Below, one piece after another: positions 1 to 64,000 of a stretch of DNA of 64,000 nucleotides (its first letter is position 1; every line of letters begins with the position of its first letter). The position numbers and the translations under genes were made by a program. This stretch comes from Nocardioides bruguierae (GTDB lineage: Bacteria > Actinomycetota > Actinomycetes > Propionibacteriales > Nocardioidaceae), in the NCBI RefSeq assembly GCF_023656415.1, contig NZ_JAMOIL010000003.1, forward strand, positions 1 to 64,000. The letters are read 5' to 3'. The notes under the pieces are model-generated. The model was not told where the DNA came from. It ran no database searches and worked only from the letters and a program-made list of their open reading frames with translations.

Positions 1-40
1 CCCAGCCGACCGGTACTAATAGGCCGAGGGCTTGTCACCA
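1..40 (+). rRNA. 23S rRNA, 3' end (partial)
   Basis: The window opens with the conserved 23S tail containing CCGACCGGTACTAATAGGCC followed by GAGGGCTTG, the usual last bases of actinobacterial 23S rRNA. The rest of the gene lies upstream of the window. The exact mature 3' end, near base 35-40, cannot be fixed by eye. The 5S gene follows about 215 bases later on the same strand. Confidence 0.85.
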
Positions 41-256
41 CACTCCTACACTGCACACACAAACAAACACACAGATACAGCGTGTGATTGAGCGTGTCTC
101 GCGTCCACTGATTGAACAACCAAACACTTGCCGGCGATTCGCCGGCGCGGGTGGTGATCCGCTAGGGTCGTCACCATCAATTGAATAGTGGCTTGGCCAC
201 GCTACTACGCCCTCCCGGTGCTACCGGCGACGCGGCGGAACGTGTGAGCCGATAGA
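41..256 (+). other. 23S-5S internal transcribed spacer
   Basis: Non-coding rRNA operon spacer. It begins with an unusually A/C-rich, low-GC stretch (50-125). It then contains a perfect 7-bp hairpin GCCGGCG-ATT-CGCCGGC (130-146) and a second pairing GGTGA (153-157)/TCACC (171-175), both plausible processing stems. No protein gene is supported. Confidence 0.6.
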
Positions 257-374
257 GTTACGGCGGCCATAGCGAGAGGGAAACACCCGGTCCCATCCCG
301 AACCCGGAAGTTAAGCCTCTCAGCGCCGATGGTACTGCAACCGCGAGGTTGTGGGAGAGTAGGACGCCGCCGGA
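257..374 (+). rRNA. rrf: 5S ribosomal RNA
   Basis: About 118 nt with the conserved 5S core CCCGAACCCGGAAGTTAAGC and the GGTACTGC...GTGGGAGAGTAGG 3' half. The ends pair as helix I, GTTACGGCGGC with GCCGCCGGAC. The gene sits downstream of the 23S tail and directly before a strong terminator, as expected for the last gene of an rRNA operon. Confidence 0.95.
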
Positions 375-384
375 CAATTCTTCC

Positions 385-418
385 AAGAAGGGGCCACCCA
401 GCAGGGTGGCCCCTTCTT
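385..418 (+). terminator. rRNA operon terminator
   Basis: Perfect 15-bp stem (385-399 with 404-418) with an AGCA loop. The tail GTATTTTC makes it the only hairpin in the window with a recognisable T-rich tail. It lies 11 bases after the 5S gene. Confidence 0.9.
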
Positions 419-523
419 GTATTTTCAGCCGTGTCGGAGCCAGCACGCGTACCTGCATCGCATCCGTGCGGACGTGACCGCGTCCGCGACTGTCGCCGGC
501 CCAGCCGGAGAAGGAGCCAGACC

Positions 524-1594
524 ATGGCCGAGAACCGTCGACCCAGCAACGGAGACCGCCGGTCCGGTGGCCGTAGCGGCGGGCCCAGTAGCTCGCGCGG
601 GGGCCAGGGCTCCCGAGGCGGCCAGGGGTCGAACCGGGGACAGGGTGGCCAGGGCGGCCGCAGCGGCGGCAAAGGCGACGGCCGCGGCTACGGCTCCTCC
701 GACGGCCGCGGTCGGTCCGGCGATCGCCCCGAGGGCGGTCGCGGGGGCCAGGGTCGTTCCTGGGACAAGAACGACCGGCGCAAGGACGACCGTCGCCGCG
801 ACGACTCGCGTCCGCGGCGCGACGGCGACTACCGCGGGCGGGGTGCTGGGCGTGACGAGCGTCCCGAGGACGACCGGCCGAAGCGCACCCCGGAGGAGCA
901 GGCCCGCTACGACGGACCCGACTTCCCCGAGGGCATCACCGGCCGCGAGCTGGACCGGGGCGTGGCGGCGCAGCTGAAGGGCCTGCCCGAGAAGGTCGCG
1001 GCCCGGGTGGCCCGGCACCTCGCGGCGGCCGGTGCGCTGATCGAGAGCGACCCCGAGACGGCCTACGGTCACGCGGTCGCGGCTCGGCTGCGTGCGCCTC
1101 GGCTCGCCGTGGTCCGCGAGGCGTCGGGCGAGGCCGCCTACGCCGCGGGTCACTACTCCGAGGCACTCTCGGACCTGCGGGCCGCCAAGCGGATGAACGG
1201 CGCCACCGACTACCTGCCGATCATGGCGGACTGCCACCGGGCCCTCGGCCAGGCCGACCAGGCGCTGAAGCTCGCGAAGAGCCCGTCCGTGGCGAACTTC
1301 TCCGCTCCGGCCAAGGCCGAGATGACGATCGTCGAGGCTGGTGCTCGCCGCGACCTCGGCCAGGTGGACGCCGCGCTGCGCACCCTGGAGCTGGCCCCGC
1401 TGCAGAGCAAGTCCCGCGAGCCGTGGGTCGTGCGTCTGCGCTACGCCTACGCCGACGCGCTCGTCGAGGCCGGTCGTCTCGAGGACGCCCTCGCCTGGTT
1501 CCACCGGACCTACGCCATCGACGCCGACGAGATCACCGACGCGGCCGCCCGTGCCGCGGACCTGGAGGCGAAGGGCGCCTCGTCCAACGAGTGA
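524..1594 (+). CDS. TPR protein with RGG/Arg-Asp-rich N-terminus
   Basis: 356-residue protein of unknown function. Residues about 1-130 are low-complexity: runs of Gly-Gln, Arg-Gly-Gly and Arg-Asp resembling RGG-type RNA-binding tails. Residues about 140-356 form a helical, Ala/Leu-rich region with TPR-like pairs (for example EALSDLRAAKRMNG and DALAWFHRTYAIDA). The ATG at 524 is preferred because AAGGAG lies about eight bases upstream; the frame is open further 5' but that part runs through the 5S gene and terminator. It is the first gene after the rRNA operon and a hairpin follows it. RNA or ribosome association is only inferred from composition. Confidence 0.8.
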   Translation: MAENRRPSNGDRRSGGRSGGPSSSRGGQGSRGGQGSNRGQGGQGGRSGGKGDGRGYGSSDGRGRSGDRPEGGRGGQGRSWDKNDRRKDDRRRDDSRPRRDGDYRGRGAGRDERPEDDRPKRTPEEQARYDGPDFPEGITGRELDRGVAAQLKGLPEKVAARVARHLAAAGALIESDPETAYGHAVAARLRAPRLAVVREASGEAAYAAGHYSEALSDLRAAKRMNGATDYLPIMADCHRALGQADQALKLAKSPSVANFSAPAKAEMTIVEAGARRDLGQVDAALRTLELAPLQSKSREPWVVRLRYAYADALVEAGRLEDALAWFHRTYAIDADEITDAAARAADLEAKGASSNE

Positions 1595-1620
1595 CCTCCG
1601 CACCTGCTCGAGCCTGACCG

Positions 1621-1646
1621 TGGGCGCCGTCCGAGGACGGCGCCCA
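1621..1646 (+). terminator. hairpin terminator after TPR gene
   Basis: Perfect inverted repeat TGGGCGCCGTCC/GGACGGCGCCCA around GA, 26 bases after the stop codon. There is no T-tract. It separates the TPR gene from the phosphatase gene. Confidence 0.7.
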
Positions 1647-1737
1647 CAGTGGTCTCCAGGGGCGAGCACAGGTTGCGGCCCGCTCGGGGGCCTAGCGTGG
1701 AGCGCGTCCACGGACGCGACGTCGTCAGGAGGCCGCC

Positions 1738-2541
1738 GTGCTGAGCTTCGAGGTGTTGTCCGCCGTGAGCAGCGCCGGCCCGGGGCGGACGGCCAACGAG
1801 GACGCTGCCTACGCCGACCCGCGGCTGGCCCTGGTGGCGGACGGGGTGGGCGGGGCGCCCGCCGGTCAGGTGGCGTCGGCGACGTCCGCCCACGTGATCT
1901 GCGCCGACCTGTCGTCCCCCTTCCCGCCGGGGGAGGCCGCTGCTCGCCTGAGGGCCTCGCTGCAGCGGGCTCGTGCGTCGCTCGCGGTGGGGCAGCGTGA
2001 GGACCCGGCCAGACGGGGCATGGCCTGCACGTTGTCCGCCGTGCGGCTGGACGGGTCCAGGTTGGTGATCCTGCACCTGGGCGACACCCGGGTCCACCTC
2101 GTCCGGGACGCGATGGCGCGCAGGTTGACCCAGGACCACACCTGGGTCACGGAGATGCTGGCTCGTGGGGTCCTGCGACCCGAGCAGGCGATCGGGCACC
2201 CCTACCGGCACGTGGTGACCCGGTCGGTCGCCGGGGCGGCCGGTAGCAGTGAGCCCGACGTCCTCGTGGTCGACGCCCGTCCCGGTGACCACCTGCTGCT
2301 CACCAGCGACGGTGTGGACCTCGGCGGCGACCACCTCGAGAGGGTGCTGCGCGGGCGGCCGGCGCAGGTGGCGCGGACGCTGGTCCGGGAGGCCCGGGTG
2401 CGGGGGAGCAGGGACGACGCCACGGCGGTGTGGCTCGAGGTCGTCGACGTGGCTCCGACGGGCGGAGCCGGTCGGCTTCTCGGCGCAGCAAGCGATCCTC
2501 GGAACGTCATCGGCGAGGTGGGCGCCGCGATGACCGGCTGA
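1738..2541 (+). CDS. PP2C-family serine/threonine phosphatase
   Basis: 267-residue single-domain PPM/PP2C phosphatase that would remove phosphate from Ser/Thr in a metal-dependent reaction in the cytoplasm. Visible motifs in order are NED (residues 20-22), ADGVGG (34-39), LGDTRVHLVRD near 120, LTQDHTWV, LLTSDGVD and a final RDDATAVWL, which together carry the Asp residues that bind Mn/Mg. There is no membrane segment or extra regulatory domain. The GTG start follows AGGAGG, and a TAGCGT box about 45 bases upstream could be its -10. No kinase gene adjoins it, so the partner kinase is unknown. Confidence 0.9.
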   Translation: MLSFEVLSAVSSAGPGRTANEDAAYADPRLALVADGVGGAPAGQVASATSAHVICADLSSPFPPGEAAARLRASLQRARASLAVGQREDPARRGMACTLSAVRLDGSRLVILHLGDTRVHLVRDAMARRLTQDHTWVTEMLARGVLRPEQAIGHPYRHVVTRSVAGAAGSSEPDVLVVDARPGDHLLLTSDGVDLGGDHLERVLRGRPAQVARTLVREARVRGSRDDATAVWLEVVDVAPTGGAGRLLGAASDPRNVIGEVGAAMTG

Positions 2542-2735
2542 GGGCTCGGCACTGGACGCTGCCGGCGCGGTGGTCCGCACCAGGACGGGCTGTTCCGGTG
2601 CGTCTCACTGGTGCAGATGCGTCCCATGAGTCACAATGGGCGGCACAACCACATATCTGTCACACGGTTCATCCGACGACGACGGCTCGAGATCGCTGGG
2701 GAAGGCGTAGCTCGCGCTGAACGAAGGAGATTCCG

Positions 2736-3254
2736 GTGACCACTGCTGCTGCCACCCGTGCTGCCACGAGGGGCGTGCTTTTCGTGCACTCCGCCCCGTC
2801 CGCACTGTGCCCCCATCTCGAGTGGGCCGTGGGAGGCGTCCTCGGCGCGCCCGTGAGCCTGGACTGGACGCCCCAGCCCGCCCAGGCGGGCACCTACCGC
2901 GCCGAGCTGTCGTGGACGGGCCGCACCGGCACCGGTGCCGCCGTCGTCTCCGCCCTCAAGGGCTGGGACAAGCTGCGCTTCGAGATCACCGAGGAGCCGA
3001 CCTCCGCCACGGAGGGCTCGCGCTACTCCTACACCCCCGAGCTCGGCGTCTTCCACGCCGTCACCGGGCTGCACGGCGACATCCTCATCCCCGAGGACCG
3101 GCTGCGCGCCGCTGTCGTGAAGTCGGCTGCCGGCGAGACCACGGTCGAGATCGAGGTCGACAAGCTCCTGGGCAAGCCCTGGGACGACGAACTGGAGACG
3201 TTCCGGCACGCAGGCGAGGGCGCCCCTGTCCGCTGGCTGCACCAGGTCGTCTGA
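2736..3254 (+). CDS. DUF3145 family protein
   Basis: 172-residue soluble protein recognised by RGVLFVHSAPSALCPHLEW near residue 11 and LDWTPQP after it, typical of the actinobacterial DUF3145 family. No catalytic motif is evident and the function is unknown. The family is repeatedly found beside the fasR-fabD-fabH-acpP-fabF cluster, as here, which suggests a link to fatty acid synthesis. Here it is transcribed convergently with that cluster. The GTG start follows GAAGGAGA. Confidence 0.85.
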   Translation: MTTAAATRAATRGVLFVHSAPSALCPHLEWAVGGVLGAPVSLDWTPQPAQAGTYRAELSWTGRTGTGAAVVSALKGWDKLRFEITEEPTSATEGSRYSYTPELGVFHAVTGLHGDILIPEDRLRAAVVKSAAGETTVEIEVDKLLGKPWDDELETFRHAGEGAPVRWLHQVV

Positions 3255-3269
3255 GCGCACGGCACCGCG

Positions 3270-3326
3270 ACCCGCCCTGCGCGCCGAGCTACCGCCCCTG
3301 CCGGGGCGGGGCCGCGCGGGGCGGGT
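3270..3326. terminator. bidirectional terminator between convergent genes
   Basis: Two nested inverted repeats. The outer pairing is CCCGCCCTGCGCG (about 3271-3283) with CGCGCGGGGCGGG (about 3313-3325). The inner stem is CCGCCCC (3292-3298) with GGGGCGG (3303-3309) and a 4-base loop. It lies between the DUF3145 stop and the stop of the convergent secreted-protein gene. Confidence 0.65.
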
Positions 3327-3779
3327 TCAGCGCTTCCGGATGCGGAAGTGCGTGGGGGCGATCCACCCCTCGTACTTGGTCCAGCCGTCGTAGTAGGTCA
3401 GCTTCGCGCGGATCGTGAAGCGTCCGGCACGGGTCTGGGACCGGCAGAAGCGGAAGGAGCCCGTGCCGTGCCGGGGGTCGCCGCCGTAGAGGAAGGCGCC
3501 GGAGGCGACCTGCTCGCCGTCCGGGTCGATCAGGAAGGTCTCCAGGCCCCACGCGTCCTGCGTCGGCGGCCGCACGCGGTAGCGGTAGGAGTAGTTCTTG
3601 CACCCGCGCTTCATCGCCCTGTCCTTGGCGGCCGTCTTGCCGTACTCGGCCATGCGGGGCTGGGTGCCGGCCTCGGCGGACGCCGCCGGCAGGGCCAGCA
3701 GCGCCGCGAGGAGCGCGACGGCCAGCAGGGCAGCACCCGACCGGGGGCGTGCGCGGCGGGAGTGGGGGAGCGCGTCCAT
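3327..3779 (-). CDS. secreted hypothetical protein
   Basis: 150 residues. The N-terminus has Arg residues followed by a hydrophobic core (about 15-33) and PAASAEAG, a good Sec signal peptide with cleavage near residue 36. The mature part is Tyr/Arg-rich with two Cys (CKNYSYRYRV, FRFCRSQT) and a C-terminal YYDGWTKYEGW. I recognise no family with certainty. A GGAGG Shine-Dalgarno precedes the ATG. It is the lone gene between a bidirectional terminator and the fab operon terminator. Confidence 0.75.
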   Translation of the reverse strand: MDALPHSRRARPRSGAALLAVALLAALLALPAASAEAGTQPRMAEYGKTAAKDRAMKRGCKNYSYRYRVRPPTQDAWGLETFLIDPDGEQVASGAFLYGGDPRHGTGSFRFCRSQTRAGRFTIRAKLTYYDGWTKYEGWIAPTHFRIRKR

Positions 3780-3862
3780 GAAGTACCTCCGGGGCCGGCC
3801 AGGGGAGCCGGCATGGTGTGACGTGCGTCATGCGACGGTGCCACGGCTGGTCCGGAATGGCA

Positions 3863-3892
3863 ACAGGCCGCACCTCGAGAGGTGCGGCCTGT
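3863..3892 (-). terminator. terminator of the fab/accD operon
   Basis: Near-perfect palindrome: a 13-bp stem (3863-3875 with 3880-3892) around CGAG, 13 bases beyond the accD stop. As it is symmetrical it could also work in the opposite direction. Confidence 0.8.
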
Positions 3893-3905
3893 CGACGCTC
3901 GTGCG

Positions 3906-5366
3906 TCAGAGCGGGATGTTCCCGTGGGCCCCGCGGTGCACGCCTCCGGACTGGATGGCGTCGTGGATGGCCCCGGCCAGGGTCGAGCGCGTGGCCGACG
4001 GCTCCACGACCTCGTCCACGACCCCGATCTCGATGGCCTTCTCCACGCCACCGGCGATCCGCTCGTGCTCGGCGGCCAGCTCGGCCTCGACCTGCGGGCG
4101 GATCTCGGGGGCGACCTCGGCCAGCTTGCGCCGGTGCAGCACGCGCACCGCGGCCACGGCACCCATGACCGCGACCTCGGCGCCCGGCCAGGCGAAGACC
4201 TTGGTCGCACCCAGCGAGCGGGCGTTCATGGCGATGTAGGCGCCGCCGTAGGTCTTGCGGGTCACCAGGGTGACGCGCGGGACGACGCACTCGCCGAACG
4301 CGTGCAGCAGCTTCGCGCCGCGGCGGACGACGCCGTCCCACTCCTGGCCGACACCCGGCAGGTAGCCGGGGACGTCGACGAGGACGATCAGGGGCACGCC
4401 GAACGCGTCGCACATGCGGACGAAGCGGCTGGCCTTCTCCGCCGACAGCGAGTCCAGGCAGCCGCCCAGGCGCAGCGGGTTGTTGGCCACGACGCCGACC
4501 GTGCGCCCACCGAAGCGACCCAGCGCGGTCACGATGTTCGGGGCCCAGCGCGCGTGCTGCTCGAGCATGGTGCCCTCGTCCAGGACGCCCTCGACGAGCG
4601 GGTGCACGTCGTAGGCGCGCTTCTTCGACTCGGGGAGGAAGCCTGCGAGGTCGATGTCCTCGACCTCGGAGACCCGCAGGCTGCCCTGGGCGCCCAGCAG
4701 GTGCGCGGTGGTCCGGGCGCGCTCGAGCGCGTCGTCCTCGGAGTCGGCGACCTGGTGGACGACGCCGGAGCGACGACCGTGGGGCTCCGGGCCGCCGAGG
4801 CGGAGCATGTCGACGTCCTCGCCGGTGACCGAGCGGACGACGTCCGGGCCGGTGACGAAGATGCGGCCCTCGGGGCCGAGGATGACGATGTCGGTCAGCG
4901 CCGGACCGTAGGCGGCACCACCGGCGGCGGGGCCGAGCACGACCGAGATCTGGGGGACGACGCCCGAGGCCTGGGTCATGATCTGGAAGATCCGGCCCAC
5001 GGCGTGCAGGCTCAGCACGCCCTCGGCGAGGCGGGCGCCGCCGGAGTGCCAGAGCCCGATGATCGGGATGCGGTCCGTGAGCGCGCGGTGGTAGGCGTCC
5101 ACGACGACCTTGCAGCCGTCGTCGCCCATGGCGCCGCCCATGACGGTGGCGTCGGAGCAGAAGGCCACCACGGGGGCGCCCTTGACGGTGCCGATCGCGG
5201 CGAGCATGCCCGAGTCGTCGTCGGGGGAGATCAGCTCGAGGCTGCCCTCGTCCAGCAGCGCGGTGAGGCGCTTGACCGGGTTGCGGGGGTCCTGGTCGCG
5301 GGGGATCTTCACCTTCTTCGCCGGTGCGGCCGGCGCGGGGGTGGGGGTGTCAGCGGTGGTGGTCAT
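3906..5366 (-). CDS. accD: acyl-CoA carboxylase carboxyltransferase (beta) subunit
   Basis: 486 residues. Transfers the carboxyl group from biotin to acetyl- or propionyl-CoA to make malonyl- or methylmalonyl-CoA. Both halves of the crotonase-fold carboxyltransferase are present: GLWHSGGARLAEG and GPAAGGAAYGPALTD in the N half, VDVPGYLPGVGQEWDG and RKTYGGAYIAMN in the C half, with the usual C-terminal IGVVDEVVEP. The ATG overlaps the fabF stop (TGATG), so translation is coupled. Position directly after fabF parallels mycobacterial accD6. No biotin carboxylase/BCCP (accA) gene is in the window, so the partner must be encoded elsewhere. Preference for acetyl- or propionyl-CoA cannot be read by eye. 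Confidence 0.93.
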   Translation of the reverse strand: MTTTADTPTPAPAAPAKKVKIPRDQDPRNPVKRLTALLDEGSLELISPDDDSGMLAAIGTVKGAPVVAFCSDATVMGGAMGDDGCKVVVDAYHRALTDRIPIIGLWHSGGARLAEGVLSLHAVGRIFQIMTQASGVVPQISVVLGPAAGGAAYGPALTDIVILGPEGRIFVTGPDVVRSVTGEDVDMLRLGGPEPHGRRSGVVHQVADSEDDALERARTTAHLLGAQGSLRVSEVEDIDLAGFLPESKKRAYDVHPLVEGVLDEGTMLEQHARWAPNIVTALGRFGGRTVGVVANNPLRLGGCLDSLSAEKASRFVRMCDAFGVPLIVLVDVPGYLPGVGQEWDGVVRRGAKLLHAFGECVVPRVTLVTRKTYGGAYIAMNARSLGATKVFAWPGAEVAVMGAVAAVRVLHRRKLAEVAPEIRPQVEAELAAEHERIAGGVEKAIEIGVVDEVVEPSATRSTLAGAIHDAIQSGGVHRGAHGNIPL

Positions 5367-6616
5367 CAGATGCTCCCGAAGGCGACTGCCACGTTGGCGC
5401 CGCCGAAGCCGAAGGAGTTGTTGAGGGCGACGATGTCGCCGGCCGGCAGGTCGCGCGGCTTGGTGGCGATGTCGAGGTCGACGGCCGGGTCCTGCTCGTC
5501 GAGGTTGATCGTCGGGGGCGAGACACGCTCGACGACGGCCTTGACGACGGCGACGGCCTCGAGGGCGCCGGCACCACCGAGGAGGTGGCCGGTCATCGAC
5601 TTGGTGGAGGTGACGACGACCTCGCGGGCGTGCTTCGAGCCGAGGACGGCGTGCAGCATGAGGCCCTCGGCGATGTCGCCCTGCGGGGTCGACGTGGCGT
5701 GCGCGTTGACGTGCACGACCGAGGCCGGGTCGACGTCGCCCTCGGCGAGCGCCCGGCGGATGGCGCGGGTGCCGCCGCGACCCTCGGGGTCGGGCTGGGC
5801 GATGTCGTGGGCGTCCGCGGTGACCGCGGCGCCGAGGACGGTCGCGTAGATGCGGGCGCCGCGGGCCTTCGCGTGCTCCTCGGACTCGATGACGATGCAG
5901 CCTGCACCCTCGCCGAGGACGAAGCCGTCGCGAGCGGTGTCCCACGGCCGCGAGACGGCCGTCGGGTCCACGTCGTTGGCCGTGCCGGACTTCGACAGCG
6001 CCATCATGTTGGCGAACGCCGAGATGTTCAGCGGGTGGATCGCGGCCTCGGTGCCGCCGCAGACGACCACGTCGGCGCGGCCCAGGCGGATCTGGTCCAG
6101 CCCCAGGGCGATGGCCTCGTTGCCGGAGGCGCACGCGGAGACGGGGGTGCTGGCGAACGCGCGGGCGCCCAGGTGCAGCGACACGGTCGCGGCCGGGGCG
6201 TTCGGCATCAGCATGGGGACCGCCAGCGGGGAGACGCGGCGGGGGCCCTTCGCGAGGAGCTGGTCGTAGTTGCCGAGCAGCGTGTTGACGCCGCCGATGC
6301 CGGAGGCGAACGCGACGCCGAGACGCTCGGGGTCGACGTCGCCCTCACCGATGCCGGAGTCAGCCCAGGCCTCGGTCGCGGCGATCAGCGCGAACTGGGA
6401 GGAGCGGTCCAGCCGGCGGGCCTTGACCCGCTCGAGCACCTCGGACGGGTCGACCTTGGCGCGGCCGGCGATCTTGACGGGCAGGTCGGCGGCCCAGTCC
6501 TCGGTCAGCGGGGAGACGCCGGACTCGCCGGCCAGCATGGCCTCCCAGGTGGAGGCGACGTCCCCGCCGAGGGGATTGGTGGTGCCGAGTCCGGTGACGA
6601 CGACTCGCTTCGACAT
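5366..6616 (-). CDS. fabF: beta-ketoacyl-ACP synthase II
   Basis: 416 residues. Condenses malonyl-ACP with a growing acyl-ACP in FAS II elongation. The thiolase-fold markers are all visible: nucleophile Cys in TPVSACASGNEA (about residue 165), first His in VNAHATSTPQGD, Lys in STKSMTGHLLGGAG, second His in the same TGHLLG segment, and the final NSFGFGGANVAV. The ATG at 6616 follows AAGGA at good spacing; a TTG six bases upstream is an alternative. The gene follows acpP by about 105 bases and overlaps accD by one base. Confidence 0.95.
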   Translation of the reverse strand: MSKRVVVTGLGTTNPLGGDVASTWEAMLAGESGVSPLTEDWAADLPVKIAGRAKVDPSEVLERVKARRLDRSSQFALIAATEAWADSGIGEGDVDPERLGVAFASGIGGVNTLLGNYDQLLAKGPRRVSPLAVPMLMPNAPAATVSLHLGARAFASTPVSACASGNEAIALGLDQIRLGRADVVVCGGTEAAIHPLNISAFANMMALSKSGTANDVDPTAVSRPWDTARDGFVLGEGAGCIVIESEEHAKARGARIYATVLGAAVTADAHDIAQPDPEGRGGTRAIRRALAEGDVDPASVVHVNAHATSTPQGDIAEGLMLHAVLGSKHAREVVVTSTKSMTGHLLGGAGALEAVAVVKAVVERVSPPTINLDEQDPAVDLDIATKPRDLPAGDIVALNNSFGFGGANVAVAFGSI

Positions 6617-6721
6617 GTGCAACAGGTCCTTGAGGTAGGTCGGACGGGTTGGTGCTGGCCACGGGGTGGCCGGGGGCGGGACGTCGCGGGGCGGTGGCCC
6701 CCCGACGTCCCGCCGGGGGCG

Positions 6722-6967
6722 TCAGCCCTGGGCCTTCTCGATGTAGGCGACGGCGTCGCCGACGGTCTTGAGGTTCTTCACCTCGTCGTCGGGGATGGAG
6801 ACGCCGAACTTCTCCTCGCAGGCCACGACGACCTCGACCATGGACAGGGAGTCGACCTCGAGGTCGTCCACGAAGGACTTGTCGAGCTGGACATCGTCGA
6901 CGTCGACACCGGCGACCTCGTTGACGATCTCGGCGAGGTCGGCGCGGATCTCTTCGGTGGTGGCCAT
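6722..6967 (-). CDS. acpP: acyl carrier protein
   Basis: 81-residue acidic protein that carries acyl chains on 4'-phosphopantetheine. The attachment site is Ser40 in EVDSLSMVE, with the usual four-helix pattern and GVSIPDDEVKNLKTVGD downstream. The ATG is preceded by AGAGGAAG. The gene sits between fabH and fabF, the standard actinobacterial order. Confidence 0.97.
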   Translation of the reverse strand: MATTEEIRADLAEIVNEVAGVDVDDVQLDKSFVDDLEVDSLSMVEVVVACEEKFGVSIPDDEVKNLKTVGDAVAYIEKAQG

Positions 6968-7089
6968 GAGGCTTCCTCTTCTTCTCTTGGTCGTGCCGGT
7001 CGGCACGACGGGTTCCGGGTGGAAGGGGTGGAGCGGGTCCTGCTGACCGGGCCGTGCGGCCCGGTGGTGCGGGGTCTGGGCCCGGGGGC

Positions 7090-8088
7090 TCAGGGGACGA
7101 CGACGACCTGGGCCGCGTAGGCCAGGCCGGCGCCGAAGGCGATGATCAGGGCCAGGTCGCCCGACTTCGCCTCGCCCTCGGCGAGCATCCGGTGCATCGC
7201 GAGGGGGATGGAGGCCGCGGACGTGTTGCCCTGCTGGGCGATGTCGCGGGCGATCTTGACGTGCTCGGGCAGCTTCATCGCCCGGGCCATGGCGTCGGTG
7301 ATGCGGTTGTTGGCCTGGTGCGGGACGAACACGTCGAGCTCGTCGGCGGTGATGCCGGCCCGCTCGAGTGCCTGGAGGCCGACCTTGGCCATGGTGAAGG
7401 AGGCCCAGCGGAAGACCGGGTTGCCCTGCATCACCAGGTGCGGCACGCGCTTCTCGCCGGACTCGAGCACGTCGAGCCAGGTCTCGCGGTTGCGGATGAG
7501 GTCGTACTGCTCGCCGTCCGAGCCCCACACGACCGGGCCGATGCCCGGGGTGTCGCTCGGGCCGACCACGGCCGCGCCGGCGCCGTCCGCGAAGATGAAC
7601 GCGGACGAGCGGTCGTCGGGGTCGGTGATGTCGGAGAGCCGCTCGACGCCGATCACCAGGACGTGGCCGGCGGACCCGCCGCGCACCATGTCGTTGGCCA
7701 GCGCGATGCCGTGGCAGAAGCCGGCGCAGGCGGCGGAGATGTCGAACGCCGCGGCCTGGTCGGTGCCCAGCTGGTGGGCGACCATCGTGGCCAGGCTGGG
7801 GGTCTGCAGGAAGTGCGTCACCGTGGCGACGACGACCGCGTCGATCTGACGGGCGTCCACGCCGGAGGCCTCCAGGGCCTCCCGGGCCGAGGAGATCGCC
7901 ATCAGCTCGACGGTCTCCTCGGGCGTCGCCCAGCGGCGCTGCTCGATGCCCGAGCGGGTGCGGATCCACTCGTCGCTGGAGTCGAGGCGCTCGACGATCT
8001 CGCTGTTGGGGACGACGCGCGAGGGCCGGTACGCCCCGACCCCGAGGATCGTGGCGTACTCCGCGCCGGTGGGGGAGGACAGGGGCAT
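7090..8088 (-). CDS. fabH: beta-ketoacyl-ACP synthase III
   Basis: 332 residues. Starts FAS II by condensing acyl-CoA with malonyl-ACP; branched primers are common in actinobacteria but specificity is not visible here. The active-site Cys is residue 121 in DISAACAGFCHG, the His lies in VFVPHQANNRI and the Asn follows in the usual place; the C-terminus is FGAGLAYAAQVVVV. The ATG overlaps the fabD stop as TGATG, giving translational coupling. Confidence 0.96.
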   Translation of the reverse strand: MPLSSPTGAEYATILGVGAYRPSRVVPNSEIVERLDSSDEWIRTRSGIEQRRWATPEETVELMAISSAREALEASGVDARQIDAVVVATVTHFLQTPSLATMVAHQLGTDQAAAFDISAACAGFCHGIALANDMVRGGSAGHVLVIGVERLSDITDPDDRSSAFIFADGAGAAVVGPSDTPGIGPVVWGSDGEQYDLIRNRETWLDVLESGEKRVPHLVMQGNPVFRWASFTMAKVGLQALERAGITADELDVFVPHQANNRITDAMARAMKLPEHVKIARDIAQQGNTSAASIPLAMHRMLAEGEAKSGDLALIIAFGAGLAYAAQVVVVP

Positions 8089-9272
8089 CAGAGGGAGCCC
8101 TCCGGGTAGAGGCGCAGCAGCGGCTGGCCGGGCGAGACGAGGTCGCCGTCCTCCACCAGCCACTCGACGACCTGGCCGCCGTGCAGGGCCTCGACCGAGA
8201 CCTTGTCGCGGGTGGAGGCCACCTCGCCGATGCTGGTGCCGGGGGCGACGACCTCCGCGTCGGCCACCTCGGCGCCGATGCGGAAGGTGCCCTTGGCCGG
8301 GGAGACCACGACGCGCCAGGTGGGGGTGAGGTCGAGGCCTGCGGGCTCGCCGTGCTTGTCGATGAACGCGCGGGCGTCGTCGATCTGGTCGGGGCCGTTG
8401 AAGGAGAAGGTCTCCACGCCCTTGAGGGCGCGCTTGGCGATGCCCGTCAGGGTGCCGGCCGGCGGCATCTCCAGGATGCCGGTGACGCCCAGGTCGCTCA
8501 TGGTCTCCATGCACAGGTCCCAGCGGACCGGCGAGGAGATCTGGCCGACGATGCGGCGCAGGACGTCGCGGCCCTCGTGCACGACCTGGCCGTCCCGGTT
8601 GGAGATGACGCGGGTGCGGGCGTCGTGCGTGGTCACGGCGGCGGCCAGCTGCTGGAGGTGGCTCACGGCGGGGGCCATGTGCTGGGTGTGGAACGCGCCG
8701 GCGACGGACAGGGGACGCAGCCGCGCCTTGGCGGGCGGCGCGTCGGCGAACGCGGCGAGCTGCTCCATCGTGCCCGCGGCCACGATCTGGCCGGGGCCGT
8801 TGTCGTTGGCGGCGGTGAGCCCGTTCGCGGCGATCGCGGCGAGGACCTCCTCGCGGTCGCCACCGAGGACGGCGGTCATGCCGGTCGGGGTGACGGCGGC
8901 GGCCTGGGCCATGGCCTTGCCGCGCTCGCGGACGAGCACCATGGCCTGCTCGGCGGTGATGGCCCGGGCACCCGCGGCGGCGGCGATCTCGCCCACGCTG
9001 TGGCCCGCGACGGCGCCGATGCGCTGGAAGGCGTCACCGGGGTGCGGGAAGAGGTGGAGGGCCGAGACGAGCGCGGTCGCGACCAGCAGCGGCTGGGCGA
9101 TCTGCGTGTCGCGGATCGTCTCCGCGTCGGCCTCCGTGCCGTAGTGGGCCAGGTCGAGGCCGGCGACGGTGGAGAGCCAGTGGAGCCGCGCGGCGAAGGC
9201 GGGGTCCTCCAGCCAGGGCTTGAGGAATCCGGGGGTCTGGGCTCCCTGTCCGGGAGCGACGATGACGAGCAC
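8088..9272 (-). CDS. fabD: malonyl-CoA:ACP transacylase with C-terminal lipoyl/biotinyl-like domain
   Basis: 394 residues, about 85 longer than ordinary FabD. Residues 1-310 are a normal transacylase: APGQGAQ near the start, nucleophile Ser92 in AGHSVGEIAA, AGAFHTQHM, and Gln/Arg positions in the usual places. Residues about 312-394 look like a barrel-sandwich carrier domain: VVSPAKGTFRIG resembles the opening of BCCP, then RDKVSVEA, then VVEWLVEDGDLVSPGQPLL resembles its closing half. The DK of RDKVSVEA (Lys at 8202-8204) matches a lipoylation motif rather than the biotin AMKM motif. The start was chosen as GTG 9272 because family members begin MLVIVAPGQG; GTG at 9281 or 9302 is possible. 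First gene of the fab operon. Confidence 0.92.
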   Translation of the reverse strand: MLVIVAPGQGAQTPGFLKPWLEDPAFAARLHWLSTVAGLDLAHYGTEADAETIRDTQIAQPLLVATALVSALHLFPHPGDAFQRIGAVAGHSVGEIAAAAGARAITAEQAMVLVRERGKAMAQAAAVTPTGMTAVLGGDREEVLAAIAANGLTAANDNGPGQIVAAGTMEQLAAFADAPPAKARLRPLSVAGAFHTQHMAPAVSHLQQLAAAVTTHDARTRVISNRDGQVVHEGRDVLRRIVGQISSPVRWDLCMETMSDLGVTGILEMPPAGTLTGIAKRALKGVETFSFNGPDQIDDARAFIDKHGEPAGLDLTPTWRVVVSPAKGTFRIGAEVADAEVVAPGTSIGEVASTRDKVSVEALHGGQVVEWLVEDGDLVSPGQPLLRLYPEGSL

Positions 9273-9340
9273 GTAGGACACTCTGCCGTTGTCGGACCCC
9301 ACGACTCATGGGCGGCGCGCACCATTTTCTGCCCGTGTCG

Positions 9341-9359
9341 TTTGTGGGAACCCCACAAA
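9341..9359. promoter_or_regulatory. inverted repeat, candidate FasR operator
   Basis: Perfect 8-bp arms TTTGTGGG/CCCACAAA with a 3-base spacer, alone in the 126-base gap between fasR and fabD and about 70 bases before the fabD start. An A/T-rich AGAAAAT follows towards fabD and could be part of its -10. In Streptomyces the PucR-type FasR activates fabD from this gap. The assignment of this repeat as its site is inference. Confidence 0.55.
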
Positions 9360-9398
9360 TCAGTGCGTTCTGTCACGTGCTACCTGTCGCTGCACGCG

Positions 9399-10598
9399 TC
9401 AGGTGTCGGGCGTCTCCGTCGCGCGACCCGACTGGCGGCCCAGGATCAGGGCGATCGAGAGGGTGAGCGCGTCGCGCGGCCGGGTGGCCGACAGGCCGGT
9501 CACCTCGGCCACCGAGCGCAGCCGGTAGCGCACCGTGTTGGCGTGCACGAACAGCGCCCGCGCCGCAGCCTCCACCGAGCCGCCGGCGGCCAGGTAGGCC
9601 GACAGCGTCGCGGTGAGCGCGCCACGCGCGTGGACGAGGGGGACATAGACGTCCTCCACCAGGTGCCGCCGCGCGTGGCCGTCGCCGGCCAGGGCGCGCT
9701 CGGCCATGAGGTCGTCGGCCGGGACGGGGCGGGGCGCCTCGGGCCAGCCCGCGGCCGCACGCAGCCCCGACATGGCGGCACGGGCGGAGAGGTGCGCGTC
9801 GCCCAGGCTGTCTGCCACGGGGCCGACCACGACCGGCCCGTCGCCGAAGACCGGCAGCACGGCTGCTGCTGCCGCGCCCGGGTCCTCGGCGCCCCCGAGG
9901 AGGACGACGAGCCGGTCGCCCTGCACGGCGCACAGGGCGTCCATGCCGCCGCTGCGAGCGCGGCGCCGGGCCTCGGAGAACAGGTCCGTCTCGGTGCGCC
10001 GGTGGGGCGCCTGGCCCAGCACCACGGCGATGCCGTCCTGCGACGTCCAGCCCAGGGCGCTCGCGCGGGAGAGGATCGCCTCGTCCGTGTCCGAGCGCAG
10101 GACCGCGTCCACCACGAGGGCCTCGAGCCGGGCGTCCCACGCGCCACGCGCCTCCGCGGCGCGGGCGTAGACCTCCGCGGCGGCGAAGGCGACCTCGCGG
10201 GCGTAGCGCAGGATCGCGGCGTGCACCTGCGCGGCCTCCTCGGGCGGCAGCAGGGAGCCGACGTCCGCCTCGATGGCGTCGATGGAGAGGCGGACGAGGT
10301 CGACCGTCTGCTGGAGGCTGATCGCGCCGGCCAGGGCGCGGGGCGCGGCGCCGAAGACCGCGGCGGCGATCGCGGTGCCGCTGCGGTGGCCGCCCTGCTG
10401 GTCGTCGGCGTACCAGTCGACGAAGCTGCGCACGCCGTTCTGCACGATCTGCCCGACCCACGCGCGGTCCTCGGCGCGCATCTCGCGGAACCAGGGGAGC
10501 GCGGAGTCCATCCGTGCGGTGGCCGCGGTGCTCAGCGCACCCGTGGCCCGGAGCAGGGTCTCCGCCGCGGGGGACGCCGCGGGGGACTCGCCGGTCAT
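9399..10598 (-). CDS. fasR: PucR-family transcriptional activator of fatty acid synthesis (FasR-like)
   Basis: 399-residue regulator. The C-terminal PucR-type helix-turn-helix is clear in LFVHANTVRYRLRSVAEVTGL. The centre (about 155-290) resembles the GGDEF-like CdaR domain, and the N-terminal 150 residues are helical and resemble the FasR effector region. Streptomyces FasR, encoded immediately upstream of fabD in the same orientation, activates the fabDHPF operon; identical placement supports the same role here. The ATG at 10598 lies seven bases after a TAGGCT box, so the mRNA is probably leaderless. Confidence 0.9.
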   Translation of the reverse strand: MTGESPAASPAAETLLRATGALSTAATARMDSALPWFREMRAEDRAWVGQIVQNGVRSFVDWYADDQQGGHRSGTAIAAAVFGAAPRALAGAISLQQTVDLVRLSIDAIEADVGSLLPPEEAAQVHAAILRYAREVAFAAAEVYARAAEARGAWDARLEALVVDAVLRSDTDEAILSRASALGWTSQDGIAVVLGQAPHRRTETDLFSEARRRARSGGMDALCAVQGDRLVVLLGGAEDPGAAAAAVLPVFGDGPVVVGPVADSLGDAHLSARAAMSGLRAAAGWPEAPRPVPADDLMAERALAGDGHARRHLVEDVYVPLVHARGALTATLSAYLAAGGSVEAAARALFVHANTVRYRLRSVAEVTGLSATRPRDALTLSIALILGRQSGRATETPDT

Positions 10599-10605
10599 GC
10601 CTGCG

Positions 10606-10611
10606 AGCCTA
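10606..10611 (-). promoter_or_regulatory. -10 box of leaderless fasR promoter
   Basis: TAGGCT on the minus strand, 7 nt before the ATG. Transcription would start at or next to the start codon. Confidence 0.6.
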
Positions 10612-10768
10612 GTCCAGGCGAGGTCCGGTGCGCCGCCGGCGGTCACGCGCGTGCAACGTGGCCGCAACGGGGGTGTGATGCACTTCTCATGAAGATCTGC
10701 CCGTGAGCCCGCCGGGCGGTTACCGTGGACACGACGTCACAGGTTCGTGCGCCAGGTGAGGAGGAGCT

Positions 10769-11755
10769 GTGCCGACGAGCACCCAGGCCCGCCCCGCGCG
10801 CACGCGCGGCCGCGGCCGCGACGGCCACGAGCTGAGGTTCGTCACCATCCACGGCCACCGCCGGGCGTTCGTCACGGCCGGCCAGGGGCCGGCGCTGGTG
10901 CTGCTGCACGGCCTCGGCTGTGACCACACCACCTGGTCGCCCGTGATCGCGCGGCTCGCGGAGCACTTCACCGTCATTGCGCCGGACCTCCTCGGCCACG
11001 GGGCCTCCGACAAGCCCCGCGCCGACTACAGCGTCGGCGGCTACGCCAACGGCATGCGCGACCTGCTGACCGTGCTCGGCATCGACAAGGCCACCGTGGT
11101 CGGGCACAGCTTCGGCGGGGGCGTCGCGATGCAGTTCGCCTACCAGTTCCCCGAGCGCACCGAGCGGCTCGTCCTGGTCGCCTCCGGCGGTCTCGGCCCC
11201 GAGGTCACCCCTGTCATCCGGGCCGTGACCACCCCGGGGTTCCACCAGGTGATGGGCGCGCTGACGATGCCCGTGGTCCGCCAGGTCGGGACGACGGCGA
11301 TGTCGGCGCTCTCCCTGCTGCCGGTGCCGGCCACCCGGGACCTCGACGAGGTCGCTGCCATCTACGACTCCTTCAAGGACCCGGCGGCCCGCGCCGCGAT
11401 CCGGCACGTGGTGCGCGCCGTGGTCGACTGGCGGGGCCAGATCGTCACCATGGCCGACCGGGCCTACCTCACCGAGGCCATGCCGATGTGCGTGCTGTGG
11501 GGCACCGACGACCACGTCATCCCGGTCAGCCACGCCGCCAACGCGGCGGCCCTGGCGCCCAAGGCCAGGATCGAGATCATGGACGGGGCGGGGCACTTCC
11601 CGCACAAGGAGGACCCGGAGCGCTTCGCCGACCTGGTGCTCGACTTCTGCGCGAGCACCCGGCCCGCGGTCTACTCCCGGGCCCGCTGGCGCGCCCTGCT
11701 GCGCACCGGGCACGACACCGGGCTCACCTCGGTGGGCGGCGCGACCGGCGCCTGA
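10769..11755 (+). CDS. alpha/beta hydrolase
   Basis: 328 residues, cytoplasmic alpha/beta-hydrolase fold. Oxyanion-hole motif LLHGLGCDHTTW, nucleophile Ser in VVGHSFGGGVAM (about residue 115), acid in LWGTDDHVIP and His in GAGHFPHKEDPERF are all visible, so the enzyme should be active. The substrate is unknown; the sequence resembles general esterase/lipase-like hydrolases. A basic 20-residue N-terminal tail precedes the domain and a 40-residue Arg-rich tail follows it. The GTG start has a strong GAGGAGGAG site. It is divergent from fasR. Confidence 0.88.
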   Translation: MPTSTQARPARTRGRGRDGHELRFVTIHGHRRAFVTAGQGPALVLLHGLGCDHTTWSPVIARLAEHFTVIAPDLLGHGASDKPRADYSVGGYANGMRDLLTVLGIDKATVVGHSFGGGVAMQFAYQFPERTERLVLVASGGLGPEVTPVIRAVTTPGFHQVMGALTMPVVRQVGTTAMSALSLLPVPATRDLDEVAAIYDSFKDPAARAAIRHVVRAVVDWRGQIVTMADRAYLTEAMPMCVLWGTDDHVIPVSHAANAAALAPKARIEIMDGAGHFPHKEDPERFADLVLDFCASTRPAVYSRARWRALLRTGHDTGLTSVGGATGA

Positions 11756-11783
11756 GTCGCCTCGCCGCCGGAGGCCGGGCGTC

Positions 11784-12167
11784 TCAGCCCCAGGCCGCCG
11801 CGTCGGTGAGGCAGAAGGGGTGCCCGGCCGGGTCCAGCAGGACCCGCCAGGTCTCGCCGGGCTGCGGGTCGACCAGCGAGGCGCCGAGCGCGACGGCGCG
11901 CTGCGCCGCCTCGTCCAGGTCGTCGACGGCGAGGTCGAGGTGCACCTGCTTGCGCCCGCCCTCGTCGGGCCAGGACGGCGGCACGTGACCCTCGACGCGA
12001 CCGAAGCCGAGCCGGGCGGGGCCGTGGGTGAGCATCGCGTAGTCGTCGGTCGCCACGGCCACCTCCCAGCCGAGCAGGGCGGCCCAGAAGGCCGCCTCGG
12101 GCGCCACCTCGGCGCAGTCGAGGGTGACCATGGCGAGGCGGGCGACGGGCGGGGTCTGTGCGCTCAT
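11784..12167 (-). CDS. VOC-family (glyoxalase-like) protein
   Basis: 127 residues with the paired beta-alpha-beta-beta-beta modules of the vicinal oxygen chelate fold: MVTLDCAEVAPEAAFWAALLGWEV and KQVHLDLAVDDLDEA followed by DPAGHPFCLT. The pattern fits small actinobacterial glyoxalase-like proteins of unknown substrate. The ATG at 12167 is 75 bases from the divergent AraC-type gene, suggesting that the regulator may control it. Confidence 0.85.
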   Translation of the reverse strand: MSAQTPPVARLAMVTLDCAEVAPEAAFWAALLGWEVAVATDDYAMLTHGPARLGFGRVEGHVPPSWPDEGGRKQVHLDLAVDDLDEAAQRAVALGASLVDPQPGETWRVLLDPAGHPFCLTDAAAWG

Positions 12168-12242
12168 GCCCCCAGGCTGGCCGCGTCGCCCCGGCCGGGA
12201 TTGGAGGAACGCGACAGCCGGGCGCCGCGGGGCGAGGATGGA

Positions 12243-13103
12243 ATGATGACCGAGGACCGCGGCGAGCGCCGCGCCCGCGCGCAGCTGCTGCGGCCGGACC
12301 TGGCCGAGGGGCGGTTCGCCACCGGCCGGACGGAGCCGCCGGCGGACCTGGCGCCGCTGGTCGACGACGGCTGGTGGGTGACCTGGTCGCTGCCGGAGCC
12401 GCATGTGCAGGCCGTCGTCCCGAGGCCCGTGGTGCACGTGGCGCTCGAGGACGCCGGCGGGCGGCCGCGGCTGCTCGTGCACGGGGTGCGGACGACCGGG
12501 TTCGAGCGGCGGCTGGAGGGGACCGGAGCCACGGTGGCACTGGCCTTCCGGCCGGCCGGCTTCGCCCCGGTGCTGGGTGCCGACGTGGCCCGGCTGCGCG
12601 ACCGCGAGACGCCGGCGGCCGACGTGCTCGGCGTCGACGACGTGCCGGTGGCGGCCCGCGCGGCCGCCCTCGCGGGCGCCGGGGACCCGGCGGCCGGGGT
12701 GGAGGTGCTCGCGCAGTGGCTGCGCGGACTCGCGCCCGAGCCCGACCCGGTGACCGACGAGCTGGCGGCGCTGGTGGAACGCGTCGAGACGGACCGGTCG
12801 CTGCGACGGGTCGAGCAGCTGGCGGGGCTGGCCGGGGTCACCGTCCGCACGTTGCAGCGGCGGTTCACCACGCACGTCGGCGTCGGCCCGAAGTGGGTGC
12901 TGCGGCGGTTCCGGCTGCTCGACGTCGCGGCCGCCGCGCACGGGGGCGAGCCCGTCGACTGGGCCGGGCTTGCGGCCGACCTGGGTTTTGCCGACCAGTC
13001 CCACCTGGTGCGGGAGTTCACCGGGCTGACCGGACGCTCGCCGGCCGCGTACGTGCGGGACCTGGGCGGACGGGCGGGCAGCAGCCCGGGCGGGAACGGC
13101 TGA
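12243..13103 (+). CDS. AraC-family transcriptional regulator
   Basis: 286 residues. The C-terminal two-helix AraC DNA-binding domain is visible: VEQLAGLAGVTVRTLQRRFT and LAADLGFADQSHLVREFTGL ending in GRSPAAYVRDL. The N-terminal half (about 1-170) resembles the sensor region of AraC proteins with a DUF6597-like domain; its ligand is unknown. ATG codons at 12243 and 12246 both follow GGCGAGG. It is divergent from the VOC gene. Confidence 0.88.
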   Translation: MMTEDRGERRARAQLLRPDLAEGRFATGRTEPPADLAPLVDDGWWVTWSLPEPHVQAVVPRPVVHVALEDAGGRPRLLVHGVRTTGFERRLEGTGATVALAFRPAGFAPVLGADVARLRDRETPAADVLGVDDVPVAARAAALAGAGDPAAGVEVLAQWLRGLAPEPDPVTDELAALVERVETDRSLRRVEQLAGLAGVTVRTLQRRFTTHVGVGPKWVLRRFRLLDVAAAAHGGEPVDWAGLAADLGFADQSHLVREFTGLTGRSPAAYVRDLGGRAGSSPGGNG

Positions 13104-13176
13104 GCCGCCGCCGGCTCCCGGTCTCCCGGGGCCGACGACGGCTCGCTCGTGGTGCTGGTGCTGGGGGAGGGAAGCC

Positions 13177-15969
13177 TCAGGCGTCGCCACCCTCCTGCTT
13201 GACGCCGCGCGTGGCGGTGGCGTCGTCGATCTTGTACTGCGCGAAGGCCTTCTCCACCAGGCTCGGGTCGATGTCGCCGGCGTCCGCGAGGCCCTGGAGG
13301 GCCCGGACGACGACCGACTCGGCGTCGATGTTGAAGAACCGTCGGGCGGCCGGGCGGGTGTCGGCGAAGCCGTACCCGTCGGCGCCGAGGACGCAGTAGT
13401 CGCCGGGGACCCAGCGAGCGATCTGCATCGGCACGGCGGACATGTAGTCCGAGACCGCCACGAACGGGCCGAGGCCACCGGAGAGCTTGGTCGTCACCCA
13501 CGGGGTGCGACGCGGCTCGCTCGGGTGCAGCAGGTTGTAGTCCTCGGAGGCCACGGCCTCGCGGGCCAGCTCGTTCCAGGAGGTGACCGACCAGATGTCG
13601 GCGTACACGCCCCAGTCCTTGGCCAGCATCTCGGCCGCCTCGGTCACCCACGGCATGCCGACGCCGGAGCCCATGAGCTGCACGCGCGGACCGTCGCCCT
13701 GGATCGACCCGACCTTGTGCACGCCCTTGAGGATGCCCTCGACGTCGACGTCCTCGGGCTCCTTCGGCTGGGAGACCGGCTCGTTGTAGACGGTCATGTA
13801 GAACACGACGTCCTCACCGTGCGGGTGCTCCTCGGTGGAGCCGTACATGCGCTCCAGGCCGCTCTGCATGACGTGCGCGACCTCGTAGGCGTACGCCGGG
13901 TCGTAGTGGACGACGGCGGGGTTGGTCGCCGCGAGGAGCGGCGAGTGCCCGTCGGCGTGCTGGAGGCCCTCGCCGGTCAGCGTGGTGCGACCGGCGGTGG
14001 CGCCGATGAGGAAGCCGCGGCCCATCTGGTCGGTCATCGCCCAGATGGAGTCGCCGGTGCGCTGGAACCCGAACATCGAGTAGAAGATGTAGAACGGGAT
14101 CATCGGCTCGCCGTGGGTGGCGTAGGCCGTGCCGGCAGCCGTGGCCGAGGCCATCGCGCCGGCCTCGGAGATGCCCTCGTGCAGCAGCTGGCCGGAGGTG
14201 GACTCCGCGTACTTCAGCAGCAGCTTGCGGTCGACGGACTCGTACGACTGGCCGTGCGGGTTGTAGACCTTGGCGCTCGGGAACATGGCGTCCATGCCGA
14301 AGGTCCGGTACTCGTCCGGCGCGATCGGGACGATGCGCTTGCCGATCTCCTTGTCGCGCATCCAGTCCTTGAGCAGGCGGACGGCGGCCATGGTGGTGGC
14401 GATCTTGTTCTTGCCCGAGCCCTGCTTGATCTCGGAGTAGACCTTGTCGCCGGGCAGCGTGAGCGGCTTGGCGTTGGTGCGGCGCTCGGGGACGGAGCCG
14501 CCGAGCTGCTTGCGCCGCTCCATCATGTACTCGAACTCGGGGCTGTTCTTGCCGGGGTGGAAGAACGGCGCGGCACCGGTGGCCTCGTAGGAGCGCTCGA
14601 GGTCGGCGTCCGAGATCGGCAGGTAGAGGCGGTCGCGGAACTTCTTGACGTCGTCCTGCGTCAGCTTCTTCATCTGGTGCGTGGCGTTCTTGCCCTCGAG
14701 GGCGTCGATCGTCCAGCCCTTGATGGTGTGCGCCAGGATCACGGTCGGCTGGCCGACGTGCTTGGACGCCGCGTCGAAGGCCGCGTACACCTTGCGGTAG
14801 TCGTGACCGCCGCGCGGGAGCTTGCGGATCTGGTCGTCGCTCATGTGCTCGACCATCTTGCGCAGACGCGGGTCGTCACCGAAGAAGTGGTCGCGGACGT
14901 AGCCGCCGGACTCCACCGAGTAGGTCTGGAACGCACCGTCGGGGGTGGAGTTCATCTTGTTGACCAGGGCGCCGTCGACGTCGCGGGCGAGCAGGTCGTC
15001 CCACTCGCGGCCCCAGACGACCTTGATGACGTTCCAGCCGGCGCCGCGGAAGTTGGACTCCAGCTCCTGGATGATCTTGCCGTTGCCGGTGACCGGGCCG
15101 TCGAGCTGCTGGAGGTTGCAGTTGATGACCCAGGTGAGGTTGTCCAGCTCCTCGCGGGCGGCCACGCGGATCGCGCCGAGGCTCTCGGGCTCGGCCATCT
15201 CGCCGTCGCCGAGGAACGCCCACACGTTCTGGTCGCTGGTGTCCTTGATGCCGCGGTTGTGCAGGTAGCGGTTGAACCGGGCCTGGTAGATCGAGTTGAT
15301 GCCGGTGAGGCCCATGGAGACCGTGGGGAACTCCCAGAACTCCGGCATGAGGCGCGGGTGCGGGTAGGACGAGAGGCCCTGGCCGACGCCGTGCTGGACC
15401 TCCTGGCGGAAGCGGTAGAGCTGCTCCTCGCTCAGCCGGCCCTCGAGGAAGGCGCGGGAGTAGACGCCGGGGGAGGCGTGGCCCTGGATGTAGACCTGGT
15501 CGCCACCGCCCGGGTGCTCCTTGCCCCGGAAGAAGTGGTTGAAGCCGACCTCGTAGAGGCTCGCGGAGGACTGGTAGGTGGCGATGTGGCCGCCGACCTC
15601 CAGGCCCTTGCGGTTGGCGCTGGAGACCATCATCGCCGCGTTCCAGCGGATGAACGCACGGATGCGTCGCTCGATGTCCTCGTCGCCGGGGAACCACGGC
15701 TCGCGCTCGGGCGGGATGGTGTTGATGTAGTCGGTGCTCCGCAGCGCGGGCACGCCGACCTGCTCCTGGCGCGCGCGCTCGAGCAGCCGCAGCATCACGT
15801 AGCGGGCGCGGTCGCGGCCCCGCTCGGACACCATGGCGTCGAAGGAGTCGATCCAGTCCTGGGTCTCGGACGGGTCGATGTCGGGCAGCTGGGTGGGCAG
15901 ACCCTCGTGGATCACCGACGGGATACCGCCGGTGCGGGTGCCGGATGAGTTCGATGATGCCTCGGTCAC
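13177..15969 (-). CDS. aceE: pyruvate dehydrogenase E1 component (homodimeric type)
   Basis: 930 residues. Thiamine-diphosphate enzyme that decarboxylates pyruvate and acetylates the lipoyl arm of E2. The ThDP motif starts at [10 protein letters not shown] (about residue 255) and ends in [12 protein letters not shown]. The full-length AceE pattern, including [15 protein letters not shown] and the C-terminal [11 protein letters not shown], is intact. GTG 15969 is chosen because homologous proteins begin MT(A)EASSN; the AAGG just before it is too close to be an ideal ribosome site. No E2 or E3 gene is adjacent. It is divergent from the DUF3052 gene, as in other actinobacteria. Confidence 0.95.
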
Positions 15970-16355
15970 CCTTGCATCGTCGCACGGCTTCGGACCGCAC
16001 GAAACGCCCCGGCGCCGGTTCTCGCACTGACGACGCGACTGTTCGCTCAGCGGACGTTTTTGCGGGATGTTTGTCAGAACATGGGTGGCTACAGGAGTTC
16101 CCGCCCACGTCAGAGGCCGGTCTGGACCACGAGTGTCCGCGGTGCGCCTCGCCGGCGCGCCTCGTCCGTCGTGGCCCACGGAGGGCCGCTGTGCGGCACC
16201 TCCTGGGGGGCTCGGTGGCACGAAAAGGGCTGGTCGAGGGGCATCAGTTGCGTGTCAGAGGTTGCGCCGGATGGACGGTTCCGATGGACTACGCCTCACA
16301 CACCGGTGCGCGAGCCCGGTGTCGCACACCACAATCGACGAAGACGGAGGCTCAC
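15970..16355. promoter_or_regulatory. aceE/DUF3052 divergent promoter region
   Basis: 386 bases without a supportable gene; the frames that are open here lack ribosome sites and recognisable protein sequence. It must hold the promoters of both flanking genes. An imperfect operator-like palindrome ATGTT-TGTCAG-AACAT lies at 16067-16082, about 100 bases before aceE. No certain -35/-10 pair could be assigned. Confidence 0.5.
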
Positions 16356-16796
16356 GTGAGCTCGACCGCGGGTGGCGGGTCCACCCAGACAGACACCGCG
16401 TCCGGCGCCGGCGCGCGCCTCGGACTGGGCGCGGGCATGGTGGTCCAGGAGCTCGGGTGGGACAACGACACCGACGACGACCTCCGGGTCTCGATCGAGG
16501 ACACCATCGACGCCGACATGGTGGACGGTGACTACGGCAACGTCGTCGACGCCGTCCTGCTCTGGTGGCGTGCCGAGGACGGAGACCTGGTGGACGGGCT
16601 CGTCGACGCCCTGACGGACCTGGTCGGCGGCGGCTCGATCTGGCTGCTCACGCCGAAGGTCGGGCGTCCCGGTTCCGTGGACCCCTCCGACGTCGCCGAG
16701 GCCGCGCCGATCGCCGGCCTCTCGCAGACGACCACCGCGACCGTCTCCAAGGACTGGTCCGCGACCCGCCTGGTCGCCCCCAAGACGCCCGTCTGA
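16356..16796 (+). CDS. DUF3052 family protein
   Basis: 146-residue soluble acidic protein. Residues 20-70 carry the family signature GMVVQELGWDNDTDDDLR and VVDAVLLWWRAEDGDL; the C-terminal half is SIWLLTPKVGRPG and SQTTTATVSKDWSATRLV. The function is unknown, but the family is a constant divergent neighbour of aceE in actinobacteria. The GTG start follows GGAGG. A terminator lies directly downstream. Confidence 0.88.
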   Translation: MSSTAGGGSTQTDTASGAGARLGLGAGMVVQELGWDNDTDDDLRVSIEDTIDADMVDGDYGNVVDAVLLWWRAEDGDLVDGLVDALTDLVGGGSIWLLTPKVGRPGSVDPSDVAEAAPIAGLSQTTTATVSKDWSATRLVAPKTPV

Positions 16797-16808
16797 CGCG
16801 CGCCCGCC

Positions 16809-16834
16809 GGCCGACACCCGCTGGGGTGTCGGCC
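16809..16834 (+). terminator. terminator after DUF3052 gene
   Basis: Perfect 11-bp stem GGCCGACACCC/GGGTGTCGGCC with loop GCTG, 12 bases after the stop. No T-tract. Confidence 0.75.
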
Positions 16835-16909
16835 GTCACTCCGGGCGTGCTCGGTCGTTGAGCCGTCGTCCGCACCGCCGCGGACGACGTCGACCGCTCG
16901 GAGGCCCGC

Positions 16910-18691
16910 GTGCCAGGTACCACCGTCCACCCGCCCGCCGACCCGACACGCGCGGAGCGAGGTGGAGGGCCCAGCGTGCTCGGCGGCCTCCCGGCCTCCC
17001 GTGCCGCGAAGGCGCTCTCGACCGCCTCCGCCGGCGCCCGGGTGCTCACGCGGGCCGGCGTCGTCCGACCCTACGGCCCCGGTGTCCTGGCCGGTCTCGC
17101 CGTGACCCTGCGCCGGTGGGGCACGGGTGCCGCCGGCGGGTTCTCCTCGCTGGCCACGCGGGCGCCCCACCAGGTCGGGCTCGTCGACGAGCTGGGTGAG
17201 CTGACCTGGGCCGACCTGGTCGGCCGTGCCCAGTCCCTGGCCCGGGCCCTGGCCGGCCTGGGGGTGGGCGAGGGGGACCGGGTGGCGCTCCTGTGCCGCA
17301 ACCACCGCGGCTTCGTGGAGACGACGATCGCGGTCTCGATGCTGGGGGCCGACGTCCTCTACCTGAACACCGCGTTCGCCGGCCCGCAGCTGCGCGACGT
17401 GCTGGCCCGTGACGCGCCGGCGGTCGTCGTCCACGACGAGGAGTTCACCCCCGCCCTCCTCGGGATCGAGGACGGTGTCGAGGATGGTGGGGACGGGGGC
17501 GGCGCGGGCACCGAGCCCGCCGCGGTCCGCGTGGTCGCCTGGACCGACACGGACGCGCCCGGCGCCGTCACCACCGAGCAGCTCATCGCCTCCCACGAGC
17601 GGGGCCCGCTCACCCCGCCCGGCCGCAACGGGCGCACCGTCATCCTCACCTCCGGCACCACCGGCACCCCCAAGGGCGCCCCGCGGGCCGAGGCCGGCAT
17701 CGACGCCGGCGTCTCGCTGCTCTCCGCGCTGCCGCTGCGGGCCGGGTGGCGCACGCACGTGGCTGCCCCGCTGTTCCACACCTGGGGCTACGGGCACCTC
17801 GCCCTGTCCATGCTCCTGGGCTCCACCCTCGTGCTCGCGCGCCGGTTCGAGCCGCAGGCCTGCCTCGACCTGCTCCGGCGCGAGCGCTGCGACTCCTTCG
17901 TCGTCGTGCCCGTCATGCTCCAGCGCATCCTGGCCCTGCCCGAGGAGCAGCTCGCCGCCGCGGACCTCTCGCGGGTGCAGGTGGTGGCCTCCTCGGGCTC
18001 GGCCCTGCCGGGCGACCTCCCGCTGACCTGGATGGACCGCTTCGGCGACCGGCTGTGGTCCACCTACGGCTCCACCGAGGTCGCCTACGCCTCGGTCGCC
18101 TCCCCCCAGGACCTGCGCGCCGCCCCCGGCACGGCCGGGCGGCCGCCGTGGAACACCGAGGTCCGGGTGCTCGGCGACGACCTCGCGCCCGTGCCGCGCG
18201 GCACGACCGGCCGGATCTTCGTCGGCAACGGACTCCTCTTCGAGGGCTACACCGGCGGCGGGTCGAAGGAGGTCGTCGACGGGCTGATGGCCACCGGCGA
18301 CGTGGGCCGCGTGGACGAGGCGGGGCGGCTGGTCGTCGAGGGCCGCGACGACGACATGATCGTCTCGGGCGGGGAGAACGTCTTCCCGCAGGAGGTCGAG
18401 GACTGCATCGCCCGGATGCCGGGCGTCGCGGAGGTCGCCGTCGTGGGCGTGGCCGACCCCGACTTCGGCCAGCGGCTGCGCGCCTTCGTCGTGGCTGCCG
18501 GGGCACCGCACGCCGGGGCCGCGGGCGGCGGGGGACCCACCGCTGAGGAGGTCCAGCAGCACGTGCGCGACAATCTGGCGCGGTACAAGGTTCCGCGCGA
18601 CGTCGTCCGGCTGGACGCGCTGCCGCGGAACGCCACCGGCAAGGTGCTCAAGCGGGAGCTGCCGCACCCCGAGACCTCGCCGGAACCGTAG
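16910..18691 (+). CDS. AMP-dependent acyl-CoA synthetase/ligase
   Basis: 593 residues. Activates a carboxylic acid, probably a fatty acid, with ATP and CoA. Adenylate-forming motifs in order: LTSGTTGTPKGAPR (about 247), YGSTEVAYAS, TGDVGRVDEAGRLVVEGRDD, SGGENVFPQEVED, and catalytic Lys in PRNATGKVLKREL near the C-terminus. Residues 1-80 form a weakly hydrophobic extension seen in long-chain acyl-CoA ligases that associate with the membrane. The GTG start follows GGAGG. A peroxiredoxin gene follows after 37 bases. Confidence 0.9.
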   Translation: MPGTTVHPPADPTRAERGGGPSVLGGLPASRAAKALSTASAGARVLTRAGVVRPYGPGVLAGLAVTLRRWGTGAAGGFSSLATRAPHQVGLVDELGELTWADLVGRAQSLARALAGLGVGEGDRVALLCRNHRGFVETTIAVSMLGADVLYLNTAFAGPQLRDVLARDAPAVVVHDEEFTPALLGIEDGVEDGGDGGGAGTEPAAVRVVAWTDTDAPGAVTTEQLIASHERGPLTPPGRNGRTVILTSGTTGTPKGAPRAEAGIDAGVSLLSALPLRAGWRTHVAAPLFHTWGYGHLALSMLLGSTLVLARRFEPQACLDLLRRERCDSFVVVPVMLQRILALPEEQLAAADLSRVQVVASSGSALPGDLPLTWMDRFGDRLWSTYGSTEVAYASVASPQDLRAAPGTAGRPPWNTEVRVLGDDLAPVPRGTTGRIFVGNGLLFEGYTGGGSKEVVDGLMATGDVGRVDEAGRLVVEGRDDDMIVSGGENVFPQEVEDCIARMPGVAEVAVVGVADPDFGQRLRAFVVAAGAPHAGAAGGGGPTAEEVQQHVRDNLARYKVPRDVVRLDALPRNATGKVLKRELPHPETSPEP

Positions 18692-18728
18692 GACGCACCC
18701 ACCACCGACGCCGGAGCCAGGAGGAGCG

Positions 18729-19229
18729 ATGACGCCCCAGACCCCGACCGACCCCGATGCCACCACCCCGGGGCTCACGCTCGGTGGCCCGGCCCCGGAC
18801 TTCTGCCTGCGCGACCAGTTCGGCCAGGACGTGCGGCTCTCGGACTTCCGAGGGCGCAAGGCGGTCGCCGTGCTGTTCTTCCCCTACGCCTTCTCCGGGG
18901 TCTGCACCGGCGAGCTCACCGGCGTGCGGCGCCGCCTCGACGAGTTCCTCACCTTCGACACCGAGGTCGTGGCGATCAGCTGCGACCCCGTCTACTCGCT
19001 GCGGGCCTTCGCCGACGGCGACGGGCTCAACTTCCCGCTGCTCTCCGACTTCTGGCCGCACGGCGAGGTGGCCCGCGCCTACGACGTCTTCGACGAGACC
19101 AAGGGGTGCGCCCGTCGCTCCTCCTACGTCGTCGACAAGGAGGGCCGGGTCCGCTGGTCGGTGCACAACGCCATGGCCGAGGGGCGCGACCTGGACGAGC
19201 ACCTACGCCAGCTGGCGGCGGTGCTCTGA
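18729..19229 (+). CDS. peroxiredoxin, AhpE-like
   Basis: 166-residue thioredoxin-fold peroxidase reducing hydroperoxides in the cytoplasm. The peroxidatic Cys is in FFPYAFSGVCTGELTGV (about residue 60), the Thr-X-X-Cys-like environment is typical of AhpE. Further Cys in ISCDPV and KGCARRSSYVV could serve as resolving residues. The ATG follows CAGGAGGA. It may be co-transcribed with the upstream acyl-CoA synthetase (37-base gap), and precedes tRNA-Val as in related genomes. Confidence 0.88.
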   Translation: MTPQTPTDPDATTPGLTLGGPAPDFCLRDQFGQDVRLSDFRGRKAVAVLFFPYAFSGVCTGELTGVRRRLDEFLTFDTEVVAISCDPVYSLRAFADGDGLNFPLLSDFWPHGEVARAYDVFDETKGCARRSSYVVDKEGRVRWSVHNAMAEGRDLDEHLRQLAAVL

Positions 19230-19272
19230 GGCGACGACAGGCGTCGTCCAGTCCCGCCTGGCGAGCAGTGCG

Positions 19273-19290
19273 CCCGTTCCCCCGGACGGG
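19273..19290 (+). terminator. hairpin after peroxiredoxin gene
   Basis: 7-bp stem CCCGTTC/GGACGGG (one G-T pair) with CCCC loop, 44 bases after the stop and just before the tRNA promoter. Confidence 0.5.
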
Positions 19291-19305
19291 TGCCCGCGCT
19301 CGGGC

Positions 19306-19354
19306 TACACTGGACTCGTCGAACCGCCGGTGACCCGAGACGCCGGCGGTTCGA
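19306..19354 (+). promoter_or_regulatory. tRNA-Val promoter -10 and 5' leader hairpin
   Basis: TACACT (19306-19311) is a good -10. The predicted transcript then begins with a perfect 12-bp stem, TCGAACCGCCGG (19319-19330) with CCGGCGGTTCGA (19343-19354), before the mature tRNA at 19389. The hairpin is probably part of the removed 5' leader. Confidence 0.5.
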
Positions 19355-19388
19355 CCCTGTCCGGGGCCTTCCGCGCCGCCGGCAGCCG

Positions 19389-19463
19389 GGGCGTATAGCT
19401 CAGCGGTAGAGCTCCTCGCTTACAACGAGGCGGTCGGGGGTTCGATCCCCTCTGCGCCCACCA
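19389..19463 (+). tRNA. tRNA-Val (anticodon TAC)
   Basis: 75-nt cloverleaf with encoded CCA. Acceptor GGGCGTA pairs with TGCGCCC; the D arm is GCTCAGCGGTAGAGC, the anticodon stem-loop CCTCG-CTTACAA-CGAGG gives anticodon TAC, and the T loop is TTCGATC. Discriminator is A. No integrated element is seen at its 3' end. Confidence 0.97.
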
Positions 19464-19533
19464 CCGTCGTGCCCGGCCGACGCGTGCCGCGGGACGGCGG
19501 CACGCTGTCCGCGGCGGCTGGTAGAAGAGTGCG

Positions 19534-20115
19534 ATGACCACGCTCAGTCCGCAGCGCCGCGCCTGGCGCGCCCGCGCCTTCGTCGGCGCCAGCCTCGACG
19601 GCTACCTGGCCAGGCCCGACGGCGACCTCGACTGGCTCACCTCGTTGCCCGAGGACGTGGGCCACGCCGCCACTCGGGGCGAGCACCCCGGCCTGGAGTG
19701 GGAGACCTTCTTCCCCGAGATCGACACCCTGCTGATGGGCCGCGAGACCTACGAGACCGTCGCCGGCTTCGAGGAGTGGCCCTTCACCGGGCTGCGGGTG
19801 CTGGTGCTGAGCGCCTCGGACGCCGCCCCCACGGAGGACGGACGCGTCCGGGTGGTCGCCGGTCTCGTGCAGGCCTGCGACCTGCTGGACGAGGTGGGCG
19901 CCCGCGAGGTCTACGTCGACGGCGGACGCACGGTGCAGTCCTTCCTGGCCGCCGGCGTCCTCGACGAGATCACCGTCTCCACCGCGCCCGTGCTGCTCGG
20001 CGCCGGCCGCCGCCTGTTCGGCGGTCTCGGTGCCGACGTCCAGCTGCGGGTGCTCGGCAGCCACGTCACCGCCGACGGCCTGGTCCGGACCACGTGGGAG
20101 GTCCGCCGGGGCTGA
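19534..20115 (+). CDS. dihydrofolate reductase family protein (RibD C-terminal-like)
   Basis: 193 residues. The DHFR/RibD-C fold is indicated by ARAFVGASLDGYLARPDGDL at the start, DTLLMGRETYETVAG in the middle, VYVDGGRTVQSFLAAGVLDEI and STAPVLLGAGRRLFGG near the end. Members bind NAD(P)H, but the substrate of this stand-alone branch is unknown; it is unlikely to be the essential DHFR. A TAGAAG sequence lies six bases before the ATG, a poor match to a leaderless promoter. It follows tRNA-Val. Confidence 0.85.
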   Translation: MTTLSPQRRAWRARAFVGASLDGYLARPDGDLDWLTSLPEDVGHAATRGEHPGLEWETFFPEIDTLLMGRETYETVAGFEEWPFTGLRVLVLSASDAAPTEDGRVRVVAGLVQACDLLDEVGAREVYVDGGRTVQSFLAAGVLDEITVSTAPVLLGAGRRLFGGLGADVQLRVLGSHVTADGLVRTTWEVRRG

Positions 20116-20267
20116 CCCGGCTCGGCATCGCGGTCGGCCGCTCCTGCGGGGACGGCCGTGAAGATCGTGTGTGGACGCCGGTGGCTTCAGCCCCGCCCGG
20201 TCGGGCCGTTGCCCAGCGCAGCAGTGCCGGTGACGTGCCGGCGCCAGAGCACCGAGCGGGGACGGGC

Positions 20268-21829
20268 ATGACGCTGCGGCGATGGATCGGCGACCTGCCA
20301 CTGGGCCGGCGACTGGGAGGCGGGATCGGCCTGATCCTGCTGCTCAGCGTGGCCATCGGCCTGATCAGCAGCCTGGGTCTGCGCGACCTGGAGGACACGC
20401 TGGCGCGGACCAGCTCCGCCAGCCTGGAGGCGACCCGGGCCGCCGGGGACGTGCGTTCCAGCTTCAACGCCCTGGCCAAGACCGACCAGGACCTGCTGGT
20501 CAACCGCGACGAGGACACTCGTGCTGCCCTGACCGAACGACGCAGCGACCTCGAGGCCGAGCTCGACGAGGCCTGGGCCGCCTACCTGGCCGCCGACCCG
20601 GCGAGCCCTGCGTCGCTGCGGGACGACTTCGCCGCCGCGCTGGCCACCTGGCGCTTCATCCGGGGCCAGTGCCTGGAGCCGCTGGTGCAGGCCGGTGCCG
20701 TGGAGGACTGGGTGGCCACCTACAACGCCTCGGTCGCGCGCTCCTCCGCGGCGACCATCAACGAGGCCTTGAGCGAGATCGCCGGCACCGAGCAGGCTGC
20801 TGCCGGGGAGCGGCTCGTCGAGGCGACGACCGTCGCCGAGCGAGCCATCCTGCTCGTCTGGGTGGGCGTGGCCGTGGCCCTGCTCCTCGGCGTCCTGCTC
20901 ACCGTCGGGCTCAGCCGCAGCATCACCGGCCCCGTCGGGCACGTGCTGCGAGTCGCCGAGGCGATGGCACGCGGCGACCTCACCGCCCGCACCGGCATCC
21001 GCCGCGGCGACGAGATCGGCCGCGTGGCCGCGGCCCAGGACCAGGCCGCCGACGGTCTGCGCACCATCCTCAGCGACGTGGCCGCCGGCTCCCAGCAGGT
21101 GGCCGGGGCGGTCGAGCAGCTCACCGGGTTCGCCGGGCGGATCGAGACCGAGGTCGGTCTCACCACCCAGGAGTCCGCCGCGGCTGCGGACGCCACCCAC
21201 AAGGTCACGACCAACGTCAACGCCGTGGCGCTGGGCGCCGAGGAGCTGCGCGAGTCGATCACCGAGATCTCCCGCGGCGCCCAGGACGCGCTCAAGGTGG
21301 CCCACGACGCCACGCTGGCCGCCGAGGAGGCCACCGGCCTGGTCGGCACCCTCGGCACCAGCTCCAGCCAGATCGACGAGGCCGTCCGACTCATCGCCGG
21401 TATCGCCGAGCCGCGCGGGCCGGCGAGGCTGGCAAGGGCTTCGCCGTGGTCGCCTCCGAGGTCCAGGAGCTGGCCCGGGAGACCGCGCAGGTGACCGAGG
21501 AGATCTCCCGCCGCGTCGACACCATCCAGGGTGACACCGCCGCGGCCGTCAGCACCATCGAGCGCTTCGGCGGGATCATCGCCGAGATCAACGACTACCA
21601 GGCCCGCATCGCCGCCGCCGTGGAGGAGCAGACCGCCACGACCGCCACGATGTCGGGCTCGGCCTCCGGCGCGGCCGCCGACACCCAGGCCATCAGCGGC
21701 AGCATCGCCCGCGTGGCCGACGCCGCGGACAGCACCTCCGCGTCCGTGCGGGCCAACCGGGACGTCGTCCACACCCTCCCCGGCACCGCGGACCGCCTGG
21801 CCGACCAGGTCCGTCGCTTCACCTTCTGA
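20268..21829 (+). pseudogene. methyl-accepting chemotaxis protein, frameshifted with signalling tip deleted
   Basis: The first reading frame encodes a chemoreceptor with TM1 (about residues 16-36), a periplasmic helical sensor of about 150 residues, TM2 ([16 protein letters not shown]), a HAMP domain ([20 protein letters not shown]) and the first cytoplasmic helix down to LIAGIAE at 21410. The expected invariant hairpin tip (Gln-Thr-Asn-Leu-Leu-Ala-Leu-Asn-Ala and neighbours) is absent. The sequence resumes at [18 protein letters not shown] in another frame and runs to a normal MCP C-terminus at 21829. About 37 bases seem to be missing at 21410/21411. Read literally, frame one ends at 21494. 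Sequencing error cannot be excluded, but a single-base error would not restore the missing tip. Confidence 0.85.
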
Positions 21830-21863
21830 CGCACCGCTCGACGCACCGCTCGACGCACCGCGC
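21828..21863 (+). repeat. 12-bp tandem repeat x3
   Basis: Unit GACGCACCGCTC repeated at 21828, 21840 and, with one change, 21852. The first copy begins inside the stop codon of the chemoreceptor gene. Confidence 0.8.
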
Positions 21864-21893
21864 CCGCCGACCCCACCAGCCCGGGAGATCCCC

Positions 21894-22943
21894 ATGTCAC
21901 GCACCGCCGCCCGCCGCCCGTCCCACGCCCGGTCCCGCACGGCCGGACGCCGCCTCGCGGCGTCCGCCCTCGTCGCCCTCACCCTCGGTGCCGCACTGAC
22001 CTGCTGCGGGGAGGACCAGGGCGACGCCGCGTCCGCCGAGACCGGCCGCCCCACGGTCGCGATCGTCCTGCCCGCGACCGAGGAGGTGTTCTGGGGTGCG
22101 TGGACGACCTCCGCGCGGACCCAGGCCGACGCGCTCGACCTCGACCTCGTGCTCGTCGACACCGGCAACGACGTCGCCACCATGGACGCGGCGATCGCCG
22201 ACCTCGTGGACCAGGGCGTCGACGCGCTCGCCGTCGCGCCCGTCGACCCCGAGGCCAACCTGGCGGCCGCGCAGGCCGCGATCGACGCCGGCATCCCGGT
22301 CATCACCGCCAACCGCACCTTGGCGACCGACTACGGCGACGGCGGCCCCCTGCTGCACACCGGCTTCGACGACGTGGCGATCGGCACGGCCCAGGCAGCG
22401 CTGGTGGCCCAGGTCTGCGCCGACGTCCCGGCGCCGTGCCGCGTCCTCCTGGAGGAGGGGGTGCAGGGGTCCTCGCCGCAGCTGGCCCGCACCCGCGGCT
22501 TCGAGGACGGTCTGGCGACGACCACCGGCATCCGGCTCGTCGGTCGCGCCTACAACGACTTCGACGCCGCCCGCGCGGTGCCCGTGACCGAGCAGCTGCT
22601 CGCCGCGCACGACCGGGTGGACGTGCTGGTCTGCCAGGGCGACCCCGAGTGCGTGGCAGCGGCCCGCGTGGTGACCCGTGCCGGGCGCGCCGCGGAGATC
22701 GCCGTCGTCGGCCTCGGCGGCAGCATCGACGGCGTCCGGGCCGTGCAGGAGGGCCGCATGTACGGCACCGTCCACGTGTCCGCGGGCGAGGACGGCGCCA
22801 CCGCCCTCCGTGCCCTCGCCGCCGTCGTGCGCGGCACGACCGACGACCTCGGCCTGGAGACCACCGGGGCCCGCCCGACCCTCCAGGTGCCGGCCACCTC
22901 GCTCACCGTCGCCGACGTGGACGAGCACCTCGGCGACTGGTGA
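21894..22943 (+). CDS. sugar-type periplasmic binding lipoprotein (LacI/RbsB fold), orphan
   Basis: 349 residues. A twin-basic, then hydrophobic N-terminus ends in GAALTCCGED, a plausible but non-ideal lipobox. The mature part is a type I periplasmic binding fold: PTVAIVLPATEEVFWGAW, DLVDQGVDALAVAPVDPEA, GIPVITANRTL and VDVLVCQGDPECVAAA. The ligand is probably a sugar or similar small molecule. No ABC permease or ATPase gene adjoins it; the only neighbour on its strand is the broken chemoreceptor, so it may have been a receptor partner. GGGAG precedes the ATG. Confidence 0.85.
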   Translation: MSRTAARRPSHARSRTAGRRLAASALVALTLGAALTCCGEDQGDAASAETGRPTVAIVLPATEEVFWGAWTTSARTQADALDLDLVLVDTGNDVATMDAAIADLVDQGVDALAVAPVDPEANLAAAQAAIDAGIPVITANRTLATDYGDGGPLLHTGFDDVAIGTAQAALVAQVCADVPAPCRVLLEEGVQGSSPQLARTRGFEDGLATTTGIRLVGRAYNDFDAARAVPVTEQLLAAHDRVDVLVCQGDPECVAAARVVTRAGRAAEIAVVGLGGSIDGVRAVQEGRMYGTVHVSAGEDGATALRALAAVVRGTTDDLGLETTGARPTLQVPATSLTVADVDEHLGDW

Positions 22944-22949
22944 GCCGGC

Positions 22950-23510
22950 TCAGCCGAGCAGCAGGGCGGTGGCCTCCGGCAGGTCGGTGACGCCGTCGGA
23001 GGCCAGGAAGTGCCCGGCCCCGGGCACCTCGTGCACGTGGGCCTCCAGCCCGGTGGCCAGGTCGCGGCTCAGCGCGGCCGGCACCAGCGGGTCGTCGGGG
23101 GCCAGCAGGACGTGGCGGCGCACCGTGCGCGCCGCCGTCCGCGCGACATCGGGGGCGCCGGCCGTGAAGGCGTCCAGCTCCGGGAGCAGCGGCAGCGGGG
23201 CGGTGAATCCCGCCACCAGGACCAGGCCGCCGAGGCGCCACTCGCCGGGCACCCGGTCGAGGGCGTGCAGGGCGGTCACGCACCCCAGGCTGTGGCCCAC
23301 GACCGCGGTGTGCTCGTCCGGGGAGCCGAGGGCCGCGCCGGCCGCGGCCACCCACGCCTCGACGTCGGGAGCGTCCGGGGACGGGAGTGCGGGCACCTGC
23401 ACCTCGACGGGAGCCAGGGAACGGGCCAGGGAACGGAACCAGTGGTCGTCGGGCGTCGCGCCGTAGCCGTGCAGGACGACGACGCGCTCGATCGGGGAGC
23501 GGGGAGTCAC
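22950..23510 (-). CDS. RBBP9/YdeN-type alpha/beta hydrolase
   Basis: 186 residues. Small serine hydrolase with VVVLHGYGATPDDHWF at the N-terminus, nucleophile Ser in VVGHSLGCVTALHAL, Asp in LLAPDDPLVPA and His in VPGAGHFLASDG, the full triad of the RBBP9/YdeN family. Substrate unknown. The GTG at 23510 gives a family-typical start. Its stop is only six bases from that of the convergent binding-protein gene. Confidence 0.85.
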   Translation of the reverse strand: MTPRSPIERVVVLHGYGATPDDHWFRSLARSLAPVEVQVPALPSPDAPDVEAWVAAAGAALGSPDEHTAVVGHSLGCVTALHALDRVPGEWRLGGLVLVAGFTAPLPLLPELDAFTAGAPDVARTAARTVRRHVLLAPDDPLVPAALSRDLATGLEAHVHEVPGAGHFLASDGVTDLPEATALLLG

Positions 23511-23567
23511 ACCAGGCGGGAACCGGCCGGGTGACGCGGCTCTTCCCACGTCGGGCAGAGTGTGACC

Positions 23568-24386
23568 ATGCCGATCCTCCACCGCGACATGACGCTCTGC
23601 ATCTCCCTCTCGGGCCGGCCCTCGAACATCGGCACGCGCTTCCACAACCACCTCTACGACGAGTTGGGGCTCCCGTTCGTCTACAAGGCCTTCAGCACCG
23701 ACGACCTCGAGGGTGCGATCCGCGGCGTGCGGGCGCTGGGCATCCGCGGCGCGTCGATCTCGATGCCGTTCAAGACCGACGTCATGGCCTTCGTCGACGA
23801 GGTGGAGGAGTCGGCGGCCGCCATCGACGCGGTCAACACCATCGTCAACACCGACGGTCACCTCGTCGCCTCCAACACCGACTACGAGGCCGTGCAGCTG
23901 CTGGTCGAGCGGCACGGGCTCGACACCTCCGCGCCGGTGCTGCTCCGCGGCTCCGGCGGCATGGCGAAGGCCGTGGTGGCCGCGCTGCGGGGGAGCGGCT
24001 ACGAGGACGTCACCGTGGTGGCCCGCAACGCCGAGGCCGGCCCGGCCCTGGCGCAGCGCTACGGGTACCGCTGGGTGCCCGACGTGCCGGAGACGCCCGT
24101 GGGCGGGGCGCTGCTGGTGAATGTGACGCCCCTGGGCATGGACGGCCCGCAGGCCGACGAGCTGGCCTACCCGCACCGGCACCTGGCCGCGTCCTCGGGC
24201 GTCCTCGACGTGGTGGCGTTCCCGTCCGAGACGCCCCTGGTCCGTGCCGCCCGGGAGGCGGGGCTGCCGGTCGTGACGGGCGCCGAGGTCATCGCGCTGC
24301 AGGCCGCGCGCCAGTTCGAGCGCTACACCGGCGTGCTGCCCACCGACGAGCAGGTGGCCAGGGCCTCGGCGTTCTCGCGCGAGTGA
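23568..24386 (+). CDS. shikimate dehydrogenase-like protein (HI0607/SdhL type)
   Basis: 272 residues, two domains: an AroE-like substrate domain starting LCISLSGRPSNIGTRFHNHL and a Rossmann domain with LLRGSGGMAKAVVAAL. The probable catalytic Lys is in ISMPFKTDV and the Asp in VNTIVNTDGHL...SNTDYEA. The sequence follows the divergent Haemophilus HI0607-type branch rather than true AroE, so quinate, shikimate or another substrate is possible. The ATG at 23568 or GTG at 23562 could be used. No aromatic pathway genes adjoin it. Confidence 0.85.
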   Translation: MPILHRDMTLCISLSGRPSNIGTRFHNHLYDELGLPFVYKAFSTDDLEGAIRGVRALGIRGASISMPFKTDVMAFVDEVEESAAAIDAVNTIVNTDGHLVASNTDYEAVQLLVERHGLDTSAPVLLRGSGGMAKAVVAALRGSGYEDVTVVARNAEAGPALAQRYGYRWVPDVPETPVGGALLVNVTPLGMDGPQADELAYPHRHLAASSGVLDVVAFPSETPLVRAAREAGLPVVTGAEVIALQAARQFERYTGVLPTDEQVARASAFSRE

Positions 24387-24446
24387 GACCGCCCGGCGCC
24401 GGCGCGCGTGGCCGGGGTCGCAGTGCGCGCGAGAGTGCACGCCTGG

Positions 24447-24452
24447 TAGCGT
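24447..24452 (+). promoter_or_regulatory. -10 box of riboswitch transcript
   Basis: TAGCGT placed so that transcription would begin just before the riboswitch core at about 24459. Confidence 0.5.
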
Positions 24453-24459
24453 TGCGGTC

Positions 24460-24675
24460 TGTTCGAGGGGGAGTAGTCCCCAACGCCTCGTGTCGACACA
24501 CTGATCGGGCTCTCCACCAGGAGCGCCGGGTCCGGTACGAGGGGCCGCCTGCGGCGGACGAGACCTTCGGCCGGCACTGCCAGTACGTCCGCGCGAGCCT
24601 GCGCGGACGCCCACGACACGTGCCCGGCCGAGGCGCGCGTCCCCCGCGGTGAGCGCCAGGTCGGGCCCGGGAAGG
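24460..24675 (+). ncRNA. yybP-ykoY manganese riboswitch
   Basis: The leader contains the two conserved internal-loop signatures of this class: GGGGGAGTAGTCCCC at 24467-24481 and GAGACCTTCGGCC about 90 bases later. Between and after them lie GC-rich stems such as GTCCGCGCGAGCCTGCGCGGAC. It ends in GGGAAGGACCCCC just before the ATG of a GDT1/MneA-type exporter, the classic target of Mn2+-sensing riboswitches. The expected outcome is raised exporter expression when Mn2+ is abundant. The 3' boundary is approximate. Confidence 0.88.
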
Positions 24676-24683
24676 ACCCCCTG

Positions 24684-25265
24684 ATGGAAGCATTCCTCAT
24701 CTCCACGGCCGTGATCTTCGTGGCCGAGCTCGGCGACAAGTCGCAGCTCATGGCCATGACCTTCGCCTCGCGCTACCGCGCCCGCGACGTCATCCTCGGC
24801 ATCACCGTCGCCACCGCGATCGTCCACCTCGCCTCGGTGGCGATCGGCTTCTTCATCGGCGACGCGTTCGGCGAGTACCAGGGCGTGATCGCGATCGTCG
24901 CCGGTGTCGCCTTCCTCGCCTTCGCGGTGTGGACGCTGCGCGGCGACGAGCTCACCGACGAGGAGGCCGACAAGGCCCGCAAGTCCAAGGGCATGGCCCT
25001 GCTCGCGGTCGGTACCGCCTTCTTCCTCGCCGAGCTGGGCGACAAGACCATGCTCGCCACGATCACGCTGGCCACGCAGCACGGCTGGCTCGGCACCTGG
25101 ATCGGCTCGACGGTCGGCATGGTCGCCGCGGACGCGCTCGCGATCGTCGTGGGTGCCGTGCTCGGCCGGAAGCTGCCCGAGAAGGTCATCCAGATCGGTG
25201 CTGCGGTGCTCTTCGCGCTCTTCGGCGTGTGGCTGATCCTCGAGGGCGCCGGCGTCATCGGCTGA
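24684..25265 (+). CDS. TMEM165/GDT1-family manganese exporter
   Basis: 193-residue membrane protein with about six transmembrane helices in two similar halves. Each half carries the family cation motif: AELGDKS at residues 14-20 and AELGDKT near 117. A short charged loop (DELTDEEADKARKSKG) joins the halves. Members expel Mn2+ (or Ca2+) in exchange for protons. The Mn2+ riboswitch directly upstream supports manganese as the substrate here. A GGAAGGA site precedes the ATG. Confidence 0.93.
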   Translation: MEAFLISTAVIFVAELGDKSQLMAMTFASRYRARDVILGITVATAIVHLASVAIGFFIGDAFGEYQGVIAIVAGVAFLAFAVWTLRGDELTDEEADKARKSKGMALLAVGTAFFLAELGDKTMLATITLATQHGWLGTWIGSTVGMVAADALAIVVGAVLGRKLPEKVIQIGAAVLFALFGVWLILEGAGVIG

Positions 25266-25413
25266 ACCCTGGGCCCACCGATCGGGTGAGGGGGCGTGGG
25301 TTCGGTCGCACCGGCGGGCAGGGTTGTCCGCCACCTGTGACGGGTCCGTCGCTCCCACCCGGTACGGTGCGCAGGCACCGGGACCACACCCCGGTGGCAC
25401 GACAGGAGGACGC

Positions 25414-27780
25414 ATGGCGCAGGCAGAGGCGCAGGCACGGGCGCAGGCCGGCGGGGTCGCGGCGAGGTTGGCGGGTCAGCACGTGCTGCTCACCGGTGTC
25501 ACCGGGTTCGTCGGCGAGGCACTGCTGCACCTTTTCCTCACCGAGGTGCCCGACGTCCGCACCACCGTGCTCGTCCGCCCCAAGGGCGCGATCACCGGTG
25601 CGCAGCGCACCGCCAAGCTGCTCGGCAAGCCGATCTTCAGGCAGGTGGTCGAGGCCGCCGGCGGGGTCGAGGCACTGATGGCGGCCAAGGTGGGCGTCCT
25701 GGACGGCGACCTGGCCGACGTCCCCGCCCTGCCCACCGGCATCGACGCGGTCGTGCACTGTGCCGGCGACGTCAGCTTCGACCCGCCCGTGCACGAGGCC
25801 TTCACCACCAACGTCGTCGGCACGCGCGACCTGCTCGCGCGGGTCGCCGAGGTCGAGACCGCCCAGGGCAGCCCCGTCCACTACGTGCACGTCTCCACCG
25901 CCTACGTGGCGGGTCGTCGCCGCGGCCACGTGCCCGAGGCGAGCGTCGAGCACGACGTGGACGTGGCGGCCGAGCTGGCCTGGGGCCTGGCGCAGAAGGG
26001 CGAGGTCGAGCACCGCTCGCGCACCAGCGACAAGCTCGCCGAGCTGAGCGAGGCTGCCGAGCGCACCCACGGCCGCGCCGGCATGCTCACCGCATCCCGT
26101 GCGGCCGAGGAGGCCCGCAAGCAGTGGGTGAAGGACGAGCTGGTCCGGGTCGGCACCGAGCGTGCCCGCAGCCTCGGCTGGACCGACTGCTACACCTTCA
26201 CCAAGGCGCTGGGCGAGCGGGTCGTCGAGGCCCACGCCGCCGGCGGCCGAGTCGTCTCGATCGTCCGCCCGAGCATCATCGAGTCCGCGCTCGAGCGGCC
26301 CTACCCGGGCTGGATCGAGGGCTTCAAGATGGCCGAGCCGCTCATCCTCGCCTACGGCCGCGGTGAGCTGCCGGAGTTCCCGGCCGCGTCCGACACCACC
26401 ATCGACATCGTGCCGGTGGACCACGTGGTCTCCGCCATCGTCGCGGTGCTGGCCCACCCGCCGGCCCCCGCCGAGGTGGCCTACTTCCACGTCTCCTCGG
26501 GCGACCGCAACCCGCTGACCTTCCGCGTGCTCTACGAGCAGGTGCGCGACTACTTCCAGGCCCACCCGTTCGCGGGCGGACCGCGCGGCACCGTCGCGCT
26601 GCCGGCCTGGAAGTTCCCGGGGGCGGCCAGCGTCGAGCGGCTGCTGTCCACCAGCGAGCGTGCCCTCAAGGTCGCCGACTACCTCGTCGACCGGGCACCC
26701 CGCTCGGCCCGCTCGCGGTCGATCGCGACCGGCATCGACAAGCAGAACGCGCGGGTGGAGTTCCTGCGCCGCTACCTGACGCTCTACCAGGAGTACGCGA
26801 AGGCCGACCTGCGCTACTCCGACCGTCGCACGCTGGCGCTGCAGCACTCGCTGTCGCCGGCCGACCAGGCGATCTTCACGTTCGACACCGCCGTGGTCGA
26901 GTGGGCCGTCTACCTGGGCGACATCCACTTCCCGTCGGTGACCAAGCCGGTGCGCCGTCTCGACGAGCTGCGCCTGCGCCGCGAGAAGGGCCGCACCGCC
27001 GGAGGATCCGAGCTGCGCACGGTCGTCGAGGGCCCCGCCGCCGGCGCGACGCCGGAGCAGGGCCCGGGGGAGTCGGACGTCGTCGCCGTCTTCGACATGG
27101 ACGGCACCCTGCTGTCGTCCAACGTGGTCGAGACCTACCTGTGGATGCGCCTGGCCGAGCTCGAGGGCACGGGACGTCTGGCCGAGCTCGCCCGCACCGC
27201 GGCCCGCGTGCCGGGGCTGGTGCGCGCCGAGCGCAAGGAGCGCGGCGCCCTGCTGCGCGCCGTCTACCGGGAGTACGCCGGCGCCGACCTGGCCGAGCTG
27301 GACGCGGTGGCCGACGAGCTGCTCACCGCCCACGTGCTCTCCCGCCTGGCGCCGGAGGCGGTGCGCCGCATCCGCGAGCACCGCCGGGCCGGGCACCGGA
27401 CCGTGCTGGTGACCGGGGCCGTTCGCCCGCTGACCCGCCCGCTGGCGCCGCTGTTCGACCACGTCGAGGCCGTCGACCTGGTGACCGACGCGCGCGGCCG
27501 CGCGACGGGGCACCTGGTCTCCTCGCCGCTGGTGGGGGAGTCCCGCGCAGCGTTCCTGCGCGGCTACGCCAGCGAGCACGGGCTGGACCTGTCGCGCTCG
27601 TTCGCCTACGCCGACTCGCACTCCGACCTGCCGCTGCTGGCCGAGGTCGGCAACCCCGTGGCCGTGAGCCCCGACGTGGCGCTCATGCGGCACGCCCGCC
27701 GCCACCACTGGACGATCGTCGACTGGGCCAGCCCCGAGACCGGACGCCGCACCCTCGACCCCGCCGGGAGCGCCCGATGA
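25414..27780 (+). CDS. fatty acyl-CoA reductase fused to HAD-IB hydrolase
   Basis: 788 residues. The N-terminal part (about 1-500) is an extended SDR/male-sterility-type acyl-CoA reductase: VLLTGVTGFVGEAL (26-39), VVHCAGDVSFD, VHVSTAYVAGRRRG and the catalytic pair in CYTFTKALGERVV (about 259), plus the C-terminal sterile domain. Residues 555-788 are a HAD-IB hydrolase with VFDMDGTLLSSN, VTGAVRPL and YADSHSDLPLL. The reductase should turn acyl-CoA into fatty aldehyde or alcohol; the HAD part could be a phosphatase. The ATG follows CAGGAGGA, and TACGGT at 25363 could be the -10. First gene of a four-gene operon, overlapping the next by ATGA. Confidence 0.9.
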   Translation: MAQAEAQARAQAGGVAARLAGQHVLLTGVTGFVGEALLHLFLTEVPDVRTTVLVRPKGAITGAQRTAKLLGKPIFRQVVEAAGGVEALMAAKVGVLDGDLADVPALPTGIDAVVHCAGDVSFDPPVHEAFTTNVVGTRDLLARVAEVETAQGSPVHYVHVSTAYVAGRRRGHVPEASVEHDVDVAAELAWGLAQKGEVEHRSRTSDKLAELSEAAERTHGRAGMLTASRAAEEARKQWVKDELVRVGTERARSLGWTDCYTFTKALGERVVEAHAAGGRVVSIVRPSIIESALERPYPGWIEGFKMAEPLILAYGRGELPEFPAASDTTIDIVPVDHVVSAIVAVLAHPPAPAEVAYFHVSSGDRNPLTFRVLYEQVRDYFQAHPFAGGPRGTVALPAWKFPGAASVERLLSTSERALKVADYLVDRAPRSARSRSIATGIDKQNARVEFLRRYLTLYQEYAKADLRYSDRRTLALQHSLSPADQAIFTFDTAVVEWAVYLGDIHFPSVTKPVRRLDELRLRREKGRTAGGSELRTVVEGPAAGATPEQGPGESDVVAVFDMDGTLLSSNVVETYLWMRLAELEGTGRLAELARTAARVPGLVRAERKERGALLRAVYREYAGADLAELDAVADELLTAHVLSRLAPEAVRRIREHRRAGHRTVLVTGAVRPLTRPLAPLFDHVEAVDLVTDARGRATGHLVSSPLVGESRAAFLRGYASEHGLDLSRSFAYADSHSDLPLLAEVGNPVAVSPDVALMRHARRHHWTIVDWASPETGRRTLDPAGSAR

Positions 27781-29003
27781 CCGTCGCCCTGGAGATGTTC
27801 CGGTCCGTGCCGCGGACCCTGGCCGGCAAGGCCATGGGCAGCCGCATGCCCGGCATCCTGTCCGGCTTCGCCGCGCCGCTGCGGGTGGCGAGCCCCGAGG
27901 CCCCCAAGGCCACCGGCAAACCCGGCTGGGCCCGGCTGCGCACCCGGCTGTCGGGCATCTGCGGCTCCGACCTCGGGATGCTCTCGGGTCGCACGTCGCT
28001 GTACTTCTCGGCCGTCGTGTCGCTGCCGTTCACGCCCGGTCACGAGGTGGTCGCCGACCTGGTGGACGACTGCGAGGACCTGCCCGCCGGCACCCGCGTC
28101 GTCGTCGACCCGGTGCTGACCTGCGCCGCGCGTGGCGTGGAGTCCTGCGAGGCCTGTGCGGTCGGCGCGACGAACCGCTGCTCGCGGATCACGGTCGGGC
28201 ACCTCTCGCCCGGCCTGCAGACCGGCTTCTGCGCCGACACCGGCGGTGGGTGGGGCCAGCAGCTGGTCGCGCACCGCAGCCAGCTGCACCCGGTGCCCGA
28301 CGCGCTCACCGACGAGCAGGCCGTGCTGGTCGAGCCGATCGCGTGCGCCGTCCACACCGCCCTGCGCGCGGGCGTGCAGCCCGGTGACCGGGTGCTCGTC
28401 TCCGGCGCCGGCGCGGTCGGCCTGCTGGCCACGCTCGCCCTGCGCGAGCTGACGCCGGCCGCCGAGGTCCTCGTGGTCGCCAAGCACCCGCTGCAGAAGG
28501 AGATCGCCCGGCTCGCCGGCGCGACCGACGTGGTGGCACCGTCCGAGGTGCTGCGCCGGGTGCGCCGCTCCACCGGCGCCTTCCAGCTGCGCCCGGAGTT
28601 CTCGCGTCCCTACCTGCTGGGTGGCGTGGACGTGGCGATCGACGCCGTCGGGTCCGCCGCCTCCCTCGAGACCGCCATGGGCGCCACCCGCGCCGGCGGA
28701 CGCGTGGTCGTCTCCGGGATGCCGGCCCCGGCCAACCTCTCGGCGCTGTGGTTCCGCGAGCTCGAGCTGGTCGGCACCTACGCCTCGGCCCGCACCGAGG
28801 CGTCCCTGACCGGCCCGGACGGCGCCGAGCGGGGCTCGTTCGACGCCGCCGTCGACCTGGCCGCCCACGAGGCCGTCGCCGCGATGGCCGACTCGGTGGC
28901 CCGCTACCCGCTGCACCGCTGGCGCGAGGCGATCGACCACGCGCACTCCGCCGGTCGCCTCGGCACCGTCAAGGTCGCCTTCTCACCGGGCAGCCGCTCG
29001 TGA
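27777..29003 (+). CDS. zinc-binding alcohol dehydrogenase family protein (MDR)
   Basis: 408 residues, medium-chain dehydrogenase. Catalytic zinc ligands are suggested by SGICGSDLG (about residue 60) and PGHEVV. The structural zinc lobe is present as CAARGVESCEACAVGATNRC with four Cys, and the Rossmann motif is VLVSGAGAVGLLATL. The enzyme should oxidise an alcohol or reduce an aldehyde; a fatty alcohol/aldehyde is suggested by its position. The start overlaps the stop of the reductase gene (ATGA), so the two are translationally coupled. Confidence 0.88.
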   Translation: MTVALEMFRSVPRTLAGKAMGSRMPGILSGFAAPLRVASPEAPKATGKPGWARLRTRLSGICGSDLGMLSGRTSLYFSAVVSLPFTPGHEVVADLVDDCEDLPAGTRVVVDPVLTCAARGVESCEACAVGATNRCSRITVGHLSPGLQTGFCADTGGGWGQQLVAHRSQLHPVPDALTDEQAVLVEPIACAVHTALRAGVQPGDRVLVSGAGAVGLLATLALRELTPAAEVLVVAKHPLQKEIARLAGATDVVAPSEVLRRVRRSTGAFQLRPEFSRPYLLGGVDVAIDAVGSAASLETAMGATRAGGRVVVSGMPAPANLSALWFRELELVGTYASARTEASLTGPDGAERGSFDAAVDLAAHEAVAAMADSVARYPLHRWREAIDHAHSAGRLGTVKVAFSPGSRS

Positions 29004-29121
29004 GGGACGAACGAGTGGCGTGGGCCCGGGGAGGTCGAGCAAGCGGCGCGACCGAGGCACGAGGGCGCGGCGGCGCGTCGAGACCCAGTACTACTGCACG
29101 AGAGATCAAGGTGGAGCACCC

Positions 29122-30705
29122 GTGAGCAGACCCGGATTCGTCCTGGAGGTCGACGACCGCACCCCGCCGCTGGTCGTCCACGAGGGCCTCGGCTTCCGCA
29201 TGGAGGAGTTCCCGCTGGGGACCCGCGTCGTCTACCCGCCGGAGTCGCTGCCGGCCATCGACGACGTGGACGGCGCCATCCGCGACGCCCTGCTGAACCC
29301 CGTCGACTCCGAGCCGCTGCCCGAGCTGCTGTTCTCCGGCATGCGACTGACGATCGCCTTCGACGACCTCTCGCTGCCGCTGCCCACGATGCAGCGACCC
29401 GACGTCCGCCAGCGGGTGATCGAGGCAGTGCTGACCCTGGCCGCCGCCGCGGGCGTGGACGACGTCGAGATCATTGCCGCCAACGCGCTGCACCGCCGGA
29501 TGAACGCCGCCGAGCTCGAGCACATCGTCGGCGAGCGCGTCTTCCGGTCGTTCTACCCCCAGGGCAAGCTCTACAACTTCGACGCCGAGGACCGCGACGC
29601 GCTCGCGCACCTGGGCACCACCGACGAGGGCGAGGACGTCGAGATCAGCAAGCGGGCCGCCGAGTCCGACCTGCTGGTCTACGTGAACCTCAACCTGGTG
29701 GCGATGGACGGCGGGCACAAGTCCGTCGGCGTGGGGCTGTCGTCCTACACCTCGCTCAAGCACCACCACACGGCCAAGACGATGGTGCACAGCCGGTCGT
29801 TCATGGACCACAAGGCCTCGAAGATGCACCACTCCGCGTGGCGCATGGGTCGGCTCATCAAGGACCACGTGAAGGTCTTCCAGATCGAGACGACCGTCAA
29901 CAACGACGTCTTCCCCAAGCCCTTCGACTTCCTGATGAAGCGCGAGTGGGAGTGGAACCTCAAGGACCAGGCGTCCATGCTCGCCGCCCGTCGCGGCCTG
30001 GCGGTGGCCCCGCAGAAGCTGCGGCACAAGATCTTCCACGACATGCGCGCCCCCTACGGCCTGACCGGCGTCAACGCCGGCGAGGTCGAGGCCGTGCACG
30101 AGCGGACGATCGCCAAGGTCCACCAGCAGCAGCTGGTCGAGGTCGACGGCTACTCCGACGTCCTCGTGCTGGGAGTGCCCTACCTGGGCCCCTACAACGT
30201 CAACAGCTCCATGAACCCGATCCTCGCGACCTGCATGGGCCTGGGCTACTACTTCAACTCCTACCGCGGCCACCCGATGGTCAAGCGCGGGGGAGCGGTG
30301 ATCCTCTACCACCCGCTCAACGAGGGCTTCAACCAGCTGCACCACCCCTCCTACGTGGACTTCTACGAGGAGGTGCTCGCCGAGACCACCGACCCGCAGG
30401 TGATCGGGGAGAAGTACGAGAAGCAGTTCGCCGAGGACCCCTGGTACCGGCACCTGTACCGCACCTCGAACGCCTACCACGGCGTCCACCCGTTCTACAT
30501 GTGGTACTGGGCGGCGCACGCCATGGACCACGTCGGCGACGTCGTCTGGGTGGGCGGCGACCGCAAGGTCGCCAAGCGGCTCGGCTTCCGCGCGGCGTCC
30601 TCGCTCAACGACGCCCTGGAGATGGTCTCGGGGTCCGTGGGCACCAGCCCCTCGATCACCTACCTGCACAACCCGCCGCACATCCTCGCGGACGTGAAGG
30701 TCTGA
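29122..30705 (+). CDS. LarA-like (lactate racemase-fold) protein
   Basis: 527 residues, about 100 longer than LarA. LarA-type marks are visible: FDDLSLPLP near residue 80, the catalytic His region ANALHRRMN (about 123), and MDGGHKSVGVGLSSY (about 195) matching the GGAK segment whose Lys binds the nickel-pincer nucleotide, followed by LKHHHTAKT with candidate nickel His. The cofactor genes larB, larC and larE are not in the window. The C-terminal 200 residues (Tyr/His-rich) lack an obvious counterpart. The reaction is unknown: racemisation or epimerisation of a hydroxy-acyl compound is a guess. The GTG follows AAGGTGGAG; 118 bases separate it from the dehydrogenase gene. Confidence 0.82.
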   Translation: MSRPGFVLEVDDRTPPLVVHEGLGFRMEEFPLGTRVVYPPESLPAIDDVDGAIRDALLNPVDSEPLPELLFSGMRLTIAFDDLSLPLPTMQRPDVRQRVIEAVLTLAAAAGVDDVEIIAANALHRRMNAAELEHIVGERVFRSFYPQGKLYNFDAEDRDALAHLGTTDEGEDVEISKRAAESDLLVYVNLNLVAMDGGHKSVGVGLSSYTSLKHHHTAKTMVHSRSFMDHKASKMHHSAWRMGRLIKDHVKVFQIETTVNNDVFPKPFDFLMKREWEWNLKDQASMLAARRGLAVAPQKLRHKIFHDMRAPYGLTGVNAGEVEAVHERTIAKVHQQQLVEVDGYSDVLVLGVPYLGPYNVNSSMNPILATCMGLGYYFNSYRGHPMVKRGGAVILYHPLNEGFNQLHHPSYVDFYEEVLAETTDPQVIGEKYEKQFAEDPWYRHLYRTSNAYHGVHPFYMWYWAAHAMDHVGDVVWVGGDRKVAKRLGFRAASSLNDALEMVSGSVGTSPSITYLHNPPHILADVKV

Positions 30706-30707
30706 GC

Positions 30708-31700
30708 ATGGGCGTCGGTGAGTTCCTCTCCGGCGGCGTCGCGGACGTCCGCCGGACCGCGCGCGGGTTCCGCTGGGGCCGGCGCGGCCAGGTGCCGCGC
30801 TCGGCCGAGCCGTACGTGCTGCCGCAGCACAGCACCGTCTTCGACACGGGCTGGGCGCGGCGTCCTGCCGTGATGGCGGCCCGCGAGATCGCGCAGAAGG
30901 TGGGCCTGGAGCCGCTGTTCCGCTCCCAGGTGCACACCCGCGTCGAGGGTCTCGACGTGCTCGAGCGCCTCGACGGCCCGGTCATCTTCGTGGCCAACCA
31001 CGCGAGTCACCTCGACACGCCCCTGCTGCTGCTGTCGCTGCCCGACGCCTGGCGGCGGAAGACGGCCGTCGCGGCGGCCGCGGACTACTTCTTCGACACC
31101 TGGTGGAAGGCCGTCGGCTCCTCGCTGGTGTTCAACACCTTCCCGATCGACCGGCGCGGCGGCTCCATGGCCGCCACCCCGGGCGAGGTGCTCGCGGACG
31201 GCTGGTCGCTCGTCGTCTACCCCGAGGGCACCCGGTCGCGCGACGGGTGGCTCCAGGGCTTCCGGATGGGCGCGGCGTTCCTCGCGCAGACCCACGACGT
31301 GCCCGTCGTGCCGGTGGCCCACCGCGGCACCTTCGCGGCCATGCCGCGCGGCGCCGGGTGGCCGTCGAGGACGGATGGTCGTCGACGCGAGGTCACCGTG
31401 CGCTTCGGGGAGCCCCTGCGGGCCGCCGAGGGCGAGTCGGTGCGCGAGTTCGCGCCCCGGATCAAGGACGCCGTCGCGGCGCTGCTCGACGAGGAGCGGA
31501 CGTCCTGGTACGAGGCCCAGCTGCGGCGCTCGGCCGGCACCACGCCGGACCCGTCGGGCCCCGACGTGGCCGCCTGGCGGCGCGTGTGGGAGCAGACCGA
31601 GCCGGTCGCCGGTGACGCCGTCGGCCGTGGGCGGCCGACCCCGTGGGACCGCGTCCGCACCGAGGCCCGCGTCCGGGCCAAGGCGGCCCTCAAGCGCTGA
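30708..31700 (+). CDS. lysophospholipid (PlsC-type) acyltransferase
   Basis: 330 residues. PlsC/LPLAT fold with catalytic FVANHASHLDTPLL (about residue 93), the acceptor-binding VVYPEGTRSRDG (about 170) and VPVVPVAHRGTF. It should transfer an acyl group from acyl-CoA or acyl-ACP to a lysolipid or similar acceptor at the membrane. The gene starts two bases after the LarA-like stop, so it belongs to the same operon. The 60-residue Arg-rich C-terminus is extra. A large hairpin follows. Confidence 0.9.
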   Translation: MGVGEFLSGGVADVRRTARGFRWGRRGQVPRSAEPYVLPQHSTVFDTGWARRPAVMAAREIAQKVGLEPLFRSQVHTRVEGLDVLERLDGPVIFVANHASHLDTPLLLLSLPDAWRRKTAVAAAADYFFDTWWKAVGSSLVFNTFPIDRRGGSMAATPGEVLADGWSLVVYPEGTRSRDGWLQGFRMGAAFLAQTHDVPVVPVAHRGTFAAMPRGAGWPSRTDGRRREVTVRFGEPLRAAEGESVREFAPRIKDAVAALLDEERTSWYEAQLRRSAGTTPDPSGPDVAAWRRVWEQTEPVAGDAVGRGRPTPWDRVRTEARVRAKAALKR

Positions 31701-31762
31701 CGCCTGCCGGGACGTCATACGGGGCGGACGCAGTGTCCCTCAGACGTATGACGTCCTCGGCG
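31701..31762. terminator. hairpin between convergent genes
   Basis: Perfect 12-bp arms GGACGTCATACG (31710-31721) and CGTATGACGTCC (31745-31756), with an inner GGAC/GTCC pair and outer CGCC/GGCG. It lies just before the stop of the convergent response-regulator gene and probably ends transcripts from both sides. Confidence 0.7.
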
Positions 31763-31764
31763 GC

Positions 31765-32439
31765 TCAGAGCACGAAGCGGTAGCCCATGCCGCGGACGGT
31801 GCTGATCGCCTCGGCGCCGAGCTTCTTGCGCAGGTAGCCCACGTAGACGTCCACGACGTTGGAGCCAGGGTCGAAGTCGAAGCCCCAGACCCGGTCGAGC
31901 AGCTGCTCGCGGGAGAGCACCTGGCCGGCGTGGCTCATGAACAGCTCGGCCATGGCGAACTCCCGCGCGGAGAGGTCGACCTCGGTGCCGTCGACGCGGG
32001 CGCGGCGGGTGCGCAGGTCCAGGCTGATCCCGCCGGCCTCGAGCACGTCGCGGCCGCGCGCCTCGTCCGCGACCGCCTGGGCCTGCCGCAGCCGCAGCCG
32101 CACCCGCGCCTGGAGCTCGGCGAACCGGAACGGCTTGGAGAGGTAGTCATCGGCCCCGCCCTCGAGGGCCGAGACGGTGTCGGTGACGGAGTCCCGGGCG
32201 GTCAGCACCACCACGGGCACGCGGCTGCCCTGCGAGCGCAGCTGCTCGAGCACCTCGAACCCGTCGATGTCGGGCAGGCCGATGTCGAGGACGACGAGGT
32301 CGGCGTCGCCGGCCAGCGCGTGGTCGAGCGCCGACAGGCCGTCGCCGACGACGGTCGTCTGGTGACCGTCGGCCCGCAGCCCCTTGGCCACGAAGGACGC
32401 GATCCGCTCCTCGTCCTCGACGATCAGGATGCGGGCCAC
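31765..32439 (-). CDS. OmpR-family response regulator
   Basis: 224 residues. Receiver domain (1-120) with phospho-acceptor Asp in LVVLDIGLPDIDG (about 52), Thr in VVVLTARDS and Lys in DDYLSKPF. Winged-helix DNA-binding domain (130-224) with SAREFAMAELFMSHAGQVLS, SNVVDVYVGYLRKKLG and VRGMGYRFVL. The GTG follows AGGAGG. It overlaps the histidine kinase gene by 16 bases, so the two form a cognate pair. Confidence 0.95.
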   Translation of the reverse strand: MARILIVEDEERIASFVAKGLRADGHQTTVVGDGLSALDHALAGDADLVVLDIGLPDIDGFEVLEQLRSQGSRVPVVVLTARDSVTDTVSALEGGADDYLSKPFRFAELQARVRLRLRQAQAVADEARGRDVLEAGGISLDLRTRRARVDGTEVDLSAREFAMAELFMSHAGQVLSREQLLDRVWGFDFDPGSNVVDVYVGYLRKKLGAEAISTVRGMGYRFVL

Positions 32440-33935
32440 GGGACCTCCTGGGTGGTGGGAGCCGGGTGCTGCTCGACGGAGATCGCGGGCGCCGCGACCT
32501 CGAGGGTGAACAGGGCGCCCCGGGGGCGGGCGTCCGGGTGGGCGTCCGGGTGCTCCTCGTCCAGCGTGACCTGGCCGTCGTGCGCCTCGGCGATGGCCGA
32601 GACGATGGACAGGCCCAGGCCGAAGCCCTCGTGCTCGGCGGACTGGCCGGGGGCACGTGCGAAGCGCTCGAAGATCCGCTCCCGCTCGGCCTCCGGCACC
32701 CCGGGGCCGGTGTCGCGCACCCACAGCCGCAGCCGCCCGCCGTCGTCCGGGCGCCAGGCCGTGCCCAGGCAGATCTCGCCGCCGGGGTCGGTGTGCCGCA
32801 CGGCGTTGGACGCCAGCTGGAGCACGGCCTGGGTCAGGCGCTGCTCGTCGGCCTCGACGGTCCCGACGGCGCCGGCCTCCAGGCGCCAGGCCCGGTCCCC
32901 GAGGCCGGTGGCCTTGGCGAGCAGGTCCTCGCTGAGCCGGGCGAGGTCGACGGGGCCGGGGCGGAGGAAGTCGGGCCGGTCGCTCTTGGCGAGGAGGATG
33001 AGGTCCCCGACCAGGCGGGACATGCGGTCCACCTCGTCCAGCAGCAACGCCCGGGTCTCCGCCACGTCGGCCGGGTCGGAGCCGTCCAGCAGCTCGAGGT
33101 GGCCGCGCAGCACCGTGAGCGGCGTGCGGAGCTCGTGGCCCGCGTCGTCGAGGAACCGCCGCTGCTCGGCGAAGGCGTCCTCGAGCCGGGCCAGCATCTG
33201 GTTCACCGTGCGCGTCAGCGCGGTGACGTCGTCGTTGCCCCGCTCGGGCAGCCGGGTGGAGAGGTCCGCGGACGAGGCGACCTCCTCGGCCGTGCGGCGC
33301 AGCGACGTCAGTGGCGCGAGCAGCCTGCCCGTGAGCGCGAACGCGGCCGCCGTGACCAGCAGGAGCGCCACCAGGGAGACCAGCGTGTAGGTGCGCATCG
33401 TCTCCGCCAGACCGGAGAAGGTGACGTCGAGACGGGTCACCACGACCAGCGCCCCGGTCTGCTCGCCGCCGTCGACGGTGACGGGCTGCGCCACGAGCAG
33501 CAGGTCGCCCGCCCCGGGCAGGCTGAGTCGGCTGGTGTCGCCCGTGGCCACCACGTCGGCGACCGCCGAGACGAACGCGGGGTCGGTGACCAGCGTGTCG
33601 GCGTCCTGGCCGGAGTAGTAGCGCACGTCGCGGCCCTCGACCCACCCGACCAGCAGCTCGTCGGTGTCGGGGACGTTGCGCTCGAAGAACTCGCGCAGCA
33701 GCGCGGCCACGCCCGGGTACGGCTCGCCCGTCGCGGGGTCGACGCCGTCGGCGGCCAGCGTGGCGAACTCGCCCAGCTCCTGCTCGACGGCCTCCTGGGT
33801 GTGCTCCTCCAGCCGCTGGTTCTCGATGGCCCAGACGAGCAGGCCGGCCACCGTCAGGCTGGCAGCCACCAGCGCCGCCACGGCCGCGGTGATGCGGGTG
33901 CGGACGCTGACGGAGCGGTGGGGGAGGCGCGGCAC
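32424..33935 (-). CDS. sensor histidine kinase
   Basis: 503 residues. TM1 (about 14-37), an extracytoplasmic domain of about 145 residues, TM2 (TYTLVSLVALLLVTAAAFAL), HAMP, then a HisKA domain with DDAGHELRTPLTVLRGH and an ATPase domain with NAVRHTDPGG, RDTGPGVP and GFGLGLSIVSAIAEAH. The ligand sensed is unknown. The GTG start is two bases after the stop of the Asp-rich secreted-protein gene, so the three genes form one operon. Confidence 0.93.
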   Translation of the reverse strand: MPRLPHRSVSVRTRITAAVAALVAASLTVAGLLVWAIENQRLEEHTQEAVEQELGEFATLAADGVDPATGEPYPGVAALLREFFERNVPDTDELLVGWVEGRDVRYYSGQDADTLVTDPAFVSAVADVVATGDTSRLSLPGAGDLLLVAQPVTVDGGEQTGALVVVTRLDVTFSGLAETMRTYTLVSLVALLLVTAAAFALTGRLLAPLTSLRRTAEEVASSADLSTRLPERGNDDVTALTRTVNQMLARLEDAFAEQRRFLDDAGHELRTPLTVLRGHLELLDGSDPADVAETRALLLDEVDRMSRLVGDLILLAKSDRPDFLRPGPVDLARLSEDLLAKATGLGDRAWRLEAGAVGTVEADEQRLTQAVLQLASNAVRHTDPGGEICLGTAWRPDDGGRLRLWVRDTGPGVPEAERERIFERFARAPGQSAEHEGFGLGLSIVSAIAEAHDGQVTLDEEHPDAHPDARPRGALFTLEVAAPAISVEQHPAPTTQEVPWPAS

Positions 33936-33937
33936 GG

Positions 33938-34363
33938 TCAGTCGTCGTCGCGGTCGTCACGGTCGTCGTCGGAGGAGTCGTCGTCGGAGTCGTCCGCGCC
34001 GTCGTCGTCATCATCGTCGTCGTAGTCCGGGACGACGAGGTCGGGGTCGTCGCGGTCGTCGTCGCGGTCGTCGTCACGGTCATCGTCACGGTCGTCGGAG
34101 TCGTCGCGACCGGAGCGGTCGTCCCTGTCGTCCTTGCCGTCGTCAGACCGGTCGTCGCGGGTGCCGCGGCCGGTGGCGTCGTCGGAGGGACCGGTGCCGG
34201 GCGAGGCGGTGTCCGAGGGTGTGGCGGTGCCGGGGGAGCGCAGCACGATCGGGGCGCGGCGCTCCTCCTCGTCCTCGCCGGAGGAGGCCCAGGCGACGGA
34301 GCCGGCGAGGCCGAGGGCGAGGAGCAGGGCCAGGCCGAGCCCGGCGGTCATCCAACGGTTCAT
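33938..34363 (-). CDS. Asp/Arg-repeat secreted or anchored protein
   Basis: 141 residues. An N-terminal hydrophobic segment (about 5-26, LGLALLLALGLAGSVAWA) serves as signal peptide or anchor. After a Pro/Ser/Thr spacer, residues about 70-141 are almost only Asp, Arg and Ser, with repeated Arg-Asp-Asp-Asp units and a run of seven Asp. The tail could bind Ca2+ or other cations. No family is recognised. It leads an operon with a histidine kinase and response regulator, so it may modulate or report to that sensor. Confidence 0.75.
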   Translation of the reverse strand: MNRWMTAGLGLALLLALGLAGSVAWASSGEDEEERRAPIVLRSPGTATPSDTASPGTGPSDDATGRGTRDDRSDDGKDDRDDRSGRDDSDDRDDDRDDDRDDDRDDPDLVVPDYDDDDDDDGADDSDDDSSDDDRDDRDDD

Positions 34364-34637
34364 GACGAGGACGATCCTGCCCGAGGATGACGCCTGCGTG
34401 AGCCGTTCATGAGAGCCATCTCATCCGCGTCGGGGATCGGGGACCGCGGCGCGGCCGGGCGCCGCCAGGGTCGACCGGCCCGGGACCTTCGCGGCGGAGC
34501 GTGCCGCTGAGCGTGCTCAGCCGTCCGCTCAGCGACGTCCGCCGCGTGACGCCGGGGCAGTCTCGGACGTCCGGCCTACAGTGGCGGCGGTCACATCTGC
34601 GACCGCCGCCCGAGCTCCGCCACCGCCAGGAGGGCCC

Positions 34638-36209
<1,572 letters not shown>

Positions 36210-36244
36210 CCCTGCTCCGCCGACACTGCTCGACTGCCCCCGCC

Positions 36245-36320
36245 GCCGAGTCGGCAGCAACGTGCTGCCGACTCGGCACCGAGTCGTCAGAAGCGTGGTG
36301 AGAGTTGCTGCCGACTCGGC
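36245..36320. repeat. three-arm inverted repeat between convergent genes
   Basis: Arm A GCCGAGTCGGCAGCAAC (36245-36261) is complementary over 14 bp to arm B (36264-36277) and perfectly over all 17 bp to arm C GTTGCTGCCGACTCGGC (36304-36320). Two mutually exclusive hairpins can form. It lies between the stops of the acyl-CoA synthetase and mhuD and probably ends transcription. Confidence 0.75.
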
Positions 36321-36335
36321 GCGAGGACGGGTGGG

Positions 36336-36650
36336 TCAGGGGCGGACGTCGAGCACGACTTCGAACTCGAGGAGCTCGGCGCCGGAGGAGACCGGCTTGC
36401 GCGGGGCCTCGCCCTCGGGGGCGGCGTGCGCGGCGCGGGCGTCGCCGTCGCGCCACGCGGCGAAGGACTCCTCGTCCTCCCAGTGGGTCACCACGAAGTA
36501 GCGGGTCTCCCCGCCGGTGGGGCGCAGCAGCTGGAAGCCGAGGAACCCGGGGGAGCCGTCGACGGAGTGGGCACGGGCGGCGAACCGCTTCTCGAGCTCC
36601 TCACCGGCGCCGGGCGGGACGGAGATGGCGTTGATCTTCACGACGGGCAC
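36336..36650 (-). CDS. mhuD: heme-degrading monooxygenase MhuD homologue
   Basis: 104-residue antibiotic-monooxygenase-fold protein. The N-terminus MPVVKINAI and the segments SPGFLGFQLLRP and LLEFEVVLDV closely follow Mycobacterium MhuD. Asn7, Trp66 and His75, the residues that shape heme binding and catalysis in MhuD, fall at exactly the same positions. It should open heme and release iron without CO. No heme-uptake genes adjoin it. The GTG lies six bases after TACGCT, so the mRNA is probably leaderless. Confidence 0.9.
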   Translation of the reverse strand: MPVVKINAISVPPGAGEELEKRFAARAHSVDGSPGFLGFQLLRPTGGETRYFVVTHWEDEESFAAWRDGDARAAHAAPEGEAPRKPVSSGAELLEFEVVLDVRP

Positions 36651-36656
36651 GCCCTG

Positions 36657-36684
36657 AGCGTAGGCCCGTGGCGGTGGCTAGGGT
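36657..36684. promoter_or_regulatory. back-to-back leaderless promoters of mhuD and nif3-like gene
   Basis: Minus-strand TACGCT (36657-36662) is 6 nt before the mhuD GTG. Plus-strand TAGGGT (36679-36684) is 7 nt before the Nif3-like ATG. The two start codons are only 41 bases apart, so the -35 regions overlap. Confidence 0.6.
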
Positions 36685-36691
36685 CGGGCGC

Positions 36692-37870
36692 ATGGCGGAC
36701 AGCACACCGGCCCCCACGCTCCAGCAGGTCCAGTCCCTCGTGGACGGCTGGTACCCGCCGTCCACGGCGGAGTCGTGGGACAGGGTGGGCCGCACCTGGG
36801 GCGAGGACGACCAGCCGGTCCGCCGGGTCCTGCTCGCCGTCGACCCCGCTCCGGCAGTCGCGGCCGAGGCGGAGGCCTGGGACGCCGACCTGCTCCTCAC
36901 CCACCACCCGCTGTTCCTCAAGGGCGTGCACGGGTTCACGCCGGCCACGCCCAAGGGGCGGACCCTGACCACGCTGGTGCGCACCGGTTGCGCGCTGCTC
37001 ACCGCGCACACCAACGCCGACCTGGCCCTCGGGGGTGTCTCGGAGTCGATGGCGCTCGCGCTCGGGCTCGCCGACGTCCGCCCCCTCGTCCCGGACGAGG
37101 CACGCGGCCCGGCGCTCGACAAGCTCAGCGTGTTCGTGCCGGTGGCGGAGGCCGACGGGATGCGGGCCGCGCTGGCCGAGGCCGGCGCCGGCCGGCTGGG
37201 CGACTACGAGCAGGCCTCGTTCACGACGGCCGGGGAGGGGCGGTTCCGGCCCGTCGCCGGCGCGCACCCGACGATCGGCACGGTCGGGGTGCCGGAGGTG
37301 GTCGAGGAGGTGCGGATCGAGGTCGTGCTCCCGCGGACGCGGCGGGCGGCCGTCGTCCGAGCGATGCTCGCCGCGCACCCCTACGAGGAGCCCGCCTACG
37401 ACGTGCTCGAGATGGCCGACCCCGGCCTCGTCGAGCCGACCACCGGCACCGGACGCCTCGGCGTGCTGCCCGCGCCGATGACCCTGGCCGCGTTCACCCG
37501 GCACGTGGCCGCGAGCCTGCCCGGCACCACCGCCGGGGTGCGCGCCGGTGGGGACCCCGACCGCCTGGTGCGGTCGGTGGCGCTGTGCGGCGGCGCGGGC
37601 GACTTCCTGCTGGACACCGTGCGCGGGCTGGCCGCGCGGGGCGAGGCCGACGTGTACGTCACCTCGGACCTGCGCCACCACCCCGCCTCGGAGCTGCTGG
37701 AGCACGGCGCGCCGGCCCTCGTCGACGTCCCGCACTGGGCCGCGGAGTGGACCTGGCTGCCCGTGCTGGCCGATCGGCTGACCGCGACGCTGCCCATGCT
37801 GCCCGGGGGCGATACCGTGGAGGTCCGCGTCAGCACGACGTGCACGGACCCCTGGTCGCTGCGGGCCTGA
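36692..37870 (+). CDS. Nif3-like dinuclear metal centre protein
   Basis: 392 residues. Nif3/YbgI fold with metal-binding LLLTHHPLFLKG (about residue 72) and LTAHTNADLA in the N half, and TSDLRHHPASELLEHG in the C half. A PII/CutA-like insert (about 140-240) with AHPYEEPAYDVLE sits between, as in YqfO-type members. The biochemical function of the family is unsettled; GTP cyclohydrolase type 1-like activity has been proposed for some. First of three genes in the order seen in M. tuberculosis Rv2230c-Rv2229c-Rv2228c. Confidence 0.9.
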   Translation: MADSTPAPTLQQVQSLVDGWYPPSTAESWDRVGRTWGEDDQPVRRVLLAVDPAPAVAAEAEAWDADLLLTHHPLFLKGVHGFTPATPKGRTLTTLVRTGCALLTAHTNADLALGGVSESMALALGLADVRPLVPDEARGPALDKLSVFVPVAEADGMRAALAEAGAGRLGDYEQASFTTAGEGRFRPVAGAHPTIGTVGVPEVVEEVRIEVVLPRTRRAAVVRAMLAAHPYEEPAYDVLEMADPGLVEPTTGTGRLGVLPAPMTLAAFTRHVAASLPGTTAGVRAGGDPDRLVRSVALCGGAGDFLLDTVRGLAARGEADVYVTSDLRHHPASELLEHGAPALVDVPHWAAEWTWLPVLADRLTATLPMLPGGDTVEVRVSTTCTDPWSLRA

Positions 37871-37899
37871 ACAGCAGGCACGCGCCCGGGTAGAGGAAC

Positions 37900-37914
37900 A
37901 AGGAGACGACGCTG
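37900..37914 (+). promoter_or_regulatory. ribosome site indicating a CTG start codon
   Basis: AAGGAG (37900-37905) is six bases before CTG 37912. The codons that follow read Lys-Ala-Asp-Pro-Ala-Ala-Gln-Leu, the usual beginning of this family. No ATG, GTG or TTG lies in that frame at suitable spacing. Confidence 0.6.
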
Positions 37915-38655
37915 AAAGCCGACCCCGCCGCCCAGCTCCAGCTGCTGAAGGTGCAGGACCTCGACTCCCGCGCCGACCGCATCACCCACCAGCGGCGCAC
38001 GCTGCCGGAGATCGCGCAGGTCGCCGAGCTGGAGAAGGAGCGCTCCGGCCTGGTCGACCAGGTGCGTGACGCCCAGATCCTGGTCGACGACCTGACCGTC
38101 GAGCAGAAGAAGGTCGACGCCGACGTGGAGGCCGTGAAGACGCGTCGCACCCGCGACCGCGACCGGATGGACTCCGGCGCCATCTCCAACCCCAAGGACC
38201 TCGAGCGGATGAGCGCGGAGCTCGTCTCCCTCGAGCGTCGCATCGGGACCCTGGAGGACGAGGAGCTCGAGGTCATGGAGCGGCTGGAGGCCGCGACCGC
38301 GATGCTCCAGCAGCTCTCCGACCAGGTCGCGGTCATCGAGGAGAAGCGCGACGAGCTCGAGAGCACCCGCGCGGCCAAGGACGCCGGCCTGGCCACCGAG
38401 CTCGCCGAGGTCCAGGGCGCCCGCGGGCCGGCGGCCGAGGGCCTGCCCGAGCCGCTGGTGAAGCTCTACGACCGGCTCCGTGCCGCCAAGGGCGGGGTCG
38501 CGGCGGCACCGCTGGTGCAGCGCCGCTGCACCGGCTGCCAGCTGGCGCTCGACCCGGGCGTGCTCGCCGAGTTCCGCGCCGCCACCACCGACGAGGTGCT
38601 GCGCTGCGAGGAGTGCGACCGGATCATCGTGCGCACGGCCGAATCCGGGCTGTGA
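37912..38655 (+). CDS. coiled-coil zinc-ribbon protein (Rv2229c-like)
   Basis: 247 residues from the proposed CTG start. Residues about 15-180 form long charged helices typical of a coiled-coil hairpin. The C-terminus is a zinc ribbon with RRCTGCQLALDPG and LRCEECDRIIVR (four Cys). The family is widespread in actinobacteria; nucleic acid binding is supposed but unproven. If CTG is not used, the first ordinary start is GTG 37951, which cuts off the conserved ADPAAQLQLL segment. Its stop overlaps the next start by GTGA. Confidence 0.88.
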   Translation: MKADPAAQLQLLKVQDLDSRADRITHQRRTLPEIAQVAELEKERSGLVDQVRDAQILVDDLTVEQKKVDADVEAVKTRRTRDRDRMDSGAISNPKDLERMSAELVSLERRIGTLEDEELEVMERLEAATAMLQQLSDQVAVIEEKRDELESTRAAKDAGLATELAEVQGARGPAAEGLPEPLVKLYDRLRAAKGGVAAAPLVQRRCTGCQLALDPGVLAEFRAATTDEVLRCEECDRIIVRTAESGL

Positions 38656-39848
38656 GCCGGCCCCGGTCGACCACGGTCGTCGTCGAGGCCGACGGCGGCT
38701 CCCGCGGCAACCCCGGCCCGGCCGCCTACGGCGCCCTGGTGCGCGACGCCGCCTCCGGCGAGGTGCTCGCCGAGGACGGCACCACGATCGGTCGCGCCAC
38801 GCACAACGTGGCCGAGTACTCCGGCCTGGTCGCCGGGCTGCGGCTGGCCGCCGAGGTGGCCCCGGGCGCCGCGATCGAGGTGCGGATGGACTCCAAGCTC
38901 GTCGTGGAGCAGATGAAGGGTGCCTGGAAGGTCAAGCACCCGGCGATGAGGCCGCTGCACGCGGAGGCGTCCGCGCTCGCCCCGGCCGGCACCACCTACA
39001 CGTGGGTGCCGCGCGCCGAGAACGCCCACGCCGACCGCCTCGCCAACGAGGCCCTGGACGGCATTCGCGACGGGGTCTCCTACGCCCCCGAGGTGGAGAA
39101 CGCCCCCACCGCGGCTGCGACCGAGCAGAAGCCCGCGCCCGCGCGCGGCTGGGCCGCGTCGGGCGGGCCCGCCACCACCCTGGTGCTGGTGCGGCACGGC
39201 GTCACCGTGCACACAGCATCGAAGAAGTTCTCCGGAGGCCTGGGCGGCGACAACCCGCCGCTGTCGGCCGAGGGCCTGGCGCAGGTGCGGGCGACCGCCG
39301 ACTGGCTGGCGCCGCTGGCCGAGACCGTCGGCGCCCTGGTCACCTCGCCGGTGCGGCGCACCGTCGAGACGGCGGCCGTGCTGGGCGACCGCCTGGGACG
39401 TGCCGCCGCCCCCGAGCCCGGCTTCGCCGAGATGGAGTTCGGTGACTGGGAGGGGCTGACCTTCCCCGAGGTGATGGAGCGCGACCCCGAGCACCTGATG
39501 AGCTGGATCGCCGACCCCCAGGTCTCGCCCCCGGGCGGGGAGTCGTTCGGGTCGGTGCGCGACCGGGTGCACGCAGGGTTGCGGCGAGTGGTCGAGGAGC
39601 ACGCCGGGTCGACCGTGGTGGTGGCCTCGCACGTGACGCCGATCAAGACCCTGACGGCGGCGGCGCTCGGCGTCGACATCGCCGTCGTCCACCGGATGGA
39701 GCTGGCCCCGGCGTCCGTCACCGTCGTCTCCTTCTACCCCGACGACCGGGTCACCGACGGTCCGCTGCCGGGGCACCGCGGGTCCATGCGGCTGTTCAAC
39801 GCCCGACCCCCGGGGGACGGCGGCAGCTTCGACGCCTCCCGTTGGTGA
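38652..39848 (+). CDS. bifunctional RNase H / acid phosphatase (CobC-like)
   Basis: 398 residues, homologous in layout to M. tuberculosis Rv2228c. Residues 1-140 are RNase HI with the four acidic positions in VEADGGSRGNPG, HNVAEYSGL, RMDSKLVVEQM and NAHADRLANE. After a 30-residue linker, residues 170-398 are a histidine phosphatase with LVLVRHGVTVHT and VASHVTPIKTL, similar to alpha-ribazole phosphatase. It would cut RNA in RNA/DNA hybrids and remove phosphate in cobalamin assembly. The GTG overlaps the preceding stop (GTGA). Confidence 0.93.
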   Translation: MSRPRSTTVVVEADGGSRGNPGPAAYGALVRDAASGEVLAEDGTTIGRATHNVAEYSGLVAGLRLAAEVAPGAAIEVRMDSKLVVEQMKGAWKVKHPAMRPLHAEASALAPAGTTYTWVPRAENAHADRLANEALDGIRDGVSYAPEVENAPTAAATEQKPAPARGWAASGGPATTLVLVRHGVTVHTASKKFSGGLGGDNPPLSAEGLAQVRATADWLAPLAETVGALVTSPVRRTVETAAVLGDRLGRAAAPEPGFAEMEFGDWEGLTFPEVMERDPEHLMSWIADPQVSPPGGESFGSVRDRVHAGLRRVVEEHAGSTVVVASHVTPIKTLTAAALGVDIAVVHRMELAPASVTVVSFYPDDRVTDGPLPGHRGSMRLFNARPPGDGGSFDASRW

Positions 39849-39859
39849 GGTGAAGCTCC

Positions 39860-40654
39860 TCAGAGCTCGGTGACGACCACGTCGAGCCGGGTGCCCTGGG
39901 CGCCCGGCTCGCCGACCTCCACGGCCCACCCCAGGTCGCGGAGCGCCTCGGCCAGCCGGGCCGGGGTGGTCGGGTCCGCGCCGTCCTCGAGCAGTGCCCG
40001 CACGATGCGGCCCTTCGTGGCCTTGTTGAAGTGGCTGACGACCTTCCGCTTGCCGCCCTGCTCGTGCAGCACCCGCACGGTCGCCACCCGGGTGCGCGGG
40101 TCCACGTCGCCGGCGTCCTTGCCGGGGCGCCAGAAGCCGGCGTAGACGCTGGAGCGCAGGTCGACCACCAGGCCGCGACCGACCTGCGCCGCGACGGCCT
40201 CGCCCAGCACGGGCCGCCAGGCCGACGCCACGGGCCCGAGGCCAGGCAGGCTCGTCTGGCCGGAGAGCCGGTAGGCGGGCACCCGGTCGCCGGGGCGGAC
40301 CAGCCCGAACACGCTCGAGACCACCGCCAGCCGCGAGGACGCCCGCCGCTTGGCGGCCGCGCTGAGCCCGCCGGCGTCCAGGTGGTCGTAGAGGACGCCG
40401 GTGTAGATGGCGTCCGCGCGCCCGGTCGGCGCCTCGCGCAACCGGGCGTTGGCCGTCACCAGGTCGAGCTGGGTGGAGCCGACCTCCAGCACGGAGGCGG
40501 CGTGCTCGGCGTCCCCGGAGCAGAGCGTGACCAGGGTGTCGAGCACGCGCTCGCGGGTCGGGTTGAGCGCGGGGTGGGAGAGCGAGTCGAGGGCCAGCGG
40601 GGCACCGCGTCGGGGCGCGGTCTTGCCCTCGCTGGGGGGCAGCAGGATCAGCAT
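39860..40654 (-). CDS. yaaA: peroxide stress protein YaaA
   Basis: 264 residues, DUF328/UPF0246. Diagnostic segments are MLILLPPSEGKTAP at the N-terminus, AIYTGVLYDHLDAGGLS and VVDLRSSVYAGFWRP in the middle, and VSHFNKATKGRIVRALLE near the end. In E. coli, YaaA lowers free iron and protects DNA during peroxide stress. It is convergent with the RNase H gene (11-base gap) and its start is only 22 bases from the divergent RNB gene. Confidence 0.9.
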   Translation of the reverse strand: MLILLPPSEGKTAPRRGAPLALDSLSHPALNPTRERVLDTLVTLCSGDAEHAASVLEVGSTQLDLVTANARLREAPTGRADAIYTGVLYDHLDAGGLSAAAKRRASSRLAVVSSVFGLVRPGDRVPAYRLSGQTSLPGLGPVASAWRPVLGEAVAAQVGRGLVVDLRSSVYAGFWRPGKDAGDVDPRTRVATVRVLHEQGGKRKVVSHFNKATKGRIVRALLEDGADPTTPARLAEALRDLGWAVEVGEPGAQGTRLDVVVTEL

Positions 40655-40663
40655 GGTGCTGGT

Positions 40664-40669
40664 TATCGT
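40664..40669 (+). promoter_or_regulatory. -10 box of leaderless RNB gene promoter
   Basis: TATCGT 7 nt before ATG 40677, inside the 22-base gap to yaaA. Its -35 region must lie within the yaaA coding sequence. Confidence 0.5.
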
Positions 40670-40676
40670 GCCTGGT

Positions 40677-42128
40677 ATGAGCTCCCACCCCGTGGTCAGG
40701 GTCCGTGCCTACGACGAGGGGGTGTCGGCGCGCACGCTGGCGGCGGGGGTCCGTGAGGTGCAGGTCGAGCTCGGGGTCGACCCGGAGTTCCCCGCCGCGG
40801 TGCTGGCCGCGGCGCGCGCCGCGGCGGCGGCCCCGCGCATGCCCGAGGTCGACCGCACCGACCTGCCGCTGATCACCATCGACCCCGCGGGATCGCGCGA
40901 CCTCGACCAGGCGATGCACCTGGAACGGACGGAGGACGGCGGCTTCCTCGTCCACTACGCGATCGCGGACGTGGCGGCCTTCGTCACCGCCGGCGACCCG
41001 CTGGACGCGGAGGCGCACCGCCGCGGCCAGACCCTGTACGGCGCCGAGGCCACGGTGCCGCTCTACCCGCCGGTGCTCAGCGAGGGCGCTGCGTCGCTGC
41101 TGCCGGGGGAGGAGCGGCCGGCGCTGCTGTGGACGATCCGGATGACCGCCGACGGCGAGCGCGTCGACGCCGACCTCGAGCGGGTCCGGGTGCGGTCGCG
41201 CCAGCAGCTGTCCTACGAGGAGGCCCAGGCCCTGGTGGACGCCGGCGCCGGACCGGCCACCCTGGCGGTGCTGGCCGACCTCGGGCCGCTGCGACTGGCG
41301 CGCGAGGCCGCCCGCGGTGGGATCAGCCTGCCCGTGCCGGAGCAGGAGGTGGACGTGGTGGGGGACCGGTGGCGGCTCGAGCACCGCACCCGCCTGCCGG
41401 TGGAGGAGTGGAACGCGCAGGTCTCCCTGCTGACCGGCTTCGCGGCCGCCGCGATGATGCTCTACGGCGAGGTGGGGATGCTGCGGACCCTGCCGGCGCG
41501 CGACCCGGGCGAGGAGCAGCGGCTGCGCCGCGGTGCCCGTGCGCTGGGCCTGGACTGGCCCGCCGAGATGCTCTTCGCCGACTTCGTGCGGACGCTCGAC
41601 CCGGACGAGCCGCGGCACGTGGCGATGCTGCTGGACGTGACCCGGGTGCTGCGGGGTGCCGGGTACGTGACGTTCGACGGTGACGTGCCGCCCTACGCCC
41701 GGCACGCCGGTCTGGCCACCGAGTACGCCCACGTCACGGCGCCGCTGCGGCGCCTGGGCGACCGGTACGCGCTGGAGGTGTGCCTGGCGCTCTGCTCGGG
41801 CGGGGACGTGCCGACCTGGGTGCGCACGGCGCTGCCCGGTCTGCCGGCCACGCTGGCGGCCTCCGGGCGGCGCGCGGTCGCCTACGAGCGTGCGGTGCTC
41901 GACCTCGTCGAGGCCGGGGTGCTGGCCGGCGCCGTGGGCGAGCAGTTCGACGCCTTCGTGGTGGACCGCGACGACGACGACCACACGCGCGGGCAGGTCG
42001 TGATCAGCAGCCCGGCGGTCGAGGCCCCGCTGGTGGCCGACCGGGAGCTGCCCCTGGGTGGGCAGGTCAGGCTCCGCCTCGAGGAGGTCGACGTCGCCGA
42101 GCGGCGGGTGCGGTTCTCGCTGGTGTGA
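40677..42128 (+). CDS. RNB-domain 3'-5' exoribonuclease
   Basis: 483 residues. The catalytic RNB domain occupies about 50-380 with the metal-binding Asp cluster in TIDPAGSRDLDQAMHLE, followed by VHYAIADVAAFV and the conserved TAPLRRLGDRY. There are no N-terminal cold-shock domains, and the C-terminal S1-like region is short (GGQVRLRLEEVDVAERRVRF). It should degrade single-stranded RNA processively. It resembles the compact actinobacterial RNase II/R homologues. Confidence 0.9.
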   Translation: MSSHPVVRVRAYDEGVSARTLAAGVREVQVELGVDPEFPAAVLAAARAAAAAPRMPEVDRTDLPLITIDPAGSRDLDQAMHLERTEDGGFLVHYAIADVAAFVTAGDPLDAEAHRRGQTLYGAEATVPLYPPVLSEGAASLLPGEERPALLWTIRMTADGERVDADLERVRVRSRQQLSYEEAQALVDAGAGPATLAVLADLGPLRLAREAARGGISLPVPEQEVDVVGDRWRLEHRTRLPVEEWNAQVSLLTGFAAAAMMLYGEVGMLRTLPARDPGEEQRLRRGARALGLDWPAEMLFADFVRTLDPDEPRHVAMLLDVTRVLRGAGYVTFDGDVPPYARHAGLATEYAHVTAPLRRLGDRYALEVCLALCSGGDVPTWVRTALPGLPATLAASGRRAVAYERAVLDLVEAGVLAGAVGEQFDAFVVDRDDDDHTRGQVVISSPAVEAPLVADRELPLGGQVRLRLEEVDVAERRVRFSLV

Positions 42129-42593
42129 GGTGCCCGGCTCACCGGGGGCGCACAGTTTCTTTACCTTTGCCGTTTGCTGGTGGGTCTCCGTGGGTACACA
42201 CCCGGTGACCGGGTCGCTCGCGCACCCCCCTCGCGGGCGGCCCGGCCACATGCTCCTCGAGCCGTCCGCAGAACGAGCGAGGACCCCGCCCGAGTGGGAT
42301 GGACGGGGCCCTCGGTGCGTCATCGGTGACCACTGAGGGAAATCACCGCCGCACTCGACAGGCGGCGAGCCTCCCCCCGGAGTTCGCCGCGTCGACGCCG
42401 CCACTCTAGGGGGCGCCGCGCGCGGAAAGCGAGACCCGGTACGGGGTTGATTGCCTGCTCGCGCCAGTCTTTGCCCGGGGCCGCTCGCCGCCGTCCGGTC
42501 ACGGCTCCCGGCAGCCCGCGGGCCGTGCAAGGTCTGTGTCGGGACGGTGCGGTAGACATGGCTGTCCGTCCCTCGCCCGGCAGGAGCCAGCCC
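42129..42593. other. structured intergenic region before the UvrA paralogue
   Basis: About 430-465 bases with no supportable gene. It contains several GC-rich stems. The clearest is CGAGGACCCCG (42278-42288) with CGGGGCCCTCG (42304-42314), one mismatch, a likely terminator. Two C6 runs (42225-42230 and 42373-42378) sit in hairpin loops. Plus-strand TAGACA at 42552-42557 could be the -10 of the UvrA-like gene; minus-strand TAGAGT (42403-42408) could start a short antisense RNA ending at the 42278-42314 stem. Confidence 0.45.
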
Positions 42594-44999
<2,406 letters not shown>

Positions 45000-45090
45000 G
45001 CAGGGCCGCTGGGGTTCCGCTGGGGTTCCGCTGCGTCAGGTGCTGCTGTACGGTCGCTGACCTCGTCAACCACTCGGGAGGTGGACGCCG

Positions 45091-45357
45091 GTGACCAGCC
45101 GTGGCTGGGGTGCGCTGCTGCACGCCCGTCGGGAGCGCCGACGTCGTCGGGAGGCGGCGCTGGCCGCCCTGCAGGAGGACTACCTGACCGGACTGGAGGA
45201 GGGCGACCCGCACGTGCTGGAGTCGGCGCGCACCTACGGCGACGGCGACCACCGGAGCTGGGACGCGGAGGTCCGTGGCGCGCGCCTGATCCTGGTCGCC
45301 TGGGGCCTCCTCGCCCTCGCCGCGCTGGTCTACCTGGTGGTCGGGCTGCTGGTCTGA
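45091..45357 (+). CDS. small tail-anchored membrane protein
   Basis: 88 residues, no recognised family. Residues 10-22 are a basic patch (HARRERRRRREAA), the middle is acidic, and residues 66-88 form one transmembrane helix at the very C-terminus (LILVAWGLLALAALVYLVVGLLV region). The GTG follows GGGAGGTGG at good spacing. Its last 28 bases overlap the end of the convergent amine oxidase gene. Confidence 0.65.
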   Translation: MTSRGWGALLHARRERRRRREAALAALQEDYLTGLEEGDPHVLESARTYGDGDHRSWDAEVRGARLILVAWGLLALAALVYLVVGLLV

Positions 45358-46742
45358 GCGGCGGTCAGGGCCACGGCCGGGCGCTGGAGCAGCCGCTTGG
45401 CCTCCCGCAGCCCGCTGAGCATCGCGCCGTCGGCGTAACCGGCCCGCTCGGACTGGGTGGACTCGCCCGCGAAGCAGACTCGACCCACCGGCTCGCCGAG
45501 GCGGTCGAAGTCGCTGTCGTCCTGGCCCGGGTGGACGTGCCCGTAGGCGCCGCGGGCGTACGGGTCGTCGGCCCAGGTGGTGCTGGCGACGTCGGTGGGC
45601 TCGGCCGGCAGGTCGCCGCCCAGGAGCGCCGCGAGCTGGGCGGTGGCGAAGCCGCGGGGATCGGCTTGCATCGAGGCCACCGCGCTGTCGGCCACGAGGA
45701 ACATGAGGGTGGGGGAGAGCCCGAAGTCCCACGTCCAGGTGGCGGCCTCGCGGCGGTCGTCGGGATAGATCACCGAGTGCATGAGGCCGGGGTCGAGGTC
45801 GCGCCAGAAGGGCTCGGCGAAGGCGAGCACGACCTTCTCCATCGTGCCGAAGCCGGTGCGGTCGACCACGGCCTGCCGGTGCGCGGGCAGGGGCGGGGCG
45901 AAGGCGATCGAGCCGGCCTTGAGCACGCCCAGGGGCACGGTGACCACCACGTGGGTGCCGGTCTCGGCCCATGCGCGGCCCTCGGTCGTGGTGCCCTCGA
46001 CCCGGACCCCCTCCGGCGAGGTGACCACGCGCTCCACGGGCCGCCCCAGGCGCAGGACGCCGGCGTCGAGCAGCGGCTGGGCCAGCGGGGCGAGCACCGC
46101 CCGGTAGCCGCCCACGGGCACGTGGTCGACGACGTCGCCCACGAACATCCCGCCGGTCAGCGCCCACCGGGCGGAGATGGCGGACAGCGGCCCCGCCCCG
46201 TCCTGCTCGACCATGGCGGCCATGAGCTGGCGGAGCCTGTCGCGCTCGGGGCCCGGGGCGTGGGTGGCCGCGAGGTGGGCGTCGATCGCCGCGGCGGCCG
46301 ACACGTCGGGCTCGTCGGCGGCGATCGCGGCGCGGACCTCCGCCTCCAGCGGCTCGAACACGGCGTAGCCGGTGCCCTCCAGCTCGGCGGGGGTCAGGGT
46401 GCGGCCCTCTCCGAGGTCGGCGCCGGTGAAGCGCGTGCCGGTGGGGTCCACGATGCTCGGGACGCCGGCCAGCGCCAGCCAGTCGGTGAGCGGGTTGTCC
46501 TCGGGGTGGTGCACCCACGAGCCGCCCAGGTCGGCCGGGTGCCCGTCCACGTCGACGGTCCGCAGTCGGCCGCCGACCCGGTCGCGTGCCTCGACGAGGA
46601 CGACGTCGACGCCGGCGGTCAGGAGGGCGTTGGCGCACGTGAGCCCGGCGATGCCGGCGCCGATGACGACGACCCGTCCCACGTCCCCGGCCACGGTCTC
46701 GGGGACGCTGTCGGTGCCGTCGTCGAACATCTGGGTGGGCAT
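45330..46742 (-). CDS. flavin monoamine oxidase family protein
   Basis: 470 residues. FAD dinucleotide-binding motif VVVIGAGIAGLTCANALL near residue 24, then VEARDRVGGRLRT and DLGGSWVHHPEDN, typical of amine and polyamine oxidases. The C-terminal FAD-contact segment is VCFAGESTQSERAGYADGAMLSGLR. It oxidises an amine to an aldehyde with release of H2O2; the substrate is unknown. The start at 46742 is divergent from the peptidase E gene with 46 bases between. Confidence 0.9.
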   Translation of the reverse strand: MPTQMFDDGTDSVPETVAGDVGRVVVIGAGIAGLTCANALLTAGVDVVLVEARDRVGGRLRTVDVDGHPADLGGSWVHHPEDNPLTDWLALAGVPSIVDPTGTRFTGADLGEGRTLTPAELEGTGYAVFEPLEAEVRAAIAADEPDVSAAAAIDAHLAATHAPGPERDRLRQLMAAMVEQDGAGPLSAISARWALTGGMFVGDVVDHVPVGGYRAVLAPLAQPLLDAGVLRLGRPVERVVTSPEGVRVEGTTTEGRAWAETGTHVVVTVPLGVLKAGSIAFAPPLPAHRQAVVDRTGFGTMEKVVLAFAEPFWRDLDPGLMHSVIYPDDRREAATWTWDFGLSPTLMFLVADSAVASMQADPRGFATAQLAALLGGDLPAEPTDVASTTWADDPYARGAYGHVHPGQDDSDFDRLGEPVGRVCFAGESTQSERAGYADGAMLSGLREAKRLLQRPAVALTAAQTSSPTTR

Positions 46743-46788
46743 GGACGAAGATTGCCACGCCCGCCGTCCACGTTCCTCGGGAGACCTC

Positions 46789-47478
46789 GTGAAGATGCTG
46801 CTCACCTCCGGTGGCCTGACCACCGACGACATCACCGCTGCCCTGGAGGAGCTGCTCGACAAGCCGGTGTCCGAGGCCTCCGCGGTGCTGGTGCCGACCG
46901 CGCTCTACGCGATGGGCATCGGGGTCGACATGGCGGGCACGGTGATCCGTGCTCGCGGTGGCAACAGCCTGGCGGGCGCCGGCTGGGGCTCGCTCGGGGT
47001 GCTCGAGCTGACCGCGCTGCCCTCGCTGGAGCAGTCGGTGTGGCTCCCGGCCCTCGAGCGGGCGGACGCCGTGCTCGTGGAGGGCGGTGACCCGTTGTTC
47101 CTGCACCACTGGATGGTGGCCTCCGGCCTGGCGGACCTGCTGCCCGACCTGGACCTCGTCTACGTCGGGCTGAGCGCCGGGTCGATGGTCGTGACGCCGC
47201 GGATCGGTACCGAGTTCGTCGGGTGGACCCCGCCGGAGCACCCGGCCGCGGGGGAGCCCGGCCACGACACGACGCTCGGCCTGGTCGACTTCTCGATCTT
47301 CCCGCACCTGGACAACCCGGACCTGCCCGGGAACACGTTGGCCGCGGCCGAGGAGTGGGCCGGCGGCGTCGGCGGACCGTCGTACCTGCTCGACGACCTC
47401 AGCGCCCTCGTCGTCACCGGGGAGCGGGGCGCGCAGGACGTGCGAGTCCTCTCCCAGGGACAGTGGCACCAGCGTTGA
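46789..47478 (+). CDS. peptidase E-like (S51 family) protein
   Basis: 229 residues. Ser nucleophile in VYVGLSAGSMVVTPRIG, preceded by the family segment LVEGGDPLFLHHWM; DFSIFPHLDNPDLPGNT supplies the His region. S51 enzymes cleave N-terminal Asp-X dipeptides; cyanophycinase is a relative. The GTG at 46789 follows GGGAG; an ATG two codons later is possible. Confidence 0.85.
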   Translation: MKMLLTSGGLTTDDITAALEELLDKPVSEASAVLVPTALYAMGIGVDMAGTVIRARGGNSLAGAGWGSLGVLELTALPSLEQSVWLPALERADAVLVEGGDPLFLHHWMVASGLADLLPDLDLVYVGLSAGSMVVTPRIGTEFVGWTPPEHPAAGEPGHDTTLGLVDFSIFPHLDNPDLPGNTLAAAEEWAGGVGGPSYLLDDLSALVVTGERGAQDVRVLSQGQWHQR

Positions 47479-47511
47479 CGCCCTGAGGGGGGAGGGGGCG
47501 GCGGGTGCCGC

Positions 47512-47970
47512 TCAGTCCTCGATGACGTCCCTGCCCTCGCTGCGCAGCTGCTCCAGACCCGCGAGCATCCCGGCGACGACGTCGGGGTCGTGCGCGGGCC
47601 AGCCGGGCACCTCCTCCAGCACGCGCAGCGGGTGCCGGGAGCGGAAGGAGCGGGTGGGGTTGCCGGGGAACTTCTTGTCCGTCACGTTGGGGTCGTCCTC
47701 GAAGGGACCGGTCGGCTCGACCAGGTAGACGTGGCCGCGGCCGCCGCTGGTGAGCGCGGTCGCCAGCTCTGCGCCCCAGACCGCCGCCTCGATGTCGCCC
47801 GCGAAGTAGACGTGGTTCATCACTCGTGAGGACTGGTAGTTCGAGCGGTGGCCGGGCACGAGCTCGGCACCGGGTTCCAGGGCGGCGGCGGTGCCGTGCC
47901 AGAAGGGCCCGCCGAGGGTGCCGCAGCTCTCGAGGGTGACGGGGACGAGGCTGGCCTCGGAGAAGTCCAT
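47512..47970 (-). CDS. arr: NAD+-rifamycin ADP-ribosyltransferase
   Basis: 152 residues, close to Arr of Mycobacterium smegmatis along its whole length. Marks are FWHGTAAALEPGAELVPG near residue 24, RVMNHVYFAGDIEAAVWG (50-66), HVYLVEPTGPFEDDPNVTDK (80-99) and FPGNPTRSFRSRHPLRV. The enzyme transfers ADP-ribose to the C23 hydroxyl of rifamycins and inactivates them. Base composition matches the surroundings and no mobile element is nearby, so it looks like an intrinsic gene. Confidence 0.93.
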   Translation of the reverse strand: MDFSEASLVPVTLESCGTLGGPFWHGTAAALEPGAELVPGHRSNYQSSRVMNHVYFAGDIEAAVWGAELATALTSGGRGHVYLVEPTGPFEDDPNVTDKKFPGNPTRSFRSRHPLRVLEEVPGWPAHDPDVVAGMLAGLEQLRSEGRDVIED

Positions 47971-48030
47971 GCTCGGATCGTCGCGGTCCGGCCGCTCCCG
48001 CGTCCACCGGGCGTAGCCGTCGGACGGGCT

Positions 48031-48054
48031 CAGCGGGGCTCAGCGGGGCTCAGC
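48031..48054. repeat. 10-bp tandem repeat at a gene 3' end
   Basis: CAGCGGGGCT repeated twice and followed by CAGC. The repeat covers the stop codon of the endonuclease/phosphatase gene, so its last codons are duplicated beyond the stop. Confidence 0.7.
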
Positions 48055-48690
48055 CTCCACCACGTAGGCGTCGTGGTCGGAGAGCCGTCCGACCTCTCGC
48101 AACGTCGAGTGGTGCTCCACGGTGGTCGTCCAGGACGCCGGCACGGCGACGTGGTCGATGGAGAACAGCCCCTCGATCTGGTGCGGGGCCTGGGCGGTGG
48201 GCACCTGGAGCCCCAGACCCTCGATCGCGGAGAGGAGGTGCCGACGGCCCGCCAGGGAACCGGAGTACTCCCGGCCCAGGAAGGCGTGGTTGAGGTCCCC
48301 GCCCCAGACCGCGGGAGCGGCGTCGACGATCGCGTCGACGGCCTCGACCGTCCGCTCGTGCGTGCTGACGCCGATCCACGGCGCACGCCCGCCGCTGGCG
48401 CGCCACGGCAGGACGGTGGAGGCGACCCGCAGCCCGTCCACCTGCGCCAGGGCGGTCGCTCCGTGCGGGTCGGCCAAGGGGCTCAGCCTGTCGCGCGAGT
48501 AGACACCCGCCCATCGCCGCCGGCGCGCCATCGTGGCGGCCGTGGTGTGGGCGAAGAGCCCCGGGAGCCGGACCCGCTCGGAGACCTCGGTGAGGAGGAG
48601 GACGTCGCAGTCCAGGGACACGACGAAGGCGCGGTGGGCCTCCGACCACCGCCCCGCCAGGTTCCACGTGCCGATCCGCACCCGGGACAT
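48040..48690 (-). CDS. endonuclease/exonuclease/phosphatase family protein
   Basis: 216 residues. EEP-fold metal-dependent hydrolase with IGTWNLAG at the start, LLLTEVSERV carrying the metal-binding Glu, WGGDLNHAF with Asp-X-Asn, and the final SDHDAYVV Asp-His pair. The substrate (DNA, RNA or phospho-lipid) cannot be told. Start at ATG 48690. Confidence 0.87.
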   Translation of the reverse strand: MSRVRIGTWNLAGRWSEAHRAFVVSLDCDVLLLTEVSERVRLPGLFAHTTAATMARRRRWAGVYSRDRLSPLADPHGATALAQVDGLRVASTVLPWRASGGRAPWIGVSTHERTVEAVDAIVDAAPAVWGGDLNHAFLGREYSGSLAGRRHLLSAIEGLGLQVPTAQAPHQIEGLFSIDHVAVPASWTTTVEHHSTLREVGRLSDHDAYVVEAEPR

Positions 48691-48790
48691 CGTGGCGGTG
48701 CCGGGGTGCGCGCGGAGCAGATCTCGCCAGCTTCCCCAGGGTGGGGGATCGGGGTGTCCGCCGACCGCGAGTGGGCCCGTGGGCTCAGCG

Positions 48791-49654
48791 TCACGCCGGT
48801 GGCAGTGCCTCGGCCAGGCGGCGGTGCAGGTCGTCCAGACGAGCGGCCAGCGGCCCGGACGAGGGGAGCCGGTCGCACAGTCGTCGTGGCCACACCACGT
48901 CCACGCCGCGGACGGTGAACGAACCGCCGATGAGTGGCCACTCGGCGTCGACGAAGCAGAGGACCCCGGTCACCGGGACGTCCTCGCCCACGACGCCGCG
49001 CACCACCTCGACCTGACGCTGGACGCCGGAGACCAGTGGCGTCCGGTCGCGGTTCCCGACGAGGAGGGTCTCCACGCGGGGGCGCAGGAGGCCGCCCTCC
49101 ACCCGCAGCGACGGGCGCCGGCCCTGGTAGCGCTTGGCGTCGATCACCACGACCCCGGTCGGGGTCACGGCGACGTGGTCGATGTTCGCCCGGGTGCGGG
49201 GGATGCGCCGGTCGTGCAGCACCCGGACGACGTCGGGGTCCAGGGCATCGAGGCGAGCCCCCAACCGCTCCTCACCGGCAGCCCCGATGCTCCAGGCCCG
49301 GGTGGACCCGGGCTCGACGGCGACGGCGAGCAGGAAGCCCCCGATCCGTGGGTGCCGCTCTCGGACGCGCCGTTCGCGGTCGTCTCTACGACGCTCGTAC
49401 TCGCGCCGCGCAGAGGCACCGGCCGTCCCGGGACGGACGGGCTCGGGAAGGGTCCCCTCCGTGGTGGTCGGTGCGCCCGGAGTCGCTGCCCCCGCCTCCG
49501 GGCAGGTCACGCACCGCACCGTCCGCCGTGCTCGCTCGTAGACGGCGTCGGCACCGGCGGCCAGCGGGTGGCCGCACAGCCGGCAGGAGCCGGCGTAGCG
49601 CAGCCGCATGCGCTTGTCGTCGTCGGCCGGTGCTCCTGGAGACGTGTCAGTCAC
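48791..49654 (-). CDS. NERD (nuclease-related) domain protein with zinc finger
   Basis: 287 residues. A small N-terminal zinc finger has Cys pairs CRLCGHPL and CVTCPEAG. Residues about 125-240 are a NERD domain: GAAGEERLGARLDAL, VRVLHDRRIPRTRANIDHVAV and VVVIDAKRYQG, whose Asp and Asp-X-Lys resemble the PD-(D/E)XK nuclease core. The role is unknown, perhaps DNA processing. The GTG is six bases after TACCGT, so the mRNA is probably leaderless. Confidence 0.87.
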   Translation of the reverse strand: MTDTSPGAPADDDKRMRLRYAGSCRLCGHPLAAGADAVYERARRTVRCVTCPEAGAATPGAPTTTEGTLPEPVRPGTAGASARREYERRRDDRERRVRERHPRIGGFLLAVAVEPGSTRAWSIGAAGEERLGARLDALDPDVVRVLHDRRIPRTRANIDHVAVTPTGVVVIDAKRYQGRRPSLRVEGGLLRPRVETLLVGNRDRTPLVSGVQRQVEVVRGVVGEDVPVTGVLCFVDAEWPLIGGSFTVRGVDVVWPRRLCDRLPSSGPLAARLDDLHRRLAEALPPA

Positions 49655-49660
49655 GGCTGG

Positions 49661-49666
49661 ACGGTA
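49661..49666 (-). promoter_or_regulatory. -10 box of leaderless NERD gene promoter
   Basis: TACCGT on the minus strand, 6 nt before GTG 49654. The rest of the 284-base gap up to the PIN gene shows no other feature. Confidence 0.55.
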
Positions 49667-49938
49667 GCCGTCGGCGAGGTCGTGCGTCCGCCGGTCACGG
49701 AGACCGGTGAGCGTCTCGCCGGCTGCCAGGGGGCCGGGGCCGGTGAGGTGCGGACGGGTGGGTCTGCAGTCCGCGTTTCGGAACCGCTTCGTCGGCCACA
49801 GTCGATGAACGTTGAGCGATGCTGCTGACCTGCGAATTGGCAGCTGGACGATGCTGGGTGCTGTTACTCGGCGTCGAGTGCGGCCTGGGTGCGGCCTGGC
49901 CTGTCTTCGCCGTTCCCAGCCCAGTCCGCCACGAGTGG

Positions 49939-50421
49939 TCAGTCGTCGTCAGGCTCTTCTGTGAAGAGGTCCGCGCCGCCGGGAACATACGGCTTGCTGA
50001 TGTACACACCCTCGATCTCGACCCCGACCGGGAAGTCCTTGGTGTTGAGGGTCATCAAGACCTCGGCTTCGCCAACGATTGCCGAGGCCAGGTGGACCGC
50101 ATCTGCATTAGAAAAGTTCCATTCCAGGGCCAGCTCTCGTGACTTGAGCGCTGTCAACCGATCGAGCTCGACGTAGGTCCAATGCGGCGAAGACAGTTCC
50201 GCTAACAACTTTTCCTCAAGCAGGGGGTCGAAGGAACACTGCTTGCGGCCGCGGCCCCTCGCCTCCACTAGCAGCATCGTCGACGCGATCAGCGTTACCC
50301 CGCCGGTCGTGGCTGACTCGAGGACTCTTTCTACGATCGCGGCGCTCGGCTCGTCCTTGACCAGGGAGATGAGGCAGCAAGCATCAAGGTAGACGCGCGT
50401 CGGCGACTCAGGACGATTCAC
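49939..50421 (-). CDS. PIN-domain ribonuclease (VapC-like)
   Basis: 160 residues. PIN-fold acidic positions are visible: VYLDACCLISLV near residue 9, LLVEARGRG in the middle, FSNADAVHLASAI near 108 and LMTLNTKDFP. The family cuts RNA, usually as the toxin of a toxin-antitoxin pair. The upstream gene overlaps its start by 14 bases, so the two are co-translated, but that partner is not a normal VapB. Base composition is clearly lower in GC than in neighbouring genes, suggesting acquisition. Confidence 0.85.
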   Translation of the reverse strand: MNRPESPTRVYLDACCLISLVKDEPSAAIVERVLESATTGGVTLIASTMLLVEARGRGRKQCSFDPLLEEKLLAELSSPHWTYVELDRLTALKSRELALEWNFSNADAVHLASAIVGEAEVLMTLNTKDFPVGVEIEGVYISKPYVPGGADLFTEEPDDD

Positions 50422-51205
50422 GGATGCTCCTGAGATACTCCACAGTGCCCAACTCGCCTGTGATGTCGGGGCCCGCCCCGCGCAGCAGGGTCTGAGTTCC
50501 GGTCGTGCTGAGCACCTGGATTTGGCGCATCGATACGCGTATCAACTGCCCGTGGTCGTTCCGCCTTAGGCGTCCGCTCACGAGGACTCGCTTGTGGCCC
50601 ACGGCAGCTCGGACCTCATCGAGCTGATCCGCTGTGAATCTCACCTCGACGCGTCCGCCGCCACGCTCTGGCCACACCCCGGCGGCGCGCCGCTTTCCTC
50701 GGACAGAGATGGAGCCGAGGTGACCGAGAACCGAGCCGATGGACTCGTGATTCGGCTGCATGGCTCGGCCGAGGTTGATTCCCGCTCTTCTCGAGATCGA
50801 AGCGCTTGCCACAACCTCGTTGGTGTCGATCAACTCGAGGTGCACCCCGGACCGGCTGGTTGGCGGGATGTGATCTGCGATCGTCTTGGCGCGCCTCGCC
50901 GCCAGCACCGACCACGTTTCGGGAATTGCGCTCATGCTTTCAGCGGCGGCGAAGCCACGAACTAGGCGGAGGCTGGCTTGAGCTGCGCCTTCGGCATCTG
51001 CGGCCTCGGGCTCAAAGATCGCGTCGAGTGATCCGATGTTGATCGCTGCGAACCGCCACTGCGTGTGGGCGGGGTCGTCGCGCCGGCTGACGGAGGCATC
51101 CATGTCTTTGAGCATGGAGAGGACGGCTCGAAGGTCGGCCAAGGCGACCGAGGGGTCCAGGTCGCCGGTCGGGGTATCGAGCTTGATCCTGAGTTTCAGG
51201 CCCAT
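50408..51205 (-). CDS. unrecognised partner protein of the PIN-domain gene
   Basis: 265 residues, cytoplasmic. The N-terminal half (MGLKLRIKLDTPTGDL, then SVALADLRAVLSMLKDMDA, then FAAINIGSLDAIFEP) resembles hypothetical proteins seen before PIN genes in other bacteria, as far as I recall. The C-terminal part is a beta-rich segment (RVEVRFTADQLDEVRAAVGH and KRVLVSGRLRRNDHGQLIRV). It is three times the size of a usual antitoxin and has no visible ribbon-helix-helix or AbrB motif. It may be an antitoxin or regulator of the nuclease. Lower GC than its surroundings. Confidence 0.7.
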   Translation of the reverse strand: MGLKLRIKLDTPTGDLDPSVALADLRAVLSMLKDMDASVSRRDDPAHTQWRFAAINIGSLDAIFEPEAADAEGAAQASLRLVRGFAAAESMSAIPETWSVLAARRAKTIADHIPPTSRSGVHLELIDTNEVVASASISRRAGINLGRAMQPNHESIGSVLGHLGSISVRGKRRAAGVWPERGGGRVEVRFTADQLDEVRAAVGHKRVLVSGRLRRNDHGQLIRVSMRQIQVLSTTGTQTLLRGAGPDITGELGTVEYLRSIRESS

Positions 51206-51292
51206 GGTTGCGCTCCGGCACCGGGCGCGCTGCTCACCGGAAAGTCCATGTCCGCAGCATGCCCTGTCAGGCGTGTTGGCGCAGTGGTTAGT

Positions 51293-51327
51293 TTGATGGG
51301 GCCGCTAACGGATCAGCGGCCCATCAA
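51293..51327. terminator. hairpin between rnpB and the PIN operon
   Basis: 13-bp stem TTGATGGG(G)CCGCT with AGCGGCCCATCAA, one bulged base and an 8-base loop. It is 150 bases beyond the rnpB 3' end and 88 bases before the PIN-operon start, so it could end rnpB transcription. The rest of 51206-51477 contains no supportable gene. Confidence 0.5.
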
Positions 51328-51477
51328 CGACGGGCAGCGGCGTAGAGCGCGTCGGCGATCGCCGACGAACTTGCCAAGATCACAGAGCGCGCGACCGTCG
51401 GTTCTCGGCCTTGCTGCGGCCCATAGGCGGCCTGGTGCGACCTGCTGACCGCGTTTCCGCAGTTCAGCCAGGGTGGT

Positions 51478-51867
<390 letters not shown>

Positions 51868-51879
51868 AGCACGAGAGCG

Positions 51880-51885
51880 TACCGT
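51880..51885 (+). promoter_or_regulatory. -10 box of leaderless GNAT gene promoter
   Basis: TACCGT 7 nt before GTG 51893. It lies back-to-back with the rnpB 5' end. Confidence 0.55.
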
Positions 51886-51892
51886 CACGGCC

Positions 51893-52459
51893 GTGCAGAG
51901 CAGCATCGCGCCAGGAACCACCGTCCACGTGCAGGGCCTCCTCCTGCGGCCCACCACCCTCGAGGACGCCGGCAGGCTCGCCGAGGCCTACACCCACAAC
52001 CGCGACCACCTCGCGCCGTGGGACCCGGTACGTCCCGAGGCCTTCTACACCGAGGCCGGGCAGGCCGAGAACCTTGCCGGTGCCGCTCGCCAGTGGGAGC
52101 TGGGACTCGTCGACCCCTGGCTGCTGCTGGACGGCGACCGGGTCGTCGGGCGGATGAACCTCAACAACATCGTCCGCGGGGTCTTCGCCTCCTCCAGCGT
52201 CGGCTACTGGGTCGACCGCGACCACCTGCGGCGCGGGCTCGCCGCCACGCTCGTCGAGCACGCCGTCGTACGGGCGCGAGAGATCGGCCTGCACCGCCTC
52301 GAGGCCGGAACCATGACCGCCAATACCGGGTCACAGGCCGTGCTGCGCGCCGCCGGGTTCAGCCAGTTCGGCACGGCCGAGAAGTACCTGTTCATCGCCG
52401 GGGCGTGGCAGGACCACCACCTGTTCCAGCGCATCCTGCACGACCAGCCGGTGGGGTAG
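51893..52459 (+). CDS. GNAT-family N-acetyltransferase (RimJ/RimL-like)
   Basis: 188 residues. GCN5 fold with LLLRPTTLEDAGRLAEAY at the N-terminus, SSSVGYWVDRDHLRRGLAAT carrying the acetyl-CoA loop, LHRLEAGTMTANTGSQAVLR and AGFSQFGTAEKYLFI. The pattern matches RimJ/RimL acetyltransferases that modify protein N-termini or small amines. The substrate is unknown. The GTG follows a -10-like box, consistent with a leaderless mRNA; it is divergent from rnpB. Confidence 0.88.
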   Translation: MQSSIAPGTTVHVQGLLLRPTTLEDAGRLAEAYTHNRDHLAPWDPVRPEAFYTEAGQAENLAGAARQWELGLVDPWLLLDGDRVVGRMNLNNIVRGVFASSSVGYWVDRDHLRRGLAATLVEHAVVRAREIGLHRLEAGTMTANTGSQAVLRAAGFSQFGTAEKYLFIAGAWQDHHLFQRILHDQPVG

Positions 52460-52514
52460 AGGTCTCGCGGCGGTTCCTGCGCAACCTCCTCGACCTCCGT
52501 TAGGCGCGCAGACC

Positions 52515-53354
52515 TCAGGACAGGCGGGTGATCTGCACGTCCACGGTCATGGTGGAGGAGCCGGAGCCCGAGTAGATGCCGGAGAGCGGCTTCACGTCCG
52601 TGTAGTCGCGGCCGACGGCCACGGTCACGTACCGCTCGTCCATCGCGGCGTCCTGGCTCGGGTCGACCGCGCGCCAGGCGCCGTCCCACCACTCGATCCA
52701 CGCGTGGGACTGACCGGTGACCTGGAGCCCCACGACCGGGTCGGGAGCGGGGTGCAGGTAGCCGGAGACGTAGCGCGCCGGGATGCCGAGCGAGCGCAGG
52801 CCACCGATGGTCAGGTGCGCCATGTCCTGGCAGACGCCGGCCCGCTGGGCCCAGACCTCGGCGGCGGTGGAGTGCACGCCGGTGGAGCCCGGCAGGTACT
52901 CGACCTCGCCGCGCACCAGCGCGGCCACCGCGGCCACGGCGTCCGCGGGGGACGCAGCGGCGTCGCCGGCGTCCTTGACCCGGGTGGCGAAGTCCTCCGA
53001 CGGCGCCACGAGGTCCGGCAGGAACAGGAACTCGGCCCACCGGTCGGAGACGTCCCAGGCGGCCATGTCGGCCCACGAGAGGTGGTGGTCGAGGTGGTGG
53101 TGCGGCTCGGTCTGCACGGTCGAGGTCGCCGTCACCGTGAGCTGGTCGTGCGGCTCCATGATCTCGAACGAGGTCACCGCGTTGCCGTAGTAGTCGCGGT
53201 ACTCGTAGGTGTACGGCGCCGGGTGCACCTCGATGCGGGAGTGCACCAGGATCTGCTCGGGCGAGGTGACGGGGGTCAGGCGCGCCTGGTTGACCGAGGC
53301 GCTGGCCTTGCCGTCGTACTCGAACGTCGTCGTGTGGACGATCCTCAGCTGCAT
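52515..53354 (-). CDS. transglutaminase-like cysteine peptidase/transferase
   Basis: 279 residues. N-terminal transglutaminase-associated domain (LRIVHTTTFEYDG, LTPVTSPEQ) and a C-terminal papain-like core with the triad Cys in AGVCQDMAHLTIG (about 176), His in GQSHAWIEWWDG (about 217) and Asp in RAVDPSQDA (about 230). Third gene of the conserved ATP-grasp/alpha-E/transglutaminase set; its ATG overlaps the alpha-E stop as TGATG. It may cleave or form amide bonds in the unknown product of the system. Confidence 0.9.
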   Translation of the reverse strand: MQLRIVHTTTFEYDGKASASVNQARLTPVTSPEQILVHSRIEVHPAPYTYEYRDYYGNAVTSFEIMEPHDQLTVTATSTVQTEPHHHLDHHLSWADMAAWDVSDRWAEFLFLPDLVAPSEDFATRVKDAGDAAASPADAVAAVAALVRGEVEYLPGSTGVHSTAAEVWAQRAGVCQDMAHLTIGGLRSLGIPARYVSGYLHPAPDPVVGLQVTGQSHAWIEWWDGAWRAVDPSQDAAMDERYVTVAVGRDYTDVKPLSGIYSGSGSSTMTVDVQITRLS

Positions 53355-54289
53355 CAGACGCTCACCCCGGTCCAGCTCGTCGCTTCCGCGCCGGCGAAGT
53401 AGCGGCGCGTCACCGCCTCGGTGGCGGCGGCGCAGGTGCGCTGGAGCCGCTCCATCTCGGTCGGCAGGTCGGTCATCAGCTCCGTGGGGGAGCGGTACTC
53501 GAGCTCGGCGCGCATCCGGCCGAGGAGGCGCTGGGCCTCGTTCTGGAAGCCGGCGCGCGGGTCGGCGGACTCGAGGTTCTGCAGGCACTGCTCGGCGCGC
53601 TGGAGGGAGTACACCACGGAACGGGGGAAGAGCCGGTCGAGCAGCAGGAACTCGGCGGCCGCGCGCTCGGTCTCCACGCCCCGGTACGTCCGTAGGAAGG
53701 CGTCGTAGGACCCGGACGCCCGCAGCGTCGTCGTCCACGGGGTCTCCGAGCCGGACGCCAACGACGCGCTGGCCACCAGGCGGCTCGTCATGTCGGCCCG
53801 CTCGACGCTGCGGCCGAGCACCATGAACTGCCAGGACTCGTCGCGCGTCATCGTGCCGTCGGCGATGCCGTTGACCAGGGAGACACGGTCGCGCACCCAG
53901 GAGAAGACGCCGGGTGCACGCATGCGGCCGAAGTGCCCCGACGGGATCGCGCGGTACGTGGTGTTGATGGCCTCCCACATCGCGACCGAGAGGGTCTCCC
54001 TGGCCCGACGGGCTGACTCGCGGGCAGCCTCGAGGCTGGCCGCGATCGAGCTGGGGTTGCCGGAGTCGTAGCAGAGCATGTGGAGGGCAGCTCCCAGGCC
54101 GAGTGGGCCCTCGTGCTCGCCCAGCTCCGCCCCCATGATGTTGAGCAGGTCGCGGCAGGTGGCGTTCTCGTCGAGCGTCGCGTCCTCCAGCAGCAGCTGG
54201 CTCTGCACGTCCAGGAGCTGGGCGGTGTCCTCGGCCCGCTCGACGTAGCGGCCGATCCAGAACATCGACTCGGCGATGCGGCTGAGCAT
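53354..54289 (-). CDS. alpha-E domain protein
   Basis: 311 residues, almost all helical. The N-terminus MLSRIAESMFWIGRYVERAED is the hallmark of the alpha-E (DUF403) family; conserved segments WEAINTTYRAI, FMVLGRSVERADMTSR and FLLLDRLFPRSVVYS follow. The function is unknown but the family always accompanies the circularly permuted ATP-grasp and transglutaminase-like proteins. Both ends overlap neighbours by one base (TGATG), so the three proteins are made together. Confidence 0.92.
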   Translation of the reverse strand: MLSRIAESMFWIGRYVERAEDTAQLLDVQSQLLLEDATLDENATCRDLLNIMGAELGEHEGPLGLGAALHMLCYDSGNPSSIAASLEAARESARRARETLSVAMWEAINTTYRAIPSGHFGRMRAPGVFSWVRDRVSLVNGIADGTMTRDESWQFMVLGRSVERADMTSRLVASASLASGSETPWTTTLRASGSYDAFLRTYRGVETERAAAEFLLLDRLFPRSVVYSLQRAEQCLQNLESADPRAGFQNEAQRLLGRMRAELEYRSPTELMTDLPTEMERLQRTCAAATEAVTRRYFAGAEATSWTGVSV

Positions 54290-55953
54290 CAGGCGTCCCC
54301 ACCCTTCTCGGTCGCAGCGCCCGTCTGCGACTGCGACTGCTGGTGCCTCTGCTGCGCGAAGGCCGCGGCCATCTCGGCCTCGACCTCCGGGGTGATCGCG
54401 GGCATCACGCCGGTGACCGGGGCCGGGGGCGACGTGGGCTGGGTGTCCAGCTCGTCCGCCGGGTCGACCTCGTGGGAGAGGTCGAGGTCGTCGTCCTCCT
54501 CGTAGCCGTCCGGCGCCGTGGACGGGCCCGCCAGCACCCAGGTGTCCTTGGAGCCGCCGCCGCGGGAGGAGTTCACGATGAGCTCGCCCTTGGCCAGCGC
54601 GACGCGGGTGAGGCCGCCGGGCAGCACCCACACGCGGTGGCCGTCGTTGACGGCGAACGGGCGCAGGTCCACGTGGCGCGGGCCGAGCTCGCCGTCGACG
54701 AACGTCGGCACCGTCGAGAGCTGGACGACGGGCTGCGCGATCCAGTCGCGCGGGGAGTCGATGACCTTCTGCCGCAGCTCGTCGAGCTCCGCCTTCGACG
54801 CGCGCGGGCCGATCACGATGCCCTTGCCGCCGGAGCCGTCGACCGGCTTGAGCACGAGCTCGTCGAGCCGGTCCAGCACCTCCTCGCGGGCCTCGGCGTC
54901 GCCGCAGCGCCACGTGTCGACGTTGCGGATCGCCGGCTCCTCGTCGAGGTAGTACCGGATGATGTCGGGCATGTAGGTGTAGACGAGCTTGTCGTCGGCG
55001 ACGCCGTTGCCCACCGCGTTGGCCAGCGTCACGTTGCCGGCCCGCGAGGCGTCGATGAGCCCGGGGGCGCCGAGCACGGAGTCCTTGCGGAAGTGCGCCG
55101 GGTCGAGGAACTCGTCGTCGATGCGGCGGTAGATGACGTGCACGGGTGCCAGGCCCTTGGTGGTGCGCATGAAGACGCGGCCACGCTGCACGACCAGGTC
55201 GCGACCCTCGACCAGCTCCACGCCCATCGTGCGGGCCAGCAGCGCGTGCTCGAAGTACGCGCCGTTGTAGACGCCCGGGGTGAGGACGACGACGGTCGGG
55301 TCGCTCACACCCGCCGGTGCGGCGGCGCGCAGCGCGGCCAGGAGCCGCTGCGGGTAGCCGGCCACCGGCCGGATGCGGTGCTGCGCGACCGTCTCGGGCA
55401 GGGCGGCGGTGATCGCGCGCCGGTTGGTCATCACGTAGGAGACGCCGGACGGGACGCGGCAGTTGTCCTCGAGCACCCGGAACTCGCCAGCGTTGTCGCG
55501 GATGAGGTCGATGCCCGAGACGTGCACGCGGACGCCGTTGGGCGGCCGGACGCTCGCCGCCTCCCGGTGGAAGTGCGAGGAGGTCATGATGACGCGGCGG
55601 GGGATGACGCCGTCGTCGAAGACCTGGCCGGTGTCGTAGACGTCCGCGAGGAAGGCCTCCAGGGCCTTCACCCGCTGCTGCACGCCCTTCTCGATCGTGG
55701 ACCAGGTGTCCATCTCGATCACCCGCGGCAGGATGTCGAGCGGGAACGCCCGCTCCTCGCCGCCGATGTCGAAGGTCACCCCCTGGTCCAGGTACCCGGC
55801 CTGGAGCGCCTCGACGCGCTGCACCAGCTCCGGCGTCGTCAGGGCCCGCAGCGAGTGGCGGAGCCGTCGGTACGGCGGCCGCAGCCGCTGCCCGTCGAAC
55901 ATCTCGTCATAGGCCGGGCCGCTCGACCCGTAGCCCTCGAACATGGCCGTCAT
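54289..55953 (-). CDS. circularly permuted type-2 ATP-grasp protein
   Basis: 554 residues. Characteristic segments are GPAYDEMFDGQRLRPPYR at the N-terminus, GVQQRVKALEAFLADVY, FRVLEDNCRVPSGVSYV, LVLKPVDGSGGKGIVIG and IVNSSRGGGSKDTWVL. It should form an amide or peptide-like bond with ATP; substrates are unknown. An acidic/Gln-rich tail of about 70 residues is extra. The ATG is 7 nt behind TAGGGT, so the operon mRNA is probably leaderless. Confidence 0.92.
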   Translation of the reverse strand: MTAMFEGYGSSGPAYDEMFDGQRLRPPYRRLRHSLRALTTPELVQRVEALQAGYLDQGVTFDIGGEERAFPLDILPRVIEMDTWSTIEKGVQQRVKALEAFLADVYDTGQVFDDGVIPRRVIMTSSHFHREAASVRPPNGVRVHVSGIDLIRDNAGEFRVLEDNCRVPSGVSYVMTNRRAITAALPETVAQHRIRPVAGYPQRLLAALRAAAPAGVSDPTVVVLTPGVYNGAYFEHALLARTMGVELVEGRDLVVQRGRVFMRTTKGLAPVHVIYRRIDDEFLDPAHFRKDSVLGAPGLIDASRAGNVTLANAVGNGVADDKLVYTYMPDIIRYYLDEEPAIRNVDTWRCGDAEAREEVLDRLDELVLKPVDGSGGKGIVIGPRASKAELDELRQKVIDSPRDWIAQPVVQLSTVPTFVDGELGPRHVDLRPFAVNDGHRVWVLPGGLTRVALAKGELIVNSSRGGGSKDTWVLAGPSTAPDGYEEDDDLDLSHEVDPADELDTQPTSPPAPVTGVMPAITPEVEAEMAAAFAQQRHQQSQSQTGAATEKGGDA

Positions 55954-55960
55954 GAGCCGG

Positions 55961-55966
55961 ACCCTA
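55961..55966 (-). promoter_or_regulatory. -10 box of leaderless ATP-grasp operon promoter
   Basis: TAGGGT on the minus strand, 7 nt before ATG 55953. Confidence 0.6.
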
Positions 55967-56110
55967 CCCACGTGAGTGTTTCTGGAACGTAAGAACGCGC
56001 GGTGTCCCGGCCTGTGACCTGTGCAGCGCTCTCGACGCCTGACGCGGGGCACGAAACGCAACCCCCAGGGGGATGAAGCGGGTGGGGTTCGCCGAGGACT
56101 CCGCCCGGTT

Positions 56111-56187
56111 CAGGCCGGAGTCAGGCCCGGGTCAGGCCCGGGTCAGGCCCGAGTCAGGCCAGGGTCAAGCCCGGCTCAGGGCTGGGT
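56111..56187. repeat. 11-bp tandem repeat, seven units
   Basis: Consensus CAGGCCCGGGT repeated seven times without spacers. Copies 2 and 3 are identical and divergence rises towards the ends. The last copy runs into the stop codon and final codons of map. Confidence 0.85.
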
Positions 56188-57030
56188 GAGGATCTCGGCG
56201 CCGTCCGGCGTCACGAGGAGGGTGTGCTCGAACTGGGCGGAGGGTCGGCGGTCCGCGGTCACGGCGGTCCACCCGTCGTCCCACATCTCCCACTCGTGGG
56301 TGCCCAGGTTGAGCATCGGCTCGATCGTGAACGTCATGCCGACCTCGATCAGGTCGTCGTGCTCGGGGTCGTCGTAGTGGGGGACGATCAGCCCGGAGTG
56401 GAACGACGTGCCGATGCCGTGGCCGGTGAACTCGCGCACGACCCCGTAGCCGAAGCGCGCCGCGTAGGCCTCGATCACGCGACCGACGACGTTGATCCGG
56501 CGCCCGGGCTTGACCGCGCGGATGCCACGCAGGGTCGCCTCGTGTGTCCGCTCCACCAGCAGGCGGGTCTCCTCGGCGACGTCCCCGACCAGGAACGTGG
56601 CGTTGGTGTCACCGTGCACGCCGTCGAGGTAGCCGGTGATGTCGATGTTGACGATGTCGCCGTCCTCGAGCCGGCGCGCGTCGGGGATGCCGTGGCACAC
56701 GACCTCGTTGACGCTGCTGCACAGAGACTTGGGGAACCCGCGGTAGCCGAGCGTGGACGGGTAGGCGCCGTGGTCGCAGAGGAACTCGTGGCCGACCCGG
56801 TCCAGCTCGTCGGTGGTGACGCCGGGCGCGACGTGCCGGCCGACCTCCTCGCGGGCCTGGGCGGCCACACGGCACGCCACGCGCATCTTCTCGATCGTCT
56901 CGGCGTCCTTCACCTCGCTGCCGTGGAACGGCAGCGGCGCGGCCTGGCCGACGTACTCGGGCCGCTCGATGGCAGCGGGGACGGGGCGGCGCGCCGAGAT
57001 CGGCGCCGGGGCGACGGGGGTCGGGGACAC
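56176..57030 (-). CDS. map: methionine aminopeptidase, type I
   Basis: 284 residues. Removes the initiator Met from nascent proteins. Metal ligands lie in [19 protein letters not shown] (two Asp), [14 protein letters not shown] (His), [10 protein letters not shown] (Glu) and [11 protein letters not shown] (Glu); the substrate His is in [11 protein letters not shown] Pro/Arg-rich N-terminal extension of about 40 residues ending in IERPEYVG is typical of actinobacterial MetAP1b. The GTG is six bases after TAGCCT, suggesting a leaderless mRNA. The 3' end lies in a tandem repeat. Confidence 0.95.
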
Positions 57031-57036
57031 GGCTCG

Positions 57037-57042
57037 AGGCTA
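57037..57042 (-). promoter_or_regulatory. -10 box of leaderless map promoter
   Basis: TAGCCT on the minus strand, 6 nt before GTG 57030. Only 34 bases separate it from the divergent -10 of the next gene. Confidence 0.6.
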
Positions 57043-57076
57043 GTCGTGGGTGGTGCAGGCCGAGGCATCCGCGCGC

Positions 57077-57082
57077 TAGCGT
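57077..57082 (+). promoter_or_regulatory. -10 box of leaderless small-gene promoter
   Basis: TAGCGT 7 nt before ATG 57090. Confidence 0.6.
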
Positions 57083-57089
57083 CGGGCCC

Positions 57090-57275
57090 ATGGACGGCGG
57101 CAACCCCGACGAGTACTGGTTCTGCGTGAAGCACCGCCGGGTGGAGACGCCCGAGGACATGTGCCCCGCCCGTCACCGCCTCGGCCCCTACTCGACGAGG
57201 GCAGAGGCCGAGCACGCCCTCGAGCGCGCCGAGGAGCGCAACGAGGAGTGGGACGCCGCCGACGGGGAGGACTGA
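57090..57275 (+). CDS. small conserved acidic protein
   Basis: 61 residues: YWFCVKHRRVETPEDMCPAR followed by LGPYSTRAEAEHALERAEE and an acidic tail. Two Cys and two His in the first half could bind a metal; the second half resembles the end of a SPOR-like repeat. I think it is a conserved actinobacterial hypothetical protein but cannot name a family. It is divergent from map and only three bases before the proposed ATC start of the next gene. Confidence 0.75.
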   Translation: MDGGNPDEYWFCVKHRRVETPEDMCPARHRLGPYSTRAEAEHALERAEERNEEWDAADGED

Positions 57276-57281
57276 GCCATC
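57264..57281 (+). promoter_or_regulatory. ribosome site indicating an ATC start codon
   Basis: GGGGAGG (57264-57270) is eight bases before ATC 57279. The frame then reads Ser-Leu-Phe-Thr-Arg-Pro-Pro-Gly-Gln. An in-frame TGA at 57273 excludes any upstream start, and the next ordinary start is GTG 57348. Confidence 0.5.
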
Positions 57282-57548
57282 TCGCTGTTCACCCGCCCGC
57301 CCGGGCAGCGCCGCACCGACGTCTCGCCGTGGCCGTTCGTCGGCTTCGTGCTGCACGCGGCCATGCTGTTCCTCCTGCTGGCCAGCACCCCCTTCCTCTC
57401 CTGGTGGGCGCTGGTGCCGTTGCTCCTGCTGTGGGCGATCGGCCTGGAGCGTGGCTACCGGTGGTGGACGACGCACCCGCTGCGGGTGCTCGCCGTGCCG
57501 CTGGTGCTCGCCGCCCTGTGGGCCGGCGCGGTCGCCGTCGGGGCCTGA
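57279..57548 (+). CDS. small membrane protein, probable ATC start
   Basis: 89 residues if ATC 57279 is used, 66 from GTG 57348. The N-terminal 20 residues are basic and Pro-rich (RPPGQRRTDVSPWPF). Two or three hydrophobic helices follow: FVGFVLHAAMLFLLLAS, WWALVPLLLLWAIGL and a C-terminal VLAVPLVLAALWAGAVAVG. The function is unknown. It is coupled to the preceding 61-residue gene. The codon ATC could also be a sequencing error for ATG. Its end overlaps the frameshifted tail of the convergent CorC-like gene. Confidence 0.65.
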   Translation: MSLFTRPPGQRRTDVSPWPFVGFVLHAAMLFLLLASTPFLSWWALVPLLLLWAIGLERGYRWWTTHPLRVLAVPLVLAALWAGAVAVGA

Positions 57549-59014
57549 GGACCGAGCGGGGCCCGCAGGTCGTCCGACAGACCGGCCGGCGTGCGCAGGC
57601 CCCGCCCGTCGACCCCCTGGCGGCGGACGTGCTGCTGGTGCCGCGCTAGTCGGACCCCGGTGTCGCGGCTCCGGGCGCCGGCTCCTCGGGCTCTGCGTCC
57701 CCCGGTGCCGGCGCCGCGTGGACCAGCCGCAGCCGAGTGATCCGCCGGCCGTCCACCTCGCTCACCAGCCAGCTCGCCGACCTGGACGCCCACGCCGTCG
57801 GTGTCCGCCCCCTCGGGCAGCACCTCGGGCACGGGCACGCGGTCGCCCACCTCGGCGAGCCGACCGAGGCGGTGCAGCACGTACCCGGCGGCGGTCTCGT
57901 AGGGGCCGTCCGGCAGCGGCACACCGGTGCGGGTCGCGAAGTCCTCGATCGACAGCCCGGCCTCGACCTCGTCGCTGGTGCCGGGCACGGGCAGCGGGTG
58001 GTCGTGCTCGTCCACGATCTCGCCGACGAGCTCCTCCACGAGGTCCTCGAGGGTCACGATGCCGTCGGTGCCGCCGTACTCGTCGACGACCACGGCGATG
58101 TGCGGGCCGGTCTGGCGCATCCGGGTCAGCGTCGGCAGCACCCGGTTGGTGCCCGGCAGGAACGCGATCTCGCGCAGCACGTCCGAGACGGGGGCGTCCG
58201 GCGAGACCCCCAGCAGGTCGCGCACGTGCACGAAGCCGCGGACGTCGTCGGCGTTCTCCCCGTGCACCGGGTAGCGCGACCAGGGATGCTCGGCGACGGT
58301 CCTCAGCACGTCGGACACCGACGCGCCCAGCGGCACCATGACCACGTCCCCGCGCGGCTGCATGACCTCGCGCAGGCTGCGGTCGGCCGCGTCGAAGACG
58401 TCGACCAGGATGCGTCGCTCGCCGTCGTCCAGGCCCTCGTGCTCGGCGACGAGGTAGCGCAGCTCCGCGTCCGTCATCTCCTCGCCGGTGGCCTCGGGGT
58501 CACCGCCGAAGACGCGGACGACGGCGTTGGTGCTGCGCGACAGCAGCCACACGACCGGCCGGACGGCGGTGGCGAACCGGTCCAGCGGGGGGCCGACGAC
58601 CAGGGCGACGCCGGCCGCGCGCTGGAGCGCGATGCGCTTCGGCACCAGCTCGCCGAGCACCAGCGAGAGGTAGGCGATCAGCAGCGTGAGCAGCACGAGC
58701 GCGACCGTGTCCGCCGCCGCGTCCGGGAGGCCGATGCCCGTCAGCAGGGGAGCGAGGTCCGGCGCGAGGGTCGAGGCGCCGTAGGCGGCGGAGAAGAAGC
58801 CGGCCACGGTGACGCCGATCTGGACGGCGGCCAGGAACCGGTTCGGGTCACGCGCGACCTTTGCGACCCGGGCGCCGCGCGAGCCGCGACGCTCGAGGGC
58901 GTCCAGCTGGCCCTCGCGCAGCGAGACGAGGGCGATCTCGGTGCCGGCGAACACACCCCCGACGAGGACGAAGAGAAGGACGAGAGCGAGGTTGAGCAGC
59001 GTCTGGCTGTCCAC
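57455..59014 (-). CDS. CNNM/CorC-type hemolysin family membrane protein, 3' frameshift
   Basis: Reads as 519 residues. An N-terminal CNNM membrane domain (about 1-190) has VGGVFAGTEIALVSLREGQL, VTVAGFFSAAYG and LVLGELVPKRIAL. Two CBS motifs follow, with MQPRGDVVMVPLG and HIAVVVDEYGGTDGIVTLED, and then the start of the CorC-HlyC domain. After VGVQVGELA, near 57770, the frame no longer encodes the family; another frame continues as WLVSEVDGRRITRLRLV to a TAG at 57646. The ancestral protein would have been about 455 residues. As read, about 40 residues are replaced by about 106 unrelated ones. Mg2+/Co2+ transport is the presumed role. The GTG follows CAGGAG at rather long spacing. Confidence 0.82.
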   Translation of the reverse strand: MDSQTLLNLALVLLFVLVGGVFAGTEIALVSLREGQLDALERRGSRGARVAKVARDPNRFLAAVQIGVTVAGFFSAAYGASTLAPDLAPLLTGIGLPDAAADTVALVLLTLLIAYLSLVLGELVPKRIALQRAAGVALVVGPPLDRFATAVRPVVWLLSRSTNAVVRVFGGDPEATGEEMTDAELRYLVAEHEGLDDGERRILVDVFDAADRSLREVMQPRGDVVMVPLGASVSDVLRTVAEHPWSRYPVHGENADDVRGFVHVRDLLGVSPDAPVSDVLREIAFLPGTNRVLPTLTRMRQTGPHIAVVVDEYGGTDGIVTLEDLVEELVGEIVDEHDHPLPVPGTSDEVEAGLSIEDFATRTGVPLPDGPYETAAGYVLHRLGRLAEVGDRVPVPEVLPEGADTDGVGVQVGELAGERGGRPADHSAAAGPRGAGTGGRRARGAGARSRDTGVRLARHQQHVRRQGVDGRGLRTPAGLSDDLRAPLGPQAPTATAPAHRAASTSGTASTRSGCVVHHR

Positions 59015-59099
59015 GGGGGCGTTCGGGCTCCTGAGGTAGGTGGAGCATCATCCTGCCGGAAGCGTCCAAGGGGCGGCCGGAGGTCTCGACGGGTGCTCC

Positions 59100-60401
59100 T
59101 CAGGCGCCGGGGCGGATGCGCAGCATCTCGTCGTCGCCGTCACCGTTGCTGGTGAGGGCGACGAGGCTGCCGCCGGGCAGCTGCACGACGGTGCGCAGGC
59201 GGCCGTGCTGCTTCAACGCTCGCGGTGCCCGGACGCGGGTGAGGCGGTTGTCGGAGTCGAAGCGCAGGAACAGCATCTGCGAGCCCTTCAACGCCGCCAC
59301 CGCCATGGTGCCCTTCAACGGCCCCCACTCCCGTCCCCCGACGAAGGTGCCGCCGCTGGGCGCGATGGTCGGCTCGCCGGAGCGCCAGCGGGCCGAGCGT
59401 TGCCGGCCAGGGAGGGAGTGGTCGGTCATCGGCACCGACTCGTCGTAGCCGGGGCCCGGGTCCCAGCCGTAGTTGCCGCCCTTGCGCAGCAGGTTGACCT
59501 CGTCGTCGCGGTAGGAGCCGTGCTCGATCGACCACAGCGTGCCGTTGCGCCGCTGCATCACGCCCTGCACGTTGCGGTGGCCGTAGGTGAGCACGTAGCG
59601 GCGCTTCTTGCTGCGGGCGTCCGGCCAGGGATTGGTGGGCCAGGGGCGTCCGGTGGCCCGGTTCAGCCGCAGCGTCTTGCCGCCCAGGGAGGTCGTGTCC
59701 TGCGGGTTCGAGGAGGTCGCGGCGTCCCCGGTGCCGACCAGCAGCGCCCCGTTGCTGGTGACGGTGAGGCGGCAGCCCCCGTGCCGGCCGCTGGTGGCGG
59801 GGATGCCCTTGAGCAGGACCTCGGGTCGGCCGGCCCGCGTGGCGTCCTTGCTGAGCCGCCACGCGATCACGCGCACGTCGTGGGCGCCCCCGGAGCGGGT
59901 GGCGCCCTGGCAGGTGTAGAAGCGGCGGTTGCGCTGGAAGCGCGGGTCGACCTCGAGGCCCATGAGGCCGGTCTCCCCGGAGACCCAGACCTGCCGGGAC
60001 GGGAAGCGGACCCGGCGCACGACGCCCCGGCGCCACGTGTGCAGCGTGGCCGTGTCGCGCTGGGTGAGGAGCAGGGTGCGGCCGCCGATCGGTCGGACGT
60101 CCCAGGGCACGTCCAGGCCCGAGGCCATCACCGAGACGCGGACGAGGCGACCGCGGGCCGAGGCCTGGCGGGACGAGGCGGACGTGACCGTCTCCTCCGC
60201 CGACCCTGACGACTCCACCGACGCTGGCGACTCCGACGACTCCGACGACTCCGACGACTCCGCCGACTCCGCCGCTGTCGGGGCCGGCGCGCCGAGCACG
60301 GCGGCGGCCAGCAGGCCGGCGGTCAGGGCGCGCAGCCGGGGCCGAGACCGGTGGGAGGGGGAGACGTCCAGCGGGGCGGGGGGAGGTGTGAGGGGGGTCA
60401 C
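59100..60401 (-). CDS. secreted PQQ-type sugar dehydrogenase (glucose/sorbosone dehydrogenase fold)
   Basis: 433 residues. Signal peptide with hydrophobic core LTAGLLAAAVLGAPAPTAA, then a Ser/Glu repeat linker (SESSESSESSES). The beta-propeller domain has VPWDVRPIGGRTLLLTQRD, GLMGLEVDPRF, SGRHGGCRLTVTSNGALLVG, LTYGHRNVQGV and GGNYGWDPGPGYDES, typical of soluble aldose/sorbosone dehydrogenases. It acts outside the membrane; the substrate is unknown and PQQ use is presumed. The GTG is six bases behind TACGGT, suggesting a leaderless mRNA. Confidence 0.88.
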   Translation of the reverse strand: MTPLTPPPAPLDVSPSHRSRPRLRALTAGLLAAAVLGAPAPTAAESAESSESSESSESPASVESSGSAEETVTSASSRQASARGRLVRVSVMASGLDVPWDVRPIGGRTLLLTQRDTATLHTWRRGVVRRVRFPSRQVWVSGETGLMGLEVDPRFQRNRRFYTCQGATRSGGAHDVRVIAWRLSKDATRAGRPEVLLKGIPATSGRHGGCRLTVTSNGALLVGTGDAATSSNPQDTTSLGGKTLRLNRATGRPWPTNPWPDARSKKRRYVLTYGHRNVQGVMQRRNGTLWSIEHGSYRDDEVNLLRKGGNYGWDPGPGYDESVPMTDHSLPGRQRSARWRSGEPTIAPSGGTFVGGREWGPLKGTMAVAALKGSQMLFLRFDSDNRLTRVRAPRALKQHGRLRTVVQLPGGSLVALTSNGDGDDEMLRIRPGA

Positions 60402-60407
60402 GCGCCC

Positions 60408-60413
60408 ACCGTA
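60408..60413 (-). promoter_or_regulatory. -10 box of leaderless dehydrogenase promoter
   Basis: TACGGT on the minus strand, 6 nt before GTG 60401; directly abuts the panB terminator. Confidence 0.5.
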
Positions 60414-60442
60414 GAGGGGTGTCCGCGTCCGGGACACCCCTC
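60414..60442 (-). terminator. terminator of panB
   Basis: Perfect 11-bp stem GAGGGGTGTCC/GGACACCCCTC with a 7-base loop, 18 bases beyond the panB stop. Confidence 0.75.
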
Positions 60443-60460
60443 GCGGCGGTCGTCCGGGGC

Positions 60461-61342
60461 TCAGCCCTCGAAGGTGTGCTCGGGTCCGGGGAAGGTGCCG
60501 CCCCTGACGTCGTCGCTGTAGGAGCGGGCGCCCTCGAGCAGCACCGAGCGCAGGTCGGCGTACTGCTTGACGAAGCGCGGCATCCGTCCGGTGCGCAGGC
60601 CGAAGGCGTCCTGCCAGACGAGCACCTGGCCGTCGCAGCCGACGCCGGCGCCGATGCCGACCGTGGGGATGGTCAGCTCCGCGGAGATCTCGGCCGCGAG
60701 GTCGCCGGGCACCATCTCCATGACGACGGCGAACGCACCGGCGTCCTGCACCGCCTTCGCGTCGCGCCGCAGCCGCTCGGCCGTCTCCCCGCGCCCCTGG
60801 ACGCGGTAGCCGCCGAGGGCGTGCTCGGACTGCGGGGTGAAGCCGATGTGCGCGCACACGGGGATGCCGCCGGCGGTCAGCTTCTCGATCACGGGCACCA
60901 TCTCGACGCCGCCCTCGAGCTTGACCGCGTGCGCGCCGCCCTCCTTCAGGAACCGGACCGCGGTCAGGTAGGCCTGCTCGGGGGAGGCCTGGTAGCTGCC
61001 GAACGGCAGGTCGCCCAGGACCATCGCGCGGCGCGCGGAGCGGGCCACGGCGCGGGTCAGCGGCAGCAGCTCGTCCACCGTGACGGGGATCGAGGTCTCG
61101 TTGCCGAGGACGTTGTTGGAGGCCGAGTCGCCGACCAGCAGGATGTCGATGCCTGCCTCGTCGAAGACCTCGGCGGTGAACATGTCGTAGGCGGTGAGCA
61201 TGGTGATCTTCTCGCCGCGCTGCTTCATGGAGGCCAGGTGGTGGGTGCGGATCCGGCGCACGGGTGCTGCCGGTGCCTGCCCGGCCGGGGTGGCCTGGTT
61301 CCCGGGGCCGCTGCCGTACGGAGCGGTCTCCTCGTTGCTCAT
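60461..61342 (-). CDS. panB: 3-methyl-2-oxobutanoate hydroxymethyltransferase
   Basis: 293 residues. First step of pantothenate (CoA) synthesis: transfers a hydroxymethyl group from methylene-THF to 2-oxoisovalerate. Motifs are ITMLTAYDMFTAEVFDEAG, LLVGDSASNNVLG with the metal Asp, DLPFGSYQ, VKLEGG, VCAHIGFTPQ and catalytic Glu in VMEMVPG, then IGIGAGVGCDGQVLVWQD. A 27-residue Pro/Ala-rich N-terminus precedes the barrel. The ATG follows GAAGGAG. panC and panD are not in the window. Confidence 0.96.
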   Translation of the reverse strand: MSNEETAPYGSGPGNQATPAGQAPAAPVRRIRTHHLASMKQRGEKITMLTAYDMFTAEVFDEAGIDILLVGDSASNNVLGNETSIPVTVDELLPLTRAVARSARRAMVLGDLPFGSYQASPEQAYLTAVRFLKEGGAHAVKLEGGVEMVPVIEKLTAGGIPVCAHIGFTPQSEHALGGYRVQGRGETAERLRRDAKAVQDAGAFAVVMEMVPGDLAAEISAELTIPTVGIGAGVGCDGQVLVWQDAFGLRTGRMPRFVKQYADLRSVLLEGARSYSDDVRGGTFPGPEHTFEG

Positions 61343-61441
61343 CGTCGAGCTCCTTCACGTGACATCTCGCGGCTCCCCGATGGAGTCCACGGACTGCTCG
61401 CCAGGCTAACCAGTCACGGCGTGCGCCCGCGTCCCGCCGCC

Positions 61442-61480
61442 CGGTCAGCCCACCCGGTCAGCCCACCCGGTCAGCCCGCA
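61442..61480. repeat. 13-bp tandem repeat x3
   Basis: CGGTCAGCCCACC repeated at 61442 and 61455, with a slightly changed third copy at 61468 that covers the stop codon of the VOC gene. Confidence 0.8.
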
Positions 61481-61983
61481 CCTCCGGCCGCACCGCCGGC
61501 CGCGGCGTCCGCCGCGGCCTCCAGGTCGGCGACGACGATCCGCCGCATGCCGAGCATCGCCCGGGTCGCCGCCTGGGCGCGGGCCGGGTCCGGGTCCCCG
61601 AGCAGCTCCCCGAGACGGGTGGGCGTGACCTGCCACGAGAGCCCGAAGCGGTCCTTGAGCCAGCCGCACTGCGACTCCTCGCCGCCGTCGGCCAGCAGGC
61701 CGAACCAGTAGTGGTCGACCTCGGCCTGGTCGGCGCACTCGACCACGAAGGACACGGCCTCGGTGAAGTGGAACATCGGGCCGCCGTTGATGGCGCGGAA
61801 GCGGAGGCCGTCCAGCACGAACTCACCGGCCATGACCGTGCCGGCCTCGCCCGGCCCGGCCTCGCCGTAGCGGGCCGTCCACGTGACCTCGCTGCGGGGG
61901 AACAGCGCGCAGTAGAACGCGGCCGCCTCCTCGAGCTGGTCGTCGAACCACAGGGACGGGATCAGGGAGGTGTGCACGCTCAT
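61471..61983 (-). CDS. VOC/PhnB-like (3-dmu-9 type) protein
   Basis: 170 residues. Single 3-demethylubiquinone-type VOC domain: SLIPSLWFDDQLEEAAAFYC, ALFPRSEVTWTARYGEAG, FRAINGGPMFHFTEAVSFVV and SQCGWLKDRFGLSWQVTP. An Ala/Gly-rich tail ends the protein. Members bind small molecules and the function is unknown. ATG 61983 is preferred; ATG 61992 is possible. It is divergent from galE. Confidence 0.85.
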   Translation of the reverse strand: MSVHTSLIPSLWFDDQLEEAAAFYCALFPRSEVTWTARYGEAGPGEAGTVMAGEFVLDGLRFRAINGGPMFHFTEAVSFVVECADQAEVDHYWFGLLADGGEESQCGWLKDRFGLSWQVTPTRLGELLGDPDPARAQAATRAMLGMRRIVVADLEAAADAAAGGAAGGAG

Positions 61984-62039
61984 GTGCCGCATCTTCGGGT
62001 CGTGGCCACGGTAAAGCCAGGGGCCGGCCCGAACTCCGC

Positions 62040-62045
62040 TACCGT
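62040..62045 (+). promoter_or_regulatory. -10 box of leaderless galE promoter
   Basis: TACCGT 8 nt before ATG 62054. Confidence 0.5.
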
Positions 62046-62053
62046 CTGGCGCC

Positions 62054-63091
62054 ATGCGCGTGCTTGTCTCCGGCGGTGCCGGCTACATCGGGTCCCACAC
62101 GGTCGTCTCGCTGGTCGAGGCCGGCCACGACGTCGTCGTCGTCGACGACTTCTCCAACGCCAAGCCCACGGTGGTGGGACGCCTGGAGTCGCTGACCGGC
62201 ACCCACGTGCCCGTCCACGCCTTCGATCTCAAGGACGCGGACAAGACCGCGCAGCTGTTCTCCATGGAGGAGATCGACGCCGTCATCCACTTCGCCGGGT
62301 ACAAGGCCGTCGGCGAGAGCGTCGAGAAGCCGCTGGAGTACTACCGCAACAACCTCGACTCCACGATGTCGCTGCTGGAGGCCATGCGCCGCCACGACGT
62401 GAAGAAGCTCGTCTTCTCCTCCTCGGCGACCGTCTACGGCGAGGAGGCGCCCGTGCCCTACGAGGAGGGCTGGCGCCACCTGGAGTCCACCAACCCCTAC
62501 GGCCGCACCAAGGCGATGATCGAGACGATCCTCACCGACGTCGCCGCCGCCACCGACGGCATGAAGGTCGCCCTCCTGCGCTACTTCAACCCGGTCGGCG
62601 CGCACCCGTCGGGCACGATCGGCGAGGACCCCCAGGGCATCCCCAACAACCTGATGCCGTTCATCGCGCAGGTCGCGGTCGGCCGCCGCAGCCACCTCAA
62701 CGTCTTCGGCGACGACTACCCGACCGCCGACGGCACCTGCGAGCGCGACTACCTGCACGTGATGGACCTGGCCGAGGGCCACGTCGCCGCCCTCGAGCAC
62801 CTCGAGAAGATGGACGAGGCGTGCCGGCCGTTCAACCTCGGCACCGGCACCGGCACCTCCGTGCTGGCCATGCTCAAGGCGTTCGAGAAGGCCGTGGGCC
62901 GCGAGCTGCCCTACGAGATCGCCCCGCGCCGCGCCGGCGACCTCACTGCCTTCTGGGCCGACCCGACCCGCGCCGAGGCCGAGCTCGGCTGGCGCGCCAC
63001 CCGCACCATCGAGGACATGTGCGCCGACACCTGGCGCTGGCAGTCGGAGAACCCCCACGGCTACCCGGACGGGTCCGCCCCCGTCGCCTGA
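62054..63091 (+). CDS. galE: UDP-glucose 4-epimerase
   Basis: 345 residues. Interconverts UDP-glucose and UDP-galactose with bound NAD+. NAD motif VSGGAGYIGSHT (about 5-16), HFAGYKAVGESV, catalytic Ser in FSSSATVYG and Tyr/Lys in NPYGRTKAMIE, then LRYFNPVGAHPSG and CERDYLHVMDLAEGH. Length and motifs are those of standard GalE. It stands alone between the VOC gene and a long hairpin; other galactose genes are absent. Confidence 0.96.
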   Translation: MRVLVSGGAGYIGSHTVVSLVEAGHDVVVVDDFSNAKPTVVGRLESLTGTHVPVHAFDLKDADKTAQLFSMEEIDAVIHFAGYKAVGESVEKPLEYYRNNLDSTMSLLEAMRRHDVKKLVFSSSATVYGEEAPVPYEEGWRHLESTNPYGRTKAMIETILTDVAAATDGMKVALLRYFNPVGAHPSGTIGEDPQGIPNNLMPFIAQVAVGRRSHLNVFGDDYPTADGTCERDYLHVMDLAEGHVAALEHLEKMDEACRPFNLGTGTGTSVLAMLKAFEKAVGRELPYEIAPRRAGDLTAFWADPTRAEAELGWRATRTIEDMCADTWRWQSENPHGYPDGSAPVA

Positions 63092-63103
63092 GACGCCCCT
63101 GCG

Positions 63104-63170
63104 CCGATAGTGCGCGACGAAAAGCACCCGATTCGCTTCGCGGATGGTGCTTTTCGTCGCGCACTATCGG
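63104..63170. repeat. 25-bp perfect inverted repeat after galE
   Basis: Left arm 63104-63128 is exactly complementary to right arm 63146-63170, with a 17-base loop. The arms begin CCGATAGTGCGCGACG and contain an A4/T4 stretch. It lies 13 bases beyond the galE stop and likely ends galE transcription. Confidence 0.85.
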
Positions 63171-63214
63171 CTTCCGGCGGGTGGCCGGAGGGCCGGGGGA
63201 ACCGGCGGCGTCCC

Positions 63215-63220
63215 TAGACT
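63215..63220 (+). promoter_or_regulatory. -10 box of leaderless nadE promoter
   Basis: TAGACT 6 nt before GTG 63227. Confidence 0.6.
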
Positions 63221-63226
63221 CGCGAC

Positions 63227-64000
63227 GTGGACTTCTACAACGCCTACGACCAGGGCTTTGCCCGCGTCGCGGCGTGCACGGTGCCGGTGACCCTCGCCGA
63301 CCCGGCCGCCAACGTCGCTGCCGTCCTCGACCAGGCCCGCGCCTGCCACGAGGACGGCGTGGCGGTGGCCGTGTTCGGTGAGCTCTGCCTCTCCGGCTAC
63401 TCCGTGGAGGACCTGTTCCTCGCCGACGTCCTGCTCGACGCGTTGGACGAGGCGGTCGCGACGCTGCTGGAGGGCACCCGGGCGCTGACCCCCGTGCTGG
63501 TCGTCGGGGCGCCGCTGCGGGTCGGCCACCGGCTGCTGAACTGCGCGCTCGTCGTGCACCGCGGTCGCGTGCTCGGCGTCTCGCCGAAGTCCTACCTGCC
63601 GAACTACCGCGAGTTCTACGAGAAGCGGCACTTCGCCGCAGGGGACGACAGGCGGGGGCAGTCCGGTGCGGACGGCGGCCCGGCGACCGTCACGGTGGCC
63701 GGCCGCGAGGTGCCGTTCGGGGTCGACCTGCTGTTCGAGGTCACCGACGTGCCCGGCCTCGTGCTGCACGCCGAGATCTGCGAGGACATGTGGGTCCCGG
63801 TCCCGCCGCACGCCGAGGCCGCGCTCGCCGGCGCCACCGTGCTGGCCAACCTCTCCGGCAGCCCGATCACCGTGGCGCGCGCCGAGGACCGGCGCCTGCT
63901 GGTCCGCTCGGCCAGCGCCCGCTGCCTGGCGGCGTCGGTCTACGCGGCGGCCGGGCCGGGGGAGTCGTCCACCGACCTCTCCTGGGACGGGCAGACGATG
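63227..64000 (+). CDS. nadE: glutamine-dependent NAD+ synthetase (5' part)
   Basis: First 258 codons; the gene continues beyond the window. The N-terminal glutaminase (nitrilase-fold) domain has catalytic Glu52 in FGELCLSGYS, Lys121 in SPKSYLPNYREFYEKR and Cys185 in AEICEDMWVP. Glu52 and Lys121 fall at the positions of the M. tuberculosis enzyme. The N-terminus (DFYNAYDQGFARVA) is that of the long, actinobacterial NadE, whose synthetase domain should follow. The product makes NAD+ from deamido-NAD+, ATP and glutamine. Start GTG 63227 lies just behind a -10-like box. Confidence 0.93.
   Translation, partial: MDFYNAYDQGFARVAACTVPVTLADPAANVAAVLDQARACHEDGVAVAVFGELCLSGYSVEDLFLADVLLDALDEAVATLLEGTRALTPVLVVGAPLRVGHRLLNCALVVHRGRVLGVSPKSYLPNYREFYEKRHFAAGDDRRGQSGADGGPATVTVAGREVPFGVDLLFEVTDVPGLVLHAEICEDMWVPVPPHAEAALAGATVLANLSGSPITVARAEDRRLLVRSASARCLAASVYAAAGPGESSTDLSWDGQTM

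Follow-up and report, generated by a model that had tools for sequence, protein, structure and literature searches.

A four-gene operon coding for a fatty acyl-CoA reductase-HAD phosphatase fusion (FAR-HAD), a zinc-dependent dehydrogenase (ADH), a LarA-like protein and a PlsC-type acyltransferase was found in Nocardioides bruguierae, in a stretch of 64,000 nucleotides (contig NZ_JAMOIL010000003.1, positions 1 to 64,000; hereafter “the window”). The four genes are inherited as a unit over a broad range of actinobacteria and link an orphan member of a rare nickel-cofactor enzyme family to lipid-like genes; their products probably make an undescribed lipid part, with a lipid as the presumed end product. 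We give about even chances to the proposal that the genes specify a dedicated pathway for lipid tailoring with two modules, FAR-HAD and PlsC forming the first (module A) and ADH and LarA the second (module B).

Table 1. Features of the four-gene operon and its downstream flank, in positions of the window.
Feature	Position	Strand	Remark
FAR-HAD fusion, 788 aa	25414-27780	+	ATG start after AGGAGG
ADH, Zn-dependent medium-chain dehydrogenase, 408 aa, polyol-dehydrogenase-like	27777-29003	+	Pfam
LarA-like single-histidine protein, predicted nickel-pincer (NPN) enzyme, 527 aa	29122-30705	+	GTG start; NCBIfam NF052592
PlsC-type acyltransferase, 330 aa	30708-31700	+	Pfam Acyltransferase
Perfect 12-nt inverted repeat, 23 nt between arms	31710-31721/31745-31756		between convergent genes
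Response regulator gene	31765-32430	-	next gene, convergent with PlsC

As stated in the preliminary description of this DNA, the genes lie on one strand in the order FAR-HAD, ADH, LarA and PlsC and the operon ends against a convergent gene (Table 1). The tight coupling that was also claimed holds for the ATGA overlap of FAR-HAD and ADH and for PlsC, which starts two bases past the LarA stop. The ADH stop and the LarA start, however, are 118 bases apart, so the window copy is not tightly coupled along its whole length; among 17 further loci of Nocardioides, this gap ranges from -4 to 109 bases, the start codons having been chosen by script. The GTG start of the window LarA was chosen from the ribosome-binding site and the alignment to relatives. 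The inverted repeat beyond PlsC is a putative terminator or binding site.

Analysis of the gene neighborhood over the actinobacteria, the check proposed in the preliminary description, did not refute the operon: all four genes occur in window order in 111 of the 126 relatives that are not duplicates and have sufficient flanking sequence on either side. When open reading frames (ORFs) from 60 loci of at most 20 kb each were grouped without a family scan, the four families were recovered in 60, 59, 57 and 56 loci. The rest of the first 46 groups, each present in at least five loci, consisted of ORFs out of frame with or antisense to these four genes and one TetR-like group. Pairwise distances of the four proteins correlate with r values of 0.855-0.887 over 112 loci, the highest value in 500 shuffles per pair being 0.155, and FAR-HAD and LarA are found in the identical 34 of the 118 genomes of the genus (a count that ignores kinship). 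The recurrence in 60 loci, the common order and the co-occurrence within the genus rule out a chance proximity of the four genes. They are not inseparable, since PlsC does not adjoin LarA in 16 loci of one family (f18). At one further locus (L087, genome G263), LarA is present and ADH was not detected. Insertions between ADH and LarA in f18 comprise genes of the MarR and MOSC types, which gave no functional hint in a scan covering some of the ORFs at three loci.

Two candidates for a fifth member were rejected. A TetR-like gene, judged by eye, was not counted; of the 60 loci, 13 have it upstream in divergent orientation and 9 have it downstream of PlsC. For an AMP-ligase gene at 34581-36209, 2.9 kb downstream, the only strong downstream matches are those in five loci of the same genus, and it was not counted either. 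Near 14 LarA relatives of 37-42% identity (L222-L235), none of the partner genes was found, and these relatives are treated as a different system. In nine of the 14, a sequence whose start resembles a family III CoA-transferase, again judged by eye, is located near LarA.

FAR-HAD combines a fatty acyl-CoA reductase-type domain (residues 26-342; Pfam NAD_binding_4, 2.3e-46; PDB match 7eoz, a fatty acyl-CoA reductase, 2.4e-47) with a HAD-IB phosphatase domain (residues 558-742; Pfam HAD, 1.5e-33), and the protein scores over the cut-off of NCBIfam TIGR01490. The Sterile-type C-terminal part of the reductase is weak (PF03015, 1.2e-05, 25.8 bits, under the cut-off of 35.4). Both domains are encoded in a single ORF in 141 of 144 relatives. 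Among 136 aligned relatives, the catalytic YxxxK pair (Y260 and K264) is present in 135, as are G31 and G34 of the GxxGFxG nucleotide motif, G28 of which is found in 133. In the HAD domain, D561, D734 and D738, belonging to the DxDxT motif and the acidic pair of motif IV, are invariant (136/136), position 563 is D in 95 and E in 41, T565 is kept in 130 and position 667 of motif II is T or S in every case. PlsC matches Pfam Acyltransferase (4.4e-22); it scores over the cut-off of no NCBIfam model, including TIGR00530 (61.8 bits, cut-off 102.95), and its single PDB match is the 1-acyl-sn-glycerol-3-phosphate acyltransferase 5kym (2.9e-10). The window protein carries the motifs NHASHLD (HX4D) and EGTR; the patterns [NH]HxSxxD and EG[TS]R recur in 131 and 109 of 133 ORFs, respectively. 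The earlier suggestion of an operon devoted to lipid-type chemistry is supported. In module A, the FAR domain would reduce a long-chain acyl thioester to an aldehyde or alcohol, PlsC would acylate a phosphorylated polyol backbone resembling glycerol phosphate, and the HAD domain would take off the backbone phosphate.

The same enzymes could in principle serve catabolism, with FAR run from aldehyde to acyl-CoA in an operon that degrades an exogenous alkyl or polyol lipid. The patchy occurrence in the genus (34/118) would suit such an accessory function, and the TetR-like gene judged by eye is nearby in 22 of the 60 loci. However, PlsC has a biosynthetic enzyme, an acyltransferase, as its sole PDB relative and, beyond the four families and the TetR-like genes, no further gene group was present among the groups listed. 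We therefore regard a catabolic operon as very unlikely.

ADH exhibits both domains of its family (Pfam ADH_N, 9.2e-16; ADH_zinc_N, 2e-14) and scores over the cut-off of no NCBIfam model. Its nearest PDB sequences are the ketose reductase 1e3j, a putative zinc-binding dehydrogenase and an L-idonate 5-dehydrogenase; the 17 PDB matches include ketose reductase and idonate, sorbitol, xylitol and threonine dehydrogenases, together with some proteins named just “alcohol dehydrogenase.” This resemblance speaks against the plain fatty-alcohol dehydrogenase step originally assigned to the enzyme. The ligands of the catalytic zinc are retained in most of the 146 aligned relatives (C62 in 141, H89 in 140, E90 in 145) and, like the four structural cysteines, are conserved except in a few clades. 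All five sequences without C62 belong to one genus of the Frankiaceae, g271, as do those without H89 apart from L091, which is gapped at this position.

The LarA-like protein scores 912 bits against NCBIfam NF052592 (LarAH14/15/16; cut-off 740). Comparison of its AlphaFold monomer model (pLDDT 90.9) with solved structures revealed that the two-domain fold is present, the nearest fold being 9q3k (Z 39.8, rmsd 2.4, 453 residues); 5huq, the LarA of L. plantarum, gave a Z of 28.8 and an rmsd of 3.3 over 410 residues. K200, H124, H216 and D82 are found in all 149 core relatives outside g271. As placed by alignment, the protein thus keeps the lysine that binds the NPN cofactor (K200), the nickel histidine (H216) and the first catalytic histidine (H124). 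The position of the second catalytic histidine (H174 of LarA) corresponds to N191, in an alignment with a one-residue gap nearby, and is occupied by Asn in 143 and by Thr in 6 of the 149 core relatives. The sole histidine of the window protein between residues 184 and 199 is H199, beside the NPN lysine, and is not conserved (114 of 155 relatives). Position 85, which the alignment maps within a low-confidence loop (83-86) to the arginine (Arg73/75) contacting the NPN phosphate and the substrate carboxylate, always bears L, I, C or V (149/149). In the same low-confidence loop, Leu85 of the window protein occupies the Asp+3 position, an active-site lysine (Lys76/Lys78) in the LarASp/LarABw subfamily, and Lys occurs there in none of the 149 relatives.

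The missing second histidine and, by alignment, the missing arginine make it doubtful that LarA is a hydroxy-acid racemase, and for the same reason the hydroxy-acid intermediate proposed in the preliminary description is not indicated. An ordinary NPN-dependent alpha-hydroxy-acid racemase or epimerase, whose neighbors supply or use the acid, would be in keeping with the name of NF052592 (hydroxyacid isomerase), the LarA fold and the co-occurrence of cofactor genes described below. Against this stand the Asn or Thr at the His174 position and, by alignment, the L, I, C or V at that of Arg73/75. In addition, Table 1 of PMC7583248 records a LarAH14 of a Frankia sp., which would belong to NF052592 judging by its group number, as negative in seven racemase/epimerase assays. 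This is a weak negative, because the strain is not named there and one Frankiaceae genus is devoid of the NPN lysine. Taken together, we consider an ordinary racemase quite unlikely.

Genes for making the NPN cofactor accompany the operon. LarB and LarC are encoded side by side in the window's genome, LarE scores over its cut-off, and the operon LarA is the sole Lar_N match of this genome. Over the genus, LarC tracks LarA, being present in 34 of 34 LarA-positive genomes vs 10 of 84 others (Fisher 5e-21, kinship ignored). Speaking against the proposal, a LarC match is missing in 10 of 86 LarA-positive genomes of the phylum sample, among them G106, G263 and G294 with 95, 98 and 96% completeness.

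A joint loss in g271 ties LarA to ADH. K200 of LarA is changed to G or A in 9/9 readable loci and both C62 and H89 of ADH are changed in 7/7, whereas the motifs of FAR-HAD (8/8) and PlsC (4/4) are intact. LarC is absent in nine of ten g271 genomes, the tenth containing a piece of 46 positions, and is present in 8/8 genomes of three sister genera. By these losses, ADH falls with LarA and not with FAR-HAD and PlsC. Since the reading frames of LarA and ADH are still open in g271, with pairwise Ka/Ks values of 0.23-0.59 that point to some purifying selection, both proteins are likely to have a non-catalytic role there.

This grouping bears on the linear route of the preliminary description, in which FAR converts acyl-CoA to a fatty aldehyde or alcohol, an ADH step and a LarA hydroxy-acid step follow, and PlsC esterifies the product to a lipid of a wax-like or storage type. 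That scheme names the families correctly, FAR and PlsC suit acyl chemistry, and some PDB relatives of ADH are plain alcohol dehydrogenases. However, the best-named ADH relatives are polyol enzymes, LarA has no second catalytic histidine nor, by alignment, an arginine for the carboxylate, and the scheme has no place for the HAD domain, which 141 of 144 loci encode as a fusion with FAR. Nor does it predict that the residues of ADH and LarA are lost together while those of FAR-HAD and PlsC are kept, which argues against a linear alcohol-to-ester order. We judge this route to be very improbable.

In the two-module pathway, ADH and LarA would instead form module B, a pair coupled through hydride transfer that works on a secondary hydroxyl group in the backbone, performing an oxidation and a one-way inversion or an internal hydride shift, as distinct from the reaction of an alpha-hydroxy-acid racemase. 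LarA should bind NPN in this module, with one catalytic histidine left. We infer all substrates and the order of steps, the substrate types of FAR, ADH and PlsC being taken from distant relatives. Tentatively, and as a possibility more than an expectation, we propose that the operon contains the first NPN-dependent step in lipid biosynthesis: the single-histidine LarA and the zinc dehydrogenase would carry out a hydride reaction in one direction on a hydroxyl or aldehyde of the lipid backbone, be it an inversion, an internal shift or a reductive coupling. They would do so as part of one complex that also contains FAR-HAD and PlsC, and both hydride enzymes would persist as catalytically inactive partners in the one Frankiaceae genus.

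For entire groups of the LarA superfamily no reaction is known, and groups with a single catalytic histidine cannot work by the textbook mechanism, which needs two. Through the operon, one such group gains a tight genetic context, and the losses in g271 act as a natural experiment linking its catalysis to a zinc dehydrogenase. Carriers include cultivated hosts (Nocardioides, Kribbella, Actinomadura and Frankia relatives), which allow a search for the product. If the proposal is true, a nickel cofactor would enter lipid metabolism and a new actinobacterial lipid would probably be added.

The earlier statement that no characterized pathway has this gene set agrees with our literature searches, in which we found no described one and neither an enzyme activity nor a lipid for any member of the set. 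Titles and the starts of abstracts yielded no paper linking LarA-type proteins with a fatty acyl-CoA reductase or acyltransferase. In a Frankia proteomics study (PMC8951365), the terms racemase and acyl-CoA reductase are missing from the main text, and its passages on lipids, acyltransferases and hopanoids, as far as available, gave no lead to the operon genes. The groups LarAH14/15/16 united in NF052592 were defined by Desguin et al. (2020; PMC7583248), and groups 14 and 15 have been described as devoid of a His174 equivalent (PMC12393405, PMC12611868); we found no reaction for them in the literature, and the available portions of that paper do not tie them to FAR, ADH or PlsC genes. A LarAH15 is presented as an active gluconate epimerase of Phytophthora in the accessible part of a 2024 paper (PMC11770544), apparently under another numbering.

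Among known systems, the best fold matches of the window LarA are the single-histidine LarA proteins of Streptococcus plurextorum (LarASp, 9q3k, Z 39.8) and Blautia wexlerae (LarABw, 9q3j, Z 36.6; PMC12611868), which likewise have Asn at the position of the second histidine and the same NPN lysine and nickel histidine. They differ in sequence (24 and 23% identity in the structural alignment), in the Lys at Asp+3, which by alignment is Leu, Ile, Cys or Val in the window family, and in a glycolytic gene context, whereas that of the window LarA is lipid-like. The lactate and malate racemases (5huq and Mar2 6d6z, Z 28.8 and 27.7) share the fold, the lysine that binds NPN covalently and the nickel histidine, but they use two catalytic histidines, whereas the window family has one and, by alignment, no carboxylate-binding arginine. 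For the operon as a whole, a close known system is the myxobacterial elb operon, described in the available text of PMC9131029 as containing FAR, HAD, an AGPAT-like acyltransferase, NAD-dependent enzymes and a single protein without an assigned function; insertion in elbD strongly lowers ether lipids (PMC9131029). By this described gene content, both operons join FAR, HAD, AGPAT-like acyltransferase and oxidoreductase activities, and by analogy the window operon might be the actinobacterial counterpart that makes an alkyl-ether glycerolipid. We consider this unlikely: ElbD unites FAR, ACS, ACP and AT in one protein as described there, whereas the window operon encodes no such protein, is devoid of the ACS and ACP domains, has FAR fused to HAD and a separate acyltransferase, and adds a zinc dehydrogenase and a LarA-type protein, neither of which is named for elb in that text.

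Family scans bear out the names that the preliminary description had given to all four genes of the operon, which is located on contig C37 of the window's genome (G000). Its account of tight coupling holds in part, as the spacing between ADH and LarA, 118 bases in the window's copy, had been overlooked.

Coordinates and family assignments of the four operon genes
Gene	Position in window	Strand	Family scan
FAR-HAD	25414-27780	+	FAR-type reductase (NAD_binding_4) fused to HAD-IB phosphatase
ADH	27777-29003	+	zinc medium-chain dehydrogenase
LarA	29122-30705	+	Lar_N protein
PlsC	30708-31700	+	PlsC acyltransferase

A perfect 12-nt inverted repeat with arms 23 nt apart (31710-31756) lies between PlsC and a convergent response regulator gene. 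A short minus-strand ORF (33938-34363), oriented like the two-component genes, lies upstream of the histidine kinase and encodes a protein with a very acidic, Asp-rich tail.

The NF052592 cut-off is exceeded by a LarA in 86 of the 396 genomes sampled from the phylum and in 42 of the 394 from the class; G000 belongs to both sets. Longer flanks were taken for 80 LarA-positive genomes (without G000) and 20 matches under the cut-off (14 from a divergent clade, six from the Frankiaceae genus g271). To these came 80 named loci, the best 80 of at least 565 confirmed relatives. From these 180 loci, 11 were removed as duplicates by LarA sequence, leaving 169: the 14 of the divergent clade (L222-L235) and 155 core loci, including the six of g271. 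As every locus was picked by LarA similarity, the shares below are valid for relatives of this LarA only.

The four genes had been expected to stay together in relatives, and the neighborhood analysis agrees: FAR-HAD, ADH, LarA and PlsC occur in the same order and on the same strand, with FAR within 5 kb, in 111 of 126 core loci with both flanks sufficient. The remaining 15 comprise L087, where ADH was not detected, and 14 loci of the family f18 without PlsC adjoining LarA. A PlsC match is missing in 17 of 145 core loci with sufficient downstream sequence (16 of f18 and L191). The FAR-HAD/ADH junction is typically an overlap (median −4 bases, n = 133 loci) and the ADH-LarA gap has a median of 20 bases (n = 145). 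Pairwise distances of the four proteins correlate at r 0.855-0.887 over 112 loci, with shuffles (500 per pair) at or below 0.155, showing a shared history of the kind that common descent of the genomes would also produce. In the divergent clade, FAR or ADH was found in 0 of 13 loci with an upstream flank and PlsC in 0 of 12 with a downstream flank.

Several loci vary around this arrangement. MarR-type regulator genes lie between ADH and LarA in three f18 loci without PlsC after LarA (L095, L097, L098), accompanied in L097 by a MOSC-domain gene. Inspection by eye revealed a TetR-like gene, a candidate regulator, in 22 of the loci L062-L121, including L082 (13 divergent upstream of FAR-HAD, nine same-strand downstream of PlsC). 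Five loci (L068, L092, L099, L100, L216) encode an ADH with the catalytic zinc ligands and without the four structural-zinc cysteines, and a PlsC with EGGR in place of EGTR. The divergent LarAs, at 37-42% identity, also carry the D-x-x-L feature; a protein that by eye begins like a family III CoA-transferase is encoded about 1.6 kb upstream in nine of 14.

The window's LarA matches NF052592 (LarAH14/15/16) with 912 bits and is 95% identical to that of Nocardioides sp. GY 10127, the closest named among the matches listed. The fold of its AlphaFold model (pLDDT 90.9) is nearest to two single-histidine LarAs, that of Streptococcus plurextorum (9q3k) with Z 39.8 and that of Blautia wexlerae (9q3j) with Z 36.6, whereas lactate/malate racemase entries (Z 26.9-30.6) and the Thermotoga homologue 4nar (Z 21.2) are further away. 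D82, H124, K200 and H216 align with the ribose-binding Asp, the first catalytic His, the lysine binding the nickel-pincer nucleotide (NPN) and the nickel histidine, and are present in all 149 core relatives outside g271. At the position of the second catalytic His, N191, the same 149 relatives have Asn (143) or Thr (6), and at position 85 one of L, I, C and V without exception. Position 85 aligns with the Arg that in the Isosphaera enzyme is described as binding both phosphate and carboxylate (PMC12611868), a tentative mapping because loop residues 83-86 have low model confidence. A LarAH14 from a Frankia sp. is listed as negative in all seven activities assayed (Desguin et al., PMC7583248, Table 1); this weighs little, because the accessible text specifies no strain and part of the Frankiaceae is devoid of the NPN lysine. 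The same source suggests that proteins without one histidine may perform other hydride reactions.

In G000, LarB adjoins LarC and LarE is present too, and a family search returned a single Lar_N match, so that LarA is, as far as this search shows, the sole client of the pathway. Among 118 genus genomes, LarA above the cut-off and FAR-HAD (E 1e-30 or better) occur in the identical 34, and LarC (PF01969) in 44, namely all 34 LarA-positive and 10 of 84 others. For LarC, the proposed co-occurrence with cofactor genes is borne out in these raw counts, which carry no relatedness correction. In the phylum sample, LarC accompanies LarA in 76 of 86 genomes and occurs in 172 of the 310 remaining ones (Fisher 6e-9, relatedness ignored). 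Some of the ten LarA-positive genomes without LarC are incomplete; G106, G263 and G294 are 95, 98 and 96% complete, respectively. Their LarAs (L078, L087, L096) have intact NPN residues despite the missing LarC match, which might reflect gaps in the assemblies or a cofactor pathway that has diverged.

Genus g271 (L236-L241, L248-L250) offers a natural experiment. It keeps the operon, but in all nine readable loci LarA K200 is replaced by G or A, N191 by V and N189 by G or E. In ADH, C62 and H89 are gone from all seven readable loci. FAR-HAD (8/8 readable loci) and PlsC (4/4) motifs are intact. Nine of ten g271 genomes have no LarC and the tenth has a piece of 46 positions; all eight genomes from three sister genera carry the gene. 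This joint loss of catalytic residues suggests that ADH and LarA serve one step, or two steps depending on each other. A counter-case is the L087 lineage, where LarA is intact and ADH was not detected. No stop codons were seen in the matched stretches, and that g271 retains the LarA and ADH frames hints at a structural role. For g271 LarA, closely related pairs give Ka/Ks values of 0.23-0.28 and the most distant pair 0.43, compared with 0.09-0.15 in a sister genus; judged by these ratios, LarA is under relaxed selection there but still constrained.

For the pathway, we infer the following substrates, step order and product. FAR would yield a fatty aldehyde or alcohol, judging by the closest relative of solved structure, a fatty acyl-CoA reductase. 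The resemblance of PlsC to an LPA acyltransferase and of the HAD domain to a phosphatase points to a phosphorylated polyol backbone, which the former would acylate and the latter dephosphorylate. Named ADH relatives include ketose reductase and idonate, sorbitol, xylitol, arabinitol, butanediol and threonine dehydrogenases (others are labelled only alcohol dehydrogenase); ADH should consequently act on a secondary hydroxyl. The one-histidine LarA should give or take a hydride at the same center, in one direction.

Each protein belongs to a known family, and the gene set and its likely use of a nickel cofactor appear undescribed: a search of the main texts of openly accessible papers found none in which genes for a fatty acyl-CoA reductase or an acyltransferase are linked to a LarA-type protein. 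Among known systems, the myxobacterial elb operon comes closest in the activities that it is described as combining (PMC9131029), with a different architecture.
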